From NCBI RefSeq assembly GCF_031157375.1, contig NZ_JAVIFV010000003.1:310001-374000 (forward strand): a DNA stretch of 64,000 bases. Direction: 5' to 3'. This document shows, in pieces, positions 1 to 64,000 of the stretch. Each line of letters opens with the position of its first letter. Position 1 is the stretch's first letter. The DNA comes from Sphingosinicella sp. LHD-64. Its GTDB lineage: Bacteria; Pseudomonadota; Alphaproteobacteria; Sphingomonadales; Sphingomonadaceae. Below the pieces are notes generated by a model. It searched no databases, was not told the origin of the DNA, and was given only the letters and a program-made list of their open reading frames with translations. Made by a program: the position numbers and the translations under genes.

Positions 1-517
1 TGCGGTCGCCGCCATTGTGATCGGGATGATAGCGGCGGAGCAGCACGGTATAGCGCATCCGCAGCTGCCGCCGGTCGGCATCTACCTCCAGCCCCATCAG
101 CCTCAGCGCCTTGCGGTCGCCCTCGCTCAGCGGTTTGCCGTCCTTGCGCTCCTGCGGCTGCGCGGCGCGGAAGCGCGCGCCGATCGCGTCGAGCGGGTCG
201 GCGAAGTCCGCCCATTTCGGTGGCCGGTCGGCGCCGTTGGAGGCGAAGGCGCGAGTCTCGCGGTCCCAGCCGCCATAGGGATTCTGCGCCGCGGAGATCT
301 CCTCCGGCGTCATGCCGTCAAACCAGTTGTAGGCGCTGTTGAACGCGCGAACATGGTCGAGGCAGAGCCAACGCCAGTCGCCCGGCCCGTTGAAGTCGGG
401 CCGCTGCGCGCCGGGGGCGCGAAACTCCCCGGGCGCCTCGCACCCGGGATGCGCGCAATGCTGCGCCCGCCCCTCGACCCGCCCGTGAAATCGCTGCTTC
501 CTGCCCGAACTCGCCAA
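1..517 (-). CDS. J-domain (DnaJ-like) protein, 3' end cut by window edge
   Basis: The minus strand encodes a protein of which about 172 residues are visible. An N-terminal basic stretch is followed by a small Cys/His-rich segment (CAHPGCE and, about 30 residues on, CLDH). Near the window edge is the start of a J domain with the helix II/loop signature RYHPDHNGGD. The HPD tripeptide is what J-domain proteins use to stimulate Hsp70 (DnaK) ATPase. The J domain lies at the C-terminal side, unlike canonical DnaJ, which is the arrangement of a short alphaproteobacterial DnaJ-like family found beside bolA. No ATG fits; the best start is TTG at 517 giving M-A-S-S-G-R-K. It is divergent from the BolA gene with about 41 bases between the start codons. 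The family call is firm; the start is not. Confidence 0.8.
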   Translation of the reverse strand, partial: MASSGRKQRFHGRVEGRAQHCAHPGCEAPGEFRAPGAQRPDFNGPGDWRWLCLDHVRAFNSAYNWFDGMTPEEISAAQNPYGGWDRETRAFASNGADRPPKWADFADPLDAIGARFRAAQPQERKDGKPLSEGDRKALRLMGLEVDADRRQLRMRYTVLLRRYHPDHNGGDR

Positions 518-558
518 ACCCGACTGCCTTTCCCAATCGACCCCTCTATATAGAGCGG

Positions 559-846
559 ATGACCGACACATCCATCGGCCCCGTCGCCGCCGAAATCGAA
601 AGGCGCCTGCGCACGGCCCTGAATCCCACCCGCCTTGCCGTGATCAACGATTCGGACAAGCATCGCGGCCATGCCGGCCATGACGGCAGCGGCGAAAGCC
701 ATTTCACCGTCGAGATCGAATCGCCCGCCTTCGCCGGCAAGACCCGCCTGGAGCGCCAGCGCGCCGTCAACGCCGCGATCGGCGACCTGATGCAGGAGCG
801 GGTCCACGCGCTCGCGATCCGCGCGAAGGCGCCGGGGGAGGCATAG
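559..846 (+). CDS. BolA family protein
   Basis: 95 residues, the usual size of BolA-like proteins. The central segment is the BolA fold signature: N-D-S-x-K-H-x-x-H near residues 31-40, then S-H-F and the R-L-x-R-x-R-A-V-N segment of the helix-turn-helix-like part, followed by the short C-terminal strand H-A-L-A-I. BolA proteins work with monothiol glutaredoxins in Fe-S and iron handling and some also bind DNA; which role applies here cannot be told from sequence. It is divergent from the J-domain gene, a common pairing. The last 80 bases overlap the 3' end of the convergent NADH dehydrogenase gene on the other strand. Confidence 0.9.
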   Translation: MTDTSIGPVAAEIERRLRTALNPTRLAVINDSDKHRGHAGHDGSGESHFTVEIESPAFAGKTRLERQRAVNAAIGDLMQERVHALAIRAKAPGEA

Positions 847-2086
847 CAGGCACCGGGTCCATGATCAGCCGCGCGCCGCGCTCGTAGGTGAGGTAGCGCC
901 ACAGCCACTGGATGCTGACCAGCACGCGCTTCTGGAAGCCGACCAGCAGATAGACGTGGACGAACGCCCAGAGCAGCCAGGCGAGGCGCCCGGTGAGCTG
1001 GTATCTGCCGAAATCGAACACCGCCGCGCTGCGCCCGATGATCGCGGTGTTGCCGCGGTTGTGGAAGCGGAACGGCGCCGGCGCCTCGCCGCGCGCCACC
1101 TCGCGCGCCAATGCCGTGCCGAGATAGATGCCCTGCTGCTTGGCGACCTGGGCGAGCGCCGGGAGCGGCGCGCCGTCCGCGCCGGCGAGCAGCGCCATGT
1201 CGCCGATCACATAGACGCCCGGCCGCTCCGGCACCGAGAGATCCGGCGTCACGGCGATCCGCCCGAGCCGGTCGCCGGAAAGCCCGAGCCATTCGGCCGC
1301 GGGCGCGGCGCGGATGCCGGCGCCCCAGATCACCGCCGACGCGCCGATCCGCTCGCCCGAGACGGTCACGCCGTCGGGGCCGACATGCTCGACCGCGCGA
1401 TCGAGCAGCACCTCGACACCGAGTTTCGCGAGCCTCGCCTCGGCATAGGCGCCGAGATGCGGCGGAAAAGCGGGCAGCAGCCGCGGCCCCGCCTCGACCA
1501 GCACGACCCGCGCCTCCTGCGGATCGATCCGTCGGAAGTCCCTGGCGAGCGCGTGGCGGGTGAGCTCGGCGACCGCGCCGGCCGTTTCCACTCCGGTCGG
1601 CCCGCCGCCGACCACGATCGTGGTCATCAGCGCGCGCCGCCGATCGGCATCGGCGCCGGCCTCCGCCTCTTCGAGCGCGCGGAGCACCTGCGCCCGCACC
1701 GCCCGCGCATTTTCCAGATTGCGCAGGCCCGGCGCATAACGCGCCCATTCATCATGGCCGAAATAATTGTAGACCGAGCCGGTCGCGATCACGAGCCGGT
1801 CGTAGTCGAGCGCCGGGCCCTCCCCGAGCAGCACCCGCTTCGCCTGCCAGTCGACGCCGGTGACCTCGCCCAGCCGCACCTCGACATTCTCGTAGCGGCG
1901 CAGGATCCGCCGGATCGGCTCGGCGATGTCCGATGGCGACAGCGCCGCGGTCGCCACCTGGTAGAGCAGCGGCACGAACAAATGATAGTTGACGCGGTCG
2001 ACCACGGTCACGCGCAACGGCCGCAGGCCCAGCGCCTTGGCGCATGCAAGTCCGCCGAAGCCGGCGCCCACGATCACGACATGCAT
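767..2086 (-). CDS. Type II NADH:quinone oxidoreductase (NDH-2-like, FAD)
   Basis: 439 residues, typical for NDH-2. It begins with a Rossmann FAD-binding motif G-A-G-F-G-G at residues 7-12. A second dinucleotide-binding motif G-G-G-P-T-G-V-E lies near residue 163 for NADH, and V-I-G-D-M-A near residue 300 is the C-terminal FAD contact. The C-terminal region has an aromatic/hydrophobic amphipathic segment (AWLLWAFVHVYLLVGF) that in this family attaches the enzyme to the inner membrane. The reaction is non-proton-pumping transfer of electrons from NADH to quinone. The ATG at 2086 has GGGGAG upstream. The last 27 or so codons are Pro/Arg-rich, unlike the family core, and are encoded antisense to the 3' end of the BolA gene. 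Confidence 0.9.
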   Translation of the reverse strand: MHVVIVGAGFGGLACAKALGLRPLRVTVVDRVNYHLFVPLLYQVATAALSPSDIAEPIRRILRRYENVEVRLGEVTGVDWQAKRVLLGEGPALDYDRLVIATGSVYNYFGHDEWARYAPGLRNLENARAVRAQVLRALEEAEAGADADRRRALMTTIVVGGGPTGVETAGAVAELTRHALARDFRRIDPQEARVVLVEAGPRLLPAFPPHLGAYAEARLAKLGVEVLLDRAVEHVGPDGVTVSGERIGASAVIWGAGIRAAPAAEWLGLSGDRLGRIAVTPDLSVPERPGVYVIGDMALLAGADGAPLPALAQVAKQQGIYLGTALAREVARGEAPAPFRFHNRGNTAIIGRSAAVFDFGRYQLTGRLAWLLWAFVHVYLLVGFQKRVLVSIQWLWRYLTYERGARLIMDPVPAMPPPAPSRGSRARGPAPASGRRSRR

Positions 2087-2161
2087 GGCCGCTCCCCTGA
2101 GTCTGGAGCCCGGAACGAGGAAGCCGTCGGTCGGTTGCGGGGCTGCCGGCGCGAGATCACG

Positions 2162-3061
2162 ATGTCAGACCTCATGGCCGCTCCGCCCGGCCCCGGCAAC
2201 GTTTGCCTGCATTGCATCTTGCGCACCCCCAGGATCGCGGGGCAGCATCGACGGATCGCCGGGAGGAGATGTGGCTTGCTGGCAATGACTCTCGCCTTCG
2301 CGCTGATGGCGCAAGCGCCCGAACCACCGCCGGACATCTGGACCGCCGTCGATCCGACGCGGGTGTGCACCATATCGAGCTTTCGCCGACTCGGTGTCGG
2401 CACCGCACGGCCGAACGACGCGATCGAAACGGTGCTGCCGTTGACCGTCGACGGCCGGGAGGTGTGGCGCATCATCCATTCGCTGGCACGCACCATCGAC
2501 GATGTCCCACCCACCGGCGCGGTGCCGCTCGACGTCTACGATCTCGATCGGGCGACGCTGCGGCCGATCCGCAGCGAGCACAGGAGCCCGCGTCCCGATG
2601 GGCGGCCGCCGGTCGTCACCCGTTTCGTCTATGAGGCGGATGTCGCGAGACGGCTCGACGATCGCGGCGAAGAGATCGAACGGGTAGCACTCGCCGGCAG
2701 AACGCCGCTCCCCGAGGGGCCCGGCTCGGCCGCCATCTTCCAGGCGATCCGTTGGCGCGAAGGCCTGCGGTTCGCGGCCCATGCCGTCAATCGCTTCGAG
2801 GGGACCGGCGATGCGCGCCTCCATGCCGTGACCGTCGAAGTGACCGGCCGGAGCGTCGCGGCGGTCGGCGCCCGCCAGGTGCCGGTCTGGGTGGTCGCGC
2901 AGGCGGCGGCGGACGGCAGCTACCGAACCGTCTATCAGATCACCGTCGCGGCGCCCCATGTCATCGTCGGGGCGACACACAGCGCCGGAAATCGCCGGCC
3001 CTTCATAACGGAAGGATTGGCCATGGCCCAGGATCCCGGCTGCATGGCGACAACGGACTAG
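2162..3061 (+). CDS. Hypothetical exported protein
   Basis: 300 residues if the first ATG is used; no family recognised. A basic segment (RRIAGRRCG) runs straight into a hydrophobic core LLAMTLAFALMAQA and a proline-rich mature start, which reads as a signal peptide, so the product is probably periplasmic. The mature part is rich in beta-type alternation (for example TRFVYEAD and AVTVEVTG). The start is uncertain: ATG 2162 gives a long n-region, while TTG at 2276 has the best ribosome binding site (GGGAGGAG, 7-base spacing) but leaves a signal peptide without basic residues. It lies alone between the NADH dehydrogenase (divergent) and the aldolase (convergent, 15 bases away). Confidence 0.65.
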   Translation: MSDLMAAPPGPGNVCLHCILRTPRIAGQHRRIAGRRCGLLAMTLAFALMAQAPEPPPDIWTAVDPTRVCTISSFRRLGVGTARPNDAIETVLPLTVDGREVWRIIHSLARTIDDVPPTGAVPLDVYDLDRATLRPIRSEHRSPRPDGRPPVVTRFVYEADVARRLDDRGEEIERVALAGRTPLPEGPGSAAIFQAIRWREGLRFAAHAVNRFEGTGDARLHAVTVEVTGRSVAAVGARQVPVWVVAQAAADGSYRTVYQITVAAPHVIVGATHSAGNRRPFITEGLAMAQDPGCMATTD

Positions 3062-3076
3062 GTCGCTCTTCGCCCG

Positions 3077-3730
3077 TCAGGAGATGCGCTGGCCCGTCTT
3101 CTCCCAGTCCGCCAGGAAGGCCTTGAGGCCGTTGTCGGTGAGCGGATGCTTGAAGAGCTGGCGGATCACCGCGGGCGGCGCGGTCATCACGTCGGCGCCC
3201 AGCTTGGCGGCGTCGTGGACATGGATGGGATTGCGCACCGAGGCGACCAGGATCTCGGTCGGGAAATCGTAATTGTCGTAGATGAGCCGGATGTCGGCGA
3301 TCAGCTCCATGCCGGGGTAGCCGACATCGTCATGCCGCCCGACGAACGGCGAGACGAGGGTCGCCCCCGCCTTGGCGGCGAGCAGCGCCTGGTTGGCCGA
3401 GAAGCACAGCGTCACGTTCACCATTGTGCCGTCGCTGGTCAGCTTCCGGCAGGTCTTGAGGCCGTCGATCGTGAGCGGCACCTTGACCGCGATGTTGTCG
3501 GCGATCTTCCGCAGCACCTCGGCCTCGCGCATCATCCCGGCATGGTCGGTCGCGACCACCTCGGCCGAGACCGGGCCGGAGACGATCCCGCAAATCTCCT
3601 TCACCACTTCGAGGAAATCGCGCCCGGCCTTGTGGATGAGCGACGGATTGGTGGTGACGCCGTCGAGCAGCCCCGTTTCGGCGAGGTCGCGGATGTCGGC
3701 GGTGTCGGCGGTGTCGACGAAGAATTTCAT
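3077..3730 (-). CDS. fsa: Fructose-6-phosphate aldolase / transaldolase-like
   Basis: 217 residues, the characteristic length of the short FSA/TalC type of transaldolase, not the roughly 320-residue classical TalB. Family motifs are K-F-F-V-D-T-A near the N terminus, T-T-N-P-S-L near residue 26, the Schiff-base lysine in V-K-V-P-L-T (K83), and the phosphate-binding A-S-V-R-N segment. It reversibly cleaves or forms fructose 6-phosphate from dihydroxyacetone and glyceraldehyde 3-phosphate, or acts as transaldolase on sedoheptulose 7-phosphate; sequence alone does not settle which. The ATG at 3730 is preferred over a TTG nine bases upstream because AGGGA sits about ten bases ahead of it. It follows the M16 peptidase gene on the same strand after 113 bases. 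Confidence 0.9.
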
Positions 3731-3843
3731 GTGACTCAAGTCCCTGGCGCGGCGAACGATCTGAGCCGCTTAGCGTGGGACCGCACCGCTTCGCAATCGA
3801 CAACCTGACGCGCGGAACAGGGACGCGGCCAGGTCCGGCGGAC

Positions 3844-6747
3844 TCATTGCCCGCCGGATGACGCCGGCGCCGGCACCACCTCCACCGGCAGGCCGGTCTG
3901 CTCGAGCTGCGCCCGCACCCGGCTGGCGTCGCCGACCACCACCCACACGAAATTGTCCGGGTTGATGTAGCGCCGCGCGGTCTGGTCGAGCTGCTGCTGG
4001 CTCATGCCGCGGTAGCGGTCGGCGATCGTCGTCCAATAGTCGTCCGGGCGATGGTAGAGCGCGTTGGTGCGCAGCGCATTGAGCACCGCCGGCGACGTTT
4101 CGAACTGGCCGGGCAGCTGGCGGGTGTTGCCCAGGATCACGCGCTGGAGCTCGGCCGGCTGCACGCCGTTCGCGCCCATGAAACCGCCCACCTGCTCGCG
4201 GATCGCCTGGATCGAATCGCCCGTGCGGTCGGCCTGGACCGGCGCCTGGATGATGAACGGCACCTGGTGCTCGCGCAGGTTCGGGCCGCCGCCGGCGCCG
4301 TAGGACCAGCCCTTCGTCTCGCGCAGGTCCATGTTGATCCGGGCGAGGAAGTTGCCGGCCAGCACCTCGTTGGCGGCCTGGAGATTGAGCAGATCCTCGG
4401 TCCCGTCGGCGGCGAGCAGCTGGCCGGTGAGGATCACCGACTGCGGCGATTGCGGCCGGTCGATCAGCACGATGCGCGGGCGGTTCGTCGTCGCATGGCC
4501 CGGGAAGGTCTTCGTGCCCCTCGGCGCGGCCGGCGGCTGCCAGTTGCCGAAGCGCCGCTCCAGCTCCGGCACCAGCCGGTCGAGCGGCAGATCGCTCACC
4601 GCGAAGATCGTGGCATTGTCGGGCCGGATCCAGCGCTGGTGGAAGGCGGTCAGCTCGTCGCGGGTGAGGTTCTGAACGACCGCGGCATCGCCGGTGCCGG
4701 TGCCGGGTTTCCCATAAGGATGCCGGGCGCCGTAGAGCACCGCCGGCAGCGTGCGGGCGGCGAGGGCCTGCGGATTGGTCATCTCGTTGGCGATGCCGGC
4801 GAGCTGCTGCTGACGAACCCGTTCCAGCTCGCGGGGATCGAAAGCGGGGTTGCGGATCACCTGGGCGAGCAGGTCGAGCGACGGGCCGATGCTGGGGCTC
4901 ATCGCGGTCAGCGACACCGTCGTGCGGTCGAGGCTGGCGCCGGTGGCGACGCTCGCGCCCAGCCGCTCCTGCGCCTCGGCGAGCTGGATCGAGTTGAGGC
5001 TGGTCGTCCCCTCCTCGAGCATGTTCAGCATCAGCGCCTGGGTGCCCTGGCGCTCCGTCGGATCGGCGGCGATGCCGGCATCGAACTCGACCGCGACGCG
5101 GGTGACCGGAACGGCATTGCGGCGGGCATAGATGACATGGATGCCGTTGGAGAGTGTCGCCCGCTCGGTCGCCGGGAATTCGAGATTCGCCTGCCCGGTG
5201 ACGCCGGGTGCCTCGCGACGCGTCGTCGCGGCGGGGGCCGGCGCGAGTGGCCGGTCGCCCGCCTGCGGCTGCGTGTAGTAGCGCGGCCGCTGGCTCGACG
5301 TGTTGACCGCCGCGCCGCCGCCGGTGACGCCGGGGGCCTCCTCATAGGCTTCCCGTTCGCCGGGTGCGACGGTGAGCGCATAGACGGGCCGGTTGAGCCA
5401 GCGCTGCATCGCCACCCGGACCTGCTCCGGGGTGACCCGGGCGAGCTGCTCCAGCCGGGCGCGATAGAAATCGGGATCGTTGGCGTAGAGCGTGCCTTCC
5501 GCCAGCGCGACGGCCTTGCCGCCGAAGCCGCCGACCTGCTCCAGGCCCTGGATGCGGCCGGAAAGGGTGCGCATCACGGTGCGCCGCACCTCGTCCTCGG
5601 TCGGGCCGGTGCGGACGAACTCGGCGATGATCTCGTCGAGCCGGCGCGATACCGCCGCGGCGTCCTGGCCCGATTTCACGTCGACCTGGACCTCGAACAG
5701 GCTGATCCGGTGGAAGGGCTGCACCTCGGCGCTGACGCGGACCGCGGTCTGCTCGCCGCGCACCAGCAGATTGTCGAGCCGCGAGCTGGCGAGGCCGCCG
5801 AGGATGGTCGCGCCGACCGACAGCGGCACCACGTCCTCGTCGGTGAGGCCGGGCACCACCCAGTCGCGGTAGAGCCGGGTATTGGCGACCCGATCATGCA
5901 TGGTTCGGTCGACCCGCGCCGGCAGGGTCGGGACCGGCGCCTCGGCCGGATTGTTTACCGGCCCGCGCGCGATGTCGCCGAAATAGCGCTCGACCAGCGG
6001 CCGCGCCTCGGCGGCATTGATGTCGCCGGCGAGCACCAGCACCGCATTGTTGGGGCCGTATTTGCTGCGGAACCAGTCCTGCACCGTCGCAAGCGAGGCG
6101 GCGGAGAGGTCCGCCATCGATCCGATCGTCGAGTGGCGGTAGGGATGGCCTTCCGGGAACAGAGCCTCCAGCTGGGCATATTCGACCAGGCCGTAGGGCT
6201 GGTTGTCGCTCTGGCGCTTCTCGTTCTGGACGACGCCGATCTGGTTGGTCAGCGTCTCCTGCGTCACCGCGCCGAGCAAGTGGCCCATCCGGTCGCTTTC
6301 CAGGAACAGGGCCTGCTCCAGCGCCGGCCGCGGCACCGTCTCGAAATAATTGGTGCGGTCGAACCAGGTCGTGCCGTTGAGGTCGGTCGCGCCGATCGCG
6401 CGGGTATATTCGAAATATTCGCCCGGCGCGTTCTCCGAGCCGTTGAACATGATGTGCTCGAAGAGATGCGCGAAGCCGGTGCGGCCGGCCGGCTCGTCCT
6501 TGGAGCCGACATTGTACCAGACGCTGACCGCGACGATCGGCGCCTTGCGGTCCTCGTGGACGACGACGCGCAGGCCGTTGGCGAGGGTGAAAGTCTCGTA
6601 GGGGATGCGCACCCGCTCCAGCAGTGCCTGCGGATCGGCGCCCTGCGCCTGGGCGGCGGGCGCCTGCGCGAGGGCGGCGGCGCCGGCGAATGTCGTGGAT
6701 CCGGCGACCGACAAAATGGCGGCAAGGGCGATGAAGAACCTGCGCAT
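3844..6747 (-). CDS. M16 family zinc metallopeptidase (insulinase/pitrilysin type), exported
   Basis: 967 residues with a signal peptide of about 28 residues ending in alanines. The N-terminal M16 unit carries the inverted zinc motif H-L-F-E-H at residues 94-98, with the downstream glutamate in the Q-N-E-K-R segment about 80 residues later. A second M16-like half beginning near residue 515 lacks the zinc motif, as expected for the inactive half that closes the chamber. A low-complexity linker joins the halves around residues 470-515. Such two-domain enzymes degrade short unfolded peptides, here in the periplasm. The gene is divergent from clpB. The ATG at 6747 is followed directly by R-R-F-F-I, a good n-region. 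Confidence 0.9.
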   Translation of the reverse strand: MRRFFIALAAILSVAGSTTFAGAAALAQAPAAQAQGADPQALLERVRIPYETFTLANGLRVVVHEDRKAPIVAVSVWYNVGSKDEPAGRTGFAHLFEHIMFNGSENAPGEYFEYTRAIGATDLNGTTWFDRTNYFETVPRPALEQALFLESDRMGHLLGAVTQETLTNQIGVVQNEKRQSDNQPYGLVEYAQLEALFPEGHPYRHSTIGSMADLSAASLATVQDWFRSKYGPNNAVLVLAGDINAAEARPLVERYFGDIARGPVNNPAEAPVPTLPARVDRTMHDRVANTRLYRDWVVPGLTDEDVVPLSVGATILGGLASSRLDNLLVRGEQTAVRVSAEVQPFHRISLFEVQVDVKSGQDAAAVSRRLDEIIAEFVRTGPTEDEVRRTVMRTLSGRIQGLEQVGGFGGKAVALAEGTLYANDPDFYRARLEQLARVTPEQVRVAMQRWLNRPVYALTVAPGEREAYEEAPGVTGGGAAVNTSSQRPRYYTQPQAGDRPLAPAPAATTRREAPGVTGQANLEFPATERATLSNGIHVIYARRNAVPVTRVAVEFDAGIAADPTERQGTQALMLNMLEEGTTSLNSIQLAEAQERLGASVATGASLDRTTVSLTAMSPSIGPSLDLLAQVIRNPAFDPRELERVRQQQLAGIANEMTNPQALAARTLPAVLYGARHPYGKPGTGTGDAAVVQNLTRDELTAFHQRWIRPDNATIFAVSDLPLDRLVPELERRFGNWQPPAAPRGTKTFPGHATTNRPRIVLIDRPQSPQSVILTGQLLAADGTEDLLNLQAANEVLAGNFLARINMDLRETKGWSYGAGGGPNLREHQVPFIIQAPVQADRTGDSIQAIREQVGGFMGANGVQPAELQRVILGNTRQLPGQFETSPAVLNALRTNALYHRPDDYWTTIADRYRGMSQQQLDQTARRYINPDNFVWVVVGDASRVRAQLEQTGLPVEVVPAPASSGGQ

Positions 6748-6849
6748 GCGACTCCCCTAAAGGCTTTCGCCGAACAGTAACGCGCCGTACTGCCAAGGCA
6801 AGACAGTCAGGGAACCGGAGGCCGTTTCGGCGGCTTTTTGTGACCGACC

Positions 6850-6877
6850 CTTGTGTTGCACAAGGGCAACACTAAAT
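6850..6877 (+). promoter_or_regulatory. Candidate heat-shock-type promoter with palindrome, ahead of clpB
   Basis: CTTGTG at 6850-6855 and CTAAAT at 6872-6877 are 16 bases apart. That spacing and the CTTG/CTA-AT pattern resemble RpoH-type promoters of alphaproteobacteria, fitting a chaperone gene. The spacer holds a perfect inverted repeat GTGTTGC-N6-GCAACAC (6853-6872), which could be an operator. It is not the CIRCE element. The ribosome binding site AGGAGGGG starts at 6888. Confidence 0.4.
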
Positions 6878-6906
6878 CCCGGTGACCAGGAGGGGCGAAC
6901 TGCACC

Positions 6907-9483
<2,577 letters not shown>

Positions 9484-9518
9484 GCCGGGATAGATAGACC
9501 ATCCCTTCGGACCGCCGG

Positions 9519-9547
9519 TTGCCCGTGAAGCCCGCCGATCCTATAGT
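9519..9547 (+). promoter_or_regulatory. Candidate sigma-70-type promoter for the M19 dipeptidase gene
   Basis: TTGCCC (9519-9524) and TATAGT (9542-9547) are separated by exactly 17 bases, a good housekeeping promoter by eye. Transcription would start near 9554, leaving a leader of about 30 bases with GGGGGAGA just ahead of the ATG at 9584. Confidence 0.5.
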
Positions 9548-9583
9548 CCGGCCGCTCGTGCGGGCCCATTCCGGGGGAGACCT

Positions 9584-10666
9584 ATGGTTCGGCAGGACGT
9601 CACGCGGCGCGGATTCCTCGCCATGGCCGGCGCGGCTGCGCTGACCGGCAGGGCCGTCGCCGCCGAGGCGGAAGCGCGCCCGATCCGCTATGTGGACAGC
9701 CTGCTCACGCTGCCCGAAGACCTCGCCGATTTCGGCCGCGCCGGCCTGTCGGCGCTGATCTGCGACGTATCCAATGGCCAGGGGGTCTATAACGAGGACG
9801 GCACCCCGGATTATTTCCGTACCTACGACGGCAACATCGATCGGACGGTCACGCGTCTCGCGGGCAGCGCCGATGCCTTCGTGGCGCGCAGGGGCAGCGA
9901 CATCGGAAGCCGGCCCGGCTGCGCCATCGTCATGCAGATGCAGACGACCACGCCGATCGGCACCGATCTGTCGCGGATCGCCCGTTTCCACGGCAAGGGT
10001 CTGCGCGTCCTCCAGTTCACGCACCATCGCGACGAGCCCTTCGCGGGCGGCGCGCTCGAGCGGGTCCAGAGCGGCCTGACGCCGCTGGGCATCGACGGTC
10101 TGGCCGAGATGAACCGGCTGCGCATCGTCCCCGACGTCGCGCATGGATCGGTGCCGACGATGGTCGAGGCGGCGCAGCGCAGCGCGACCCCCATCGTGCT
10201 CTCGCACGGCGCGGCGCGCGCGATCGTCGACAATCCCCGCTGCGCGCCCGACACCGCGATCCGCGCGATCGCCGAAAAGGGCGGCGTGATCGGCATCTTC
10301 ATGCTGAGCTTCTGGCTGACACCGGATCCCGTGCCGACGGTGGACCATCTGCTGGCGCATATCCGCCATGTCGCGCGGATCGGCGGGATCGACGCCGTCG
10401 GCATCGCCAATGATTTCTCGCTCGCGGGCCACAATGTCGACGCCGCGTTCGTGCAGGGCTATCGCGAATGGTGGGTCGCGATGCGCGACGAGGGGCTTCC
10501 CGGCTTCGATGCGCCGCTCCGGCACGTCGTCATCCCCGAGCTCAACCGGATCGACCGGATGGCGCGCATCCATGCCGCGCTGGAAAGGGACGGCTTCCGC
10601 GCGGGCGAGATCGAGAAGATCATGGGCGGCAACTGGACACGGGTGCTGATCGATGTGCTGGGATAG
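9584..10666 (+). CDS. Membrane dipeptidase (peptidase family M19), Tat-exported
   Basis: 360 residues. The N terminus has a twin-arginine signal (T-R-R-G-F-L-A-M at residues 7-14 followed by an Ala-rich core), so the enzyme is predicted to be folded and metal-loaded before export. The remainder is the M19 renal-dipeptidase-like TIM barrel. The mid-protein segment F-T-H-H-R, the later L-S-H-G-A, and the C-terminal I-A-N-D-F and M-G-G-N-W-T-R-V (the last a strong M19 signature) are visible. The N-terminal metal H-x-D pair typical of M19 is not evident; the segment is C-D-V-S-N-G, so substrate or metal arrangement may differ. The family hydrolyses dipeptides, including D-amino-acid dipeptides. 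The gene heads a run with the TPR/oxygenase and methyltransferase genes. Confidence 0.85.
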   Translation: MVRQDVTRRGFLAMAGAAALTGRAVAAEAEARPIRYVDSLLTLPEDLADFGRAGLSALICDVSNGQGVYNEDGTPDYFRTYDGNIDRTVTRLAGSADAFVARRGSDIGSRPGCAIVMQMQTTTPIGTDLSRIARFHGKGLRVLQFTHHRDEPFAGGALERVQSGLTPLGIDGLAEMNRLRIVPDVAHGSVPTMVEAAQRSATPIVLSHGAARAIVDNPRCAPDTAIRAIAEKGGVIGIFMLSFWLTPDPVPTVDHLLAHIRHVARIGGIDAVGIANDFSLAGHNVDAAFVQGYREWWVAMRDEGLPGFDAPLRHVVIPELNRIDRMARIHAALERDGFRAGEIEKIMGGNWTRVLIDVLG

Positions 10667-10726
10667 GGCGTCGCAGGACCCGCTCGCCGCTGGACAGGAC
10701 GCCGTCTGACCGCGCATCATCGCGCA

Positions 10727-12499
10727 ATGGTGACCACCGACATCAACATGCTGTTCGCGCGGGCCGAGCGTGCCTTCGCCGCCGGTCAGTTCGACGACGC
10801 GCGGCGGGATCTGGTCGCAATCGGCCGCGCGGCGGGCGATCACCCGGCCGTGCTCCATCTGCTCGCGCTGGTCGAGCGCAGGAGCGGCAACATCGCCGCG
10901 GCGCGCCAGGCCTTCGAGCGCGCCGGCGCCCTCGCGCCGCACGACGCGAAGCTGCTGGGCAATCACGCCAACCTGCTGGGCAGCCTCGGCGAAGCGGAGG
11001 CTGCCCTCGCCCTCTATGCGCGCGCGCTGGCGATCGACCCCGCCTTCGCCGATGCACGCTACAATCGTGCGCTGCTGCTCCAGAAGCTCGGCAGGCTGGA
11101 CGAGGCACTTGCCGACCTGGATGCGGTCGTGCCGCCCGATGCGCGGGCGCATTCCGCGCGCGGCAGCGTGCTGCGTGCGCTGGGTCGCCTCGACGCCGCT
11201 TCCGGCGCTTATGACGCCGCCTTGCGGCTGGATCCCGGCCGGTTGACCGCCCTCCATGGCCGCGCCCGCACTGCGATGGAGCGGGGCGAGACCGGGGCGT
11301 CCGATCTCTATGCGCGCGCGCTGGCCCAGAAGCCCGGGGATCTGGAGCTGATCCTGGGCGTGGCCGAAGCATTGGAAGCCGAAGGGAAGCCAGAGGGCCT
11401 GGACATCCTCAAGGAGGCGGTGACGCGCAATCCCGACTGGGTCGCGGGCCACGCCACGCTCGCCCGGATGCGGTCGGAGGCCGGCGATGGGGCCGGCTTC
11501 GCGGACCACTATCTCCCGTCGCTCGCGGCGCGCCCCGCGGACCGTGCGCTCCACGCAGCCCATTGGCGCAGCCTGATCCATGGCGGCCGGCATGCCGAGG
11601 CCCTGGCCGCGCTGCATGGCGCCCGCAAAACCCTGCCCGAAGATCCGGATATCCTGCTCATGGAAGCCATGCTTGCCGGCGAGACGGGCGATTTCGATGC
11701 GGCCTTTGCGATCACCGAACGGCTCGGTCTCGAGCAACCGGAGGTCGCCTCGGTTCGCGGGCGGGCCGCCCTTGGGGCCGGCGACGCCGAGCAGGCCGGA
11801 CGACTGTTCGAGCGAGTGGTCGAGGCCGATCCCGCGTCCGTGAACGGCTGGGCCCATCTCGATCTGGCCTGGCGCCTGATCGGCGATCCGCGGCACGACT
11901 GGCTCGCGCTCCAGCCCCGCCTGTTTGATGCGCGCGAGATCGGCCTGGACGAGAGCGAGCTTGCGCGGCTGGTGGGCCTGCTGCGCAGCCTCCATGTCAC
12001 CCGGGCGCATCCCATCGGCCAGTCGCTGCGCGGTGGCACACAAACCCGGGGGCGCCTCTTTGCCCGGAGGGAACCGGTATTGGGCCGACTGCGCGAAGCC
12101 ATCATCGAGGCGGTGCGCGGTCATTTCCGCGCATTGCCGCCGCGGGACGATCGCCATCCGCTCCTTCGTCATCGCGATGCGGAGCCGGTGCTGGCCGGCT
12201 CCTGGTCGGTGCGCCTGACGGGCCAGGGATTCCATGTGAACCACATCCACCCCGAGGGCATTTTGAGCTCGGCCTGCTACATCAGCCTGCCGGAAGCCCT
12301 TGGCGACGAGCGCGACCGGGACGGGTGGCTGGAGCTCGGCCGCCCGCCTGCTGAACTGGGGCTTCCGCTCGAGCCGATCGCGGTGATTGAACCAAAGCCC
12401 GGGCGGCTGGCGCTGTTCCCGAGCTACCTGTTCCACGGCACCCGCCCCTTCGCGGACGGCGAGCGGCTGACGGTCGCCTTCGATGTGGTGGTGCGATGA
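10727..12499 (+). CDS. TPR protein with C-terminal 2OG-Fe(II) oxygenase domain
   Basis: 590 residues in two parts. Residues 1 to about 390 are tetratricopeptide-like helical repeats, for example the A-L-A-L-Y-A-R-A-L-A-I-D-P unit. The last 200 residues match the putative 2OG-Fe(II) oxygenase family that often follows TPRs. Visible there are the L-R-G-G-T-Q-T segment, S-W-S-V-R-L, the H-V-N-H-I-H-P-E-G iron-site region, and the distal F-P-S-Y-L-F-H-G histidine. The expected chemistry is hydroxylation of a peptide or small molecule with 2-oxoglutarate, O2 and Fe(II), with the TPR part acting as substrate adaptor. There is no signal peptide, so it is cytosolic. The stop overlaps the methyltransferase start (ATGA at 12496), implying coupled translation. 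A close relative lies at 37332-39143. Confidence 0.85.
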   Translation: MVTTDINMLFARAERAFAAGQFDDARRDLVAIGRAAGDHPAVLHLLALVERRSGNIAAARQAFERAGALAPHDAKLLGNHANLLGSLGEAEAALALYARALAIDPAFADARYNRALLLQKLGRLDEALADLDAVVPPDARAHSARGSVLRALGRLDAASGAYDAALRLDPGRLTALHGRARTAMERGETGASDLYARALAQKPGDLELILGVAEALEAEGKPEGLDILKEAVTRNPDWVAGHATLARMRSEAGDGAGFADHYLPSLAARPADRALHAAHWRSLIHGGRHAEALAALHGARKTLPEDPDILLMEAMLAGETGDFDAAFAITERLGLEQPEVASVRGRAALGAGDAEQAGRLFERVVEADPASVNGWAHLDLAWRLIGDPRHDWLALQPRLFDAREIGLDESELARLVGLLRSLHVTRAHPIGQSLRGGTQTRGRLFARREPVLGRLREAIIEAVRGHFRALPPRDDRHPLLRHRDAEPVLAGSWSVRLTGQGFHVNHIHPEGILSSACYISLPEALGDERDRDGWLELGRPPAELGLPLEPIAVIEPKPGRLALFPSYLFHGTRPFADGERLTVAFDVVVR

Positions 12500-13374
12500 C
12501 CGGCACCCATTGGGATCGCTATTGGATACAGGGCGGGGGCGGGTGCCTTCCCGACGCCGACCGTGCGTTCGGCCCGGTGCTCGAGACGTTGTGGCGCGAT
12601 TTCGGCGCCCAGCTGCCGCCGGGCGCGAGGGTGCTCGATCTCGCCACCGGCAACGGCGTCGTGCTACGCATGCTCGCCGCAGGCGGACGCCGGCTCGATC
12701 TCACCGGCATCGATTCCGCCGGCACGCTGCCGAAGCCCCCGCCCGGCATCGCGCTCAGGGCTGGTGTGGCCATGGAAAAGCTGCCCTTTCGCGACCGCCA
12801 GTTCGACGCGCTGACCAGCCAGTTCGGCATCGAATATGGCGACACCGCGGCGATCGCCAGGGAAGCGGTGCGCGTGCTGAAGCCCGGCGGCCGGTTCCGG
12901 TTCGTCGTCCATCACGCCGATGGTCCGATCGTCGCGCACAATCGGGCCCGCCGTGAAGCGATCGCTTGGGCGCGCGACGAAAGCGGCGTGCTCCCGCGGG
13001 CCCGGCAGCTTGCACGCGCCCGCCTTGGCGCGCGCCTGCCCACCCCCGCCTCGTTCCGGGTCGCGGTCGAAGACGCCCGAGCCCGTTTTCCGGGACAATC
13101 GGCCGCCGCCGAATTCCAGGCCGCCATCCTCCAGACGCTCGACATGGGCGCATCCCGTCCGCCTGCGGAGACGCTGGAGGTGCTTGCGGAGATCGAGCGG
13201 CGGGCCGGCGAGGAGATCGGCCGGCTGGACGCGCTCGCCGGTGCCGCGCAGGACGAAGACGGCGTCCGCACAATCGTCGGCCAGCTGTACGCGGCCGGGC
13301 TCGATCCGGACGAGGCGACAATCGTCATCGACGCCGGCGTCCCTCTGGCATGGCGCCTCGACGGCACCGCCTGA
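12496..13374 (+). CDS. Class I SAM-dependent methyltransferase
   Basis: 292 residues. The methyltransferase core starts with motif I V-L-D-L-A-T-G-N-G near residues 38-46. Motif II follows with the acidic residue in L-T-G-I-D-S, then motif post-II around M-E-K-L-P-F and R-V-L-K-P-G-G, as in the Methyltransf_11/25 group. The final 100 residues are helical and charged and may hold the substrate-specific part. The acceptor is unknown. Its start overlaps the stop of the TPR/oxygenase gene by four bases, so the two enzymes are probably made together and may act on the same substrate. Convergent with the TonB-dependent receptor gene. Confidence 0.85.
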   Translation: MTGTHWDRYWIQGGGGCLPDADRAFGPVLETLWRDFGAQLPPGARVLDLATGNGVVLRMLAAGGRRLDLTGIDSAGTLPKPPPGIALRAGVAMEKLPFRDRQFDALTSQFGIEYGDTAAIAREAVRVLKPGGRFRFVVHHADGPIVAHNRARREAIAWARDESGVLPRARQLARARLGARLPTPASFRVAVEDARARFPGQSAAAEFQAAILQTLDMGASRPPAETLEVLAEIERRAGEEIGRLDALAGAAQDEDGVRTIVGQLYAAGLDPDEATIVIDAGVPLAWRLDGTA

Positions 13375-13382
13375 AAAAGAAT

Positions 13383-13413
13383 GGGGCGGCGGACCGATAT
13401 GGTCCACCGCCCC
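13383..13413 (-). terminator. Rho-independent terminator of the TBDR gene
   Basis: A 13-base stem (GGGGCGGCGGACC against GGTCCACCGCCCC, one mismatch) with loop GATAT lies between the convergent methyltransferase and receptor genes. Read on the minus strand it is followed by ATTCTTTTTC, a U-rich tail, so it mainly serves the receptor transcript. Confidence 0.75.
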
Positions 13414-13434
13414 GAAAGGTCTTCCGGCTTTCGC

Positions 13435-16416
13435 TTAGAAGCGGAAGCTTGCCGAGACGAAGAAGTCCCGACCGAGCACGTCGTACACGCCCGGATAAGT
13501 GTTCGCCTGCTCCTGGTTGTCGCCCATCAGCGGCGGACGCTTGTCGAACAGGTTCTGGACACCGACGTTGACGGTGAAGTTGTCATTCACATCGAACGCA
13601 ACGGTGAGATCGAACAGATCGTACGCACCGATCCGCTCCACGACGAAGTCCGTATCGTCGTCGTCGTCGCGAACCGAGCCGACACGCCGCCAGCGGAAGC
13701 TGGTAGTCAGCGGACCGTCGATCCAGGACAGGCGGCTCGACCACTTCCACTTCGGCGTCGGGTTGCCGCAGTTCAGGCCGAATCGACCCGCGCACTCGAC
13801 CACTTCATCCGGCAGCTCAATGAGCGGGGTGAAGTTGTTCTCCCAGGAATAGTTACCGAGGAAGAAGAAGCTGAGCCGCGAGCTGCCGCCGTTCAGCAGG
13901 CTGAAGTTCAGCGGCAGGCTGTAGTCCACCTGGAAGTCGATGCCTTCTGTCGAAAGCGAGGCCAGGTTGGCGTTGATCGCCGACACGATGTTCGGCGGAC
14001 CGGAGATAACGCCCTGATCGTCGCGGCTGATCAGTCCGCAAATCGCGCTGTTGGCATCCTGGATCGTGTTGTAGCACAAGCTCAAGATGTTGTTGACGCT
14101 GCCGCCGGCGACCGCGATCGCATTGTCGACCTTGATGTTATAGTAGTCGACGGTGACGTTGAGCCTCGGAATGAAGCGCGGCCGGATCACGACGCCCGCC
14201 GTCCAGGTATCGGCGACTTCTTCCTGCAGGTTCGGATTGCCGCCGAAAACGCCCTGAATCTGCGCGTTCGGCTGGAGGGTGGACTGACCGACGCTCGCTT
14301 CGGGCACGCCCGTGGCGACGCAGACTGCACGGATGGTTGGATCCGTGGCAGCCGAAGGAAGTGCGCAAGGATCGGTCGCTGGCGGGAAGCCCACGGCCTG
14401 ACCGCCGAACAGCTCGCCGACGTTCGGCGCGCGGATGGCGCGCTGATATTGGCCGCGGAAGGTGATGTCCCGGATCGGCGCAAGTTCGATGCCGCCCGAA
14501 TAGGTCCACACGCCACCGACCGCCTCGAGCGAGTAGTCGGAATAGCGCGCCGCGCCGCTCAGCTCCAGTCGATGGATGAAATTGTCCTGGATGATCGGCA
14601 CGCGAAGCTCGGCGAACACTTCCCTCGCGTCGTAGCTTCCTTCGGTCGGCTGTCCGGCGTTGAAGCCGACGACATCGCCCGAGGATAGCGCCGTGTCAGG
14701 AATAAACTCGGCAGCCATCGAGCGCCATTCGACGCCGGCGGCGAAGGCGACCGGATCGGTCGCGGTCCCGAAGGTGAACAGCGGGCCGGAGATGCTGGCC
14801 TGCGCCACCTGGAGCTCGGAGATGTCCTGATTCTGCGCCAGGATCGAGATCTGGTTGATGCAGTCCGCGCTCAGCAGGTTCTCGCCGAACACGTTGCAGG
14901 TGCCGTCCGCCGCGAGCCGGGTGAAAGCCGAACGCGAGACGTTGCCGAGCTGCACCGACGCGTTCCGGGTCCGCGAATACATATAGTAGACGTCATAGGT
15001 CAGCGAGTCGGTGATGTTGCCCTTGAGGCCGGTCAGCACGCGGAAGGCGTTGCGGTCGTCGGTGACGTTGCGCGAGGCGATGCCGGTGGTGCGGCCATTG
15101 AGCTGGAGCCGTACGAAGCCGGGCTGCAATGCGCCGAACGAAGCGCTTCCCGCCGCGAATGGCCCGAAAGGGTTCGGTGCGCCCGCGGCGGCCGCGGCCG
15201 CGATCGCCGCCTGCTGATTGGCCGCGATCTGCTGCATCTGGGCAAAGTCGGCGGCCGAGACCAGCGGCTGGATCGCCGCCAGCTCGAAGTCGACATTCTG
15301 GGTGATCGGCGTCGCGGCCAGCTCGTTCTGGACGCGGTTGTTGATGTAGGCCACTTCGGCATAGGCGGTGATGCCGTCGGCGATCTCATATTCGCCATAG
15401 CCGCCGAGCGTCCAACGCTCCTGCGGCACCATCAGATAGTTCGCCGGCGCATAGTTGTACGCATTGGCATCGACATACGGGGTGCTGGTACCCGGGGTGC
15501 CGAAGAAGGCGCCGAGACCAGGATAATTGGTGCCGATGGCGATGGGGAAGCAGTTGTTGCGCGGGATGGCCGGCGGCGGCGCGCCGACCGGCGCGCAGCT
15601 CGCACCCGTGCCAATGGGGATTTCCGGCGCCGCGACAAAGCGACCCTGCGGAACACCGGCGGAACCGCCCGGAATCAACTCGCCATCACCTTCAGTGAAG
15701 GCGAAGAAGGACCAATCGCGATCGGCCTGCATGATCTGGCCGCGATTGTAATATTCACCGTAGACGGTGATGTTGCCGCGGCCGTCGGCGAACTGGGTGC
15801 CCATCGCGATATAGGCGTTGTAACGACGGCCGTCGCCTTCCTCGGTGATGTTGTACTGCGCGCCGGCAATCAGACCGTCGAGATCCTGGCGCAGGCGGAA
15901 GTTGACGACGCCCGCGAGCGCGTCCGAGCCGTAGACCGCCGAAGCGCCGCCGGTGACGACGTCGACGCTGTCGATCAGGAACTGCGGGATCGTGTTGAGA
16001 TCGACCGTCTGGGCCGTATCGAAGAAGATGTAGCGGCGGCCGTTGACCAGCACGAGGTTGCGCTGGGTGCCGAGACCGCGCAGGTTCAGCGTCGCGACGC
16101 CACCGCCAGGGTTGTTCGAGAAGGAGTTGGCACCCGGGATCACCTGCGGCAGGGTGTTGATCACCTGCTCGACGTTGACCGCACCGGAGAGCGTGAACTC
16201 CTCGTTCGACACGACCGCCACGGGGCTGGTCGAGGTGAGGTCGCGCCGGGCGATGCGCGAACCGGTGATGACAATCGCTTCGCCGGTATCGGCCTCCTGA
16301 GAAGCGACCGGCGCCTGATCGGCCTGGTCGTTCTGGGCAAAGGCAGGCGTGGCAATCCCGGTCATACCGAGCAACAGCGTCGACGTGAGCAGACGCTGAC
16401 GAAGAGTGATCTTCAT
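13435..16416 (-). CDS. TonB-dependent outer-membrane receptor
   Basis: 993 residues. Signal peptide of 27 residues ending A-F-A, then a Gln/Ala-rich linker and the plug domain starting E-A-I-V-I-T-G-S-R-I. The plug has the usual L-R-G-L-G segment and the G-G-A-S-A-V-Y-G-S-D-A motif near residue 150. The beta-barrel ends in S-A-S-F-R-F with the terminal aromatic needed for BAM-dependent insertion. TBDRs take up siderophores, cobalamin, glycans or peptides with energy from TonB-ExbBD; the ligand cannot be read here. The ATG at 16416 is chosen because AGGGGACC lies just ahead and the signal peptide begins there; an upstream in-frame ATG at 16506 would add 30 residues ahead of it. Neighbours are peptidases and TPR-hydroxylases, which suggests peptide-like ligands. 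Confidence 0.93.
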   Translation of the reverse strand: MKITLRQRLLTSTLLLGMTGIATPAFAQNDQADQAPVASQEADTGEAIVITGSRIARRDLTSTSPVAVVSNEEFTLSGAVNVEQVINTLPQVIPGANSFSNNPGGGVATLNLRGLGTQRNLVLVNGRRYIFFDTAQTVDLNTIPQFLIDSVDVVTGGASAVYGSDALAGVVNFRLRQDLDGLIAGAQYNITEEGDGRRYNAYIAMGTQFADGRGNITVYGEYYNRGQIMQADRDWSFFAFTEGDGELIPGGSAGVPQGRFVAAPEIPIGTGASCAPVGAPPPAIPRNNCFPIAIGTNYPGLGAFFGTPGTSTPYVDANAYNYAPANYLMVPQERWTLGGYGEYEIADGITAYAEVAYINNRVQNELAATPITQNVDFELAAIQPLVSAADFAQMQQIAANQQAAIAAAAAAGAPNPFGPFAAGSASFGALQPGFVRLQLNGRTTGIASRNVTDDRNAFRVLTGLKGNITDSLTYDVYYMYSRTRNASVQLGNVSRSAFTRLAADGTCNVFGENLLSADCINQISILAQNQDISELQVAQASISGPLFTFGTATDPVAFAAGVEWRSMAAEFIPDTALSSGDVVGFNAGQPTEGSYDAREVFAELRVPIIQDNFIHRLELSGAARYSDYSLEAVGGVWTYSGGIELAPIRDITFRGQYQRAIRAPNVGELFGGQAVGFPPATDPCALPSAATDPTIRAVCVATGVPEASVGQSTLQPNAQIQGVFGGNPNLQEEVADTWTAGVVIRPRFIPRLNVTVDYYNIKVDNAIAVAGGSVNNILSLCYNTIQDANSAICGLISRDDQGVISGPPNIVSAINANLASLSTEGIDFQVDYSLPLNFSLLNGGSSRLSFFFLGNYSWENNFTPLIELPDEVVECAGRFGLNCGNPTPKWKWSSRLSWIDGPLTTSFRWRRVGSVRDDDDDTDFVVERIGAYDLFDLTVAFDVNDNFTVNVGVQNLFDKRPPLMGDNQEQANTYPGVYDVLGRDFFVSASFRF

Positions 16417-16510
16417 GTGTAGGTCCCCTAGCAAGTGACGGCGAGCCGTCCAAACTGCTCCCGGCCCACGTCGCCCTTTCCGGGTCGTCCGCATGACCGG
16501 CAACAAACCA

Positions 16511-16533
16511 AAAAACGGCGCGAAGCCGTTTTT
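16511..16533 (-). terminator. Terminator-like hairpin in the TBDR leader (possible attenuator)
   Basis: AAAAACGGC-GCGAA-GCCGTTTTT forms a nine-base stem with runs of T on the outside in both directions. On the minus strand it lies about 95 bases upstream of the receptor start codon. If transcription starts upstream of it, it would act as an attenuator; no other gene is obviously terminated by it. Confidence 0.5.
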
Positions 16534-16553
16534 CCGTCGTCGCGTTTAGGCCA

Positions 16554-16593
16554 CCTCTCGAAAGTAAGGCAATTGGACTTTACTTTCGAGAGG
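16554..16593. repeat. Perfect 14-base inverted repeat upstream of the TBDR gene
   Basis: CCTCTCGAAAGTAA at 16554-16567 is exactly complementary to TTACTTTCGAGAGG at 16580-16593, with a 12-base spacer. It could be a repressor site or, in the leader RNA, a long hairpin just ahead of the terminator-like stem. Confidence 0.7.
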
Positions 16594-16738
16594 CGAGTTA
16601 TCGGGACCGTGTAGCAAAAAGGTCACATGCCGGTGGCAGGGCCGGCAACCCGGCGCGACGGAGCACGGCCGGCACCCACTTGCCACCCGGGTCTTTCAAC
16701 CGCTAACTCTCAGCTTCTCACGGCCGACTGGAGCGACC

Positions 16739-17266
16739 ATGCGTCCTGCTTTTCTCTTCCTGCTGGCCCCGGCCATCGTCGCGACGCCGGCCTCCGCCCA
16801 GGAAACAAGCCAGGAGCGCCCGGAGGCGCTGATGCGGGTGCTCGCATGCCGCGCGCTCCAGTCTTCGGAGGAGCGACTGGCCTGCTATGACCGGGAGGTC
16901 GGGGCCTTCGAAGCGGCCGAATCGAGCAATCAACTCGTCGTGATGGACCGAGAGCAGGTTCGCCGCACCCGCCGCACCTTGTTCGGCCTCGCCCTGCCCG
17001 ATCTCGGCGTCTTCGGCGACAACAATCAGGATCCGCAGGAAGCCGTCGCCGAAATCCAGACGACGATCCGCAGCGCCGCGCAGAACCCTCTCGGCAAATG
17101 GATCATCGTCCTGGAGGATGGCGCCCGCTGGATCCAGACCGACGTGCGCGAGCTGGCGCGAGAGCCGCGCGGAGGCATGCCGATCCGCATTCGCCGGGCG
17201 GCGATGGGCTCCTACCTCGCCAATATCGACAATCAGGTCGCGGTGCGCGTGCGCCGCGAGCGCTAA
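16739..17266 (+). CDS. Conserved-type secreted hypothetical protein
   Basis: 175 residues with a clean signal peptide (MRPAFLFLLAPAIVATPASA, cut after residue 20). Two cysteines close together (C-R-A-L-Q-S...L-A-C-Y-D, residues about 37-50) probably form a disulfide in the periplasm. The second half is beta-rich, with G-K-W-I-I-V-L-E-D-G-A-R-W-I-Q-T and ending in a basic strand. I recognise no named domain; the pattern is like small envelope proteins of sphingomonads. GGAG lies seven bases before the ATG. It is divergent from the TBDR gene and its stop codon touches the first base of the structured element at 17266. Confidence 0.7.
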   Translation: MRPAFLFLLAPAIVATPASAQETSQERPEALMRVLACRALQSSEERLACYDREVGAFEAAESSNQLVVMDREQVRRTRRTLFGLALPDLGVFGDNNQDPQEAVAEIQTTIRSAAQNPLGKWIIVLEDGARWIQTDVRELAREPRGGMPIRIRRAAMGSYLANIDNQVAVRVRRER

Positions 17267-17538
17267 GGGTCCAGACCCGTAACCGGCAATGGTCGGGATC
17301 GCTTGGAGAGGCCTGCTGGCAAGGAGCGCAGCGCAGTCGCGTAGCTGACCGCTACGCGCAAGCAAGCGACGTAGCCAGCGGGCCTCTCCAGGCGACCGCT
17401 GAAGGCGGCGGGCGGCTTTTGGTGCAGGGCGGCGTCGCTCGTCGGTCACGATGCGTTGAGCATCGCTTCCTCCTCGCTCCTTGACCTGCACCAGAATCCA
17501 CTCCGTCACGACCGTTGCCAGTTATGGGTCTGGACCCT
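17266..17538 (+). ncRNA. Nested-palindromic element, candidate structured RNA
   Basis: 273 bases with five nested stems. P1: 17266-17295 pairs with 17509-17538 (30 positions, three not Watson-Crick). P2: 17305-17320 with 17374-17389 (16, one exception). P3: CGCGTAGC/GCTACGCG at 17338-17358 inside P2. P4: 17417-17428 with 17485-17496 (12, one exception). P5: CGATGC/GCATCG at 17449-17465 inside P4. Read as plus-strand RNA, four of the five exceptions are G-U wobbles and only one is a C-A mismatch. P1 closes two side arms, giving a three-way-junction shape. No coding potential fits. It fills nearly all the space between two convergent genes, so it could be a 3'-UTR element, an independent RNA or a palindromic mobile repeat. 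Confidence 0.5.
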
Positions 17539-17543
17539 AATCC

Positions 17544-18380
17544 TCATTCCATCGCGCCGGCCGCCGCCTGCGGATCGAGCCGGGCCCCGTTCCAGACCAG
17601 GCTCCAGTGGAGATGCGGGCCCGTGGCGCGCCCGGTGGCGCCCACGACGCCGATCGGCTGGCCCTGCCGCACCACCTCCCCCTCGCGCACGTGGGCACGC
17701 GCGAGATGCAGGAAGGCGCTGCTGAGGCCCATGCCGTGGTCGATGATGACGAGGTTGCCCTCCAGGCTGAACATCGGCGGAGACGCCAGCACGACGGCCC
17801 CGTCCGCGGGTGCGAAGACGATCGCGCCGGCCCCAGCGGCAATGTCCGTGCCACTGTGGTAGGCGGCGGGAACGCCGCGATAGATGCGCTGCGCCCCGAA
17901 CCGTCCGCTGATTCGCCCGCGCGCCGGCCAGATCAAGCGCTGTGTCCAGCCCATGCTGTCCGAACGCCGAGCGCGCGCCGCGCCGATCCGGGCAAGCTCG
18001 CGTTCACGCCGGCGCCGGAACTCCGGCGTGGGGCCATCGGACGGACGCGCCATGTTCACCCGCTGGATTGGCCAGATGCGCGCGGCGACCGATATGATCT
18101 GCGCCACCTCGGTGCCGTCCGCCAGTCGAGCAACCAATCGCATGCTCGAAGGCGCATCGCGGTCGAAGCCGACGAGAAACCGGCCATCCGGCGCAACGGG
18201 CACGTGACGGCCATCCAGTGTCAGCGATTGAGTTCCGGCCGGCGCGCGGGCGCGCAGCAGCGCGCCCTGCCCGGGTTCGCCATACAGCTGAAATATGTGG
18301 TCCGGGGGTCCCTGGGCGATGCCGGCAGAAGCGAACAGCCCGATCGCACATGCAATCACGCGCTGGCTCGCTGCGCGCAT
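17544..18380 (-). CDS. M23 family peptidase (LytM/peptidoglycan endopeptidase domain), exported
   Basis: 278 residues from the ATG at 18380, which gives a good signal peptide (M-R-A-A-S-Q-R-V then hydrophobic to G-I-A-Q-G). The C-terminal half is a LytM domain: zinc ligands in Y-H-S-G-T-D near residue 175 and H-L-H near residue 258, with the G-R-A-T-G-P ahead of H-L-H. Members cut peptide cross-links in peptidoglycan or regulate amidases from the periplasm. The N-terminal 130 residues are a non-catalytic beta-rich part. The start codon follows the stop of the TPR/hydroxylase gene after one base (TGA-C-ATG), so the two are cotranscribed. It converges on the structured element at 17266-17538. 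Confidence 0.88.
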   Translation of the reverse strand: MRAASQRVIACAIGLFASAGIAQGPPDHIFQLYGEPGQGALLRARAPAGTQSLTLDGRHVPVAPDGRFLVGFDRDAPSSMRLVARLADGTEVAQIISVAARIWPIQRVNMARPSDGPTPEFRRRRERELARIGAARARRSDSMGWTQRLIWPARGRISGRFGAQRIYRGVPAAYHSGTDIAAGAGAIVFAPADGAVVLASPPMFSLEGNLVIIDHGMGLSSAFLHLARAHVREGEVVRQGQPIGVVGATGRATGPHLHWSLVWNGARLDPQAAAGAME

Positions 18381-18381
18381 G

Positions 18382-19623
18382 TCAGCCGACAACGCGCACC
18401 ACGGCCCGCTCCGCCTCGGTGAGAAGTGGATTCCAGACATCGAGGATCAGGATGGCGCGCGGCCGATCGCTGTCGTTCCAGGCTTCGTGCTCGATCGTGT
18501 CGTCGAACGCCCAGGCCTCGCCCTCGCGCCATTCGCGCGTCTCGGCGCCGACCCTGAAGCCGCAGCCGTCCGGCACGACGAGCGGAAGATGGACGGTCGT
18601 GCGCACGTTGCTCGATCCGGTGTGCGGCGGAATGCGCGTGCGCGGCTCCAGGATCGAGAACATCACCGTCGGCGCCTTGCCGGGATGGTCCATCAGCGGG
18701 ACCGCTTCCAGCGCGTGCGTCGTGGCAGGGCAGCGGGCGCAATGCGCCTCCTGCTTCACCCCGTCCTTCCACAGGAACCAGGCGCTCCAGCGTGGCGAAT
18801 GATTGAGCTCCGTCCACTGGTTGACCGGCTCGGTCGGCGCGAAGGCGACATAGGGGCGAAAGTCATCGTCGCTTTCGTCCCAGAGCGAGACCAGCTCGCG
18901 CCGGATCTCGGGAGTCGCGGCTTCCAGCGATTCGAACCAGGGAAAGCAGGTCCGGTCGAAGAACTCGATCGCGGGGAGATAGGGAAAATGCCCATCGACC
19001 GGCTGTTGCTGATAGACTCTTCGCCGGCCGAACTTCTGGTCGACATAACCCTGGACCCGCCTGAGGTCGGCATCCGCATGGGTTGTATAGACGGCGGCCA
19101 GCCGATCCTCGAACGTGTCGGACCGGCGTGTATCCTCGGCGCGAACAATCTCGCGACCGTGATCGAGCGCCTGCCGCACCGCCTGAGGCAGGCTGGACGA
19201 ATCCTCAGTCGCAGCCAGGAGCGCGCGATAGATATCTGCGCTTTCCGGAACACGGCTGACGCGCTCCAGCGCCTGCGCCTTCTGCAGGACAGCCGGCAGA
19301 AGATGAGGGTCGATCGCGAGCGCGCGGTCCAGGCTGGCGATCTCGCCGGGCACGTCGCCGGCACTGCGCTGCGCCTGGGCCAGATTGAGCCACAGCGGCG
19401 GTGCCGCCGGGTCCGCGGCGGTCGCGCGCTCGAAATAGCCGATGGCGCCGCGCGAATCGCCCGCCCCGAGGGCGATGAGTCCGAGAGAGTTCAGGGCAGC
19501 GGCATGGCCGGGCTGGCGTGCGACCAGCATCTCGAGCAGCCGCCTCGCTTCCCCCGCGTCTCCCCGGCGACGCGCTTCGTTCGCCCGCGCCAGCAAGTCT
19601 TCCGGTCCCCCCGCGGGCGTCAT
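18382..19623 (-). CDS. TPR protein with aspartyl/asparaginyl beta-hydroxylase domain
   Basis: 413 residues. Residues 1 to about 130 are TPR-like repeats (A-L-N-S-L-G-L-I-A-L-G-A-G unit and following). Residues from about 230 match the aspartyl/asparaginyl beta-hydroxylase family. The iron/2OG core includes S-I-L-E-P-R-T-R-I-P-P-H-T-G-S with its histidine, R-T-T-V-H-L-P-L, and E-G-E-A-W-A-F-D-D-T-I-E-H-E-A-W-N with the second histidine. The family hydroxylates Asp/Asn side chains in proteins or peptides, or fatty acyl chains in some bacterial members. No signal peptide, so cytosolic. It lies in a minus-strand run xseA, DUF2093, this gene, M23 peptidase with very short gaps, though the last two look like additions to a housekeeping pair. 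Confidence 0.87.
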   Translation of the reverse strand: MTPAGGPEDLLARANEARRRGDAGEARRLLEMLVARQPGHAAALNSLGLIALGAGDSRGAIGYFERATAADPAAPPLWLNLAQAQRSAGDVPGEIASLDRALAIDPHLLPAVLQKAQALERVSRVPESADIYRALLAATEDSSSLPQAVRQALDHGREIVRAEDTRRSDTFEDRLAAVYTTHADADLRRVQGYVDQKFGRRRVYQQQPVDGHFPYLPAIEFFDRTCFPWFESLEAATPEIRRELVSLWDESDDDFRPYVAFAPTEPVNQWTELNHSPRWSAWFLWKDGVKQEAHCARCPATTHALEAVPLMDHPGKAPTVMFSILEPRTRIPPHTGSSNVRTTVHLPLVVPDGCGFRVGAETREWREGEAWAFDDTIEHEAWNDSDRPRAILILDVWNPLLTEAERAVVRVVG

Positions 19624-19645
19624 GCGCCCGACCGGTTCAGCGCTG

Positions 19646-19846
19646 TCATGATTTTCCTTCTGCTTTCAGCGAGGCTTCGGCCGAGGCATAGGCTTCCTGC
19701 CGCTCGACGCTCCAGTAACGCAGATCGGAGAGCGGGATCGGCTGGTGCGTCACCGCGCAGACGACATGGTCACCGGGGGTGAGCACCCGATAGGTGCCGG
19801 GAAGATAGTGGATCCGGGCGAGCCGGTTCTTGTTCGACATCAGCAT
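19646..19846 (-). CDS. DUF2093 family protein
   Basis: 66 residues. The body Y-L-P-G-T-Y-R-V-L-T-P-G-D-H-V-x-C-A-V-T followed by the P-I-P-L-x-x-L-R-Y-W-S-V motif is the DUF2093 signature, found in alphaproteobacteria next to xseA. The function is unknown; the single conserved cysteine and the aromatic C-terminal part are the only striking features. GGGAGAG precedes the ATG at 19846. It lies 16 bases after xseA and 22 before the TPR/hydroxylase gene. Confidence 0.9.
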   Translation of the reverse strand: MLMSNKNRLARIHYLPGTYRVLTPGDHVVCAVTHQPIPLSDLRYWSVERQEAYASAEASLKAEGKS

Positions 19847-19862
19847 GATGCTCTCCCGTCAA

Positions 19863-21233
<1,371 letters not shown>

Positions 21234-21248
21234 GCCAGAGTCTTGTTC

Positions 21249-22526
21249 ATGAATGTGTTGCTCATCGGTTCGGGCGGGCGCGAACATGCCCTTGCCTGGA
21301 AGCTCGCGCAATCGCCGCGGCTGGGCAAGCTCTACGCGGCGCCGGGCAATCCGGGCATCGCCGAAGCCGCCGAACTGGTCGCGCTCGATCCCGCCGACCA
21401 CCGCGCCGTCATCGATTTCTGCCGCCGCCATTCGATCGGGCTGGTCGTGATCGGCCCCGAGGCGCCGCTGGTCGACGGCCTCGCCGACAATCTGCGCACC
21501 ACCGGCATCCCGGTCTTCGGCCCGAACCGCATTCCCGCCCAGCTCGAAGGCTCCAAGGGCTTCACCAAGGATCTGTGCGCGCGCGCCGGCATCCCGACCG
21601 CCGGCTATGCGCGGGTCAGCGACCGGCTGGCGGCCGAGGCGGCTTTGCCCGATTTCGGCCTCCCCGTCGTCATCAAGGCGGACGGGCTCGCCGCCGGCAA
21701 GGGCGTGATCATCGCCGAGACCGAGGCGGAGGCCGCCGCGGCCCTCGACACGATGTTCGACGGCAGCTTCGGCGCGGCCGGTGCCGAGCTGGTGATCGAG
21801 GAATATATGACCGGCGAGGAGGTGAGCTTTTTCGCCCTGGTCGACGGCGAGACGGTGCTGCCCTTCGGCTCCGCCCAGGACCACAAGCGCGTCGGCGATG
21901 GCGACACCGGCCCCAATACCGGCGGCATGGGCGCCTACAGCCCGGCCTCGATCTTCACGCCGGACCTGGAAACGCGCGCCCTCGACGAGATCGTTCGCCC
22001 CACGGCGCGGGCGCTGGCCGAGGCCGGCACGCCCTATTCCGGCATCCTCTATGCCGGCCTGATGCTGACCTCCGAGGGTCCCAAGCTGGTCGAATACAAT
22101 GCCCGCTTCGGCGATCCCGAATGCCAGGTGCTGATGATGCGGCTGGACAGCGATCTTCTCGACCTGATGCTGGCGACGGCGACGGGCGAGCTGGCCGATG
22201 CCACGCCCCCCAGGTTCAGGCCGGATGTCGCGCTGACCGTTGTGATGGCCGCCAAAGGCTATCCCGGCACACCCGAAAAGGGCGGCGCGATCGGCGGGCT
22301 CGACGCGGCCGAGGCGACCGGCGCCAAGGTCTTTCACGCCGGCACCGCGCAGGACGGCGGCAAGCTCGTCGCCAATGGCGGGCGCGTGCTCAATGTGACG
22401 GCGCTTGGGCCGACCGTGCTGGAGGCGCAGGCCGCGGCCTATGCCGCTCTCGACGCGATCGACTTCCCGACCGGCTTCTGCCGCCGCGACATCGGCTGGC
22501 GCGAGGTCGCGCGCCTGAAGGGCTGA
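21249..22526 (+). CDS. purD: Phosphoribosylamine-glycine ligase
   Basis: 425 residues, the standard PurD size. It begins [13 protein letters not shown], the N-domain signature. The ATP-grasp region has [22 protein letters not shown] and the metal/ATP site N-T-G-G-M-G-A-Y-S and [12 protein letters not shown]. It joins phosphoribosylamine and glycine to GAR in purine synthesis, using ATP, in the cytosol. The ATG at 21249 is preferred over an in-frame TTG six bases earlier. Its promoter must lie inside the xseA coding region because the start codons are 15 bases apart. Confidence 0.97.
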
Positions 22527-22578
22527 CGCGGGCGCCGACGCGGGATATTGTGGCGTTCGAGAACGTTGGGGAGGCGCA

Positions 22579-22884
22579 ATGCCGGCCTGGGGCAAATTCA
22601 CGATCGGACTGGCCGCCGCCCTCGCTGCGGGCTGGATCAGCCACGGCCCGCTTGGCCGGGGCGCCGCCTTCGTCGATTCGCTCCAGACCCAGGCCGACGC
22701 GGTGCTGGCGCGGGCCGAGGTGCCGGGCGTCCGCGCCCGCTTCGAGCGCGATCCCTTGAACCGGGAAGCCATCCTCTCCGGCGATGCGGACGAGTTCCAG
22801 CGCGAGGGTCAGGGCCAGTTTCCCGGCATCAACGACCGGATCGCCGCCATTCCCGGCATCTCCGGCTACCGGTGGGAGAACTGA
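22579..22884 (+). CDS. Small membrane-anchored hypothetical protein
   Basis: 101 residues. One N-terminal hydrophobic segment ([14 protein letters not shown]) anchors it; the rest is polar and probably periplasmic, ending in R-W-E-N. The middle, [18 protein letters not shown], resembles the small domain found ahead of some outer-membrane proteins in sphingomonads, but I cannot name it. It is the first gene of a four-gene run of small membrane proteins ending in the helix-hairpin-helix protein, with a three-base gap to the next ATG. Confidence 0.65.
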
Positions 22885-22886
22885 CC

Positions 22887-22991
22887 ATGCCGCTCATCGC
22901 CGAAACCGAAATCCTCGTCGCCGCGGCTTACCTGATCGGCGTCGGCGTCGGCTGGCTGCTGTTCCGGCCGAAGCGCGAGACCTTCCTGTGA
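22887..22991 (+). CDS. 34-residue single-pass membrane microprotein
   Basis: 34 residues: short polar N terminus, one transmembrane helix (I-L-V-A-A-A-Y-L-I-G-V-G-V-G-W-L), and a positively charged tail L-F-R-P-K-R-E-T-F-L. The basic tail predicts a cytosolic C terminus. It starts three bases after the previous stop. It resembles its downstream neighbour and the N terminus of the helix-hairpin-helix protein, all having a helix followed by an R-P-K-type tail. The size, spacing and shared pattern are the reasons to accept such a short gene. Confidence 0.6.
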   Translation: MPLIAETEILVAAAYLIGVGVGWLLFRPKRETFL

Positions 22992-23004
22992 GGGCGCCCG
23001 GACG

Positions 23005-23106
23005 ATGCTGACGCTCGCCCAATTCAACCTGCCGCTCCTCGCCACCGCGCTGGGAATAGGCCTCGTCACCGGCTGGTGGATGTTCCGCCGGCCCAACCGG
23101 AAATAA
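23005..23106 (+). CDS. 33-residue single-pass membrane microprotein
   Basis: 33 residues: M-L-T-L-A-Q-F then a transmembrane helix (L-P-L-L-A-T-A-L-G-I-G-L-V-T-G-W-W-M) and a basic tail F-R-R-P-N-R-K. Same architecture as the gene 13 bases upstream. No catalytic residues. It might be a subunit or regulator of a membrane complex with its neighbours; nothing in the sequence says more. Confidence 0.6.
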   Translation: MLTLAQFNLPLLATALGIGLVTGWWMFRRPNRK

Positions 23107-23125
23107 CCAGGAAAGCGTATCTGTC

Positions 23126-23650
23126 ATGACCTTCGACGCGACCACCATCGGCATCATCGTCGCCGTCCTCGCCGTCCTCATCCTCGGCTTCCTGATCATG
23201 CGGCCGAAGAAGGCCGCGCCGCGGGTCGAGCGGCCGGACGGCGCGCCCTATGTCGCGAACACCGAGCGGCCCTACATGAAGGCGAAGAAGGACGGGCCGG
23301 AAGGCAATGGCGTCACCGACGAGGTCGCCGCCGCGACCACAGACGTCGCCGGCGAGGTGCTGGGCGTCGAGGCGCATCGCGAGCTCGCCGGCGCACCCGC
23401 CGGTCCGGCCGACGACCTCACCCGGCTGAAGGGCGTCGGCCCGAAGATGGTCGCGCGCCTCCACGAGCTCGGCATCACCCGCTACGCCCAGCTCGGCGGC
23501 TTCAACGACACCGAGCTCGCCCATCTCGACGAGCGTATGGGCCCCTTCAGGGGCCGCCTCGCCCGCGACCGCGTCGCCGAGCAGGCCGGCTATCTGGCAC
23601 GGGGCGACGTCGACGGCTTCGAGGTGAAGTTCGGGAAGCTGGGGGGATAG
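23126..23650 (+). CDS. Membrane-anchored helix-hairpin-helix protein
   Basis: 174 residues. An N-terminal transmembrane helix (I-I-V-A-V-L-A-V-L-I-L-G-F-L-I) with the tail M-R-P-K-K, a flexible acidic linker (residues about 30-90), and a C-terminal helix-hairpin-helix unit: D-D-L-T-R-L-K-G-V-G-P-K-M-V-A-R-L-H-E, then G-I-T-R-Y-A-Q-L and a second helical stretch R-V-A-E-Q-A. This is the predicted 5' DNA nuclease-like HhH group seen in many alphaproteobacteria; the fold binds DNA or protein partners, but no nuclease residues are evident. Last gene of the four-gene run. Confidence 0.8.
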   Translation: MTFDATTIGIIVAVLAVLILGFLIMRPKKAAPRVERPDGAPYVANTERPYMKAKKDGPEGNGVTDEVAAATTDVAGEVLGVEAHRELAGAPAGPADDLTRLKGVGPKMVARLHELGITRYAQLGGFNDTELAHLDERMGPFRGRLARDRVAEQAGYLARGDVDGFEVKFGKLGG

Positions 23651-23712
23651 AGGCGGTATTAACGGGCGGTTTCGACCGCCCTTCTCTTATCCGCTACGGG
23701 TGGAAAGCGAAC

Positions 23713-24354
23713 CTAAGCTGCCCCTTGAAATAGGATGGTCGACAGGTCCCGAAATCCCTCCGGCGTGCCCTCCCAGAAGGCTGATAGCTGACCGGGAAAT
23801 CGCGCCTTGAGGTCCGCCAGCACAGGACTCGCCTGCGGTGCGTGCAATCGTACGAGCCAGCGCGCGAGGGGAAGGCCGGCGCGCGCCGCTCCACAGAGCA
23901 CGCTTTCGGCCTCGGTTCCAATCCACCCGTCGTCAACCTCCGCCAAGTCGCGCGCCAAGGCCCACTCGAACCACGCATCCAGGAACTCCTCGATTACGCC
24001 CTGCTCTGCGGCGGACCACGATCTCCAGTTCGCGAGTCTCAGTTTCCCGAGAACGATTTCCGGGTCGTTGGCGTTTGTTGGGTCGCTCACCGAGATGTCC
24101 AGGATACGCGGCAAAAGATACCGAAAATCGAGTTCGCCGCCGACCGTGAGGAAAGCGCCCGATACATATCGCCAGAGTTGCTGGCCCGTAAGCTCTCGCA
24201 ACGGAGTGGTCAGCAAGACATCCACACCCCGCGTCGAGATACAGCAGGGACATCCCTCGATTACGGCAGGGATCGGTAGTGCAAACGCTCGATAGACCGC
24301 CTCAACGGCCTCACGGACCCGCACGTCAGCGGAGGCGGATCGTGGACTGATCAT
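23713..24354 (-). CDS. Hypothetical protein of a widespread uncharacterised type
   Basis: 213 residues from ATG 24354 (an upstream in-frame start would run through a dispersed repeat and is not used). It has a C-P-C-C motif near residue 39, then F-R-Y-L-L-P-R-I-L and D-P-E-I-V-L-G-K-L-R-L-A-N-W, then W-S-A-A-E-Q and a helical C-terminal half. I recall this layout from a common bacterial family without a function name; some members sit near toxin genes. Base composition looks lower in GC than the neighbours and the gene stands alone between housekeeping units, so recent gain is possible. No partner toxin is visible. Confidence 0.6.
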   Translation of the reverse strand: MISPRSASADVRVREAVEAVYRAFALPIPAVIEGCPCCISTRGVDVLLTTPLRELTGQQLWRYVSGAFLTVGGELDFRYLLPRILDISVSDPTNANDPEIVLGKLRLANWRSWSAAEQGVIEEFLDAWFEWALARDLAEVDDGWIGTEAESVLCGAARAGLPLARWLVRLHAPQASPVLADLKARFPGQLSAFWEGTPEGFRDLSTILFQGAA

Positions 24355-24375
24355 CGCGGTAGCATGACGGCCAGC

Positions 24376-24412
24376 ATAAATGTCTGCAATGGGTCGAAAG
24401 CAGCCGCCGGTG
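24376..24412. repeat. Candidate dispersed intergenic repeat
   Basis: The segment around TGTCTGCAATGGGTCGAAAG reads in two frames as N-V-C-N-G-S-K-A and F-R-P-I-A-D-I, peptide strings I know from false ORFs in sphingomonad and rhizobial repeats. Only one copy is in this window. The rest of the 272-base gap (24355-24626) shows nothing else I can support. Confidence 0.35.
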
Positions 24413-24626
24413 ATTGTTGGATACAAATAGGATTTCGCCTGTCACCTTGGCGGGATGCGATCCGCGATTCGCCTCGTTCCGTCGCGCCGCCAGACCGGCC
24501 TTGCCCTACCCTTCGAACAGAGCGATTTTTTCGCCCAGGGAAGCTGAAACTTATGAACCTTATTCAGCCAAAGCGGGGCCAAGCTGAACGAATCGGCCGC
24601 CGTCGCGCGAGTCGCCGGGAACGCCT

Positions 24627-25523
24627 GTGAGCGGCCTCGCCACCACCCGCATCGCCCTTCCCACGGGCGTCACGCTGAACCTCCAGCGCGGCGGCGCGCG
24701 CGGGGAGCCGATCGTCCTCCTCCACGGCTTTCCGGAATCGCACCGCACCTGGCGCGCCGTCGCGCCCGCCCTTGCCGAGGACCATTTCGTCGTCGCCCCT
24801 GACCAGCGCGGCTTTGCGGGGTCGGACAAGCCCGAGGGCGTCGAGGCCTATGCGACCGAGCGGATCCTCGAGGACCTGATCGCGCTCGCCGATGTGCTGG
24901 AGCTGGAGCGCTTCACCCTGGTCGGCCATGACTGGGGCGGCGCTGTCGCCTGGCTGGCGGCGCTCCGGCATCCCGAGCGGGTCAAACGGCTGGTCATCGT
25001 CAACTCGCCCCACCCGCTCGTGTTCCAGAAGAGCCTGATCGAGGATGCGGACCAGCGCGCCGCCTCCCAATATATCCGCGCCTTCCGCAACCCGACGATG
25101 GAGCGCGGCATCGAGGCGATGGGCTGGGAGACATTCTACACCAAGACATTCGGCAGCCACGCCGATCTCTCGCTGATCCCGGCGGAGGAGAAGCAGGCCT
25201 ATCTCGACCAATGGTCCGCGCCCGGCGCGCTCACCGCGATGCTGAACTGGTACCGGGCGAGCGGGATCGTCGTGCCGGAGACCGGCGAGGCGGCGGAGTT
25301 GCCGGCATGGACGCAGGCGCCGTTCCCGCACCTGACGATGCCGACGCTCGTCATCTGGGGTTTGAAGGACAAGGCCCTGCTCCCGGTCCAGCTCGGCACC
25401 CTGCACGACTATGTCGACAATCTCGCCGTCGCCGCCACCCCGGACGCCGGCCATTTCATCCCGTGGGAACATCCCGAGTTCGTGGTTTCGGCGATCCGGG
25501 ATTTCATCGCCGAGACGCCTTAG
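24627..25523 (+). CDS. Alpha/beta hydrolase (epoxide-hydrolase/haloalkane-dehalogenase-like)
   Basis: 298 residues. The oxyanion motif H-G-F-P-E-S is near residue 34, and the nucleophile elbow G-H-D-W-G-G near residue 100 has Asp as nucleophile, as in epoxide hydrolases and dehalogenases, not Ser. The conserved histidine lies in D-A-G-H-F-I-P-W-E-H near residue 277. A cap domain fills residues 130-220. The true substrate is open. The start is GTG at 24627 with GGGAACG ahead. nusB begins two bases after its stop, so the hydrolase gene probably carries the promoter of a hydrolase-nusB operon. Confidence 0.85.
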   Translation: MSGLATTRIALPTGVTLNLQRGGARGEPIVLLHGFPESHRTWRAVAPALAEDHFVVAPDQRGFAGSDKPEGVEAYATERILEDLIALADVLELERFTLVGHDWGGAVAWLAALRHPERVKRLVIVNSPHPLVFQKSLIEDADQRAASQYIRAFRNPTMERGIEAMGWETFYTKTFGSHADLSLIPAEEKQAYLDQWSAPGALTAMLNWYRASGIVVPETGEAAELPAWTQAPFPHLTMPTLVIWGLKDKALLPVQLGTLHDYVDNLAVAATPDAGHFIPWEHPEFVVSAIRDFIAETP

Positions 25524-25525
25524 CT

Positions 25526-25993
25526 ATGTGCCCCGGCATGGCCACCACACCGAAACGCTCGCGGTCGCGCTCCGCCGCCCGGCTCGCCGCCGTCCAGGCG
25601 CTCTACCAGCAGGAGATGGAATCGACGCCGCTCGCCCGGCTCCTCCACGAATTCCACCACCACCGCCTCGGCGCGACGATCGACGGCGTCGAATATGCCG
25701 ATGCCGAGGTCGAGTTCTTCGACGATGTCGTCGCCGGCGTCGATGCCCGCCGCGAGGAGCTGGACAGCCTGATCTCGGCCAGGCTCGCCGAGGGCTGGTC
25801 GCTGGCCCGGCTCGACAAGCCGATGAAGGCGATCCTGCGCGCCGGCGCCTACGAGCTCGCCGCCCGCGCCGACGTGCCGGTGGGCAGCGTGATCAGCGAA
25901 TATGTCGACGTCGCCAAGGCCTTCTACGACGCCCGCGAAAGCGGCTTCGTCAACGGCCTGCTCGACGCCATCGCCAAAGAGGTGCGGCGGTAG
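25526..25993 (+). CDS. nusB: Transcription antitermination factor NusB
   Basis: 155 residues (151 if the ATG at 25538 is used; both are plausible and neither has a strong ribosome binding site). The N-terminal R-S-A-A-R-L-A-A-V-Q-A-L-Y-Q box and the C-terminal I-L-R-A-G-A-Y-E-L, I-S-E-Y-V-D-V-A-K and F-V-N-G-L-L-D segments are the NusB signatures. It forms the RNA-binding heterodimer with ribosomal protein S10 for antitermination of rRNA operons. In this genome the usual nusB-thiL pair is interrupted by a repeat-bounded DUF559 gene. Confidence 0.93.
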   Translation: MCPGMATTPKRSRSRSAARLAAVQALYQQEMESTPLARLLHEFHHHRLGATIDGVEYADAEVEFFDDVVAGVDARREELDSLISARLAEGWSLARLDKPMKAILRAGAYELAARADVPVGSVISEYVDVAKAFYDARESGFVNGLLDAIAKEVRR

Positions 25994-26000
25994 TTTTCTG

Positions 26001-26037
26001 TCCCTCCCCCTTGATGGGGGAGGGTTGGGTGGGGGTG
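26001..26037. repeat. Left copy of inverted hairpin repeat flanking the DUF559 gene
   Basis: CCCTCCCCC-TTGAT-GGGGGAGGG (26002-26024) is a perfect nine-base hairpin followed by a T/G-rich tail. An inverted near-copy lies at 26404-26441. It starts seven bases after the nusB stop, so it may also end or slow nusB transcripts. Confidence 0.85.
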
Positions 26038-26061
26038 AACGCAGGTCGTAAGGCGGTGAGG

Positions 26062-26448
26062 ATGAGGTATCGCCCTTCGGAAGACGCAACCGCCCGAGCG
26101 CGCATACTCCGTGCAAACGCCACGGATGCCGAGCGCGCGATGTGGCGGCTCTTACGAGAAAGCTTCCCCGAGGCACGCTTTCGGTTTCAGGTGCCGCTCC
26201 GGATGTTCACGGCGGACTTTGCAAGCCATCGCGCAAGGCTGGTGATAGAGATCGACGGCGGGCAGCATTCGGCCGAACGGGACATGCAGCGCACCCGCCT
26301 GATCGAAGCCGAAGGATATCGCGTCATTCGCTTCTGGAATCATGAGGTGCTTGGCAATCCGGAAGGGGTGTGGACGACTGTCCGGGCAGCGCTGCTCGAA
26401 CGCCACCCCCTCCCCGACCCTCCCCCATCAAGGGGGAGGGAGAAATGA
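26062..26448 (+). CDS. DUF559 (endonuclease-fold) protein bounded by inverted repeats
   Basis: 128 residues. The DUF559 core, a very-short-patch-repair-like PD-(D/E)xK nuclease fold, shows R-F-R-F-Q-V-P-L, then F-T-A-D-F and V-I-E-I-D-G-G-Q-H with the acidic residues of the active site, and E-G-Y-R-V-I-R-F-W-N near the end. The family role is unknown; it is suspected in DNA repair or in movement of repeats. The last 14 codons (H-P-L-P-D-P-P-P-S-R-G-R-E-K) are encoded by the right-hand repeat, so the repeat supplied the C terminus. Its stop overlaps the thiL start (ATGA). Start at 26062 follows GGTGAG. It looks inserted between nusB and thiL. Confidence 0.8.
   Translation: MRYRPSEDATARARILRANATDAERAMWRLLRESFPEARFRFQVPLRMFTADFASHRARLVIEIDGGQHSAERDMQRTRLIEAEGYRVIRFWNHEVLGNPEGVWTTVRAALLERHPLPDPPPSRGREK
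26404..26441. repeat. Right inverted copy of hairpin repeat; carries the thiL ribosome binding site
   Basis: CCCTCCCCC-ATCAA-GGGGGAGGG (26418-26440) is the reverse complement of the left copy's hairpin. It encodes the C terminus of the DUF559 protein, and its GGGGGAGGG arm is the only Shine-Dalgarno-like sequence ahead of the thiL ATG at 26445. Confidence 0.85.
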
Positions 26449-27389
26449 GCGCGGAATCGGCCTTCATCGAAAGCCTGCGCGCGCTGGCGGCTGACCCCGC
26501 CGCGCGCGGACTGATGGACGATGCGGCGGTGCTGGAGCTGGGCGGTACGAAGCTCGTCCTCACCCACGACATGATCGTCGAGGGGGTCCACTACCGGCCC
26601 GACGATCCGCCCGCGGACGTGGCGTGGAAGCTGGTCGCGGTGAACCTCTCCGATCTCGCCGCCAAGGGCGCGGCGCCCGTCGGCGCGCTGCTCGGCTACG
26701 CGCTGGGCGACAGCGAATGGGACGCGGCCTTCGCTGCGGGCCTGGGAACGGCGCTCAAGGCATTCGGCCTGCCGCTGCTCGGCGGCGACACAGTGGCCAT
26801 GCCGAAGGGCGCGCCGCGCGCGCTCGGCCTGACGGCGATCGGGCGCGCCGAGGTCGCCCCGTCCCGCAGCGGCGGCGCGCCGGGCGACCTGCTCTGGGTC
26901 AGCGGGTCGATCGGCGACGCGGGCGCGGGCCTTGCGCTCCTCGATGCGGGCAAGGCGGAGCCGGCGGCGCTCATTGAGCGCTACCGCAATCCCCGCCCGC
27001 GTCTGGAAGCCGGCCAGCGGCTCGCGCCGCTCGTCACCGCGATGATGGATGTATCGGATGGTCTGCTGATCGACGCCGCCCGCATGGCCGAGGCGAGCGG
27101 GTGCGCGGCCTCGATCGAGCTGGATTCGGTCCCGCTTTCCGAGGCGTTCCTGAGCGAGAAGGGCGGCGAACGTGGCGCACGACTGGACGCGGCAACCGCC
27201 GGCGACGACTACGAACTGCTCTTCGCGACGCGCGAGGATCGGGCCCCCTCCATCCTCGCCCTCGCCGACGAGATCGGCCTCCCTTTGTCCCGCATCGGCC
27301 ACTTCGAATCCGGTGCCGGCCTGGCGCTCCGCGACGCGGCCGGACCGGTGCCGCTGCCGGCCCGGATCGGCTTCGAGCATGGCCACTGA
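26445..27389 (+). CDS. thiL: Thiamine-monophosphate kinase
   Basis: 314 residues. Hallmarks of ThiL: the N-terminal acidic D-D-A-A-V-L and T-H-D-M-I-V-E-G-V-H-Y (metal/ATP binding), N-L-S-D-L-A-A-K-G-A, L-L-G-G-D-T-V near residue 115, and M-D-V-S-D-G-L-L-I-D near residue 200. It phosphorylates thiamine monophosphate to the diphosphate coenzyme with ATP in the cytosol. The ATG overlaps the DUF559 stop (ATGA), so translation is coupled to that gene, and its ribosome binding site sits in a repeat hairpin. Confidence 0.95.
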   Translation: MSAESAFIESLRALAADPAARGLMDDAAVLELGGTKLVLTHDMIVEGVHYRPDDPPADVAWKLVAVNLSDLAAKGAAPVGALLGYALGDSEWDAAFAAGLGTALKAFGLPLLGGDTVAMPKGAPRALGLTAIGRAEVAPSRSGGAPGDLLWVSGSIGDAGAGLALLDAGKAEPAALIERYRNPRPRLEAGQRLAPLVTAMMDVSDGLLIDAARMAEASGCAASIELDSVPLSEAFLSEKGGERGARLDAATAGDDYELLFATREDRAPSILALADEIGLPLSRIGHFESGAGLALRDAAGPVPLPARIGFEHGH

Positions 27390-27500
27390 AGCCGCCGGAT
27401 TCCGGCCCGTCCGCAAGCGGTTGCAACGCCCCGGCTTCCAACATAGGCTCCGCGCCCGCGGGCTCAGCGCCGCCAATGAATCAACAGGGGAAGGACATTC

Positions 27501-29666
27501 ATGAACGTGGTGCTCATTGCGATAGGCTGCGGGCTTGTCGCCGTATTGTACGGCATACTCACATCGATGCAGGTCCTGCGCGCCTCCGCCGGCAACGAGC
27601 GGATGGTCGCGGTCGCCGCCGCCATCCAAGAGGGCGCCAAGGCCTATCTCGGGCGCCAGTACACCACCATCGCCATCGTCGGCGTCGTGGTCGCAGTCCT
27701 CGTCGGACTGTTCCTCGGCGTGAATGCTGCGATCGGCTTCGTCATCGGCGCGATCCTTTCCGGCGCCGCCGGCTATATCGGCATGAACATCTCGGTCCGC
27801 GCCAACGTGCGCACCGCGGAGGCCGCCCGCACCAGCCTGCAGAGCGGCCTCACCGTCGCCTTCCGCGCCGGGGCGATCACCGGCATGCTGGTCGCCGGCC
27901 TCGCGCTCCTCGCCATCGCGGGCTTCTTCTACGTGCTCGTCGCGGTGCAGGGGCATCAGCCCAACGACCGCGCCGTCATCGACGCGCTCGTCGCGCTCGC
28001 CTTCGGCGCCTCCTTGATCTCGATCTTCGCCCGCCTCGGCGGCGGCATCTTCACCAAGGCGGCCGACGTCGGCGCCGACCTGGTCGGCAAGGTCGAGGCC
28101 GGCATCCCCGAGGACGATCCCCGCAACCCGGCGGTGATCGCCGACAATGTGGGCGACAATGTCGGCGACTGCGCCGGCATGGCCGCCGACCTGTTCGAGA
28201 CCTATGTCGTCACCGTCGGCGCCACCATGGTGCTGATCGCCCTGCTGGTGCAGGCGGGCGCGGAGCAGATGACCGCGCTGATGAGTCTGCCGCTGATCAT
28301 CGGCGGCGTCTGCATCATCACCTCGATCATCGGCACCTACATGGTGCGCCTCGGCTCCTCCAACTCGATCATGGGCGCGCTTTACAAGGGCTTCTGGACC
28401 ACCGCGATCCTCTCGGTCCCGGCGATCCTCTATGTCACCATGCAGACGCTCGGCGACATGAACGCCGTGATCGGCGGCGCTTCGGAGGTCGACCTGCTGA
28501 TCGATCCGACCGCAGCCGCCGCGGCCGGCCAGGGCTTCACCGGCTGGGATCTCTTCTATTCGATGCTCGTCGGCCTTGCCGTTACCGGCCTCATCGTCTG
28601 GATCACCGAATATTATACCGGCACCAACTACCGCCCGGTGAAGTCGATCGCCAAGGCGTCGCAGACCGGCCACGGCACCAACGTCATCCAGGGTCTGGCG
28701 ATCAGCCTCGAATCGACCGCGCTGCCGACGCTCGTCATCTGCATCGGCATCATCGTCTCCTACCAGTTCGCCGGCCTGATCGGCATCGCCTTCGCGGCCA
28801 CCGCGATGCTGGCGCTGGCCGGCATGGTCGTCGCGCTCGACGCTTACGGCCCGGTCACCGACAATGCCGGCGGCATCGCCGAAATGTCGGGCATGGAGGA
28901 GGACGTCCGCACCCGCACCGACGCGCTCGACGCGGTCGGCAACACCACCAAGGCGGTGACCAAGGGCTATGCGATCGGCTCGGCGGGCCTCGCCGCGCTC
29001 GTCCTGTTCAGCGCCTATACGACCGATCTTCGCCAGTTCGCCGGCGAGCTCGGCGTGTCCTACGCCAACATCGACTTCACGTTGGCCAATCCCTACGTGA
29101 TCGTCGGCCTGCTGCTCGGCGCGCTGCTGCCCTATCTGTTCGGGGCGATGGGCATGACCGCGGTCGGCCGCGCCGGCGGCGCGGTGGTCGAGGAGGTGCG
29201 CGAGCAGTTCCGCAACAATCCGGGCATCATGGAGGGCACGTCGCGGCCCAATTATGCCCGGACCGTCGACCTCGTCACCAAGGCGGCGATCAAGGAGATG
29301 ATCCTCCCCTCGCTGCTGCCGGTGTTCACGCCGATCGTCGTCTATTTCGTCGTCCGCTACGTGGCGGGGCCGGAGCAGGGCTTCGCGGCGCTCGGCGCGC
29401 TCCTCATCGGCGTCATCGTCTCCGGCCTGTTCGTCGCCATCTCGATGACCTCGGGCGGCGGCGCCTGGGACAATGCCAAGAAATATATCGAGGACGGCAA
29501 TTTCGGCGGCAAGGGCTCCGAGGCGCACAAGGCCGCGGTGACCGGCGACACGGTCGGCGATCCCTACAAGGACACGGCCGGCCCGGCGGTCAATCCGATG
29601 ATCAAGATCACCAACATCGTCGCTTTGCTGCTGCTGGCGGCGCTGGCGGGCCACGGCGCTCTGTAG
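27501..29666 (+). CDS. hppA: Membrane-bound proton-pumping inorganic pyrophosphatase
   Basis: 721 residues with about 16 transmembrane helices. The pyrophosphate site [11 protein letters not shown] and the [13 protein letters not shown] motif are intact, as is D-N-A-G-G-I-A-E-M later. The diagnostic G-N-T-T-K-A has Lys where K+-dependent enzymes have Ala, which marks the K+-independent H+-pumping class. It couples pyrophosphate hydrolysis to proton export across the inner membrane. Monocistronic by spacing: 111 bases after thiL, and followed by a palindromic repeat. Confidence 0.97.
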
Positions 29667-29690
29667 CGTCGCGCGGATTTGAATGAATTG

Positions 29691-29770
29691 TCATTGCGAG
29701 CGCAGCGAAGCAATCCAGTGCGGCTTCCGAGTTGGGCTGGATTGCTTCGTCGCTTCGCTCCTCGCAATGA
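29691..29770. repeat. Intergenic palindromic repeat, likely terminator of hppA
   Basis: TCATTGCGAGCGCAGCGAAG continues into CAATCCAG (29691-29718) and is mirrored by CTGGATTGCTTCGTCGCTTC onward (29737-29770) across an 18-base spacer. The motif TCATTGCGAG...AAGCAATCCAG is a very common interspersed repeat in proteobacterial intergenic regions. As RNA it forms a long stem-loop after hppA. Confidence 0.8.
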
Positions 29771-29805
29771 CGAAGCTGTTTTGACGTAAGATCAACGGGA
29801 ACCCA

Positions 29806-29821
29806 GACACCAAACGGTGTC
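29806..29821. promoter_or_regulatory. Small palindrome upstream of bioF
   Basis: GACACC-AAAC-GGTGTC, a perfect six-base inverted repeat 80 bases before the bioF ATG. It could be an operator; it does not match the known BioR site pattern TTATCTATAA. No firm promoter elements found nearby. Confidence 0.3.
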
Positions 29822-29900
29822 GATGTCAGGCCCGTCCGGAGCGATCCGGGCGTCCCTTATTTTGTTGCGGCGCAGCGCGGCGCGGCTATCAGGGCCGGCG

Positions 29901-31040
29901 ATGGAACGGATGGACATCTTCGCCGGCCAGCTTGCCGCGCTCGGCGAGGCCGGGCGGCTTCGGTCTCTGGCCCCGCGCCTCGGAAGAGACTTTTCCTCGA
30001 ACGACTATCTGGGCCTCGCCGGCGACCCTGACATCGCCCGCGCCGTCGCAGAGGCGGTCGTTCGCGGCGTGCCGGCCGGATCCGGCGGCTCACGCCTGCT
30101 GCGCGGCAATCATCCCGAACACGAGGCGCTCGAGGACAAGGCCGCCCGTTTCTTCGGTTCCGAGACCGCGCTCTATTTCTCGAGCGGCTTCGCGGCCAAC
30201 ATGGCGCTGTTCGCGACCCTGCCCCAGTCGGGCGACCTCGTCGTCGCCGACGAGCTGGTCCACGCCAGCGCCCATGAGGGCCTGCGCCGCAGCCGCGCCG
30301 AGCATCGCTTCGCCAGTCACAACGACGCGGACGCCTTTGCCGACATCGTCGCGGAGTGGCGGTCCGCCGGTGGTCGCGGCCGCGTCTGGCTGGCCTTCGA
30401 GACGGTCTACAGCATGGAAGGGGACGTCGGCCCGATCGACGACCTCGCCGCCATCGCCCGCGCCGAGGACGGCTGGCTGCTGATCGACGAAGCCCATGCG
30501 ACCGGCGTGTTCGGCCCGGGCGGGCGCGGCCTCGCCGCCCATCTCGACGGCGCCGGCAATGTCGTGTCGCTCCACACCTGCGGCAAAGGTCTCGGGGTCG
30601 AGGGCGCCCTGGTGTGCGCCCCTCGCATCATCGTCGACTTCCTGGTCAACCGCGCCCGCAGCTTCATCTTCTCCACCGCGCCTTCGCCGCTGATGGCCGT
30701 CGCCGCCGGCGCCGCGCTCGACCGCTGCGCGCGCGGCGATGATCTGAGAGCCCGCCTCGATGCACTGCGCGATCATGCCGGCGCCCTGCTCGGCGCGCGT
30801 TTCGGGCTGCCGGCGCCGGCGAGCCAGATCATCCCGTTCGTGCTCGGCGACGAACGCCGGGCCATGGCGGCGGCCGGGGCGCTGCGCGCCGCCGGCTTCG
30901 ACGTGCGCGGCATCCGCCCGCCGACCGTTCCGGACGACACCTCGCGGCTGCGCATCTCGCTTACGCTCAATGTCGGTACACATGATGTCGACGATCTCGC
31001 CGAAGCGCTCGCCGCGGTGCTGGAATGCGTGCCCGCGTGA
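29901..31040 (+). CDS. bioF: 8-amino-7-oxononanoate synthase
   Basis: 379 residues from the ATG at 29901 (the frame is open further upstream but that part is not protein-like). Typical BioF/AONS class II PLP fold: S-S-N-D-Y-L-G-L near residue 40, G-S-G-G-S-R-L-L-R-G-N-H, the F-S-S-G-F-A-A-N segment, D-E-A-H-A-T-G-V-F-G near residue 200, and the PLP lysine in H-T-C-G-K-G-L-G. It condenses pimeloyl-CoA or pimeloyl-ACP with alanine. First gene of bioFDA, with overlapping reading frames downstream. bioB and the pimeloyl-forming genes are not in the window. A serine palmitoyltransferase-type relative is possible but bioD and bioA adjacent decide it. Confidence 0.93.
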   Translation: MERMDIFAGQLAALGEAGRLRSLAPRLGRDFSSNDYLGLAGDPDIARAVAEAVVRGVPAGSGGSRLLRGNHPEHEALEDKAARFFGSETALYFSSGFAANMALFATLPQSGDLVVADELVHASAHEGLRRSRAEHRFASHNDADAFADIVAEWRSAGGRGRVWLAFETVYSMEGDVGPIDDLAAIARAEDGWLLIDEAHATGVFGPGGRGLAAHLDGAGNVVSLHTCGKGLGVEGALVCAPRIIVDFLVNRARSFIFSTAPSPLMAVAAGAALDRCARGDDLRARLDALRDHAGALLGARFGLPAPASQIIPFVLGDERRAMAAAGALRAAGFDVRGIRPPTVPDDTSRLRISLTLNVGTHDVDDLAEALAAVLECVPA

Positions 31041-31672
31041 CCCGCCCGATCGTCGTCACCGGCACCGACACCGGCATCGGCAAGACCGTCTTCGCCGCCG
31101 GCCTCGCCGGCCTGCTCGGCGGCCATTACTGGAAACCCGTCCAGGCCGGCACGGACCCTGAGGGCGACAGCGAGACGGTGGCGCGCCTCTCCGGCCTGCC
31201 GCGCGACCGCATCCTGTCCGAAGCCTATCGGCTGAAGCTCGCGGCGTCACCGCACCTTGCCGCCCGGGAAGAGGGCGTCTCGATCGAAACCGGTCGCCTG
31301 GCCATCCCCGAAGTGAAGGGGCCGCTCGTGATCGAAGGTGCCGGCGGGGCGCTGGTCCCGCTCGACGAGGCCCTGCTCTTCGCCGATGTCTTCGCGATCT
31401 GGGGTGCTCCGGTGCTCGTCTGCGCCCGCACCGGGCTTGGCACGATCAACCACAGCCTGCTGACCGTCCGCGCATTGCGGGCCCTCGACGTCGACGTGAT
31501 CGGCCTCGCCTTCATCGGCGACCCTCATCCCGAGAACGCGCGGATCGTGCCGAAGCTCGCCGGCGTGCCGTCGCTGGGCCGCCTGCCCTGGCTGGACCCG
31601 CTCACCCCCGGCGCCCTGGCCGAGGCGATGCGTACGCACATCGACATCGTGCCGCTGGCGAGGGCGCTGTGA
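31025..31672 (+). CDS. bioD: Dethiobiotin synthase
   Basis: 215 residues. P-loop G-T-D-T-G-I-G-K-T near residue 13, W-K-P-V-Q-A-G, and E-G-A-G-G-A-L-V-P-L near residue 103 are the BioD signatures. It carboxylates 7,8-diaminononanoate and closes the ureido ring with CO2 and ATP. The ATG at 31025 overlaps the bioF end by 16 bases; a GTG at 31037 overlapping the bioF stop is an alternative. The stop overlaps the bioA GTG. Confidence 0.95.
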   Translation: MRARVTRPIVVTGTDTGIGKTVFAAGLAGLLGGHYWKPVQAGTDPEGDSETVARLSGLPRDRILSEAYRLKLAASPHLAAREEGVSIETGRLAIPEVKGPLVIEGAGGALVPLDEALLFADVFAIWGAPVLVCARTGLGTINHSLLTVRALRALDVDVIGLAFIGDPHPENARIVPKLAGVPSLGRLPWLDPLTPGALAEAMRTHIDIVPLARAL

Positions 31673-32943
31673 CCTCCCCGGTCTGGCATCCCTTCACCCA
31701 GCACGGCCTCGACGAACCGATCCCGCAGGTCGTCCGCGGCGAGGGGGCGGTGCTGCATTGCGCCGACGGGACGACCCTGATCGACGCGGTCTCGAGCTGG
31801 TGGGTGACGACCCACGGCCATTGCCATCCGCGGATCGTCGCGGCGATCGCCGAGCAGGCGGCGCGGCTCGATCAGCTCATCTTCGCCGGCTACACCCACG
31901 AGCCGGCCGAGACTGTGGCACGCGGCCTGATCGCGCTCGCCCCGGAAGGCCTGAGCCGCGTCTTCTTCTCGGACAGCGGCTCCACCGCCGTCGAGGTCGC
32001 GCTCAAGATGGCGCTCGGCTTCTGGCACCGCCGGGGCGACCCGCGCCACCGCATCCTCGTGCTGGAATATGGCTATCACGGCGACACGATCGGCGCGATG
32101 TCGGTCGGCGCGCGCGGGGTGTTCAACCGGCGCTACGAGCCGCTGCTGTTCGACGTCGGCACGATCCCGTTCCCGGCAGAAGCGAACGCCCAGGCGACGC
32201 TCGACGCCCTCGATGCCGCCTGTCGCGACACCACAGCGCCGCCGGCCGCCTTCATCGTCGAGCCGCTGCTGCTCGGCGCCGGCGGCATGTTGACCTATCC
32301 GGCGCCCATCCTCGCTGAAATGGCAGCGATCTGCCAGCGGCACGGCGTCCTGATGATCGCCGACGAGATCCTGACCGGCTGGGGCCGGACCGGCACGCTC
32401 TTCGCCTGCGAGCAGGCGGGGGTCGCGCCCGACATCATGTGCGTCGCCAAGGGCATCACCGGCGGCGCGCTGCCGCTCGCCGCGACGCTGGCGAGCGAAC
32501 CGATCTTCGAGGCGCATCTCTCGCGCGACCGCGCCGACATGTTCTACCATTCGAGCAGCTACACCGCGAACCCGATCGCCTGCGCCGCCGCGGTGGCGAA
32601 CCTCGCCATCTGGCGCGAGGAAGACGTGCTGGGACGGATCGATGCGCTCTCGACGATCATGGCTGGAGAGCTCGCCAGGCTGGCCGGCCACCCCGCGCTT
32701 GAGAGCCCGCGGCAGATCGGCTGCGTCGCCGCGATCGATCTCCGGACGGCCAGCGGCGGCTATCTCTCGGATGTGGCGCCGGCGCTGCGCGCCTTCTTCC
32801 TCGACCGCGGCCTGCTGCTGCGCCCGCTCGGCAACGTCCTCTACGTGATGCCGCCCTACTGCACGAGCACCGCGCAGATCGGCGACATCTTCGCCGCGAT
32901 CGGCGACGCGGCGAACCGTTTCGGCGCGAAACATTCCGCCTGA
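31669..32943 (+). CDS. bioA: Adenosylmethionine-8-amino-7-oxononanoate aminotransferase
   Basis: 424 residues, PLP class III. It opens with W-H-P-F-T-Q-H, the BioA N-terminal hallmark, followed by S-S-W-W-V-T-T-H-G-H, F-F-S-D-S-G-S-T-A-V-E-V-A, D-E-I-L-T-G-W-G-R-T-G and the catalytic lysine in C-V-A-K-G-I-T-G-G. It transfers the amino group of S-adenosylmethionine to make 7,8-diaminononanoate. The start is GTG at 31669, overlapping the bioD stop by four bases (GTGA), so the three bio genes are translationally coupled. Confidence 0.96.
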   Translation: MTSPVWHPFTQHGLDEPIPQVVRGEGAVLHCADGTTLIDAVSSWWVTTHGHCHPRIVAAIAEQAARLDQLIFAGYTHEPAETVARGLIALAPEGLSRVFFSDSGSTAVEVALKMALGFWHRRGDPRHRILVLEYGYHGDTIGAMSVGARGVFNRRYEPLLFDVGTIPFPAEANAQATLDALDAACRDTTAPPAAFIVEPLLLGAGGMLTYPAPILAEMAAICQRHGVLMIADEILTGWGRTGTLFACEQAGVAPDIMCVAKGITGGALPLAATLASEPIFEAHLSRDRADMFYHSSSYTANPIACAAAVANLAIWREEDVLGRIDALSTIMAGELARLAGHPALESPRQIGCVAAIDLRTASGGYLSDVAPALRAFFLDRGLLLRPLGNVLYVMPPYCTSTAQIGDIFAAIGDAANRFGAKHSA

Positions 32944-33012
32944 GGCGCAGGGTTCCCTTTTCGCGGGCCAGCCGCTAAGGGCGTTCGGAATTTTTTCGAA
33001 GCAAGGATGTGA

Positions 33013-33231
33013 ATGGCCAAGGAAGAACTTCTCGAGATGCGCGGGCAGGTGGTCGAGCTGCTGCCCAACGCCATGTTCCGCGTGAAGCTGGAGAACGGCC
33101 ATGAGATCCTGGGCCACACCGCCGGCAAGATGCGCAAGAACCGCATCCGCGTGCTGACCGGCGACGAGGTGCTGGTCGAGCTCACCCCTTATGATCTGAC
33201 CAAGGGTCGGATTACCTACCGCTTCAAATAG
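33013..33231 (+). CDS. infA: Translation initiation factor IF-1
   Basis: 72 residues, the universal IF-1 size: the OB-fold with [14 protein letters not shown] and the [11 protein letters not shown] and G-R-I-T-Y-R segments. It binds the A site of the 30S subunit at initiation. It stands first in infA-maf-RNase E/G-yacG, an arrangement common in alphaproteobacteria. AAGGATG lies just upstream. Confidence 0.98.
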
Positions 33232-33246
33232 GCGCGGGACCGCGAC

Positions 33247-33816
33247 ATGCGGCTCGTGCTTGCCTCCTCATCGCCCCGCCGGCGCGAGCTGCTCGCGCGC
33301 ATCGGTGTGGTGCCGGCGCGCCTCGCATCGCCTGACATCGACGAGGAACCGTGCCCCGGCGAGTTCCCGCGCCCCTATGTCCTGCGCCTGGCCGAGGAGA
33401 AGGCGAAGGCGGTCGAACGGGCGCCGGATGAGATCGTCCTTGCCGGCGACACCACCGTCGCGGTCGGCCGCCGCATCCTCGGCAAGCCGGAGGACGAGGC
33501 GGACCTGCGCCGCATGCTCGCGCTTCTCTCGGGACGCCGCCACCATTGCTACTCCGCCGTCTGCGTGGTCGGCCCGGACGATCGCGCCCGCACCCGCGTC
33601 TCCGACACGATCGTCGCGTTCAAGCGCCTGACCGCTCGGGAGATCGACCGCTACGTCGCCGGCGGGGAGGGCATGGGCAAGGCCGGCGGCTATGCGATCC
33701 AGGGTCTCGCCGAAGCCTTCGTCCGCTACCTCGCCGGCAGCCACTCGGGCGTCGTCGGCCTGCCGGTCTTCGAAACCCGCGCCTTGCTCGAGGCCGCCGG
33801 ATACGATCTTGGCTGA
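33247..33816 (+). CDS. maf: Maf family nucleotide pyrophosphatase
   Basis: 189 residues. It starts L-V-L-A-S-S-S-P-R-R-R-E-L-L, the Maf signature. The acidic/lysine active-site set E-E-K-A near residue 50, A-G-D-T-T-V near residue 67 and the K-A-G-G-Y-A-I-Q-G motif near residue 140 are all present. The family hydrolyses dTTP/UTP or modified nucleotides; the exact subtype is not resolved. It follows infA by 15 bases and its stop overlaps the next gene. Confidence 0.95.
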   Translation: MRLVLASSSPRRRELLARIGVVPARLASPDIDEEPCPGEFPRPYVLRLAEEKAKAVERAPDEIVLAGDTTVAVGRRILGKPEDEADLRRMLALLSGRRHHCYSAVCVVGPDDRARTRVSDTIVAFKRLTAREIDRYVAGGEGMGKAGGYAIQGLAEAFVRYLAGSHSGVVGLPVFETRALLEAAGYDLG

Positions 33817-34780
33817 GTGGCTCTACGAGGACGGGATCGGCGAGAACCGCGCGATCCTGGTCGAGGACGACACGATCGTCGAGGCCGTCATCGAATTGCC
33901 CGCCACGATCCGCGCCGGGGCCATCCTTCCCGCCCGGCTGACCTCGATCCTGATCCCCGGGCGGCGCGGCATCGCCGCGCTCGACGGCGGCGAAGAGGCG
34001 CTGATCGAGCCGCTGCCGAAGGCGCTGACCGAAGGCGCCGCCTTCCGCGCCGAGATCCTGCGGGAGGCGATTCCGGAACCCGGCCATCTCAAGCGTGCCG
34101 TGGGCCGCGCGACCGACGCGGACTTGCGTGCCGGGCCGGCGCTCAGCGAAAGACTCGGGGTCGGCGCGGCATCCGCTCATGGGCCCGATCGTTTTGAGCA
34201 GGCCGGATGGTCGGAGCTGCTCGAACAGGCGGCGACGGGGGAGATTCCCTTTCAGGGCGGATCGCTGCGGATGAGCCTGACCCCGGCCATGACGCTGTTC
34301 GATGTCGATGGCCCGCTGGCGCCGGCGGAGCTAGCGGAAGCGGGCGCGCGGGCCGCAGCCGAAGCGGTCCGGCGCCTCGGCATCGGCGGCTCGATCGGCA
34401 TCGACCTGCCGACCGTGCCCGACAAGGCCGCACGCCAGCGCGCCGCGGCCGCGATCGACGTGGTCCTGCCGCAACCGTTCGAGCGCACCGCGGTCAACGG
34501 CTTCGGTTTCCTCCAGATCGTCCGTCGCCGCCAGCGCCCGTCGGTTCCGGAGATCGTGCAGGGCGACCCGTTGGGCGCCGCGGCCCGGGCGCTGCTCCGC
34601 CGGGCGGAGCGGATGGTCGGCGCGGTGACACTCCAGGCCGCACCCGCCGTGATCGGCCATATCGAGGCGCAGCCCGGCTGGGTCGCCGCGCTCGCCCGCC
34701 GCACCGGCGGCGCGGTCGCCTTGCGGGCCGAGCCCGGCCTCGCCATATCGGCCGGACATGCCCAGATCTCCCAAAGCTGA
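33809..34780 (+). CDS. RNase E/G family protein (short form)
   Basis: 323 residues, shorter than RNase E or G. It opens M-A-E-W-L-Y-E-D-G-I-G-E-N-R-A-I-L-V, the family N terminus, with the catalytic region P-A-M-T-L-F-D-V-D-G near residue 162 and G-S-I-G-I-D-L-P-T-V near residue 205 providing the two acidic metal ligands. The S1 subdomain is reduced and the Zn-link and C-terminal scaffold of full RNase E are absent. Family role: 5'-end-dependent RNA cleavage. The start is TTG at 33809, overlapping maf by eight bases; the family N-terminal motif begins right there, which decides it. It overlaps yacG at the end. Confidence 0.87.
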   Translation: MAEWLYEDGIGENRAILVEDDTIVEAVIELPATIRAGAILPARLTSILIPGRRGIAALDGGEEALIEPLPKALTEGAAFRAEILREAIPEPGHLKRAVGRATDADLRAGPALSERLGVGAASAHGPDRFEQAGWSELLEQAATGEIPFQGGSLRMSLTPAMTLFDVDGPLAPAELAEAGARAAAEAVRRLGIGGSIGIDLPTVPDKAARQRAAAAIDVVLPQPFERTAVNGFGFLQIVRRRQRPSVPEIVQGDPLGAAARALLRRAERMVGAVTLQAAPAVIGHIEAQPGWVAALARRTGGAVALRAEPGLAISAGHAQISQS

Positions 34781-34946
34781 CGCCTGCCCGCTCTGCGGCA
34801 AGCCGGCGACATCCTCGGCGAAGCCCTTCTGCAGCCAAGGCTGCCGCGACCGCGACCTCCTGAACTGGCTCGGCGACGCCTATCGCGTCCCCGCCGGACC
34901 GGCGGAGGACGAGGAAGGCACGGACGGGCTGGACAGGGAGGCCTAG
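34758..34946 (+). CDS. yacG: DNA gyrase inhibitor YacG (zinc protein)
   Basis: 62 residues with the YacG zinc finger C-P-L-C-G-K near residue 10 and F-C-S-Q-G-C-R-D-R-D-L-L-N-W-L following, the standard family signature, then an acidic tail. It binds GyrB and blocks gyrase activity in enterobacteria. The ATG is 23 bases inside the RNase E/G gene, so the two are coupled. It is the last protein gene before tRNA-Phe. Confidence 0.93.
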   Translation: MPRSPKADACPLCGKPATSSAKPFCSQGCRDRDLLNWLGDAYRVPAGPAEDEEGTDGLDREA

Positions 34947-34961
34947 GCGCCTTTATAGGCC
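34940..34961. other. Short hairpin spanning the yacG stop codon
   Basis: GGCCTA (34940-34945) and TAGGCC (34956-34961) pair across ten bases. A second stem CCCGC/GCGGG (34968-34984) lies right before the tRNA. They may separate or process yacG-tRNA transcripts; there is no T-run for a classical terminator. Confidence 0.3.
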
Positions 34962-34988
34962 CTGCTTCCCGCGACCCGAGCGGGGTGC

Positions 34989-35064
34989 GCCCAGGTAGCT
35001 CAGTTGGTAGAGCACGTGACTGAAAATCACGGTGTCGGTGGTTCGATCCCGCCCCTGGGCACCA
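34989..35064 (+). tRNA. tRNA-Phe (anticodon GAA)
   Basis: 76 bases including an encoded CCA. Acceptor stem GCCCAGG/CCTGGGC, D-stem GCTC/GAGC, anticodon stem CGTGA/TCACG with loop CTGAAAA (anticodon GAA), five-base variable loop, T-arm GGTGG-TTCGATC-CCGCC. All stems pair fully. Confidence 0.98.
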
Positions 35065-35097
35065 TCCCTTTCTGACAGCACAGCAGTCCGATTCCAC

Positions 35098-35260
35098 GCT
35101 CATGCCGAGCCTGGCTCTCTCATCGCAGCCCAAAATGCGTGAGATGACATGTGTGTTTTAACGGATTATGGCTCCACATCCGGATTGGCTCTGCTAAGGA
35201 CAAGTCAAGCGAAGCCGGTGGGCGATCGTTACCTGCGTAACGACAATGCTCGGCATGAGC
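35098..35260. repeat. 13-base perfect inverted repeat bracketing the MarR promoter region
   Basis: GCTCATGCCGAGC at 35098-35110 and its exact complement GCTCGGCATGAGC at 35248-35260 enclose 137 bases between tRNA-Phe and the MarR gene. The enclosed DNA holds the palindromic operator candidate at 35226 and an AT-rich stretch around 35155-35170. It could form a cruciform or a looping pair of sites. Confidence 0.7.
35226..35243. promoter_or_regulatory. Palindromic operator candidate for the MarR regulator
   Basis: TCGTTAC-CTGC-GTAACGA, seven-base arms, 18 bases in total, ends 52 bases before the MarR start. Size and position fit an autoregulatory MarR-family site. No second exact copy was seen at the other promoters of the island. 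Confidence 0.5.
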
Positions 35261-35295
35261 GAACCCAATAAGGACGACGAAAGGCTTCCGAATCC

Positions 35296-35769
35296 ATGGC
35301 CGACAGAAGTGCCTATGATCCAAGCAATGCCGAGTTCCGCTTGGAGAACTCGCCCTTTTACCTGATGGCGCATGCCGACTTCAAATATCACGAGGACATG
35401 GACAAGGTGCTGCACAAGCACGGTGTCTCCAAGCCGATCTACCGGATCATGACGGTCCTGCGCGAGCGGCAGCCGGCCAGCATCGGCGCCCTCGCCGAAG
35501 TGGCTCTCACCAAGAGATCGACCGTGAGCCGGATCATCGACCGGATGATCGAGCAGGGCTTGGTCACGACCGATCCCAATCCCGAGGACAATCGCATTAC
35601 CGAGGTCACGCTCACGCCTGCCGGACAGCAGACGCTGCGAAAACTCACCCCGATCGTGGGGCGCCAGTTCGTGCGGGCGATGGAGGGAGTCAGCGACCGC
35701 GACATCGCCCATCTGCTGCGTACGCTGCACAAGATCAGCCAGAATTTGAGCAAGCTGCCGATCGAATAG
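35296..35769 (+). CDS. MarR family transcriptional regulator
   Basis: 157 residues. Winged helix-turn-helix: I-Y-R-I-M-T-V-L-R-E, then I-G-A-L-A-E-V-A-L-T-K-R-S-T-V-S-R-I-I-D-R-M as HTH (about residues 65-90), and the wing D-P-N-P-E-D-N-R. Flanking helices at both ends form the dimer interface. Family members sense small aromatic molecules or phenolic acids and repress neighbouring operons. It is the only regulator at the left border of the catabolic island, converges with the amidohydrolase gene nine bases away, and has its own palindromic site upstream. Confidence 0.92.
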   Translation: MADRSAYDPSNAEFRLENSPFYLMAHADFKYHEDMDKVLHKHGVSKPIYRIMTVLRERQPASIGALAEVALTKRSTVSRIIDRMIEQGLVTTDPNPEDNRITEVTLTPAGQQTLRKLTPIVGRQFVRAMEGVSDRDIAHLLRTLHKISQNLSKLPIE

Positions 35770-35778
35770 GCGGCCTGC

Positions 35779-37164
35779 TCAGCGCGCTTCACGCTCCACG
35801 ACCACCTCGCCGTCGGCGATCACGTAGCGCACCTGCCGGAGGTTCGCGAGATCGGCGAGCGGATCGGCGGCGGTGACCAGGATGTCGGCGATCTTGCCGG
35901 GCTCGATCGTGCCGAGCTTGTCCCCCATCCGCATGATCTCCGCCCCCACGCGCGTCGCCGAGGCAAGCACCTCGGCGTTGGAGAGGCCCGCCTCGCTGAG
36001 ATAGCGGAGCTCGCGGAAATAGGCGTCGGGATAGCGACTCTCATTCTCGAACGGGATGTCGGTGCCGACGCCGATCGGCACGCCAGCGCGATGCGCCTCG
36101 CGCACACGACGGAGATGCTGTGCCTGATCAATCGGGAAGCGCCGCGAGTGCGTATAATAGAAGCCGCCGACGGGGATTCCGGCCGGCGGATAGCCCGTGG
36201 TCAGCAGGTTGTGGAACGCGCCGATCGTCGGCACGAAGGCGGTGCGGTGCTGCCGCATCAGCGCCACCGCCCGATCGCTCATGTCGAGCGGATGCTCCAG
36301 CGTGTCGACGCCGGCGGCAATCGCCATGTCGGTATAGGCACCGAAGCTGTCGATCGCGACCGGTACGCCGAGCGAATGGGCCTCATCGATCGCGGCGGCG
36401 ATCTCCTCCTGCGTCGCGGGCGCGCTGATCTTGATCCAGTCGGCGAGGGCGCGGACCTGCTCGCGCACCGCCTCGCGCCATTCCCAGGGGCCGTTGGCGA
36501 CGCGGCGCCCGCCGGAGCCCGCGGCACGCTGGCGGCCGGTCGCGGTCGAGGTCACCTCGTCGCCGTGGCCGCCGGGGCTGGCGATCAGCCGTCCGCTCCA
36601 GAACACGCGCGGCCCATGAATGATGCGACGGTCGACCCCTTCCTTGATGCGCAGCGCGACATCCTCGACCGTGCCGACATCGCGCACCGCGGTGATTCCG
36701 GCATCGATCAGCTGGGCGGCCAGTGCAGTGCCCCGAACCGCGGCGGCGGCCGGGCTGTCGAGATAGCGGCCCATGTCGTCGCCGCGCTGCTGGGTGAAAT
36801 GGATGTGAAGATCGATGAGGCCGGGCATGATGTAGAGACCCGTCGCATCGATCACCCGGGTCGTGCTCGGAGGAACCGGCGTCGAAGCCGCCGGGCCGGC
36901 GGCAAGAATGCGGTCGCCCTGCATCACCACCACCGCATCGGAGACAGGCGCGCCGCCGCGCCCGTCTATCAGGGTGCCGCTGGTGAGGGCGACGATCGGC
37001 TCACGGCTGCGGTCGACGGGCGGAATCGGCAGTCGGCGAACATCGTCGGTGGTCTCGTAGGCCGCGGGCTGGCCCTGAAGTGCCGCGGGCGACGCAATGA
37101 CGGTCGCCAGAAGCGCAAGCGCCATCCCGCTGAACCGCCCCCGCCGCTTCGTTCCATGCCGCAT
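35779..37164 (-). CDS. Exported amidohydrolase (imidazolonepropionase/prolidase-like)
   Basis: 461 residues from ATG 37164 (GGAGAG ahead; an in-frame ATG 12 bases upstream lacks a site). Signal peptide: basic start R-H-G-T-K-R-R-G, hydrophobic core M-A-L-A-L-L-A-T-V-I-A. The amidohydrolase barrel shows the metal pair G-L-I-D-L-H-I-H near residue 109, a D-W-I-K-I segment (possible carboxylated lysine) near residue 230, and late histidine/aspartate in V-D-T-L-E-H and G-V-G-T-D-I-P-F. The group hydrolyses X-Pro, X-Arg/Lys dipeptides or cyclic amides in the periplasm. Divergent from the second TPR/oxygenase gene. Confidence 0.87.
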   Translation of the reverse strand: MRHGTKRRGRFSGMALALLATVIASPAALQGQPAAYETTDDVRRLPIPPVDRSREPIVALTSGTLIDGRGGAPVSDAVVVMQGDRILAAGPAASTPVPPSTTRVIDATGLYIMPGLIDLHIHFTQQRGDDMGRYLDSPAAAAVRGTALAAQLIDAGITAVRDVGTVEDVALRIKEGVDRRIIHGPRVFWSGRLIASPGGHGDEVTSTATGRQRAAGSGGRRVANGPWEWREAVREQVRALADWIKISAPATQEEIAAAIDEAHSLGVPVAIDSFGAYTDMAIAAGVDTLEHPLDMSDRAVALMRQHRTAFVPTIGAFHNLLTTGYPPAGIPVGGFYYTHSRRFPIDQAQHLRRVREAHRAGVPIGVGTDIPFENESRYPDAYFRELRYLSEAGLSNAEVLASATRVGAEIMRMGDKLGTIEPGKIADILVTAADPLADLANLRQVRYVIADGEVVVEREAR

Positions 37165-37180
37165 GCCGCTCTCCATATTA

Positions 37181-37212
37181 TGTGAATTTACATATGATTT
37201 AAAACGTGATTC
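37181..37212. promoter_or_regulatory. Three 12-base-spaced TG(A)ATT-type repeats between divergent genes
   Basis: TGTGAATT (37181), TATGATTT (37193) and CGTGATTC (37205) start exactly 12 bases apart, sharing a (A/G)TGA(A/T)T(T/C) core. The stretch is very AT-rich against the background and lies between the amidohydrolase and TPR/oxygenase starts, where a shared activator or repressor would bind. Confidence 0.4.
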
Positions 37213-37331
37213 GCTTGACGGCACAAGCGGTTTTTGCTTCCTTCCTGCGCTGGCCGGCCGGGAAGGCTGCTCTTCTCCGGGAAAGCCGACCAGAGGAAGG
37301 ACGACGACGTGCGCGGGGAGCCGGTTCGCCA

Positions 37332-39143
37332 ATGAGCGCCGCGGCCGCATTGAGAACACCAGTGCAGGCGACGCTGGCCGACGCCATGCGCCTGGGCCGC
37401 GCCGGGCAGGCCGACGCGGCCGCGCGATTGCTCCATGCCGTGCTCGCAACCGATCCCGAGCACTATGACGCCTTGCAGCTTCTCGGCCTGCTGGCACGAG
37501 GTCGGGGCGACCATGCGGCAGCTGCAGACCTGTTCCGGAAGTCGTTGCGCGCCAATCCGTATCAACCGCACGTGCTCAACAATCTCGGCAATGCTCTCAC
37601 CGGTCTTGCGAGGCAGGACGAGGCGATCGCCGCCTATCGCGAGGCGCTGCGGCTGCAGCCCGCCTATCAGGAGGCGGAGGTCAATCTCGCCAGCGCCCTG
37701 CTGGCGCGGGGGGAAGCGGTCGAGGCATGTGACGTACTGAAGGCGGCGACTCGCCGGGCGCCGCAGGACGGCAAGGCCTGGGCGCTGCTGGGGCGGGCGC
37801 TGCGGGCCGGCGGGCGGCTCGACGAGGCAGTCGCCGCCCTGCGAACCGCACTTGAGCTCCGGCCCGGCCATGTAGCCACGAAGCACAATCTCGCCGTGGC
37901 GCTGCGGCTCGCCGGCCGGCCGGACCAGGCGCTTGCGCTGCTCCGACAATGCGCCGCCGCCGACCCGGGATCGCCCGAGATCCGCTACAATCTCGGCCAC
38001 TGCCTCCAGGATCTGGGAGACACCAAAGGCGCGGCCCAGGCCTATCGCGAGACCATCGCGCTCCGCCCCACCGATCGCGATGCCCATGCCTCACTGAACC
38101 GGCTGTGCTGGCAGGCCGGCGACCATGCCGCCTATCTCGCCAGCTATCGGGACGCCCTGCGGCTCCATCCGCGCGATTCGGGCTTGCTTGCTGACCTTGC
38201 CCATCAACTTACTCTGTCCGGCCAGGCGGCCGAGGCAGTGGCGCTGCTGACGCCCGCTGTCGGCCGGAGCGCGGTAACCGCCGACATCCATCACCGCCTC
38301 GGGCAGGCCTTATGGTCGCAGGGCCGGATCCCCGAGGCGCTGGTCCAGTTCGCGGCCGGACGCGAGCGCGAGCCAAACCACGCTCCTTTGCGCCGGGAGA
38401 CGGCCCGATCGCTGATCATTCTCGAACGATACGAGGAGGCGCTCGCCGTCCTCGGCGAGGAGAATTTCGATCAGCAGGCACTTGCTTATCAGGGCCTGTG
38501 CCGGCGTTTCCTGGGCGACGCACGTGCCGCCGCGCTGAACGACTATGACCGCTTCGTCGGCGGCGCGATCCTGACGCCGCCGGAGGGCGACATCGTCACC
38601 TTCAACGCGCAGCTGGCTTCGACGCTGGCGGGACTTCATGTGATGGCGGAACATCCGCTGGAGCAGACGCTGCGCGGCGGCACCCAGACGATCGGCGATC
38701 TCTTCGACCGGCGCATCCCGGAAATCCGCACCATCCGCGCGATGATCGAGGCTGAGGTCGCGCGCTATATCGCCGCGCTGCCGAACGATCCCGGCCATCC
38801 GTTCCTTGCACGCAAGTCGAGATCCTTCGCCTTCTCGGGATCATGGTCGGTCCGGCTCCGGCAGGGCGGCCATCATGTGAACCACGTCCATCCCGAGGGG
38901 TGGATCAGCTCCTGCTATTATGTCGCCCTGCCGCCGTCGGTCTCGGGAGGCAGTCACCAGGGCTGGCTGAAGTTCGGCGAGACGGCGCTGCATCTCGGCG
39001 CCCGTGAGGAAGTCGCGAAGCTGGTGCGGCCTGAAGTGGGAAAGCTCGTTCTCTTTCCATCCTATTTCTACCACGGGACGGTGCCGTTCGAGGACGACGC
39101 GTTCCGGACGACGATCGCCTTCGACGTCGTGCCGGCGCCCTGA
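37332..39143 (+). CDS. TPR protein with C-terminal 2OG-Fe(II) oxygenase domain (second copy)
   Basis: 603 residues from ATG 37332 (GGGGAG ahead). About ten TPR units cover residues 15-390, with clear consensus such as N-L-G-N-A-L-T-G-L-A-R-Q-D-E-A-I-A-A-Y-R. The C-terminal 200 residues repeat the motifs of the gene at 10727: L-R-G-G-T-Q-T, G-S-W-S-V-R-L, the iron region H-V-N-H-V-H-P-E-G-W-I-S-S, W-L-K-F-G, and F-P-S-Y-F-Y-H-G. Predicted Fe(II)/2-oxoglutarate hydroxylase in the cytosol with a TPR substrate platform. It precedes the cyclase and ior genes on the same strand. Confidence 0.87.
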   Translation: MSAAAALRTPVQATLADAMRLGRAGQADAAARLLHAVLATDPEHYDALQLLGLLARGRGDHAAAADLFRKSLRANPYQPHVLNNLGNALTGLARQDEAIAAYREALRLQPAYQEAEVNLASALLARGEAVEACDVLKAATRRAPQDGKAWALLGRALRAGGRLDEAVAALRTALELRPGHVATKHNLAVALRLAGRPDQALALLRQCAAADPGSPEIRYNLGHCLQDLGDTKGAAQAYRETIALRPTDRDAHASLNRLCWQAGDHAAYLASYRDALRLHPRDSGLLADLAHQLTLSGQAAEAVALLTPAVGRSAVTADIHHRLGQALWSQGRIPEALVQFAAGREREPNHAPLRRETARSLIILERYEEALAVLGEENFDQQALAYQGLCRRFLGDARAAALNDYDRFVGGAILTPPEGDIVTFNAQLASTLAGLHVMAEHPLEQTLRGGTQTIGDLFDRRIPEIRTIRAMIEAEVARYIAALPNDPGHPFLARKSRSFAFSGSWSVRLRQGGHHVNHVHPEGWISSCYYVALPPSVSGGSHQGWLKFGETALHLGAREEVAKLVRPEVGKLVLFPSYFYHGTVPFEDDAFRTTIAFDVVPAP

Positions 39144-39183
39144 CGCCGGCCAGTCGAGCCATTATGGGAGAGGAGCGAGACAT

Positions 39184-39963
39184 ATGACAAGCCAGCTGCT
39201 TCAGCAATTCGCCCAGGCGGTGACGTCGGGCACGATCCGGACGGTCGACCTGACCCAGACGCTGTCGCCAGACACGCCGACACTCGTCCTTCCCGAGGAA
39301 TTCGGCCAGTGCGCCGGCTTCAGCCAGCAGGAAATCTCGCGCTACGACGAGCGCGGCGTCGCCTGGTACTGGAACAACTTCACCGTCGGCGAGCATACCG
39401 GCACGCATTTCGATGCGCCGATCCACTGGGTGACCGGCAAGGACCTGCCCAACAACGCGCTCGACACGGTTCCGCCAGCCGACTTTATCGCGCCGGCAGT
39501 GGTGATCGACGTATCGGAGAAGGCGACGGCCGATCCCGATTATCTGCTGACCGTCGCCGACATCGTCTCCTGGGAGGCCGATCATGGCTGCATCCCGCCG
39601 CGCAGCTGGATCCTGCTGCGCACCGATTGGTCGAAGCGGCCAGTCGATGCCTACACCAACCGCCGAGACGATGGCGCCCACACGCCCGGGCCCTCGTCCG
39701 AGGCGGTGCGCTTCCTGGTCGACGAGCGCGACGCGCACGGATTCGGCGTCGAGACGATCGGCACCGACGCGGGTCAGGCCCACCTGCTGGAGCCGCCCTA
39801 TCCCGCCCACACCCTGTTCCATGCCGCGGGTCGCTACGGCCTCCAGTGCCTGCAGAATCTCGACCAGTTGCCGCCGACCGGCAGCGTGGTGATCGCCACC
39901 CCGCTCAAAATCGCCGGCGGCTCGGGCAGCCCGCTGCGCGTGCTCGCCCTCGTCGCGGGCTAG
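39184..39963 (+). CDS. Cyclase-family metal hydrolase (isatin hydrolase/kynurenine formamidase-like)
   Basis: 259 residues. The family metal signature H-T-G-T-H-F-D-A-P-I-H near residue 70 supplies the Mn/Zn ligands. T-P-G-P-S near residue 160 and G-T-D-A-G-Q near residue 195 are further family elements. Relatives hydrolyse isatin to isatinate or N-formylkynurenine to kynurenine, both tryptophan/indole breakdown steps. That fits iorAB, whose start is five bases after its stop. GGAGAGGAG precedes the ATG. Exact substrate is inferred from context only. Confidence 0.87.
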   Translation: MTSQLLQQFAQAVTSGTIRTVDLTQTLSPDTPTLVLPEEFGQCAGFSQQEISRYDERGVAWYWNNFTVGEHTGTHFDAPIHWVTGKDLPNNALDTVPPADFIAPAVVIDVSEKATADPDYLLTVADIVSWEADHGCIPPRSWILLRTDWSKRPVDAYTNRRDDGAHTPGPSSEAVRFLVDERDAHGFGVETIGTDAGQAHLLEPPYPAHTLFHAAGRYGLQCLQNLDQLPPTGSVVIATPLKIAGGSGSPLRVLALVAG

Positions 39964-39968
39964 GACGG

Positions 39969-42092
39969 ATGGCCGAACGCTCGTTCAAGGCCGAGGTCGA
40001 GCAGCTCCGCATCGGAGCGGGCGAGGTCTTTCGCGGCGAGGGTATCCTGGCGGTCACCAAGGCGCTGCTCCAGTCCGGTGTCGCCTATGTCGGTGGCTAT
40101 CAGGGGTCGCCGATCAGCCATCTGATCGACGTCTTCGCCGACGCGAGCGAGCTGATGGCCGAGCTCGGCGTCCATTTCGAATCGAGCGCGAGCGAAGCGG
40201 CGGCGGCGGCGATGCTGGCCGCCTCGGTCAACTATCCCCTGCGCGGCGCGGTCGCGTGGAAATCGGTGGTCGGCACCAACGTCGCCTCCGATGCGCTTTC
40301 CAACGTCGCCTCGGGCGGCGTGACCGGCGGTGCGCTGGTCATCCTCGGCGAGGATTATGGCGAGGGCTCCTCGATCATGCAGGAACGCACCCACGCCTTC
40401 GCGATGAAATCGCAAATGTGGCTGCTCGATCCGCGGCCCAATCTCTCGCTTATCGTCGATATGGTGGAGAAGGGGTTCCAGCTCTCCGAGGCGTCGAACA
40501 CGCCGGTCATGCTGGAGCTGCGCGTGCGCGCCTGCCACATGACCGGTCGCTTTGCCGCCCGCGACAACCGGCGGCCGACGATGACCGTCGTCGAAGCGAC
40601 CGAGGCGCCGAAGCGCGACATCGAGCGGATCGTGCTGCCGCCCGCCAATTTCCTTCACGAGGTCGAGAAGGTCGAGAAGCGCTGGCCGGCGGCGCTCGAC
40701 TTCATTCGCATGCACGGGCTCAACGAGCGTTTCGGGCCCGCCACCGATGAGATCGGGATCATCGTCCAGGGCGGCCTGTTCAACTCGCTCAACCGGGCCA
40801 TGGAGCTCATCGATCTGTCCGACGCCTATGGCGGCGCGCGCATCCCGGTCCATGTGCTCAACGTCACCTACCCGCTGGTGCCCGACGAGGTGCACGATTT
40901 CTGCGCGGGCAAGCACGCCGTACTGGTGGTCGAGGAAGGCCAGCCCGAATTCATCGAGCATGAGCTGAACACGCTGGTGCGCCGTGCGGGCCTCCAAACG
41001 CAGATCATCGGCAAGGACGTGCTGCCGCGCGCGGGGGAATATAGCGGAACCGTGATCCGCGACGGGCTCGCCGCCTTCCTGCGCAGCTGGGCGCCGGACC
41101 GCGCGCCGCCCGTGGCCCCGACGCTCCCACCCGCCTTACCACCGAGCGCTGTGCCGCAACGCCCGGCCGGCTTCTGCACCGGCTGCCCGGAACGGCCGAT
41201 CTTCTCGGCGATGAAGCTGGTGCAGAAGGAGCTGGGCGCGTTCCACGTCTCGGCCGACATCGGCTGCCACCTCTTCTCGATCCTGCCGCCCTTCCACATC
41301 GGCAATACGACGATGGGCTACGGACTGGGCACTGCCGGCGCCTCGGCCTTCAAGCCGCGGGACAAGCGCGCGATCGCGATCATGGGCGACGGCGGCTTCT
41401 GGCACAACGGCCTCACCTCCGGGATCGGCAATGCGGTCTTCAACCAGGACGACAATCTCACCATCGTCATCGACAACGGCTATGCGGCCGCGACCGGCGG
41501 GCAGGACATTCCGTCCTCCAAGGCCGAAAATGCCAACCGGCGCACCAACAATCCGATCGAGAAGGCCGCGCGCGGTGTCGGCGTGGGCTGGGCAAAAACA
41601 CTGACCCGGACCTATGACGTCGCGGCGATGCGCGATGCGATCCGCGAGGCGGTGACCGCGCCGGAGAAAGGGCCGAAGGTCCTCGTCGCCCAGTCCGAAT
41701 GCCAGCTCAACCGGCAACGGCGGGTGAAACCGTTGATGGCAAAGGCGATCAAGTCCGGGGAGCGGGTGGTGCGCGAGCGGTTCGGCGTCGATCCGGACAC
41801 CTGCACGGGCGACCACAGCTGCATCCGCCTGTCGGGCTGCCCCTCGCTGACGATCCGGCCCAATCCCGATCTCCTGCGCGAGCATCCGGTCGCCCATGTC
41901 GACAACAGTTGCGTCGGCTGCGGCGTGTGCGGCGAGGTGAGTCATACCGCCGTGCTCTGCCCGTCCTTCTACAAGGCGGAAATCGTCTTCAATCCGAACC
42001 GGCGGGACCGGATCGGCGCGCGCCTGCGCGGCTGGGCGATCGGCGCGTTGCAGCGCCGCGCCGACCGCAAGCGTGCGGCGCGGGCCTTTTGA
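39969..42092 (+). CDS. iorA: Indolepyruvate ferredoxin oxidoreductase, alpha subunit
   Basis: 707 residues. N-terminal pyrimidine-binding half with Y-V-G-G-Y-Q-G-S-P-I-S-H near residue 40; TPP-binding half with G-D-G-G-F-W-H-N-G near residue 475 and D-N-G-Y-A-A-A-T-G-G. The C-terminal segment is ferredoxin-like with cysteines in C-T-G-D-H-S-C-I-R-L-S-G-C and C-V-G-C-G-V-C, for two [4Fe-4S] clusters. It decarboxylates arylpyruvates (indolepyruvate, phenylpyruvate) to aryl-acetyl-CoA and passes electrons to ferredoxin. iorB follows after two bases. The substrate would come from the aminotransferase at 57115 or the FAD oxidase at 45250. Confidence 0.94.
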   Translation: MAERSFKAEVEQLRIGAGEVFRGEGILAVTKALLQSGVAYVGGYQGSPISHLIDVFADASELMAELGVHFESSASEAAAAAMLAASVNYPLRGAVAWKSVVGTNVASDALSNVASGGVTGGALVILGEDYGEGSSIMQERTHAFAMKSQMWLLDPRPNLSLIVDMVEKGFQLSEASNTPVMLELRVRACHMTGRFAARDNRRPTMTVVEATEAPKRDIERIVLPPANFLHEVEKVEKRWPAALDFIRMHGLNERFGPATDEIGIIVQGGLFNSLNRAMELIDLSDAYGGARIPVHVLNVTYPLVPDEVHDFCAGKHAVLVVEEGQPEFIEHELNTLVRRAGLQTQIIGKDVLPRAGEYSGTVIRDGLAAFLRSWAPDRAPPVAPTLPPALPPSAVPQRPAGFCTGCPERPIFSAMKLVQKELGAFHVSADIGCHLFSILPPFHIGNTTMGYGLGTAGASAFKPRDKRAIAIMGDGGFWHNGLTSGIGNAVFNQDDNLTIVIDNGYAAATGGQDIPSSKAENANRRTNNPIEKAARGVGVGWAKTLTRTYDVAAMRDAIREAVTAPEKGPKVLVAQSECQLNRQRRVKPLMAKAIKSGERVVRERFGVDPDTCTGDHSCIRLSGCPSLTIRPNPDLLREHPVAHVDNSCVGCGVCGEVSHTAVLCPSFYKAEIVFNPNRRDRIGARLRGWAIGALQRRADRKRAARAF

Positions 42093-42094
42093 CG

Positions 42095-43540
42095 ATGGCC
42101 CGCGAACGGATCGCGATCGCGATATTGGGGCTGGGCGGCCAGGGCGGCGGCGTGCTCGCCGACTGGATCGTCCAGCTCGGAGATAAAAACGGCTATGTCG
42201 CGCAAGGCACGTCCGTGCCGGGCGTCGCGCAGCGGACGGGATCGACCGTCTATTATGTCGAGATGATGCCGGCGGGCGGGCCGGCCGAGCCGGTGCTGGC
42301 CCTGATGCCGGTGCCCGGCGATGTCGATATCGCCATCGCGTCCGAGTTGATGGAAACCGGCCGCGCGATCCTGCGCGGCTTTGTCGCGAAAGACCGCACG
42401 ACGCTGATCGGATCGACGCACCGTATCTATGCCATCTCGGAAAAGTCCGCGATGGGGGATGGCCGAGCGAGCGCCGAACGCATCCTGACGGCGGCGCGGG
42501 AGCGGGCGAAGAGCTTCATCGGCTTCGATATGGACGCCGCGGCAGAGCGGGCCGGATGCCCGATCAGCGCAATCCTGTTCGGCGCGCTGGCAGGAAGCGG
42601 CGCCCTGCCCTTCCCGCGCGCTGTGTTCGAAGCCGCGATCCGCGCCGGCGGCAAGGCAGTGGACGCCAATCTCGCCGGCTTCGACGCGGGCTATGCGGCC
42701 GCGCAGGGCGGGAACGAGGAGACTTGGGCTGTGGAAGCGGCCGCTTCCCCTCCCACCAGCGCGGCCGGCCAAGCGCTGGTCGCCCGCATCCACTCCGAAT
42801 TGCCGGAATCCGCATATGCGTTCGCGATCGAAGGCGTGCGGCGGTTGATGGACTATCAGGACGAAGCTTATGCCCGGCTCTATCTCGACCGGCTGGGCAG
42901 CATCCCGTCCGGCGACGGCGCACTGATCGCCGAGGCCGCGCGGCATCTGGCGCTGTGGATGGCCTATGAGGACACGATCCGCGTCGCCGACCTCAAGATT
43001 CGCGCCAGCCGCTTCGCGCGCGTCCGCGAGGAGGTACGCGCGGCGCCGGATCAGATCGTGCGGGTGACCGAATATATGCACCCGCGGCTCGAGGAGGTCT
43101 GCGAGACGTTGCCGGCCGGGCTCGGGCGCCGGATCCTGGCGAGCAAGCGGCTCTCGAACTGGCTGCACCCCTTCTTCGCCAAGGGTCGCCATGTCGAGAC
43201 GACGGGCCTCCGGTGGTTCCTGATGCTGAACCTCCTCGCCGGTTTCCGGCGCTGGCGGCGAAAGAGCCTGCGCTACGCGGTGGAGCACGCGCGGATCGAG
43301 GCGTGGCTGGAGTTGGTGCGGGCGGCGGCGCGCGATTCGGCGCTCGCGCTGGAGCTCACCAAGTGCCAGCAGCTCATCAAGGGCTATGGCGACACCTTCG
43401 CCCGCGGGCTTGCCAATTACGACCGGATCGTCGCGCGCTATCGCACTGGCGGTGTCGACGCCGGGGCCCTACGCCGCCTGCGCGAAGCGGCGTTGGCGGA
43501 TGAGGATGGCGAGGCGCTGGACCTAGCGCTGGCGGGCTGA
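42095..43540 (+). CDS. iorB: Indolepyruvate oxidoreductase, beta subunit with C-terminal extension
   Basis: 481 residues, much longer than the roughly 200-residue archaeal beta subunit. Residues 1-200 are the POR gamma-type domain: G-L-G-G-Q-G-G-G-V-L near residue 11, T-S-V-P-G-V-A-Q-R-T-G-S near residue 41. Residues about 220-481 are the helical DUF6537-like extension found in proteobacterial IorB. Pairs with IorA in the cytosol. The last 18 bases overlap the 3' end of the convergent DUF885 gene. Confidence 0.9.
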   Translation: MARERIAIAILGLGGQGGGVLADWIVQLGDKNGYVAQGTSVPGVAQRTGSTVYYVEMMPAGGPAEPVLALMPVPGDVDIAIASELMETGRAILRGFVAKDRTTLIGSTHRIYAISEKSAMGDGRASAERILTAARERAKSFIGFDMDAAAERAGCPISAILFGALAGSGALPFPRAVFEAAIRAGGKAVDANLAGFDAGYAAAQGGNEETWAVEAAASPPTSAAGQALVARIHSELPESAYAFAIEGVRRLMDYQDEAYARLYLDRLGSIPSGDGALIAEAARHLALWMAYEDTIRVADLKIRASRFARVREEVRAAPDQIVRVTEYMHPRLEEVCETLPAGLGRRILASKRLSNWLHPFFAKGRHVETTGLRWFLMLNLLAGFRRWRRKSLRYAVEHARIEAWLELVRAAARDSALALELTKCQQLIKGYGDTFARGLANYDRIVARYRTGGVDAGALRRLREAALADEDGEALDLALAG

Positions 43541-45244
43541 GCGCTCCGCGATCCAGCGATCGACAAGGTTTTCGAGGACGCGCATCGGCACCTGGCCCTG
43601 CGCGAGGATCAGATCGTGGAAGGCACGGATGTCGAAACGGTCATCGAGGCGCTGCTCGGCGCGGCGGCGCAACTCGACGATCTTCAGCTCGCCGACCTTG
43701 TAGGCGACCGCTCCGCCCGGTGCGCCGATATAGCGGGCCAGTTCGGTGTCGATGTTGATATCGGCGAGCGCCGTGTTCTCGGTGAAGCAGGCGCGGGCCT
43801 GCGCATAGCTCCAGCCCATCACGTGGATGCCGGTGTCAACGACCATCCGGCACGCCCGCCACATCTCGGTCGAGAGGCTGCCGAAGGCTTCATAGGGATC
43901 GCGGTAGATGCCCATCTCGTGGCCGAGCCGTTCTGCATAGAGCGCCCAGCCTTCGCGATAGGCGAGCATGTCGCCCTCGCGGCGGAAGGCCGGAAGATGG
44001 GTCAGCTCGCCGGTGCGCGCCATATGGGTATGATGGCCGGGCGCGGCTTCGTGGAGGGTCAGAGCGGGCAGCTCGTAGAGCGGGCGCTGATCGAGGTGCG
44101 AGGTGTTGACGAGAAAGCGACCGGGAAAGCCCCGGCTGAAATCGCCGCCGGCATAGCGGGCGGTCGTATAGCCTTCCTCCACGTCGCGCGGCACCGGCTC
44201 GACCGCGAAGGGCTGGCGGGGCAGCATGCCGAAATAGCGCGGCAGCACCCCGTCAATCCGCTTGGCGACGGCGCTGGCCCGCTCCAGCAATTGCTCCCGG
44301 CTGGTCGCGTAGAAGCGCGGATCGGTGCGCAAATAGTGGAGCCATTCGGCGAACGTGCCCCGGAATCCTGCAGCGGCGATCACCTGCTCCATCTCGCTCC
44401 GGATACGCCGGACCTCGGCGAGACCCATGTCATGGATCTGCTCTGCGGTGAGATCGGTGGTCGTGTAGTAGCGCAGCAGGAAATGGTAATAGGCGCGCCC
44501 CTCAGGAATCGAGGCGATGCCGATCTCCGGCCGGGCGCGGGCCCGATAGGGGCCGTCAATGAAGGCGAGCGCGTCGCGCTGGGCCGGGCGGACCACCTCC
44601 GCGATCGTCCGGGTCGCTTCGGCGAGCAGCGCGCTGCCGACCGGGAGAGCCTTCAGAGGATCAAGGAGCGGGTCTTCTGCTGGAGGGCGGGCGATCTGGT
44701 TGCGCAGCACGCCGACGGCAACGTTGACGACGACCTCCGGCTGGGTCCAGCCGGTGGCGATGCCGCGTTCAAGATTGGCGCGTTGCTCGGCGAAATAGGC
44801 GGGCAGGGTCGCGAGCCGCGCGATCCAGGCGCGGGCGTCCGCTTCGTTGCGGACCGTGACCGAGCGGGCGGTGTAATAGGGCGTATTGTAGAAGCCCTCG
44901 TGCGCCACGAAGGCGAAACGGCGCTCATCGAAGTCGATGCCCTCGATCCGCCACCCGATCAGTTCACCGAGATAGTCGCGGTTGATCGCGTCCTCGCCGT
45001 CGGGCGGACTCTCGATGGCGGCGAGCCGGTCACGGAGCGCGACGAGGCCTGCACGGCGCTCGGCCATTGCGGCAGGGCTCTCGCGCGGCCAGCCCTCGCG
45101 AGCGCTGGACGGATCCGAGCGGCCCGCTTCCCTGGGATGTTGCTCGGTGAAGCGCTCATAGTCGTCGATCACGTCCGGCAGCCCCTGCGCCGACAACGGC
45201 GCAGCGAGAAGAAGCGCGATCGACGGAAGGGCGGCACGGATCAT
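43523..45244 (-). CDS. DUF885 family exported peptidase-like protein (copy A)
   Basis: 573 residues with a signal peptide (M-I-R-A-A-L-P-S-I-A-L-L-L-A-A-P-L-S-A). The DUF885 zinc-like motif H-E-A-A-P-G-H-H starts at H398, and the second conserved block E-G-W-A-L-Y-A-E follows about 34 residues later. The C-terminal A-Y-K-V-G-E-L segment is also typical. The family is predicted to be metal-dependent and to act on peptides or amides; experimental data are scarce. Last gene of the minus-strand operon, five bases after the FAD oxidase gene. This copy has all expected catalytic residues. Confidence 0.88.
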   Translation of the reverse strand: MIRAALPSIALLLAAPLSAQGLPDVIDDYERFTEQHPREAGRSDPSSAREGWPRESPAAMAERRAGLVALRDRLAAIESPPDGEDAINRDYLGELIGWRIEGIDFDERRFAFVAHEGFYNTPYYTARSVTVRNEADARAWIARLATLPAYFAEQRANLERGIATGWTQPEVVVNVAVGVLRNQIARPPAEDPLLDPLKALPVGSALLAEATRTIAEVVRPAQRDALAFIDGPYRARARPEIGIASIPEGRAYYHFLLRYYTTTDLTAEQIHDMGLAEVRRIRSEMEQVIAAAGFRGTFAEWLHYLRTDPRFYATSREQLLERASAVAKRIDGVLPRYFGMLPRQPFAVEPVPRDVEEGYTTARYAGGDFSRGFPGRFLVNTSHLDQRPLYELPALTLHEAAPGHHTHMARTGELTHLPAFRREGDMLAYREGWALYAERLGHEMGIYRDPYEAFGSLSTEMWRACRMVVDTGIHVMGWSYAQARACFTENTALADINIDTELARYIGAPGGAVAYKVGELKIVELRRRAEQRLDDRFDIRAFHDLILAQGQVPMRVLENLVDRWIAERSARQR

Positions 45245-45249
45245 CGTCC

Positions 45250-46551
45250 TCAGTCCGAGAGATAGGCCAGGGTCATCATCGCCTTGGGCAGCCGTGCCGC
45301 CGCCCGGAAAAACGGGAACGGTTTGGGCTTACGCGGCTGGACTGACATGGTCCCAAGATCATTGGTCGCCAGTGCCCCGGCGAGTTCGACGCCGATCGCG
45401 CTGTTGAGCGAGATGCCGCGGCCATTGCAGGCCTGGATCGCCAGCGCACCGTCGCCGAGATCATAGATTTCCGGAAGGAAGGAGGCATTGATCCAGGCGA
45501 CGCCCTCCCAGACGCTTTCGATCTCGACCGTCTCGAATCCCTTGAAATAGCGCACGAGCCGCCGCTTCGCCTCGTTGCGGCGGGCCTGCGCGCCGCGCAC
45601 CACGAAGGTCTTCGGGAAGGCCGAGATCAGGCGACCGGCGCCGTCGTAGCGCGCCGAGAAGATATAGGGCGACTTGTCGGTAAACGCCCCGCCCTCCGGC
45701 AGTACGCGGGCACGCAAATCCGGCACAAGCGGCGCCGTCGCGAACTCGTAGACGTGAAGTGGCAGTGCCGCGTGGCGCATTGCCGGATGGAGCCCGGCAT
45801 TGCCGCCGTTCGCGGCAAGGACGATACGGCGCGCGCCGATCAACCCGGCCGGGGTCCGGGCATGCCATCGGTCGCCGATGCGGGCGAGGTCGGCGACAGG
45901 CGTCTCGACATGAATCCGCGCGCCGGCCGTGACGGCGGCGCGCGCCAGCCCGCGGGCATAGGCCAGCGGATTGAGCCAGCCGCCCTGACCGAAGCGCAAG
46001 GCCCCGCAATAAGCGCGTGACCCGAGCCGGCGCTGGGTTTCGGCGCCGTCAATGACCGAGACGTCGAAGCCCCGCGCCCGCCACTGTTCGGCGGTATCCC
46101 GCTGGGCGGCGGCGAGCCGGTGCGTATGGACCGGCGTGTAGAAACCGTCCTGCCGGGCGTCGCAGTCGATGCCGTGGTGCGCGATGAGATCGAAGCAGCG
46201 CTGCGCAGCCTCCCCGACCAGCCGGGTCATCCGCTCGCCCGCCTCGTTGTTGCCCAGCGCATGGCCGATGCTGGCCGGGCTGTGGCGGATATAGTCCGGC
46301 GCGATCAGGCCACCGCTCTGGCCGGTCGCGCCGCTGCCCAGCTGCGCCGCCTCGACGAGGAGCACATCGACGCCCCGCTCGGCGAGGTGCAGCGCGGTCG
46401 AAAGGCCGGCGATGCCGCCGCCGATGACCAGCACGTCGGTCTCGGCATTGCCGTCGAGCGCCGCCAGCTTCGGGGCGGCCGGCGCCGTCGCCTGCCACAA
46501 GGTGGCGGACGGATCGGCGGGATCCGCGACAGGGCCGGTGCTCGCGAGCAT
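45250..46551 (-). CDS. FAD-dependent amino-acid/amine oxidoreductase (DAO family)
   Basis: 433 residues. Rossmann motif V-I-G-G-G-I-A-G-L-S near residue 43, followed by the E-A-A-Q-L-G-S-G-A-T-G-Q-S-G-G segment used by DadA/glycine-oxidase/gamma-glutamylputrescine-oxidase relatives, and a late G-R-G-I-S-L-N-S motif. It oxidatively deaminates an amino acid or amine; with no signal peptide it is cytosolic. It sits in the operon between the symporter (148 bases upstream) and DUF885 copy A (five bases downstream). The upstream gap contains a small GGAGGG/CCCTCC hairpin and may hold an internal promoter. Confidence 0.87.
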   Translation of the reverse strand: MLASTGPVADPADPSATLWQATAPAAPKLAALDGNAETDVLVIGGGIAGLSTALHLAERGVDVLLVEAAQLGSGATGQSGGLIAPDYIRHSPASIGHALGNNEAGERMTRLVGEAAQRCFDLIAHHGIDCDARQDGFYTPVHTHRLAAAQRDTAEQWRARGFDVSVIDGAETQRRLGSRAYCGALRFGQGGWLNPLAYARGLARAAVTAGARIHVETPVADLARIGDRWHARTPAGLIGARRIVLAANGGNAGLHPAMRHAALPLHVYEFATAPLVPDLRARVLPEGGAFTDKSPYIFSARYDGAGRLISAFPKTFVVRGAQARRNEAKRRLVRYFKGFETVEIESVWEGVAWINASFLPEIYDLGDGALAIQACNGRGISLNSAIGVELAGALATNDLGTMSVQPRKPKPFPFFRAAARLPKAMMTLAYLSD

Positions 46552-46699
46552 CAGGCCCGTCCCCGTCGGATGGCGGGTTCGAAGGGCGAGGATGCCGTGC
46601 CGGAGGGAAAACGCACCCCTCCGAGAGCCGGGAATAACTGCAATGTCATCGAACTCGACTGTCCCCTGGCGCCCGCCAACCGGAGCGGACGCGTTACAC

Positions 46700-47590
46700 C
46701 TAGGCCGGCGCGGCGGCCGTCTCCGGTCTTCGCCGCGCGATCGCGACGAAGGCCAGGACGACGACGAGCGCCACCGGCGTGTTCATGATCATCGGCAGCG
46801 ACATCTCGTTGTTGCCGACGATGGAGACGGCGATGAAGATCGCCGTCCCCTCCTGGCGCATGAGATGCTCGATGCCGATCGCGATATTCTCGCGCCGCCT
46901 GAGACCGGCGAAGCGGATGAGCGTCATCACGATCGCGACCATCGCGACGTTGAGGCCGACCGTGATCCAGAACAAAGCGCCGAGATTCTGGCGCAGCACC
47001 GGGATCTGGTCGAACAGGATGAAGCCGAACGAGGTGAACAGCACGATCGTCGCGGCGCGCTTGATATGACCCTTGATCCACAGCGCGAATTCGGGGCGCA
47101 GCGCGCGGATGATGAAGCCGGTGCCGGCGGGCAGCACGGTGATCGAGAAGATGTCCCAGAAAAAGGAGGCGAGCGGCACCTCGACATCCGCCTCCAGCCC
47201 CATGAAATGCAGGATCGCGAAATGGGCGTAGAAGGGGACGACGACGACGTAGATCATGCTGAGCAGCAGCGTCATCGACATGGACAAAGCGAGATCGCCC
47301 TTCGCCATATCGGTGAACAGGTTGGAGAGCATGCCGCTCGGGGTCGTCGCCAAGAGGATGAAGCCGACCGCGAGCGCCGGCGTCGGCGCCAGGGTGAAGG
47401 CGATGACGAGGCCGAGCAGCGGCGGCACGATCAGCATCGAGCAGAGGCCGATGATCAGCGCCCGCTTGTTGCGGAACACCTGCCGGAAATCGTCGGCGAC
47501 GAGCGACAGGCCCATCGACAGCATCACGCAGACCAGCGAGCCCGGCAACAGCCAGTCTCCCATCAGCGCCATCAGGTCGGAATATTGCAT
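46700..47590 (-). CDS. BASS-type symporter (bile acid:sodium symporter family)
   Basis: 296 residues, nine or ten hydrophobic helices. Family features include L-A-T-T-P-S-G-M-L-S-N near residue 80 (helix crossover motif), the polar F-R-N-K-R-A-L-I-I-G-L loop, and E-G-T-A-I-F-I-A in the second repeat. It carries organic anions, probably 2-oxo acids or small carboxylates, with Na+ across the inner membrane. It starts six bases after the DUF3830 gene, so it belongs to the peptide operon and is likely to import a product of that pathway. Confidence 0.9.
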   Translation of the reverse strand: MQYSDLMALMGDWLLPGSLVCVMLSMGLSLVADDFRQVFRNKRALIIGLCSMLIVPPLLGLVIAFTLAPTPALAVGFILLATTPSGMLSNLFTDMAKGDLALSMSMTLLLSMIYVVVVPFYAHFAILHFMGLEADVEVPLASFFWDIFSITVLPAGTGFIIRALRPEFALWIKGHIKRAATIVLFTSFGFILFDQIPVLRQNLGALFWITVGLNVAMVAIVMTLIRFAGLRRRENIAIGIEHLMRQEGTAIFIAVSIVGNNEMSLPMIMNTPVALVVVLAFVAIARRRPETAAAPA

Positions 47591-47596
47591 GGCGCC

Positions 47597-48076
47597 TCAG
47601 GCTTCCTCGATGGTGATGGTGCAGGCGCCGTTGCGGCGGATCGTCTTCATGTCGGCCTGCGCCCTGTCGAGATCCTCCGCGACGATGCGCGCGCAGACGT
47701 TGGCCTTGATCCAGCCGAACGGCATCAGCAGCCGTCCACCCGGGCCGTAGAACAGGCCGATGTCGTAGAAGTCGCCGGGCGGGAGGTCAGCCACGCTGCC
47801 GGCCGGAAGATAGGCAAGGACGATGTCGCCGACGCCCGGATAGGAAGTCGCACTCTCCTCCGGAATCGGCGGGCGGGGCATGTCGGCGGGCAGCAGGCCG
47901 GCCGGCATCGGCACGGAGATTTCCGGGCCGGTCCACATCGCGTGTATCGCCTCGAAGCTCGCCCGCCGTGCCGCCAGCTCGCGCAGGAAGGCGGAGGAGG
48001 CCGGCGCCTGGTCCTCAAGCAGGAGGCAACGAGCAGAGAGGCCCGATTGTGGCTCGACGAAGCGGATATGGGTCAT
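47597..48076 (-). CDS. DUF3830 family protein (cyclophilin-like fold)
   Basis: 159 residues. The pattern R-C-L-L-L-E-D-Q-A-P near the start, M-W-T-G-P-E-I-S-V-P, and the Y-P-G-V-G-D-I-V-L-A-Y-L segment followed by Y-G-P-G-G-R matches DUF3830, which I know as a small cyclophilin-like protein of amino-acid and peptide operons. Function unknown; no signal peptide. Its ATG overlaps the stop of DUF885 copy B by four bases, so it is coupled to that gene. Confidence 0.75.
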   Translation of the reverse strand: MTHIRFVEPQSGLSARCLLLEDQAPASSAFLRELAARRASFEAIHAMWTGPEISVPMPAGLLPADMPRPPIPEESATSYPGVGDIVLAYLPAGSVADLPPGDFYDIGLFYGPGGRLLMPFGWIKANVCARIVAEDLDRAQADMKTIRRNGACTITIEEA

Positions 48077-49749
48077 CGATTCGCTCCTGCCGCCATGGAG
48101 AGATACTCCTCCTTCTGGAGCGCGATCGGCATGTTGCCGTTCTGCCAGAGATAGTCGTGGAAATGCCGCAGGTTGAACCGGTCGCCGAGCCGGGTCCGCG
48201 CCTCGGCGAGGAAGTCCAGGGTCTGGAGCTTGCCGATCTGGTAGCTGATCGCCTGACCCGGCGCGGCGGCGAAGAAGACCGCTTCCTCCTCGGCCGTGGC
48301 GCGGTCCATCGGCACCGCCGCTTCGAGATAGTCGGCTGCCTGGCCTATGGTGAACGCGCCCAATGCCAGCTTGACGTCGACCTCGACGCGCAGCGCCCGG
48401 AGTCTTGCGAAGCTGTAGATGATCTCGCGGGTGCGCGGGGAATCGTCGAACAGCCCGGCCTGAAGCATCATCTCCTCGGCATAGAAGCCGGTGCCCTCGT
48501 TGGCGGCGCTGTCGTAATAATGGCGGCGAAGCGGATTGGGGTGCCGCCAGCTCATCGTCAGCTGCAGGAAATGGCCCGGCACGCCCTCATGGACGATGAT
48601 CGGGCGCGGATCGCGGGTGATCGAGAGGTTGAAGAAGCCGAGCGACGGCGACGGCTCGGGCAGGTAGACGGTCGCGTTCTGGCCCACCCGCGCCTGGCTG
48701 GTGAGATCGAAGGTCCGCCCGAGCCAGCCGATCGGCGCGAGATAGGCCGGAAAGGCCATCGCATTGTAATGTCCCGCCCAGTCCGGCACGGTGAGCAGAT
48801 TGTGTGTGCCGAGAAAAGCGCGGACCCGTAGTTCGTCCGCATCGAGCCGGGCGATCACGGCCTCGATCGACGGCCCGATCGGCAGCTCGGGCGCGCCGCG
48901 GTTGCGATTGCCCTCCAGCTCCTGGAACTGGACGGTGCGCGCCCATTCCTGCCGGCCCATGATCAGCAGCTGCTCGGGCGTGTAGGGATAGAGCGCGACC
49001 CGTTCGAGGAAGAAGCGGTAGCTGTCGCGGCCGACCGCGGTCTCCTGCGACAGGCCCTGCCGGCGACTGTTGAGGAAGGTCCGATAGCCGTCGAACGCGG
49101 CCAGCGCCCGTGCAATCGCTGTGCGCATGCGCCGGTCCTGGCTGCGCGTCACGAAGGACTGAAGGCCGGCCGCCATACCATTCAGACTGTCAGGGATTCG
49201 GCTGAGGCCGCTTATTGCGACATCGACAAAGGGGCCGCGCATGTCGTCGAGATTGGCCTCGCCGGCTGCGAGAGTCGCCGGAATCCGTTCCAGCAGGCGG
49301 ATGACCGTCTCGATCCGTGCCCGCTCGACCGGGGGCGGCGGCAGCAATGCCTCGAAGATCGGGATCAGCGCCTGATCGACGTAGAATTGCGGCTGACGGC
49401 GCCAGGCGGCGACGTGATCGAGCTCCCAGCGCACGCGCGCCAGCGCCGAGCCGACGAGACGATAGTCGATCCGCTCGCTGACACTCTGCGGCGTCTCGCC
49501 CAAAGCCCGCCAGCGCGCCTCGAACGTGGCGATTTGCGCCTGCCGTGCCCGCACCGCCTCCGCCGACCAGTCCGGCGTCCAGCCGTCCGGCCGGACGATC
49601 CGGGGAATGTCGTCGCTGGTATTGGGCTGGGTACGGGCGCGCCACTGCCAGAATTCGGCGCCGAGATCCTGCACCGGCTGCGCGGGCGTTGCCGTGGCTG
49701 CCGCGAGCAGGCCGCAGACGAGGATCAGGCGCAGGAGCGTCAGCAGCAT
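48073..49749 (-). CDS. DUF885 family exported peptidase-like protein (copy B)
   Basis: 558 residues, signal peptide of about 23 residues ending T-P-A-Q-P. Motif H-E-G-V-P-G-H starts at H387 and the second block N-E-G-T-G-F-Y-A-E-E follows about 35 residues later. This copy is more like the two plus-strand copies in its N-E-G-x-x-F-Y-x-E-E pattern and in its C-terminal F-H-D-Y-L-W-Q-N-G block, but has the intact His-Glu pair. The ATG directly abuts the S9 peptidase stop. Probable periplasmic metallopeptidase acting on peptides released by the S9 enzyme. Confidence 0.88.
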   Translation of the reverse strand: MLLTLLRLILVCGLLAAATATPAQPVQDLGAEFWQWRARTQPNTSDDIPRIVRPDGWTPDWSAEAVRARQAQIATFEARWRALGETPQSVSERIDYRLVGSALARVRWELDHVAAWRRQPQFYVDQALIPIFEALLPPPPVERARIETVIRLLERIPATLAAGEANLDDMRGPFVDVAISGLSRIPDSLNGMAAGLQSFVTRSQDRRMRTAIARALAAFDGYRTFLNSRRQGLSQETAVGRDSYRFFLERVALYPYTPEQLLIMGRQEWARTVQFQELEGNRNRGAPELPIGPSIEAVIARLDADELRVRAFLGTHNLLTVPDWAGHYNAMAFPAYLAPIGWLGRTFDLTSQARVGQNATVYLPEPSPSLGFFNLSITRDPRPIIVHEGVPGHFLQLTMSWRHPNPLRRHYYDSAANEGTGFYAEEMMLQAGLFDDSPRTREIIYSFARLRALRVEVDVKLALGAFTIGQAADYLEAAVPMDRATAEEEAVFFAAAPGQAISYQIGKLQTLDFLAEARTRLGDRFNLRHFHDYLWQNGNMPIALQKEEYLSMAAGANR

Positions 49750-51999
49750 CTACCGCTCGGGCCTGAGGTGACGGTTGAAGAACTCGACCATCGTCTTGAA
49801 CGCGAAACGGGTCTGCGGGAGATTGTCGCTCGCCCAGGCGTGGTTGGCGCCGGGCAGCGTCACCAGTTCGAACCTCTGGTTGTTGGCGATCATCCGCTCG
49901 GTGAGCGCGACCGTATCCGAATAGAGCACCACCGGATCGCGCGTGCCGTGAATGATCATCAGCGGATCGCGCATGCCCTGAACCTGGTAGAGTGGCGACT
50001 GCGCCTCGTAGCGGCCGGGCATGTCCGGTCCGTCGGGCGGACCCATGATCCACATCTGCGACGGATAGGCATGCCAGACGTTGGTCGCGGGCGCGCCGGC
50101 GATGCCGGCGGCATAGACGCCGGGCTTCTTGGCGAGCGACATGATCGTCATCAGGCCGCCATAGCTCGACCCCCAGATGCCGACCCGGGCCGGATCGACA
50201 TAGCCTTCCGCGACCAGATAGCGCACGCCGCTCTCGAGATCGTTGATGTCGGTCTCGCCATAGCTGTTCAGCTGGCCGTGCGTATGGGCGCGCCCCTGTC
50301 CCCAGCTGCCGCGGATGTTGACGTTGAGGACGATATAGCCCTGGGCGACGAAATACTGGTCGAGGCCCCAGGTCGGGTGGGCGCGCCGCCCGCCCCACTG
50401 GTTGCGGACCGCATCGGAATAGATCGAGCCGACGATCAGCGGATAGCGCCGCGACGGATCGTAATTGGCCGGCAGGCTGAGGCGGCCGATCAGCCGGGTG
50501 CCGTCGACATGGCTCGGGAACTCGACATAGCCGATATTGGCCCAGGTCTGGCGGTAGAAGTCCGGCTGGGGCGAGCGCGTCACCTGCGTCGCGCGGCGGG
50601 GACGATCGAGGTCGATCAGGAACAGCTCGGGCGGCGTTGTGTCGTTGGTGAAAGAGCTCGCGACATGGCGAAAATCCGGCGACCAGATTGGCGCGTGGGT
50701 GCCGGGCGTCTCCGGGCTCACCCGCTCGATCGTGCCGCCCGCCAGCGCCACGCGATAGAGCTGCCGTTCGGGGAGATAGGATTCATTGGCGACGAAATAG
50801 AGCCGGTTGTTGCGCGCATCGACCTCGAAGAATTCGATCTCCCATTCGCCGTGCGTGATCTGGCGCGGCGCGCTTTGGGCGGTCTCCTGATGGTAGAGAT
50901 GGAGATAGCCGTCACGATCCGTGAGGATGATGAGGCCGCGGTCGCCAGGCGCCCATGCAACCTGCCAGTCCGGCCGGATGTGGCGGGGGTCGCGCTCCTG
51001 GTAGAAGGTCTCGCGCGCGCCCGTCGCAACGTCGAAGACGTAGACCGTATGTTCCTTGACCTCCATGTCCGAGCTGTTGACGAACAGCCGGCGTCCGTCG
51101 TGCGACAGCCCGAAGCCCCAGATGTGATGCTTGTCGTCGGGCCGCTCGAAGAAGCGGGTCCGGAGCGAGGCGGGGTCGACGACGCCGATCCGCGCGCGGG
51201 TGGTCTCGTCGCCCGGGAAGGCGCGGATGACGCGGTTGTTCTGCAATTCGCCATGCGCGTAGTAGTAGATGTCGCGCTCGGGCATCGCCCGATCGTCCGA
51301 CTGCTCGAAGACGATCGCGCGGCTGTCGTCCGACCAGTGGTAGCCCGAGACGTAGACCTTGGGATCGTCGTCGCCGACGATGCGGCGGGCAGCCGCGTCG
51401 CCGCGAGTGCCGACGTCCCGCGCCCAGAGGATACCGCCCAGCGTCACGCGGTTGCGCGGATCGACCGGATTGCCGGAGAGGAAGGTCAGCGTCCGCCCGT
51501 CCGGCGACACCGCCAGCCGGCGGATGGCGCGCTTGTCCGTCTCGACCTGGGCGACCGTGCCATCCGCCTCGCGGATGTGGAGCTTGCCGTCGAGAACGAA
51601 GGCGATCCGACCGCGATCGAGGAACATCGCCTCGGCGATGCCGCGCTGCTCGCTCTCCGGCCGGGCGTCGCGGCCGAGCATGGTCAGCCGAGTCCGCCCG
51701 CTGCGCCCGACCTCGTGAACCCAGATGTCGCGGAAGCTGTAGCCCTCGTCATTCCACAGGAAGAGGACGCGGCGGCCGTCGGGAGACCAGCTGGAACCTT
51801 CCGGCGTCGTGCCGACGAGGCTGCGATACTGGTAGAGCTCGTCGATCGACAGGCTCGTCCCGGGCACCGTCGCTGTCCCGCGCGCCGGGGCGTGGTTTGG
51901 CGCCCCGGCGCTCTGCGCCTCGGCATGGCCAGGGAATTGCAGGCCGAGGCACAGCAGGAACGCGGCGAAAGCGCGTACGAGGAGGCGGTGCGTCGTCAT
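49750..51999 (-). CDS. S9 family serine peptidase (prolyl oligopeptidase/DPP-like), exported
   Basis: 749 residues. Signal peptide (M-T-T-H-R-L-L-V-R then hydrophobic to A-E-A). A beta-propeller made of W-S-P-D-G-R / V-S-P-D-G-R type repeats spans residues about 60-480; the alpha/beta-hydrolase domain follows. The catalytic serine is in G-S-S-Y-G-G near residue 615, the acid in G-T-R-D-P-V, and the histidine in G-A-N-H-A-W near residue 725. It cuts peptides, often after Pro/Ala, from the N terminus. Position directly after a TBDR matches both peptide scavenging loci and lasso-peptide isopeptidases of sphingomonads. 50 bases from the TBDR gene. Confidence 0.93.
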   Translation of the reverse strand: MTTHRLLVRAFAAFLLCLGLQFPGHAEAQSAGAPNHAPARGTATVPGTSLSIDELYQYRSLVGTTPEGSSWSPDGRRVLFLWNDEGYSFRDIWVHEVGRSGRTRLTMLGRDARPESEQRGIAEAMFLDRGRIAFVLDGKLHIREADGTVAQVETDKRAIRRLAVSPDGRTLTFLSGNPVDPRNRVTLGGILWARDVGTRGDAAARRIVGDDDPKVYVSGYHWSDDSRAIVFEQSDDRAMPERDIYYYAHGELQNNRVIRAFPGDETTRARIGVVDPASLRTRFFERPDDKHHIWGFGLSHDGRRLFVNSSDMEVKEHTVYVFDVATGARETFYQERDPRHIRPDWQVAWAPGDRGLIILTDRDGYLHLYHQETAQSAPRQITHGEWEIEFFEVDARNNRLYFVANESYLPERQLYRVALAGGTIERVSPETPGTHAPIWSPDFRHVASSFTNDTTPPELFLIDLDRPRRATQVTRSPQPDFYRQTWANIGYVEFPSHVDGTRLIGRLSLPANYDPSRRYPLIVGSIYSDAVRNQWGGRRAHPTWGLDQYFVAQGYIVLNVNIRGSWGQGRAHTHGQLNSYGETDINDLESGVRYLVAEGYVDPARVGIWGSSYGGLMTIMSLAKKPGVYAAGIAGAPATNVWHAYPSQMWIMGPPDGPDMPGRYEAQSPLYQVQGMRDPLMIIHGTRDPVVLYSDTVALTERMIANNQRFELVTLPGANHAWASDNLPQTRFAFKTMVEFFNRHLRPER

Positions 52000-52049
52000 C
52001 GCTCAGTATCTTGTGGCACCGCCTCGCGGCTGTCGATCCATACGCATCC

Positions 52050-54923
52050 TCAGAAGTTCGCCGTGAAGCCGACCGTGAAGCGGCGGCCGATCGCGTCATA
52101 GGTCTGCCGTTCGAACAGCTGGAACGGCGGGTCGCGATCGAACAGATTGTCGATCGTGCCGTAGAAGCGGAACCGCTCGCTGACCCGGACGCTGACGCTG
52201 AGATCGAAATAGTGGATGTCCGGCGTCGACGGCACGGCGAGCAAGGGCGGCGCCGAGCCGGTCGAGATCGCCGCGGCGATGCGACCGTCCTTGGCCGAGC
52301 CGATGAAGCGGTGGCGCAGCGACAGCTCGTAGTCGTCGATGCTCCAGGTCAGGCGCTGGGTGAACCGCCAGTGCGGATTGGCGCTGCCGCAGCTGCCGCC
52401 GCCGATATAGCCCGCGCAATCGATCGGATTGAGGACCGGGCTGCTCGTCGTCTCGTTCTCGAAGAGATAGGCACCGGCGAGGAAGTAGGCGAGGCTGCCG
52501 TAGCGGCCGATATTGTGCCGGTAGTCGAGCCGGAAATCGATGCCGGACGCGGTGATCTCCGCGATATTCTGGTTGAGCAGCGGCACGTCCTGAAGCTGGC
52601 CGTCGGGCGTGCGGGTGCGAAGCGGCGCGCAGAACGGGTTGCTGAGCGAGAGGTTCGCACGGCAGGCGTTGATCGTCGGCTGGAGGCCGCCGCCAAACAC
52701 CGCGATCGCGTCGCTGATCTTGATGTTGTAATAGTCGACGGTGATCTGCAGGTTCGGCACGAAGTCCGGACGGATCACCGCACCGACCGACCAGGTGTCG
52801 GAGGTCTCCTCCTGGAGATCGGGGTTGCCGCCGGTGATGGCGCGGATCTGGACGTTCTCCTGCTGGAACACGTCGATGATGCTCGCCGGCACGCCGAGCT
52901 CCAGGCAGAAGGCGCGTTCCGCGGCGGTGCGGGTCGGTGTCGCGTTGCAGAAATCGGTGGCGAGCGGCGCCGTGTTGGTCGCGCCCGAATAGAGCTCGGT
53001 GATGTTCGGCGCGCGCACCGCCCGCTGGTAGAGGCCGCGGAACTTGAGGCCGCGGAAGGGCGAATATTCCCCGCCCATCTTGTACGACACGACGGAGCCG
53101 GCGGTCGAGTAATCGGAGTAGCGAACGCCGCCCTCGAAGGCGAGCAGCTCGACGCCGGGCCGGTTCGCGAGGATCGGAACGTAGATCTCGCCGAACACCT
53201 CCTTCACGTTGTAGCTGCCGCCGGTCGGCTGCAGGCCGGCCGAACGCGAGATCGCGTCGCCGAGCACGTAGAGCTGGTCGGGCTGGAAGCGCGCGGATTC
53301 GCGCCGATATTCGGCGCCGATCGAGATGCCGACATCGCCGGCCGGCAGGGTGAAGAGCGAGCCGGTGATCGTGCCGCCGATCTGGGTCTGGCGGACGCGC
53401 GTCTGGTTGACGAGATCGACATTGTAATAGGCGACCATCTCCGGCGTCAGCGTGTTGAGGCCGAACGGATTGATGACGACACACTGCGGATCGCGATTCG
53501 CGCAGCGGGTGGGATCGGTCGGATCGGTGAGGAACATCGCCGCGAAGCGGTCGATCAGAACGCCGCCGCCCTGCTCGTCGGTCAGGTCGTTCTCGCCATG
53601 ATTGAAGAACACTTCCCAGTTCAGCCGGTCGGTGAGGCCACCTCTCAGGCCCACGACGGCGCGCCAGAAGTCGCGCGTCTGATCGCTGGTGCGCGGGCCG
53701 GATTCCAGCACCCGCCGGTTGATGTTCAGCGGCACCAGCCCGTTGCCATCCGGATCGAGATTGGTGCTGAGGAAATCGCGCAGCGAAGCGGGCAGATAGG
53801 GATTGCGCAGATCGAGCTGGAAACCGGGAATGAAACCGGAGCTGCTCATCGGCAGCGCGCCCAGGGTCGAGTTCACCCGGGAGCGTGCATAGGTGCCTTC
53901 CCAGAAGAGGGTGACGTCTTCGGCGACGTCGAAGCGGCCGAGCACCGCGCCCTGGATGCGCTCCAGCGGCAGCTGCAGATTGTTGTACGGCCGGTCATTG
54001 AAGCCGTCGCTCGTCCGGTAGGCGCGCCAGCCCTCCGGCGCGAAGAAGATGCCTTGCGTGCCGATCACATTGCCGAACTGGTCGCGCCGCCCGACCAGCG
54101 AGGGCGAGAAGATCGTGCCCTGCGGCGTCACCGCGTTGCCGCCGGGGACCAGCACGCCGACACCGTTCTGCACCGCATCGACCAGGAACAGGGAGGCATG
54201 GTCACGCGCCGACGCGAACACCTGAGCGCGATCGAAATAGTTGGCGTAGAAAACGATGTTGCCGCGGCCGTCGGCGAAATTGCCACCGACGGTGAGGTCG
54301 AAATTGTAGCGGGCCGCGTCGCCCCGGCTCGAGATGCCGGCCTGGGCGCCGATTTCCAGCCCTTCGAAATCGTCCTTCATGACGAAGTTGACGACGCCGG
54401 CCATCGCATCCGATCCGTAGACTGCCGAGGCACCGCCGGTCACGACGTCGACCCGGCTGATCAGCGCCGGCGGGATCAGATTGATGTCGACGACGCCGTC
54501 CTCGCCCGAGCCGACGACGCGGCGACCGTTCATCAGCACCAACGTGCGCACCGTGCCGAGATTGCGCAGGTTGACGGTCGCGGTGCCGTTGCCCGGATTG
54601 TTCGACTGCGAGCCGAAGCCGGCGACGAATTGCGGCATCGAGTTCAGAATCTGCTCGGTCTCGTTCGCAGCGGTGAGCCGGATCTCCTCTTCGCCGATGA
54701 CGTTGACCGGACTGTTGGAGACCACGTCCGGCCGCGGGATGCGAGAGCCGGTGATGACGATCGATTCCTCCTCACCCCCGGAAGCGATCGCCGTTTCGGC
54801 GGCGACCGACTCATCGGCGGATTGCGCGAAGGCGGGATGGGCGGCCAATGCCGCGAGGAGAATGGCGGAGCCGCCCTGCAGAGTCTTCAGTCTCGCCAAA
54901 GCCCGGTTCCGTTCCATGCTCAT
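52050..54923 (-). CDS. TonB-dependent outer-membrane receptor (second)
   Basis: 957 residues. Signal peptide to A-F-A near residue 33, plug starting E-S-I-V-I-T-G-S-R-I-P-R with N-L-R-N-L-G-T and G-G-A-S-A-V-Y-G-S-D-A, then a large barrel ending F-T-V-G-F-T-A-N-F with terminal Phe. It resembles the receptor at 13435 in its plug motifs. First gene of the minus-strand operon with S9, DUF885, DUF3830, symporter, FAD enzyme and DUF885, which points to peptide ligands. GGGAGGGAGC ahead of the ATG. Confidence 0.94.
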   Translation of the reverse strand: MSMERNRALARLKTLQGGSAILLAALAAHPAFAQSADESVAAETAIASGGEEESIVITGSRIPRPDVVSNSPVNVIGEEEIRLTAANETEQILNSMPQFVAGFGSQSNNPGNGTATVNLRNLGTVRTLVLMNGRRVVGSGEDGVVDINLIPPALISRVDVVTGGASAVYGSDAMAGVVNFVMKDDFEGLEIGAQAGISSRGDAARYNFDLTVGGNFADGRGNIVFYANYFDRAQVFASARDHASLFLVDAVQNGVGVLVPGGNAVTPQGTIFSPSLVGRRDQFGNVIGTQGIFFAPEGWRAYRTSDGFNDRPYNNLQLPLERIQGAVLGRFDVAEDVTLFWEGTYARSRVNSTLGALPMSSSGFIPGFQLDLRNPYLPASLRDFLSTNLDPDGNGLVPLNINRRVLESGPRTSDQTRDFWRAVVGLRGGLTDRLNWEVFFNHGENDLTDEQGGGVLIDRFAAMFLTDPTDPTRCANRDPQCVVINPFGLNTLTPEMVAYYNVDLVNQTRVRQTQIGGTITGSLFTLPAGDVGISIGAEYRRESARFQPDQLYVLGDAISRSAGLQPTGGSYNVKEVFGEIYVPILANRPGVELLAFEGGVRYSDYSTAGSVVSYKMGGEYSPFRGLKFRGLYQRAVRAPNITELYSGATNTAPLATDFCNATPTRTAAERAFCLELGVPASIIDVFQQENVQIRAITGGNPDLQEETSDTWSVGAVIRPDFVPNLQITVDYYNIKISDAIAVFGGGLQPTINACRANLSLSNPFCAPLRTRTPDGQLQDVPLLNQNIAEITASGIDFRLDYRHNIGRYGSLAYFLAGAYLFENETTSSPVLNPIDCAGYIGGGSCGSANPHWRFTQRLTWSIDDYELSLRHRFIGSAKDGRIAAAISTGSAPPLLAVPSTPDIHYFDLSVSVRVSERFRFYGTIDNLFDRDPPFQLFERQTYDAIGRRFTVGFTANF

Positions 54924-55393
54924 GCTCCCTCCCGTCGCAACATTTCATTTTGAGTGAAGATACGTGTGATTTTGAGCATAATTGGAAAGCCGGATCAAGC
55001 GGGTTCGACACAAAAGTGAAAAATTGACGTATCTCAGGGAATTGGTTTGCGCAGGTGCCGCCATCCCAAGCATCACTTCATTGATTCTCATGTGATTTCG
55101 GTTGCTGGACAACGAATGGGCAAGACCCCGTCATGCCGCAGAGGCGGTCTCGCGATCGCGATCCTGCCCGTGGGCTCATCCGGATGCACGAACCCAGATT
55201 GGCTCGACCGTCGAAAGGCGGCCGCAGACTGTGCCCCGAATCACCCGATTGACCTGCGCGACAAACTCAAACAATGTGCAAAATCATATGAATCGTGCCT
55301 AAAGTCTATCTGCCAGGAAGGTTATCCTGTGGGGAGCGAGGACGGAGCGCGCAGGAGCCGAGCGATTCGCGCGGAGGAACAGGGAGAGTGGGA
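54924..55393. promoter_or_regulatory. Divergent control region between TBDR and DUF885 operons
   Basis: 470 bases with no credible gene. Next to the TBDR, ATTTTGAG occurs twice (54947 and 54969). AGATACGT at 54958 and its complement ACGTATCT at 55027 form a perfect eight-base inverted pair 61 bases apart, a possible looping operator. CATGTGATTT (55089) and, on the other strand, CATATGATTT (55281-55290) repeat the core seen at 37191-37200. The DUF885 ATG at 55394 has AGGGAGAG. Promoter -35/-10 boxes not resolved. Confidence 0.45.
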
Positions 55394-57091
55394 ATGGGGA
55401 AGCGGTCAGGATGGTTCGTCGCTCTGGCATTGGGTTGCACGGCGCTTGTTCCAGGCGCCGCCTTGGCCGAGGCGCCTACACAGGCATCGCAGCAGCCGGC
55501 CGGGCCGCCGAACGGGCCGGGCAGCTATGACGAGTTCGTCGCCCTGTTCACCGAATTCCATGTCTGGCGCACCGAGCGGCCGGCCGACGGCGTCGTCGAC
55601 TACAGTCCCGTGGCGGTCGAGCGGCGTCGGGAGCAGCTCAGGGCGTTTCAGGCGCGACTGCCGGGCTTCGCGGTGGCCGGGTGGGATCGGCACCGCCAGG
55701 TCGACTGGCTCGCGGTCCGCGCACAGATGGACCTCGAGGACTTCACCCTCAACGTCACCAAGCCCTGGGCGCGCGATCCCGGCATGTACATCGATGCGCT
55801 CCAGCGCCTCGCCTATACCGAACTGCCGCTCCAGGGCGCCGAGCTCGCCGCCTTTCGCGCGCGCCTCCAGCGCATCCCCGCCTCTCTCGACCAGGCCCGG
55901 ATCAATCTCGATTCGGTCGCCGGCGACTATGCCGATCTTGCCCTCCACAGCCTCTCGAACGGCGACGGCGTCGGCCACGGCATGCCCTATCGCGCGGTCG
56001 AGCCCGCCGGTCTGATCGGCTGGTTCGCCGATCTGCGCGGCCGGGCCGAGCGGCAGCAACCGGAGCTGGTTGCCGACATCCGGGCGGCCGAGCGGGCGAT
56101 CGGCGCGTTCCGCCAGTGGCTGACCGCCAGCCGACCGCGGATGACCGCGCAGGCGGGGGTCGGGCACGTGGCCTATGACTGGTTCCTGACCAACGTCCGG
56201 CTGATGCCCTATACCTCGGACGAGATCGTCGTGCTCGCCCGGCGCGAGCTCGATCGCCTCTGGGCCTTCTACACGACCGAGCGGCATCGCAACCGCAACC
56301 TGCCCGAGCTCCAGATCGCGCGCTCCGGCGAGGAATATGAGGCGCAGCTCGCCAGCACCGATGCGATGATCCGCCGCTGGCTGGTCGAGGAGGAGATCCT
56401 CACCGTCCCCGACTACATGCCGCGCACCTATCAGGAGATGGGCTTCAACGCGCCATGGATCGTCCGCCCGAACGGCCCGATGTTCTGGGAACAGGTCCAG
56501 TTCCGCGACGCCTCGCCCGACCATCTCCACGCGACCTTCCCCGGCCACCGCTTCGACGGCCACGCCGGACGCCGCGTCCAGCACCCGATCCGCGCCCATA
56601 TCTCGGACAGCGGACGCACCGAGGGCTGGGGCTTCTATCTGGAGGAATCCGCATTGCAGCTGGGCCTGTTCGACGAACGGCCGCGTACCCGCGAACTTAT
56701 CTACATCTTCGGCCTGTTCCGCGCCGCCCGCACGATCGGCGACGTTAGGATGCAGCGTAACGAGATGAACGTCGCGCAGGTGATGAACTTCTGGAAGGAA
56801 TGGACGCCCTATCTCGACGACAATGTCGCCCGGGTGGATGCCGGCATCTATCTGCGCCGGCCGCCGGGCTACGGCATGACCTACACGATCGGCATGATGC
56901 AGCTTCAGCAGCTGCTCATCGACCGCCGCCGCCAGCTCGGCGAAAGCTTCGTGCTCAGGGATTTCCACGACTATCTGATGAACACCGGGCGGCTGCCGGT
57001 CTCTCTGCTGCGCTACGACCTCACCGGCCATGACGACGAGATCAGCCGCTTCTGGGCCCACCAGCCGCTCTCGGCGCTCACCCGCGACTGA
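55394..57091 (+). CDS. DUF885 family exported protein, catalytic Glu absent (copy C)
   Basis: 565 residues from ATG 55394 (strong AGGGAGAG; the frame is open further upstream without a site). Signal peptide to about residue 26. At the position of the family motif HExxPGH it has H-A-T-F-P-G-H (H379-H385): histidines kept, glutamate replaced by alanine. The second block E-G-W-G-F-Y-L-E-E (E410) and the C-terminal F-H-D-Y-L-M-N-T-G block are intact. So the fold is family-like but the usual general base is missing, implying a pseudo-enzyme, a binding role or different chemistry. Heads the plus-strand operon with the aminotransferase and copy D. Confidence 0.88.
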   Translation: MGKRSGWFVALALGCTALVPGAALAEAPTQASQQPAGPPNGPGSYDEFVALFTEFHVWRTERPADGVVDYSPVAVERRREQLRAFQARLPGFAVAGWDRHRQVDWLAVRAQMDLEDFTLNVTKPWARDPGMYIDALQRLAYTELPLQGAELAAFRARLQRIPASLDQARINLDSVAGDYADLALHSLSNGDGVGHGMPYRAVEPAGLIGWFADLRGRAERQQPELVADIRAAERAIGAFRQWLTASRPRMTAQAGVGHVAYDWFLTNVRLMPYTSDEIVVLARRELDRLWAFYTTERHRNRNLPELQIARSGEEYEAQLASTDAMIRRWLVEEEILTVPDYMPRTYQEMGFNAPWIVRPNGPMFWEQVQFRDASPDHLHATFPGHRFDGHAGRRVQHPIRAHISDSGRTEGWGFYLEESALQLGLFDERPRTRELIYIFGLFRAARTIGDVRMQRNEMNVAQVMNFWKEWTPYLDDNVARVDAGIYLRRPPGYGMTYTIGMMQLQQLLIDRRRQLGESFVLRDFHDYLMNTGRLPVSLLRYDLTGHDDEISRFWAHQPLSALTRD

Positions 57092-57114
57092 CCGATCTTT
57101 CGGAGATGCAACCT

Positions 57115-58284
57115 ATGAAATGGCCTGCACAGCGGCTGAAGGACAGCTCGAAGAAGAGCTTCGGCATGTACGAGCAGGCGCTGGCCCTGGAATCACAGGG
57201 CCTCGACCTCATCCATCTCGAGTTCGGCCGTCCGCACGCCGATACGCCCCGACACATCAAGGAGGCGACGAAAGCGGCGCTCGACGCCGGCATCGTCCAC
57301 TATGGCGACTTCCGCGGCACCCGCGGCTTTCGCGAGGCGCTGGCCGGGAAGCTCCGCGACTTCAACCGGCTCGACTACGGCATCGACGAGATCCTCGTCA
57401 CCAACGGCCTCACCCACGCCTCGTTCGCCGCATTCATGGCGGCGATCGATCCCGGCGACGAGGTGATCCTGCTCGATCCCTATTATCCCCAGCATGTCGG
57501 CAAGATCGAGCTCGCGGGCGGCCGCGCCGTCACCGCGCCGCTCGACGCGGAAAACAATTTCGCCATCTCGAAGGCGGCGATCGCGGCGAAGATCACGCCG
57601 CGGAGCCGCATGATCGTGCTGGTCAACCCCGCCAACCCGACCGGGCGGGTCTATGCGCGCGAGGAGCTCCAGCACATCGCGGACCTCGCCATCGCGCACG
57701 ACCTCCTCGTCCTGTCGGACGAGGTCTACGAATATATCACCTACGACAAGGCGAAGCATGTCAGCATCGCCAGCCTGCCGGGGATGCGCGAGCGGACGAT
57801 CACCTGCTTCGCCTTCACCAAGGCCTATTCGATGGACGGCTGGCGGGTCGGCTACCTCGCTGCGGACGCGACGCTCATCCCGGCGATCCTGCGCATCGTC
57901 ATGACCGACGTCACCCATGTGAACGTCTTCGCCCAGGAAGGCGCGCTGGCGGCGGTCACCGGACCGCAGGAGCCGATGCAGGCGATGGTCGATGCGGACC
58001 GGCGCAAGCGCGACGTCGTCGTGCGCGCATTGAACCAGATGCCGGGCGTCACCTGCCGCGCGCCCGAGGGATCGATCTACGCCTTCCCCGACATACGCGG
58101 CACCGGCCGCAGCTCGGCGGACCTCGCCACGGCGATTCTGACCGAGGCCCATGTCGTCACCGAGGCCGGGTCGTTCTATGGACCCGGGGGCGAAGGGCAT
58201 CTGCGCATCTGCTTCGGCTCGGAATCCGAGGCGCGGGTGACCGAGGCGATGGAACGGCTCGGCCGATTCTTCAATCGTCTCTAG
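57115..58284 (+). CDS. Class I/II PLP-dependent aminotransferase (aspartate/aromatic type)
   Basis: 389 residues from ATG 57115, where GGAG is ten bases upstream; an ATG at 57106 is too close to it. Fold-type I motifs: H-Y-G-D-F-R-G-T-R-G-F-R-E-A-L near residue 64, N-P-A-N-P-T-G-R-V near residue 175, D-E-V-Y-E-Y-I, and the PLP lysine in A-F-T-K-A-Y-S-M-D-G-W-R-V-G-Y near residue 235. It converts an amino acid to its 2-oxo acid; in this context phenylalanine, tyrosine or tryptophan feeding IorAB is likely. Cytosolic, between two exported DUF885 genes. Confidence 0.92.
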   Translation: MKWPAQRLKDSSKKSFGMYEQALALESQGLDLIHLEFGRPHADTPRHIKEATKAALDAGIVHYGDFRGTRGFREALAGKLRDFNRLDYGIDEILVTNGLTHASFAAFMAAIDPGDEVILLDPYYPQHVGKIELAGGRAVTAPLDAENNFAISKAAIAAKITPRSRMIVLVNPANPTGRVYAREELQHIADLAIAHDLLVLSDEVYEYITYDKAKHVSIASLPGMRERTITCFAFTKAYSMDGWRVGYLAADATLIPAILRIVMTDVTHVNVFAQEGALAAVTGPQEPMQAMVDADRRKRDVVVRALNQMPGVTCRAPEGSIYAFPDIRGTGRSSADLATAILTEAHVVTEAGSFYGPGGEGHLRICFGSESEARVTEAMERLGRFFNRL

Positions 58285-58313
58285 AACACCAAGCGGCAGC
58301 AGGAGGGGTGAAC

Positions 58314-60029
58314 ATGATCGGCAAGGCTCGGCTTCCCGCGGCGATGCTCGCGCTGTTGTTCCCGGTGAACGGCATTCCGCTCCAGGCGGCGCAGCCTCCC
58401 GCAGCGACACCCGCGACGAACCAGCCGGTGCCGGCGGGCCATCAGGCGCTCGTCTCGCTCTACCGGGAGTTCCGCGCCTTCGTGCCGCCGGCGATGCGCG
58501 ATGGCGTTCCTGACTATTCTCCGGCGGCGATGGCGGCCCAATATACCGGGCTGCAGCGCTTCATGACGCGGCTGCGCGCGATCGACGACAGCGCCTGGCC
58601 GGTCCCCGACCGGGTCGATTACATGCTGGTTCTCGCCGAGATGCGCGGGCTGGAATTCCAGCACCGGGTCGTCCAGCCGTGGCGGCGGGACCCGGCCTTC
58701 TACAGCACCACCAATCTCGGCTTCGGGCCCAAGATGCACGGCGCGTTCAACATCCCGGCACTGCCCATCCGCGCCGATCAGGTGGCGCCGCTCGCCGTGC
58801 GGCTGAACGCGGTGCCCGAGGCGCTGCGCCAGGCCCGCGCCAACCTCACCGATCCGCGCGGCGATCTCGCGCGCCTCGCGATCCAGCAGAAGCGGATCGA
58901 GGTCAACGTCTTCACCCGGCTCGCCGAGGATGCGCGCACGCATCATCCCGAGCTCGTCGCACCGGCGCTCAGGGCCCGCGATGCGGCGGCTGCCTTCCTC
59001 GCCTGGCTGGAAGGCATCGAGGCGTCGCTTCCCGCCCATGCCGGCGTCGGGCGCGAGAATTACGACTGGTATCTGCGTCACGTCCTGCTGCTCCCCTATA
59101 CCTCGCGCGAGATCGAGACGATCGGCGAGCGCGAATATCAGCGCATGATCGCGTTCCTGCGCATCGAGGAGCACCGCAACCGCGGCCTGCCCGAGCTGCC
59201 GATGGTGCGCACCCGCACCGAATTCGACGCCAAGCGCGCGCGGGAGGACGACAGCCTGCTCGCGTTCCTGCGCGACGGCGAATGGGTGACGATCCCCGAC
59301 TATGTCCGGCACGATCCCGAGGAAGGGCCCTACATCCTGCCGGCGGAGCGCGATCCGAGCCGCCCCGGCCTGTTCGAGAATCCCGAGGGCGTCCATTTCT
59401 TCTTCCAGACCGAGTTCCGCGACGGCCTGCCACTGCGCGCCCACAACCTGCCCGGCCACGCCTTCGACCAGCTCCAGGCGGAGCGCGACGCCCGGCCGAT
59501 CCGCGGCCAGCGCCGCCTGTTCTTCGTCGACGGGCTGCGCAACGAAGGCTGGGCCTTCTATCTCGAGGAGATGATCCTGCAGGCAGGCTTGCTCGAGGAT
59601 CGCCCGCGCACGCGCGAGATCGACTATATCCTCGGCGCCAAGCGCGCGGCGCGAGTGCTCCCGGAGCTGCGCATGCAGGCGAACGAATGGACCTGGGCCG
59701 AGGCCAATGCCTCGCTGGTCCGCCGCACGCCACGCTGGATGCATCCCGGCGACGCGATCGCGCAGTTCGACATCGAGCTCTACCTGCGCCAGCCCGGCTA
59801 CGGGATCGGCTATTATATCGGCAAGGTGGAGCTGGAGCGGCTGCTCGCCGAGCGCTCGATGCAGCTCGGCGACGGGTTCGACATCCGCGCCTTTCACGAC
59901 CAGTTCCGCGCGGCGGGCGCCCTCCCGATCTCGCTCATCCGCTGGGAGATGACGGGCCGGGACGACGAGATTCGGGCGATGCGGGACGGATTTCGGAACG
60001 CCGGCACAACAGCAGCAAGCGGGGATTGA
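58314..60029 (+). CDS. DUF885 family exported protein, catalytic His-Glu absent (copy D)
   Basis: 571 residues, AGGAGGGG ahead of the ATG, signal peptide to about residue 25. The position of HExxPGH reads A-H-N-L-P-G-H (residues 376-382), so both first His and Glu are changed, while P-G-H is kept. The block N-E-G-W-A-F-Y-L-E-E (E411) and the C-terminal F-H-D-Q-F-R-A-A-G remain. It is clearly a paralogue of copy C in the same operon; both end in the T-G-H/R-D-D-E-I segment. Convergent with the DJ-1 gene seven bases away. Confidence 0.87.
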   Translation: MIGKARLPAAMLALLFPVNGIPLQAAQPPAATPATNQPVPAGHQALVSLYREFRAFVPPAMRDGVPDYSPAAMAAQYTGLQRFMTRLRAIDDSAWPVPDRVDYMLVLAEMRGLEFQHRVVQPWRRDPAFYSTTNLGFGPKMHGAFNIPALPIRADQVAPLAVRLNAVPEALRQARANLTDPRGDLARLAIQQKRIEVNVFTRLAEDARTHHPELVAPALRARDAAAAFLAWLEGIEASLPAHAGVGRENYDWYLRHVLLLPYTSREIETIGEREYQRMIAFLRIEEHRNRGLPELPMVRTRTEFDAKRAREDDSLLAFLRDGEWVTIPDYVRHDPEEGPYILPAERDPSRPGLFENPEGVHFFFQTEFRDGLPLRAHNLPGHAFDQLQAERDARPIRGQRRLFFVDGLRNEGWAFYLEEMILQAGLLEDRPRTREIDYILGAKRAARVLPELRMQANEWTWAEANASLVRRTPRWMHPGDAIAQFDIELYLRQPGYGIGYYIGKVELERLLAERSMQLGDGFDIRAFHDQFRAAGALPISLIRWEMTGRDDEIRAMRDGFRNAGTTAASGD

Positions 60030-60036
60030 GGTCCGG

Positions 60037-60852
60037 CTAGGCCCTCGGCCAGGTGCCCAGCCTGTGCCCGGCGCGGATCGCCGCGTCGCGGGCGCCGGCA
60101 TCCATGCCCTGCCGCGCCGAACGCGTCGCCGCCGTGCGCTCCGGACCCGCTTCGGCCGGGGTGCCGTTGCGGAAGGGCGGCGCGGGCGCATATTCGAGGA
60201 TGAGCTGGACGCGCCGGGCGGCCTCCTCGTCCTTGAGCTGCGCCGCCAGCGTGAGGCCGAAATCGATGCCGGCGGTGACGCCGCCGCCGGTCGCACGGTT
60301 GCGATCGATCACTACCCGGCGGTCGACGTGACGGGCGCCCAGGATCGGCAACAGATCGGTGGTCGCCCAGTGCGACGTCGCGTCATAGCCGTTGAGGAGG
60401 CCCGCCGCGCCCAGCAGCAGGCTGCCGGTGCACACGCTGGTCACCCAGCGCGCGCGTTCGCCGCGGTCGGCGAGGAAGGCCAGGACCTCGGGATCGTCCA
60501 TGCAGGCGGTGGTGCCCATGACGCCGCCCGGCACGCAGATCACGTCGAGATCGCGCGGGCATTCGGCGAAGCTCTGCGTCGCCGCCATCGGCACGCCGAC
60601 GTCGGTCGGCACCGGCCCCTTGTCCTTCCACACCAGCTGGACGTCGCAGCGCAGCACCTTGAAGACGGTCATCGGCCCGACGAGGTCGAGCGCGACCATG
60701 TTCGGATAGATGAGGAACGCGACCTTGGGCGCGTCCGCAGGCAGCGGCGGATGACGGTGCGGGGACGACTGGGCCGCGGCCGGCAATGACGCCCCCGCAG
60801 CGAGCGCGGCGCCCGCTCCCAGCAGCGCGCGACGATCGATGGAATCCGTCAT
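60037..60852 (-). CDS. DJ-1/PfpI family protein with signal peptide (isonitrile-hydratase-like)
   Basis: 271 residues. N terminus D-R-R-A-L-L-G-A-G-A-A-L is a probable twin-arginine signal; mature DJ-1 domain has K-V-A-F-L-I-Y-P-N-M, the nucleophile elbow S-V-C-T-G-S-L-L-L with Cys near residue 137, and S-H-W-A-T-T-D-L-L. The last pair is typical of isonitrile hydratase (InhA) and GlxA-related proteins. Export would be unusual for this enzyme. It may act on a nitrogenous compound of the pathway; substrate unknown. Confidence 0.85.
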   Translation of the reverse strand: MTDSIDRRALLGAGAALAAGASLPAAAQSSPHRHPPLPADAPKVAFLIYPNMVALDLVGPMTVFKVLRCDVQLVWKDKGPVPTDVGVPMAATQSFAECPRDLDVICVPGGVMGTTACMDDPEVLAFLADRGERARWVTSVCTGSLLLGAAGLLNGYDATSHWATTDLLPILGARHVDRRVVIDRNRATGGGVTAGIDFGLTLAAQLKDEEAARRVQLILEYAPAPPFRNGTPAEAGPERTAATRSARQGMDAGARDAAIRAGHRLGTWPRA

Positions 60853-60969
60853 CTCAATCTCCCTGAAAGGTCTGGCGGCCCATCCGGATTCGTGCGTCGC
60901 CCGGCAAGCCCCGCCCGCCGGATTGGCCGAAACAGTCAGCGCTTCGTCCGATCGAAGCAGCCGGTGGGA

Positions 60970-61986
60970 TCAACCGGGCTCACCGTCCTCGCCTGCGCTG
61001 CGTCGATAGTCGCCAGGCGTGGTGCCCATCATCTTCCTGAAGGCATGGGTCAGATGCTCGCCGCTCGAATAGCCGGCGCGGCGCGCGATCGTCTCGATCG
61101 GCAGGGTCGATCCGGTCAGCCAGCGACGGGCCGCCTCAAGCCGTGCGGCGACGATGAAGCGCTGCGGCGACATGCCGATCTCGCGCGTGAAGGACCGCGA
61201 GAAGTTGCGCTCGCTCATGGCGAATCGACTGGCCACCGCCGCCACGGTCGGCCGCCGGTCGAGGCTCGCGAGAATCCATTCCGCCGCCTTCTGCACGCGT
61301 GGCGACACCGCCGTCTGGGCGCGTAGCTCCGCACTGACCTGCGGCTGGTCGCCCGGTCGCATGTGCGGCAGCACCATGACGCGGGCAACCGTCAGCGCGA
61401 GAGATTTGCCGTGGTCCTCCTCGATCATGCTGAGCGCGAGATCGATGCTGGCGATCGACCCCGCCGCCGTCAGGCAGTGGCCGTCGCGCACGAACAACGC
61501 GCCCGGTTCGACCCGGGCGGCCGGCACCTCCTCGGCCAGCACGTCCGCGATGCGCCAATGCGCCGCGCAACGGCGGCCGTCGAGAAGGCCGGCCTTGCCG
61601 AGGAGAAAGGCGCCGCTGCCGAACGAAGCGACCCGCTTCGCGAGCGGCACGGCGGCGCGGAGCCAGCGGAGGATCGATGTGTCCGTGGCCAGCTCGCGCA
61701 TGTGAAGGCCGCCGATCATCGCGATGGTGTCAAAGTCTATAGCAGCCGGCTCGGGGAACGCCTCTGTGACGAGCGCGACGCCGCAGTTGGTCCTTATCGT
61801 GCCGCCGGCGGGAGAATAGGTCCGGATCTCATAGGGCGGAGGTCCGCCTTCGAGGCCGCGCTGACGGATGAACTCGCGGTTGGCATAGCCGAACGCCTCG
61901 GCCGGTCCGGCGAGGTTGAGCAGCACCGCATCGTCGAACGCGACCATCGCGATCCGCCGTGTCGCTTGCGGGCCCAACGTGGTCAC
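60970..61986 (-). CDS. GlxA-type AraC family transcriptional regulator
   Basis: 338 residues. N-terminal DJ-1-like sensor (residues 1-200), C-terminal AraC double helix-turn-helix with A-S-R-F-A-M-S-E-R-N-F-S-R-S-F and I-A-R-R-A-G-Y-S-S-G-E-H-L-T-H-A-F near residues 255-320. In the sensor the usual nucleophile-elbow Cys (V-C-T-G) is replaced: it reads S-F-G-S-G-A-F-L-L, so ligand sensing is not by cysteine chemistry. The start is GTG at 61986. Divergent from the MFS gene, with a perfect palindrome between them, so it probably controls that pair. Confidence 0.9.
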   Translation of the reverse strand: MTTLGPQATRRIAMVAFDDAVLLNLAGPAEAFGYANREFIRQRGLEGGPPPYEIRTYSPAGGTIRTNCGVALVTEAFPEPAAIDFDTIAMIGGLHMRELATDTSILRWLRAAVPLAKRVASFGSGAFLLGKAGLLDGRRCAAHWRIADVLAEEVPAARVEPGALFVRDGHCLTAAGSIASIDLALSMIEEDHGKSLALTVARVMVLPHMRPGDQPQVSAELRAQTAVSPRVQKAAEWILASLDRRPTVAAVASRFAMSERNFSRSFTREIGMSPQRFIVAARLEAARRWLTGSTLPIETIARRAGYSSGEHLTHAFRKMMGTTPGDYRRSAGEDGEPG

Positions 61987-62052
61987 GCGCCGGTCCTTTT
62001 CATCCGCCCAATCTGCGCGGTGACCGGAAGGAGCGCAATCTCGTCCGTTAAA

Positions 62053-62071
62053 ATCGGCCAGCTTGGCCGAT
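62053..62071. promoter_or_regulatory. Palindromic operator candidate between GlxA regulator and MFS genes
   Basis: ATCGGCCA-GCT-TGGCCGAT, eight-base arms, lies about 67 bases from the regulator start. A second palindrome CGGAC-AATG-GTCCG follows at 62077-62090. One of these is a likely binding site for the GlxA-type regulator or another repressor. Confidence 0.45.
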
Positions 62072-62196
62072 CCGCACGGACAATGGTCCGATCCGTGCAG
62101 CCCCGCCGCGTCGACAGCGGCGCACCCGCCGCCCTAGCTTGGCGCGTCACTTCGGAGCGTCGCGCCATCGTCAGCATTTCCGCCTCGACCCGCCCT

Positions 62197-63531
62197 GTGC
62201 TGCCTGAGCCTATCGCCCAGGGACCCTGGAATGCAGTCCGGCCCGGCCAGCGCGGCTGGCTTGTGGTCGTGCTCACCCTGCTGCTGATCCTCTCCTTTCT
62301 CGACCGCAACATCCTGAAGCTGCTCGTCGATCCGCTGCGCCGGGATCTCGGCATCACCGACCTGCAGGTGAGCCTGCTCGTCGGCCTCTCCTTCTCGATC
62401 CTCTACTCGCTGTCGTGCATCCCGTTCGGCCACGCCGCCGACCGGCATTCGCGCCGGTCGCTGATCGGCGGCGCCGTCTTCCTGTGGTCCTGCATGTCGA
62501 TGTGCTGCGGGCTCGCCGGCAATTACTGGCAATTGTTCGCGGCCCGCGCCGGACTCGGCATCGGCGAGGCGGCGCTGCAGCCCAATGCCGTCTCGCTCAT
62601 CCGTGACAGCTTTCCGCCGGACGGGCGGGCGCGGGCGTTCAGCATCTTCGGGATCGGCCCGCTCGTCGGCAGCGCCTTCGCCATGCTGATCGGCGGTGCG
62701 CTGTTCGCCGCCGCCGAAGCGGGCGCGTTCGATGCCGTCCCGCTGCTCGGCGGCTTGCGCCCGTGGCAGATCGCACTCGTCATTCCGGGCATGGCCGGAA
62801 TCGTCCTCGCGCTGCTCGCCTTCACCCTGCGCGAGCCGCCGCGACCGCCCCGAGGAGGGGCGAGCGGGCCGACGTTCCGCGACCTGTTCGCGCATATGGG
62901 CCGGCGACGGCGCTTCTATCTGTTGCTGTTTGCCGGCCCGACCTTGTGGTCGCTCGCCAATAGCGGCTGGAGCGCATGGATGGCGGCGGGGATCGGCCGC
63001 ACCTGGGGCCTCAGCCCCGGCGAGATCGGCGCGACCGCCGGCCTGATCGGCCTCGTCTGCACGCCGATCGGCCTGATCAGCCTGGGATTCCTGATCGACC
63101 GGCTGACCCGGCGCGGCAACCGCGACGCGATCTTCCACGTCACCTTCGCCGTGCAGGCGCTGCACATGCTGCCGGCGATGGCGATTTTCCTCGCGCCTTC
63201 GGTCGAGGCGATGTGGATCGCCTATGCGGCGGCGGCGCTGATCGCGAGCACGGTGCAGATCCTGGGCTCGGCCGTGCTGACCGAGATCACGCCCAGCCAC
63301 CTCGTCGGCAAGGCCGCCGCGCTCTACAACATGGTCCAGAACTTCCTCGGTCTCGCGATCGGCCCGACCATCTTCGCGCTGACCGCCACCGGGTTCAGCG
63401 GCGAGCGCGCGATCGTGGCCGCGATGATGCTCTGCTACGCCCTGTTCATCGCGCTCGCATCCGGGGTGATCGCCTTGCTGATGCACGAACGGCGGCGCCT
63501 CCGGGACACAGAAGGACATGTCGATGGCTGA
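62197..63531 (+). CDS. MFS transporter
   Basis: 444 residues from GTG 62197, which leaves about 20 residues before the first helix; an ATG at 62083 would give 482 residues but lies inside a palindrome. Twelve transmembrane helices. Motif F-L-D-R-N-I-L in helix 1, the loop 2-3 motif G-H-A-A-D-R-H-S-R-R, and R-A-G-L-G-I-G-E-A-A in helix 4 resemble the spinster-like/ACS branch for organic anions. It is followed by the deacylase gene with an eight-base overlap, so the transporter probably imports or exports the deacylase's substrate or product. Confidence 0.88.
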   Translation: MLPEPIAQGPWNAVRPGQRGWLVVVLTLLLILSFLDRNILKLLVDPLRRDLGITDLQVSLLVGLSFSILYSLSCIPFGHAADRHSRRSLIGGAVFLWSCMSMCCGLAGNYWQLFAARAGLGIGEAALQPNAVSLIRDSFPPDGRARAFSIFGIGPLVGSAFAMLIGGALFAAAEAGAFDAVPLLGGLRPWQIALVIPGMAGIVLALLAFTLREPPRPPRGGASGPTFRDLFAHMGRRRRFYLLLFAGPTLWSLANSGWSAWMAAGIGRTWGLSPGEIGATAGLIGLVCTPIGLISLGFLIDRLTRRGNRDAIFHVTFAVQALHMLPAMAIFLAPSVEAMWIAYAAAALIASTVQILGSAVLTEITPSHLVGKAAALYNMVQNFLGLAIGPTIFALTATGFSGERAIVAAMMLCYALFIALASGVIALLMHERRRLRDTEGHVDG

Positions 63532-64000
63532 GCAGGCCAGCCTGATCCATTGCGACGTCGATCTCGACGCGCCCGGCAAGCAGACCGGATTCCTGCGCCT
63601 GCCGCACTCGGTCCATCGCTCGGCTTATGGCTGGATCCCGATCCCGATCGTGACGATCGCGAACGACGACGGGCCGACCGTCCTGCTCGTCGCCGGCAAT
63701 CATGGCGACGAATATGAAGGCCAGATCGCGCTCATGGACCTTGCCCGCATGGTCGCGCCGGACGATCTGGCTGGCCGGCTGATCATCCTGCCCGCGATCA
63801 ACTTCCCCGCCGTCATGGCCAGCGCGCGCGTCTCGCCGATCGATGGTGGCAATCTCAACCGCGAGTTCCCCGGCAATGCGCTCGGCACACCGACGCAGAT
63901 GATCGCCCATTTCGTCAGCAGCGTGCTGGCGCCGCGCGTCGATCATTGTCTCGACGTGCATTCCGGCGGCACCTCGCTCGCCTACGACGCGGTCCTGCTC
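63524..64000 (+). CDS. Succinylglutamate desuccinylase/aspartoacylase family protein, 3' end cut
   Basis: The first 159 residues are visible; the gene runs past the window. Zinc site G-N-H-G-D-E-Y-E-G near residue 65 (His and Glu ligands) and N-L-N-R-E-F-P-G near residue 115 are the M14-like deacylase signatures, and D-V-H-S-G-G near residue 145 gives the second His. It removes an acyl group from an N-acyl amino acid; ectoine-related N-acetyldiaminobutyrate deacetylase is a close relative. The start ATG at 63524 lies inside the MFS gene end (ATGGCTGA). Confidence 0.88.
   Translation, partial: MAEQASLIHCDVDLDAPGKQTGFLRLPHSVHRSAYGWIPIPIVTIANDDGPTVLLVAGNHGDEYEGQIALMDLARMVAPDDLAGRLIILPAINFPAVMASARVSPIDGGNLNREFPGNALGTPTQMIAHFVSSVLAPRVDHCLDVHSGGTSLAYDAVLL

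What the first reader, a model, noticed from the sequence alone, without database searches (positions are those of the whole stretch)
17266..17538. 273-nt nested palindrome with wobble-type imperfections: candidate new structured RNA
Five stems nest into a closed three-way-junction-like shape: P1 30 positions, P2 16, P3 8, P4 12, P5 6. There are five non-Watson-Crick positions over all stems. Four become G-U pairs when read as plus-strand RNA (two in P1, one each in P2 and P4); only one in P1 is a C-A mismatch. On the minus strand the same four would be A-C mismatches, so there is a strand preference, as expected from selection on RNA pairing. It fills the gap between two convergent genes, sharing a base with the upstream stop codon. 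It does not match any riboswitch I know and has no open frame. A palindromic mobile repeat is the main alternative.
Basis: partly seen in the sequence, partly recalled or inferred. Interest (0 to 1): 0.75.

Follow-up and report, generated by a model that had tools for sequence, protein, structure and literature searches.

The report
Stop-codon-sparing mobile DNA palindrome
The 273-base palindrome is one copy of a small mobile DNA element, seen in several bacterial groups, that inserts into the letters TA (often those of a stop codon, which it rebuilds) and keeps its two ends complementary while their sequence changes almost freely; it was not shown to be a working RNA.

Summary
The palindrome is real: RNA fold z = -12, P1 27 of 30 Watson-Crick. 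It is not unique: copies lie at unrelated sites in the same genome, in 17 of 26 genus genomes and 47 of 249 family genomes from 29 of 96 genera; named records include Streptomyces and Azotobacter plasmids and contigs labelled Gordonia, Aureimonas and Bacteroidales. Orthologous sites without it point to insertion at TA. Of 104 gene 3' ends facing a copy, 56 lie within 6 nt of it; insertion there rebuilds the stop. In 85 anchored copies arms pair at 94.7% within a copy, 39.5% between copies. Many sister arms resemble terminal repeats of IS630-family transposons. Best reading: an IS630-type MITE with long self-complementary arms around a conserved, covarying double-hairpin core. Against it: the window genome has no recognised IS630 (DDE_3) transposase, and no IS630 end of the window's TAGG type was found. 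What the core does is open.

The parts
17264..17265 (.). left copy of the target TA (also the first two letters of the upstream stop codon TAA)
   Evidence: sequence; orthologous site without the element in L100 has a single CTAG
17266..17295 (.). left arm of P1 (terminal inverted repeat)
   Evidence: 27 of 30 Watson-Crick with 17509-17538
17299..17395 (+). hairpin 1 (P2 and its tip)
   Evidence: arms 17299-17320 and 17374-17395, 91% complementary; absent from the short form of the family, by size and inspection
17389..17515 (+). conserved core, hairpin 2 (match of covariance model R1, 127.7 bits)
   Evidence: G000:C3:327389-327515; covariation in 26 copies
17440..17483 (+). best conserved stretch, CGTCGGTCAC-stem-loop-GCTTCCTCCTCGCTCCTT
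   Evidence: alignment A1; related motif in Gordonia, Bacteroidales and Streptomyces records
17509..17538 (.). right arm of P1
   Evidence: sequence
16739..17266 (+). upstream gene whose stop codon holds the target TA
   Evidence: ORF; relatives in 22 of 26 genus genomes
17544..18440 (-). convergent downstream gene (M23-type peptidase, name recalled)
   Evidence: ORF

Best explanation
A non-autonomous mobile DNA element (MITE) of the IS630 / Tc1-mariner type. Shown: it is dispersed; comparison with sites that lack it places it at a TA that then stands on both sides; its ends are long inverted repeats beginning G or AG after the TA, so that insertion into the TA of a stop codon leaves a TAG or TAA stop; copies come in long (265-280 nt), short (161-194 nt) and arms-only (53 nt) forms; arms pair within a copy but differ between copies. 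Inferred: an IS630-family transposase acting in trans moves it, different arm types suiting different IS630 subfamilies; copies collect at stop codons because such insertions do no harm; the arms stay complementary because the extruded DNA hairpin matters to the element or because one arm is recopied from the other. Guess: the conserved double-hairpin core serves mobility as folded DNA.
For: Unrelated sites within one genome. Sites without the element: L100; tatA site empty in G000 and G018, filled in G009, arms only in G017; Streptomyces GNAT/AraC pair overlapping by 4 nt (CTAA or CTAA-like) in three plasmids and holding the element in a fourth. 56 of 104 facing gene 3' ends within 6 nt of an end, against 4 of 104 facing 5' ends. 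IS630 loci: 40 of 58 terminal-repeat ends begin TAGA, as do 56 of 138 element ends; 32 of 58 match an element arm better than all 50 shuffles, best 20 of 22. Arm pairing 94.7% within against 39.5% between copies, 0 of 1000 permutations; 73 G-U to 71 A-C.
Against: No DDE_3 (IS630) match in the window genome, 3 of 8 carriers searched; DDE_3 no commoner in carriers, 10 of 47 against 46 of 202. None of 58 IS630 ends begins TAGG, the window's type, though 55 of 138 element ends do. IS630 ends are less perfect than the element's arms (17.0 against 22.6 of 24; sets chosen by cut-offs) and none of 63 IS630 loci carries the core. By a strict anchor only 30 of 95 copies keep TAG and CTA at both ends. 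No autonomous copy found. Arms so variable are unusual for a transposase that reads end sequence.
Confidence: 0.7

Rival explanations
1. A structured functional RNA, possibly spread by a mobile element: the core is transcribed and its fold does a job in the cell.
For: Core stems covary: 9 of 28 pairs changed on both sides, score 0.202 against 0.071 in shuffles, 0 of 500. Best conserved letters lie around an apical hairpin, as in many RNAs. Conserved over very different arms.
Against: No G-U excess in P1 (73 to 71). Copy number 1 to 18 and many related genomes without it. Mixed gene context, 29 convergent, 46 codirectional, 29 divergent. No Rfam family. Both strands fold about equally. Strand bias inside the core stems was not counted.
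Confidence: 0.1
2. A REP-doublet (REPIN-like) element moved as single-stranded DNA by a Y1/HUH transposase that reads hairpins; TA at both ends would be target plus cleavage-site likeness.
For: Two hairpins with related motifs in inverted order (by eye); arms read by structure, not sequence. REP dimers inside long palindromes, and CGTC repeats without a known transposase, are described in PMC3733652 (passages).
Against: No Y1_Tnp match in the window genome; Y1 in 7 of 17 carriers and 4 of 9 non-carriers of the genus. TA appears duplicated at three compared sites. Element far longer and rarer than REPs.
Confidence: 0.12
3. A host-kept bidirectional terminator or mRNA 3' stabiliser at gene ends, kept for that job.
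For: Peak at gene 3' ends; the window copy lies between convergent genes.
Against: Only 29 of 104 copies are between convergent genes (heuristic gene calls). Relatives keep the same genes without it. TA targeting with stop regeneration explains the peak.
Confidence: 0.05

Closest known systems
MITEs of the IS630 / Tc1-mariner family (e.g. Nezha, Chunjie; recalled, from no call)
   Same: TA target, no transposase, inverted ends, ends resembling those of IS630-family transposons
   Different: Here arms pair almost perfectly over 25-35 bp yet differ between copies of one genome, and a folded core is conserved across very different hosts
CGTC- and GTAG-tagged REPs and REP dimers inside long palindromes (PMC3733652, passages seen)
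   Same: Inverted hairpin pair inside a long palindrome reported for Anabaena variabilis and Halothiobacillus neapolitanus; CGTC repeats lack a known transposase
   Different: REPs are 20-40 bp and often numerous; this element is 160-280 bp with 1-18 copies per genome. I made no sequence comparison with published REP consensus sequences
MITEPsy1 of Pseudomonas syringae (PMC3189936, passages seen)
   Same: Small non-coding element that targets CTAG or YTAA
   Different: 100 nt, 18-nt ends, 4-nt duplication, ascribed to IS5-family ISPsy2; here TA is the only letters repeated in the compared sites
ERIC elements (recalled)
   Same: Large imperfect palindromes in intergenic DNA
   Different: Not compared by sequence here; other hosts

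Membership tests
IS630-family MITE | TA target duplicated on insertion | tested here: met
   Three sites compared with and without the element; but strict TAG..CTA at both ends in only 30 of 95 copies
IS630-family MITE | ends match those of an IS630-family transposon | tested here: inconclusive
   Met for TAGA-type sister copies (32 of 58 IS630 ends exceed all 50 shuffles); not met for the window's TAGG type (0 of 58 IS630 ends)
IS630-family MITE | no transposase gene inside | tested here: met
   273 nt; only short mechanical ORFs cross it
IS630-family MITE | transposase available in the same genome | tested here: not met
   No DDE_3 match in G000; presence not linked to carriage, 10 of 47 against 46 of 202. 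This is not required of a relict MITE
REP / REPIN | 20-40 bp tagged hairpin units in high copy | tested here: not met
   Element 161-280 nt in 106 of 113 copies, 1-18 copies per genome
REP / REPIN | linked Y1 (RAYT) transposase | tested here: not met
   No Y1_Tnp in G000; no link in the genus, 7 of 17 against 4 of 9
Known Rfam RNA family | match at gathering score | tested here: not met
   Only a tRNA in the window; weak chance matches to eukaryotic families below gathering; none in three other copies
Structured functional RNA | covarying helices | tested here: met
   does not tell RNA from folded DNA
Structured functional RNA | G-U tolerated more than A-C on the transcribed strand | tested here: not met
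   P1: 73 G-U to 71 A-C over 99 copies; core helices not counted for this
Structured functional RNA | transcription | not testable with these tools
   no RNA data

The most novel reading that the evidence does not exclude
A widespread mobile DNA fold: one conserved double-hairpin core that has changed its terminal repeats many times to suit different IS630-type transposases, whose two ends must pair with each other rather than carry one fixed sequence, and which is read as extruded DNA. Transposition would then depend on both end letters and whole-element folding, a mixed DDE and hairpin mode that I did not find in the papers I could search.
Probability: 0.3. Interest if true: 0.8.

Novelty: new variant of a known kind. 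Interest (0 to 1): 0.55.

Why it matters
It offers a countable case of terminal repeats that covary like RNA helices but without RNA's G-U bias, which makes it possible to separate selection on DNA folding (or recopying of one arm) from selection on RNA. It explains why some palindromic repeats sit exactly on stop codons: TA targeting plus an element that starts with G or AG rebuilds the stop, even where two convergent genes overlap. The core motif finds copies whose arms share nothing, which a search by arm sequence would treat as unrelated.

Tried and rejected
Known RNA: Rfam at gathering score and permissive gave nothing usable. Viral origin: an exact pattern in IMG/VR and blastn against phage records found nothing. 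Pre-existing palindrome as insertion target: rejected, because compared sites without the element lack the arms. Autonomous copy with a transposase between the arms: not seen with one arm type in 10 genomes; hits were element pairs, arms-only forms, one interrupted copy or contig ends. Plasmid searches with the Muribaculaceae, Aureimonas and one TAGA-type sphingomonad copy found nothing. IS630 beside the element in Azotobacter and S. cavourensis: probably shared TA targets; the S. cavourensis IS630 ends differ from the element's arms. Tandem G.A rod in the core: 10 of 11 positions fit, but 231 of 20000 shuffles do as well, so only suggestive. The first arm finder was too permissive in GC-rich DNA and was replaced. 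The arm script missed the outer ends of L360, L417, L419 and L422; L360 was placed by string search. Taxon check of one Gordonia-labelled and one Muribaculaceae-labelled contig by NCBIfam names was not informative. No account of the family seen in literature searches (open-licence PMC only; listings and abstracts, plus passages of two papers). I had three paper searches left unused.

Rows dropped: 129 copies were used for arm work (37 genus, 80 family, 12 named) out of 66 genus hits, 103 family hits (genus ones included) and 80 listed named loci. 16 of 129 fell below score 17; of the 113 left, 14 had gapped arms and were left out of the mismatch counts, and 14 more could not be anchored on AG.

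Full report
OBSERVATION. The stretch 17266-17538 folds far better than shuffles (z -12.0, 0 of 200).

IT IS A DISPERSED REPEAT. In the window's genome BLAST finds a second near-full copy (91% identity over query 1-264), a full-length copy with a different first hairpin, two partial copies at contig edges, and a lone right arm. A covariance model of the core, built from 26 copies, hits 17 of 26 genus genomes at E <= 0.01 and 47 of 249 family genomes from 29 of 96 genera at E <= 0.001. Eight genomes behind such loci held 1 to 18 core matches each at E <= 0.01. Taxonomy of the Gordonia and Bacteroidales contigs was not confirmed independently. Complete plasmid records give firmer names: a core variant in Azotobacter chroococcum (35% of the query, 74.7% identity, E 2e-3), 7 Streptomyces records with a Gordonia query and 41 Streptomyces records with a Streptomyces query, of which at least 5 match only the flanking genes. 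A strict pattern over 398 genomes drawn across the phylum found 5, all in the window's own family.

IT INSERTS AT TA AND SPARES STOP CODONS. The genome with the closest upstream gene reads GCTAGGCG where the window has the element between TA and TA (L100). At the tatA site (name recalled) G000 and G018 are empty, G009 holds an element with one hairpin, and G017 holds only paired arms. In Streptomyces sp. NBC_01343 the element lies between a GNAT gene ending at 1952 and a convergent AraC gene ending at 2124 of L360; in three plasmids without it the same two genes overlap by four bases (405-408) that read CTAA. Both stops survive because the element begins with G after TA. Over 104 copies with a gene called on both sides (107 loci, 3 without; my own ORF heuristic), 56 of 104 facing 3' ends lie within 6 nt of an element end, against 4 of 104 facing 5' ends. 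NCBI annotation agrees: of 12 annotated Streptomyces copies fetched, 7 have a stop at an end (L360, L361, L418, L423, L424, L425, L426), 2 do not (L421, L428), and in 3 my script did not find the outer end (L417, L419, L422). Against a tidy picture: by a strict anchor only 30 of 95 copies keep TAG and CTA at both ends; where TA could be placed at both ends (54 copies) it is preceded by C or T in 52 and followed by A or G in 49.

ARMS COVARY, WITHOUT RNA BIAS. 113 of 129 copies gave an arm pair scoring 17 or more. As a control for the search itself, right regions from other genomes reached that in 5 of 258 trials, own pairs in 112 of 129. In 85 copies anchored on AG (of 99 with ungapped arms) pairing is 94.7% within a copy, 39.5% between copies and 59% between copies of one genome; 0 of 1000 permutations reach it; the left arms form 30 clusters at 70% identity. 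111 of 113 left arms are distinct over 22 nt, and 83 of 113 copies are 265-280 nt, 23 are 161-194 nt. Over the 99 copies (2946 pairs) mismatches are G-U 73, A-C 71 (p 0.93); in the outer 20 positions 23 and 34 (p 0.18). Selection on RNA pairing predicts an excess of G-U on one strand; none is seen in P1. In the core 9 of 28 pairs show changes on both sides and the covariation score is 0.202 against 0.071, 0 of 500 shuffles; this does not tell RNA from folded DNA, and relatedness of copies inflates such scores.

WHO MOVES IT. The window genome has no DDE_3 (IS630) match and no Y1 match. Neither enzyme is commoner in carriers: DDE_3 10 of 47 against 46 of 202, Y1 7 of 17 against 4 of 9. Yet of 63 IS630 loci read (one read twice), 29 showed terminal repeats by my rule; 40 of these 58 ends begin TAGA, as do 56 of 138 element ends, and 32 of 58 resemble an element arm better than any of 50 shuffles, the best at 20 of 22 positions. 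A DNA search with one such IS630 end finds plasmid records in alphaproteobacteria, the top one annotated IS630 family transposase. None of the 58 begins TAGG, the window's own type, which 55 of 138 element ends share. None of the 63 IS630 loci carries the core (best E 0.74), and IS630 ends are less perfect than the element's arms (17.0 against 22.6 of 24; the two sets were chosen by different cut-offs).

READING. An IS630-type MITE with a conserved folded core is the best account. Arm pairing beyond what IS630 ends show suggests that the extruded hairpin matters, or that one arm is recopied from the other. The two hairpins carry related motifs in inverted order (by eye), and one strand of hairpin 2 can be written as a rod with tandem G.A mismatches, but that test is weak (231 of 20000 shuffles).

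WHAT IS KNOWN. The nearest published things I saw are REP dimers in long palindromes (PMC3733652, passages) and MITEPsy1 with its CTAG or YTAA target (PMC3189936, passages). I found no account of this family in searches, which cover open-licence papers only.

Noticed in passing
window 16555-16594: A separate near-perfect inverted repeat (cctctcgaaagtaa ... ttactttcgagagg) lies in the gap upstream of the 16739 gene and just before the start of the minus-strand gene ending at 13435; seen by eye.
   Followed up: no
L010 (G000:C1:1345428-1345471), L060, L061: Lone right arms lie just upstream of start codons and look like outward promoters (TTGCC, about 16 nt, CCCTA); arms of several full copies also lie 10-30 nt before a start. 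Promoter activity was not tested.
   Followed up: partly
L256, L267, L271 (G266): In these copies the arm pair is flipped relative to the core (CAACGG left, CCATTG right), so G-U on one strand becomes A-C.
   Followed up: partly
L399 and L403 (G117): Arms-only 53-bp hairpins of the same family sit directly at a TAG, without the core.
   Followed up: partly
G000:C4 end and G000:C1 start (L003, L004): Two contigs of the window's assembly break inside copies of this element, so one more full copy may be split between them.
   Followed up: no
L489 (NZ_CP101398.1 132000-136000): An IS630-family element and a second transposon lie end to end beside a Streptomyces copy, apparently using neighbouring TA sites.
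   Followed up: partly
window 34989-35064: tRNA-Phe (gaa) on the plus strand.
   Followed up: no
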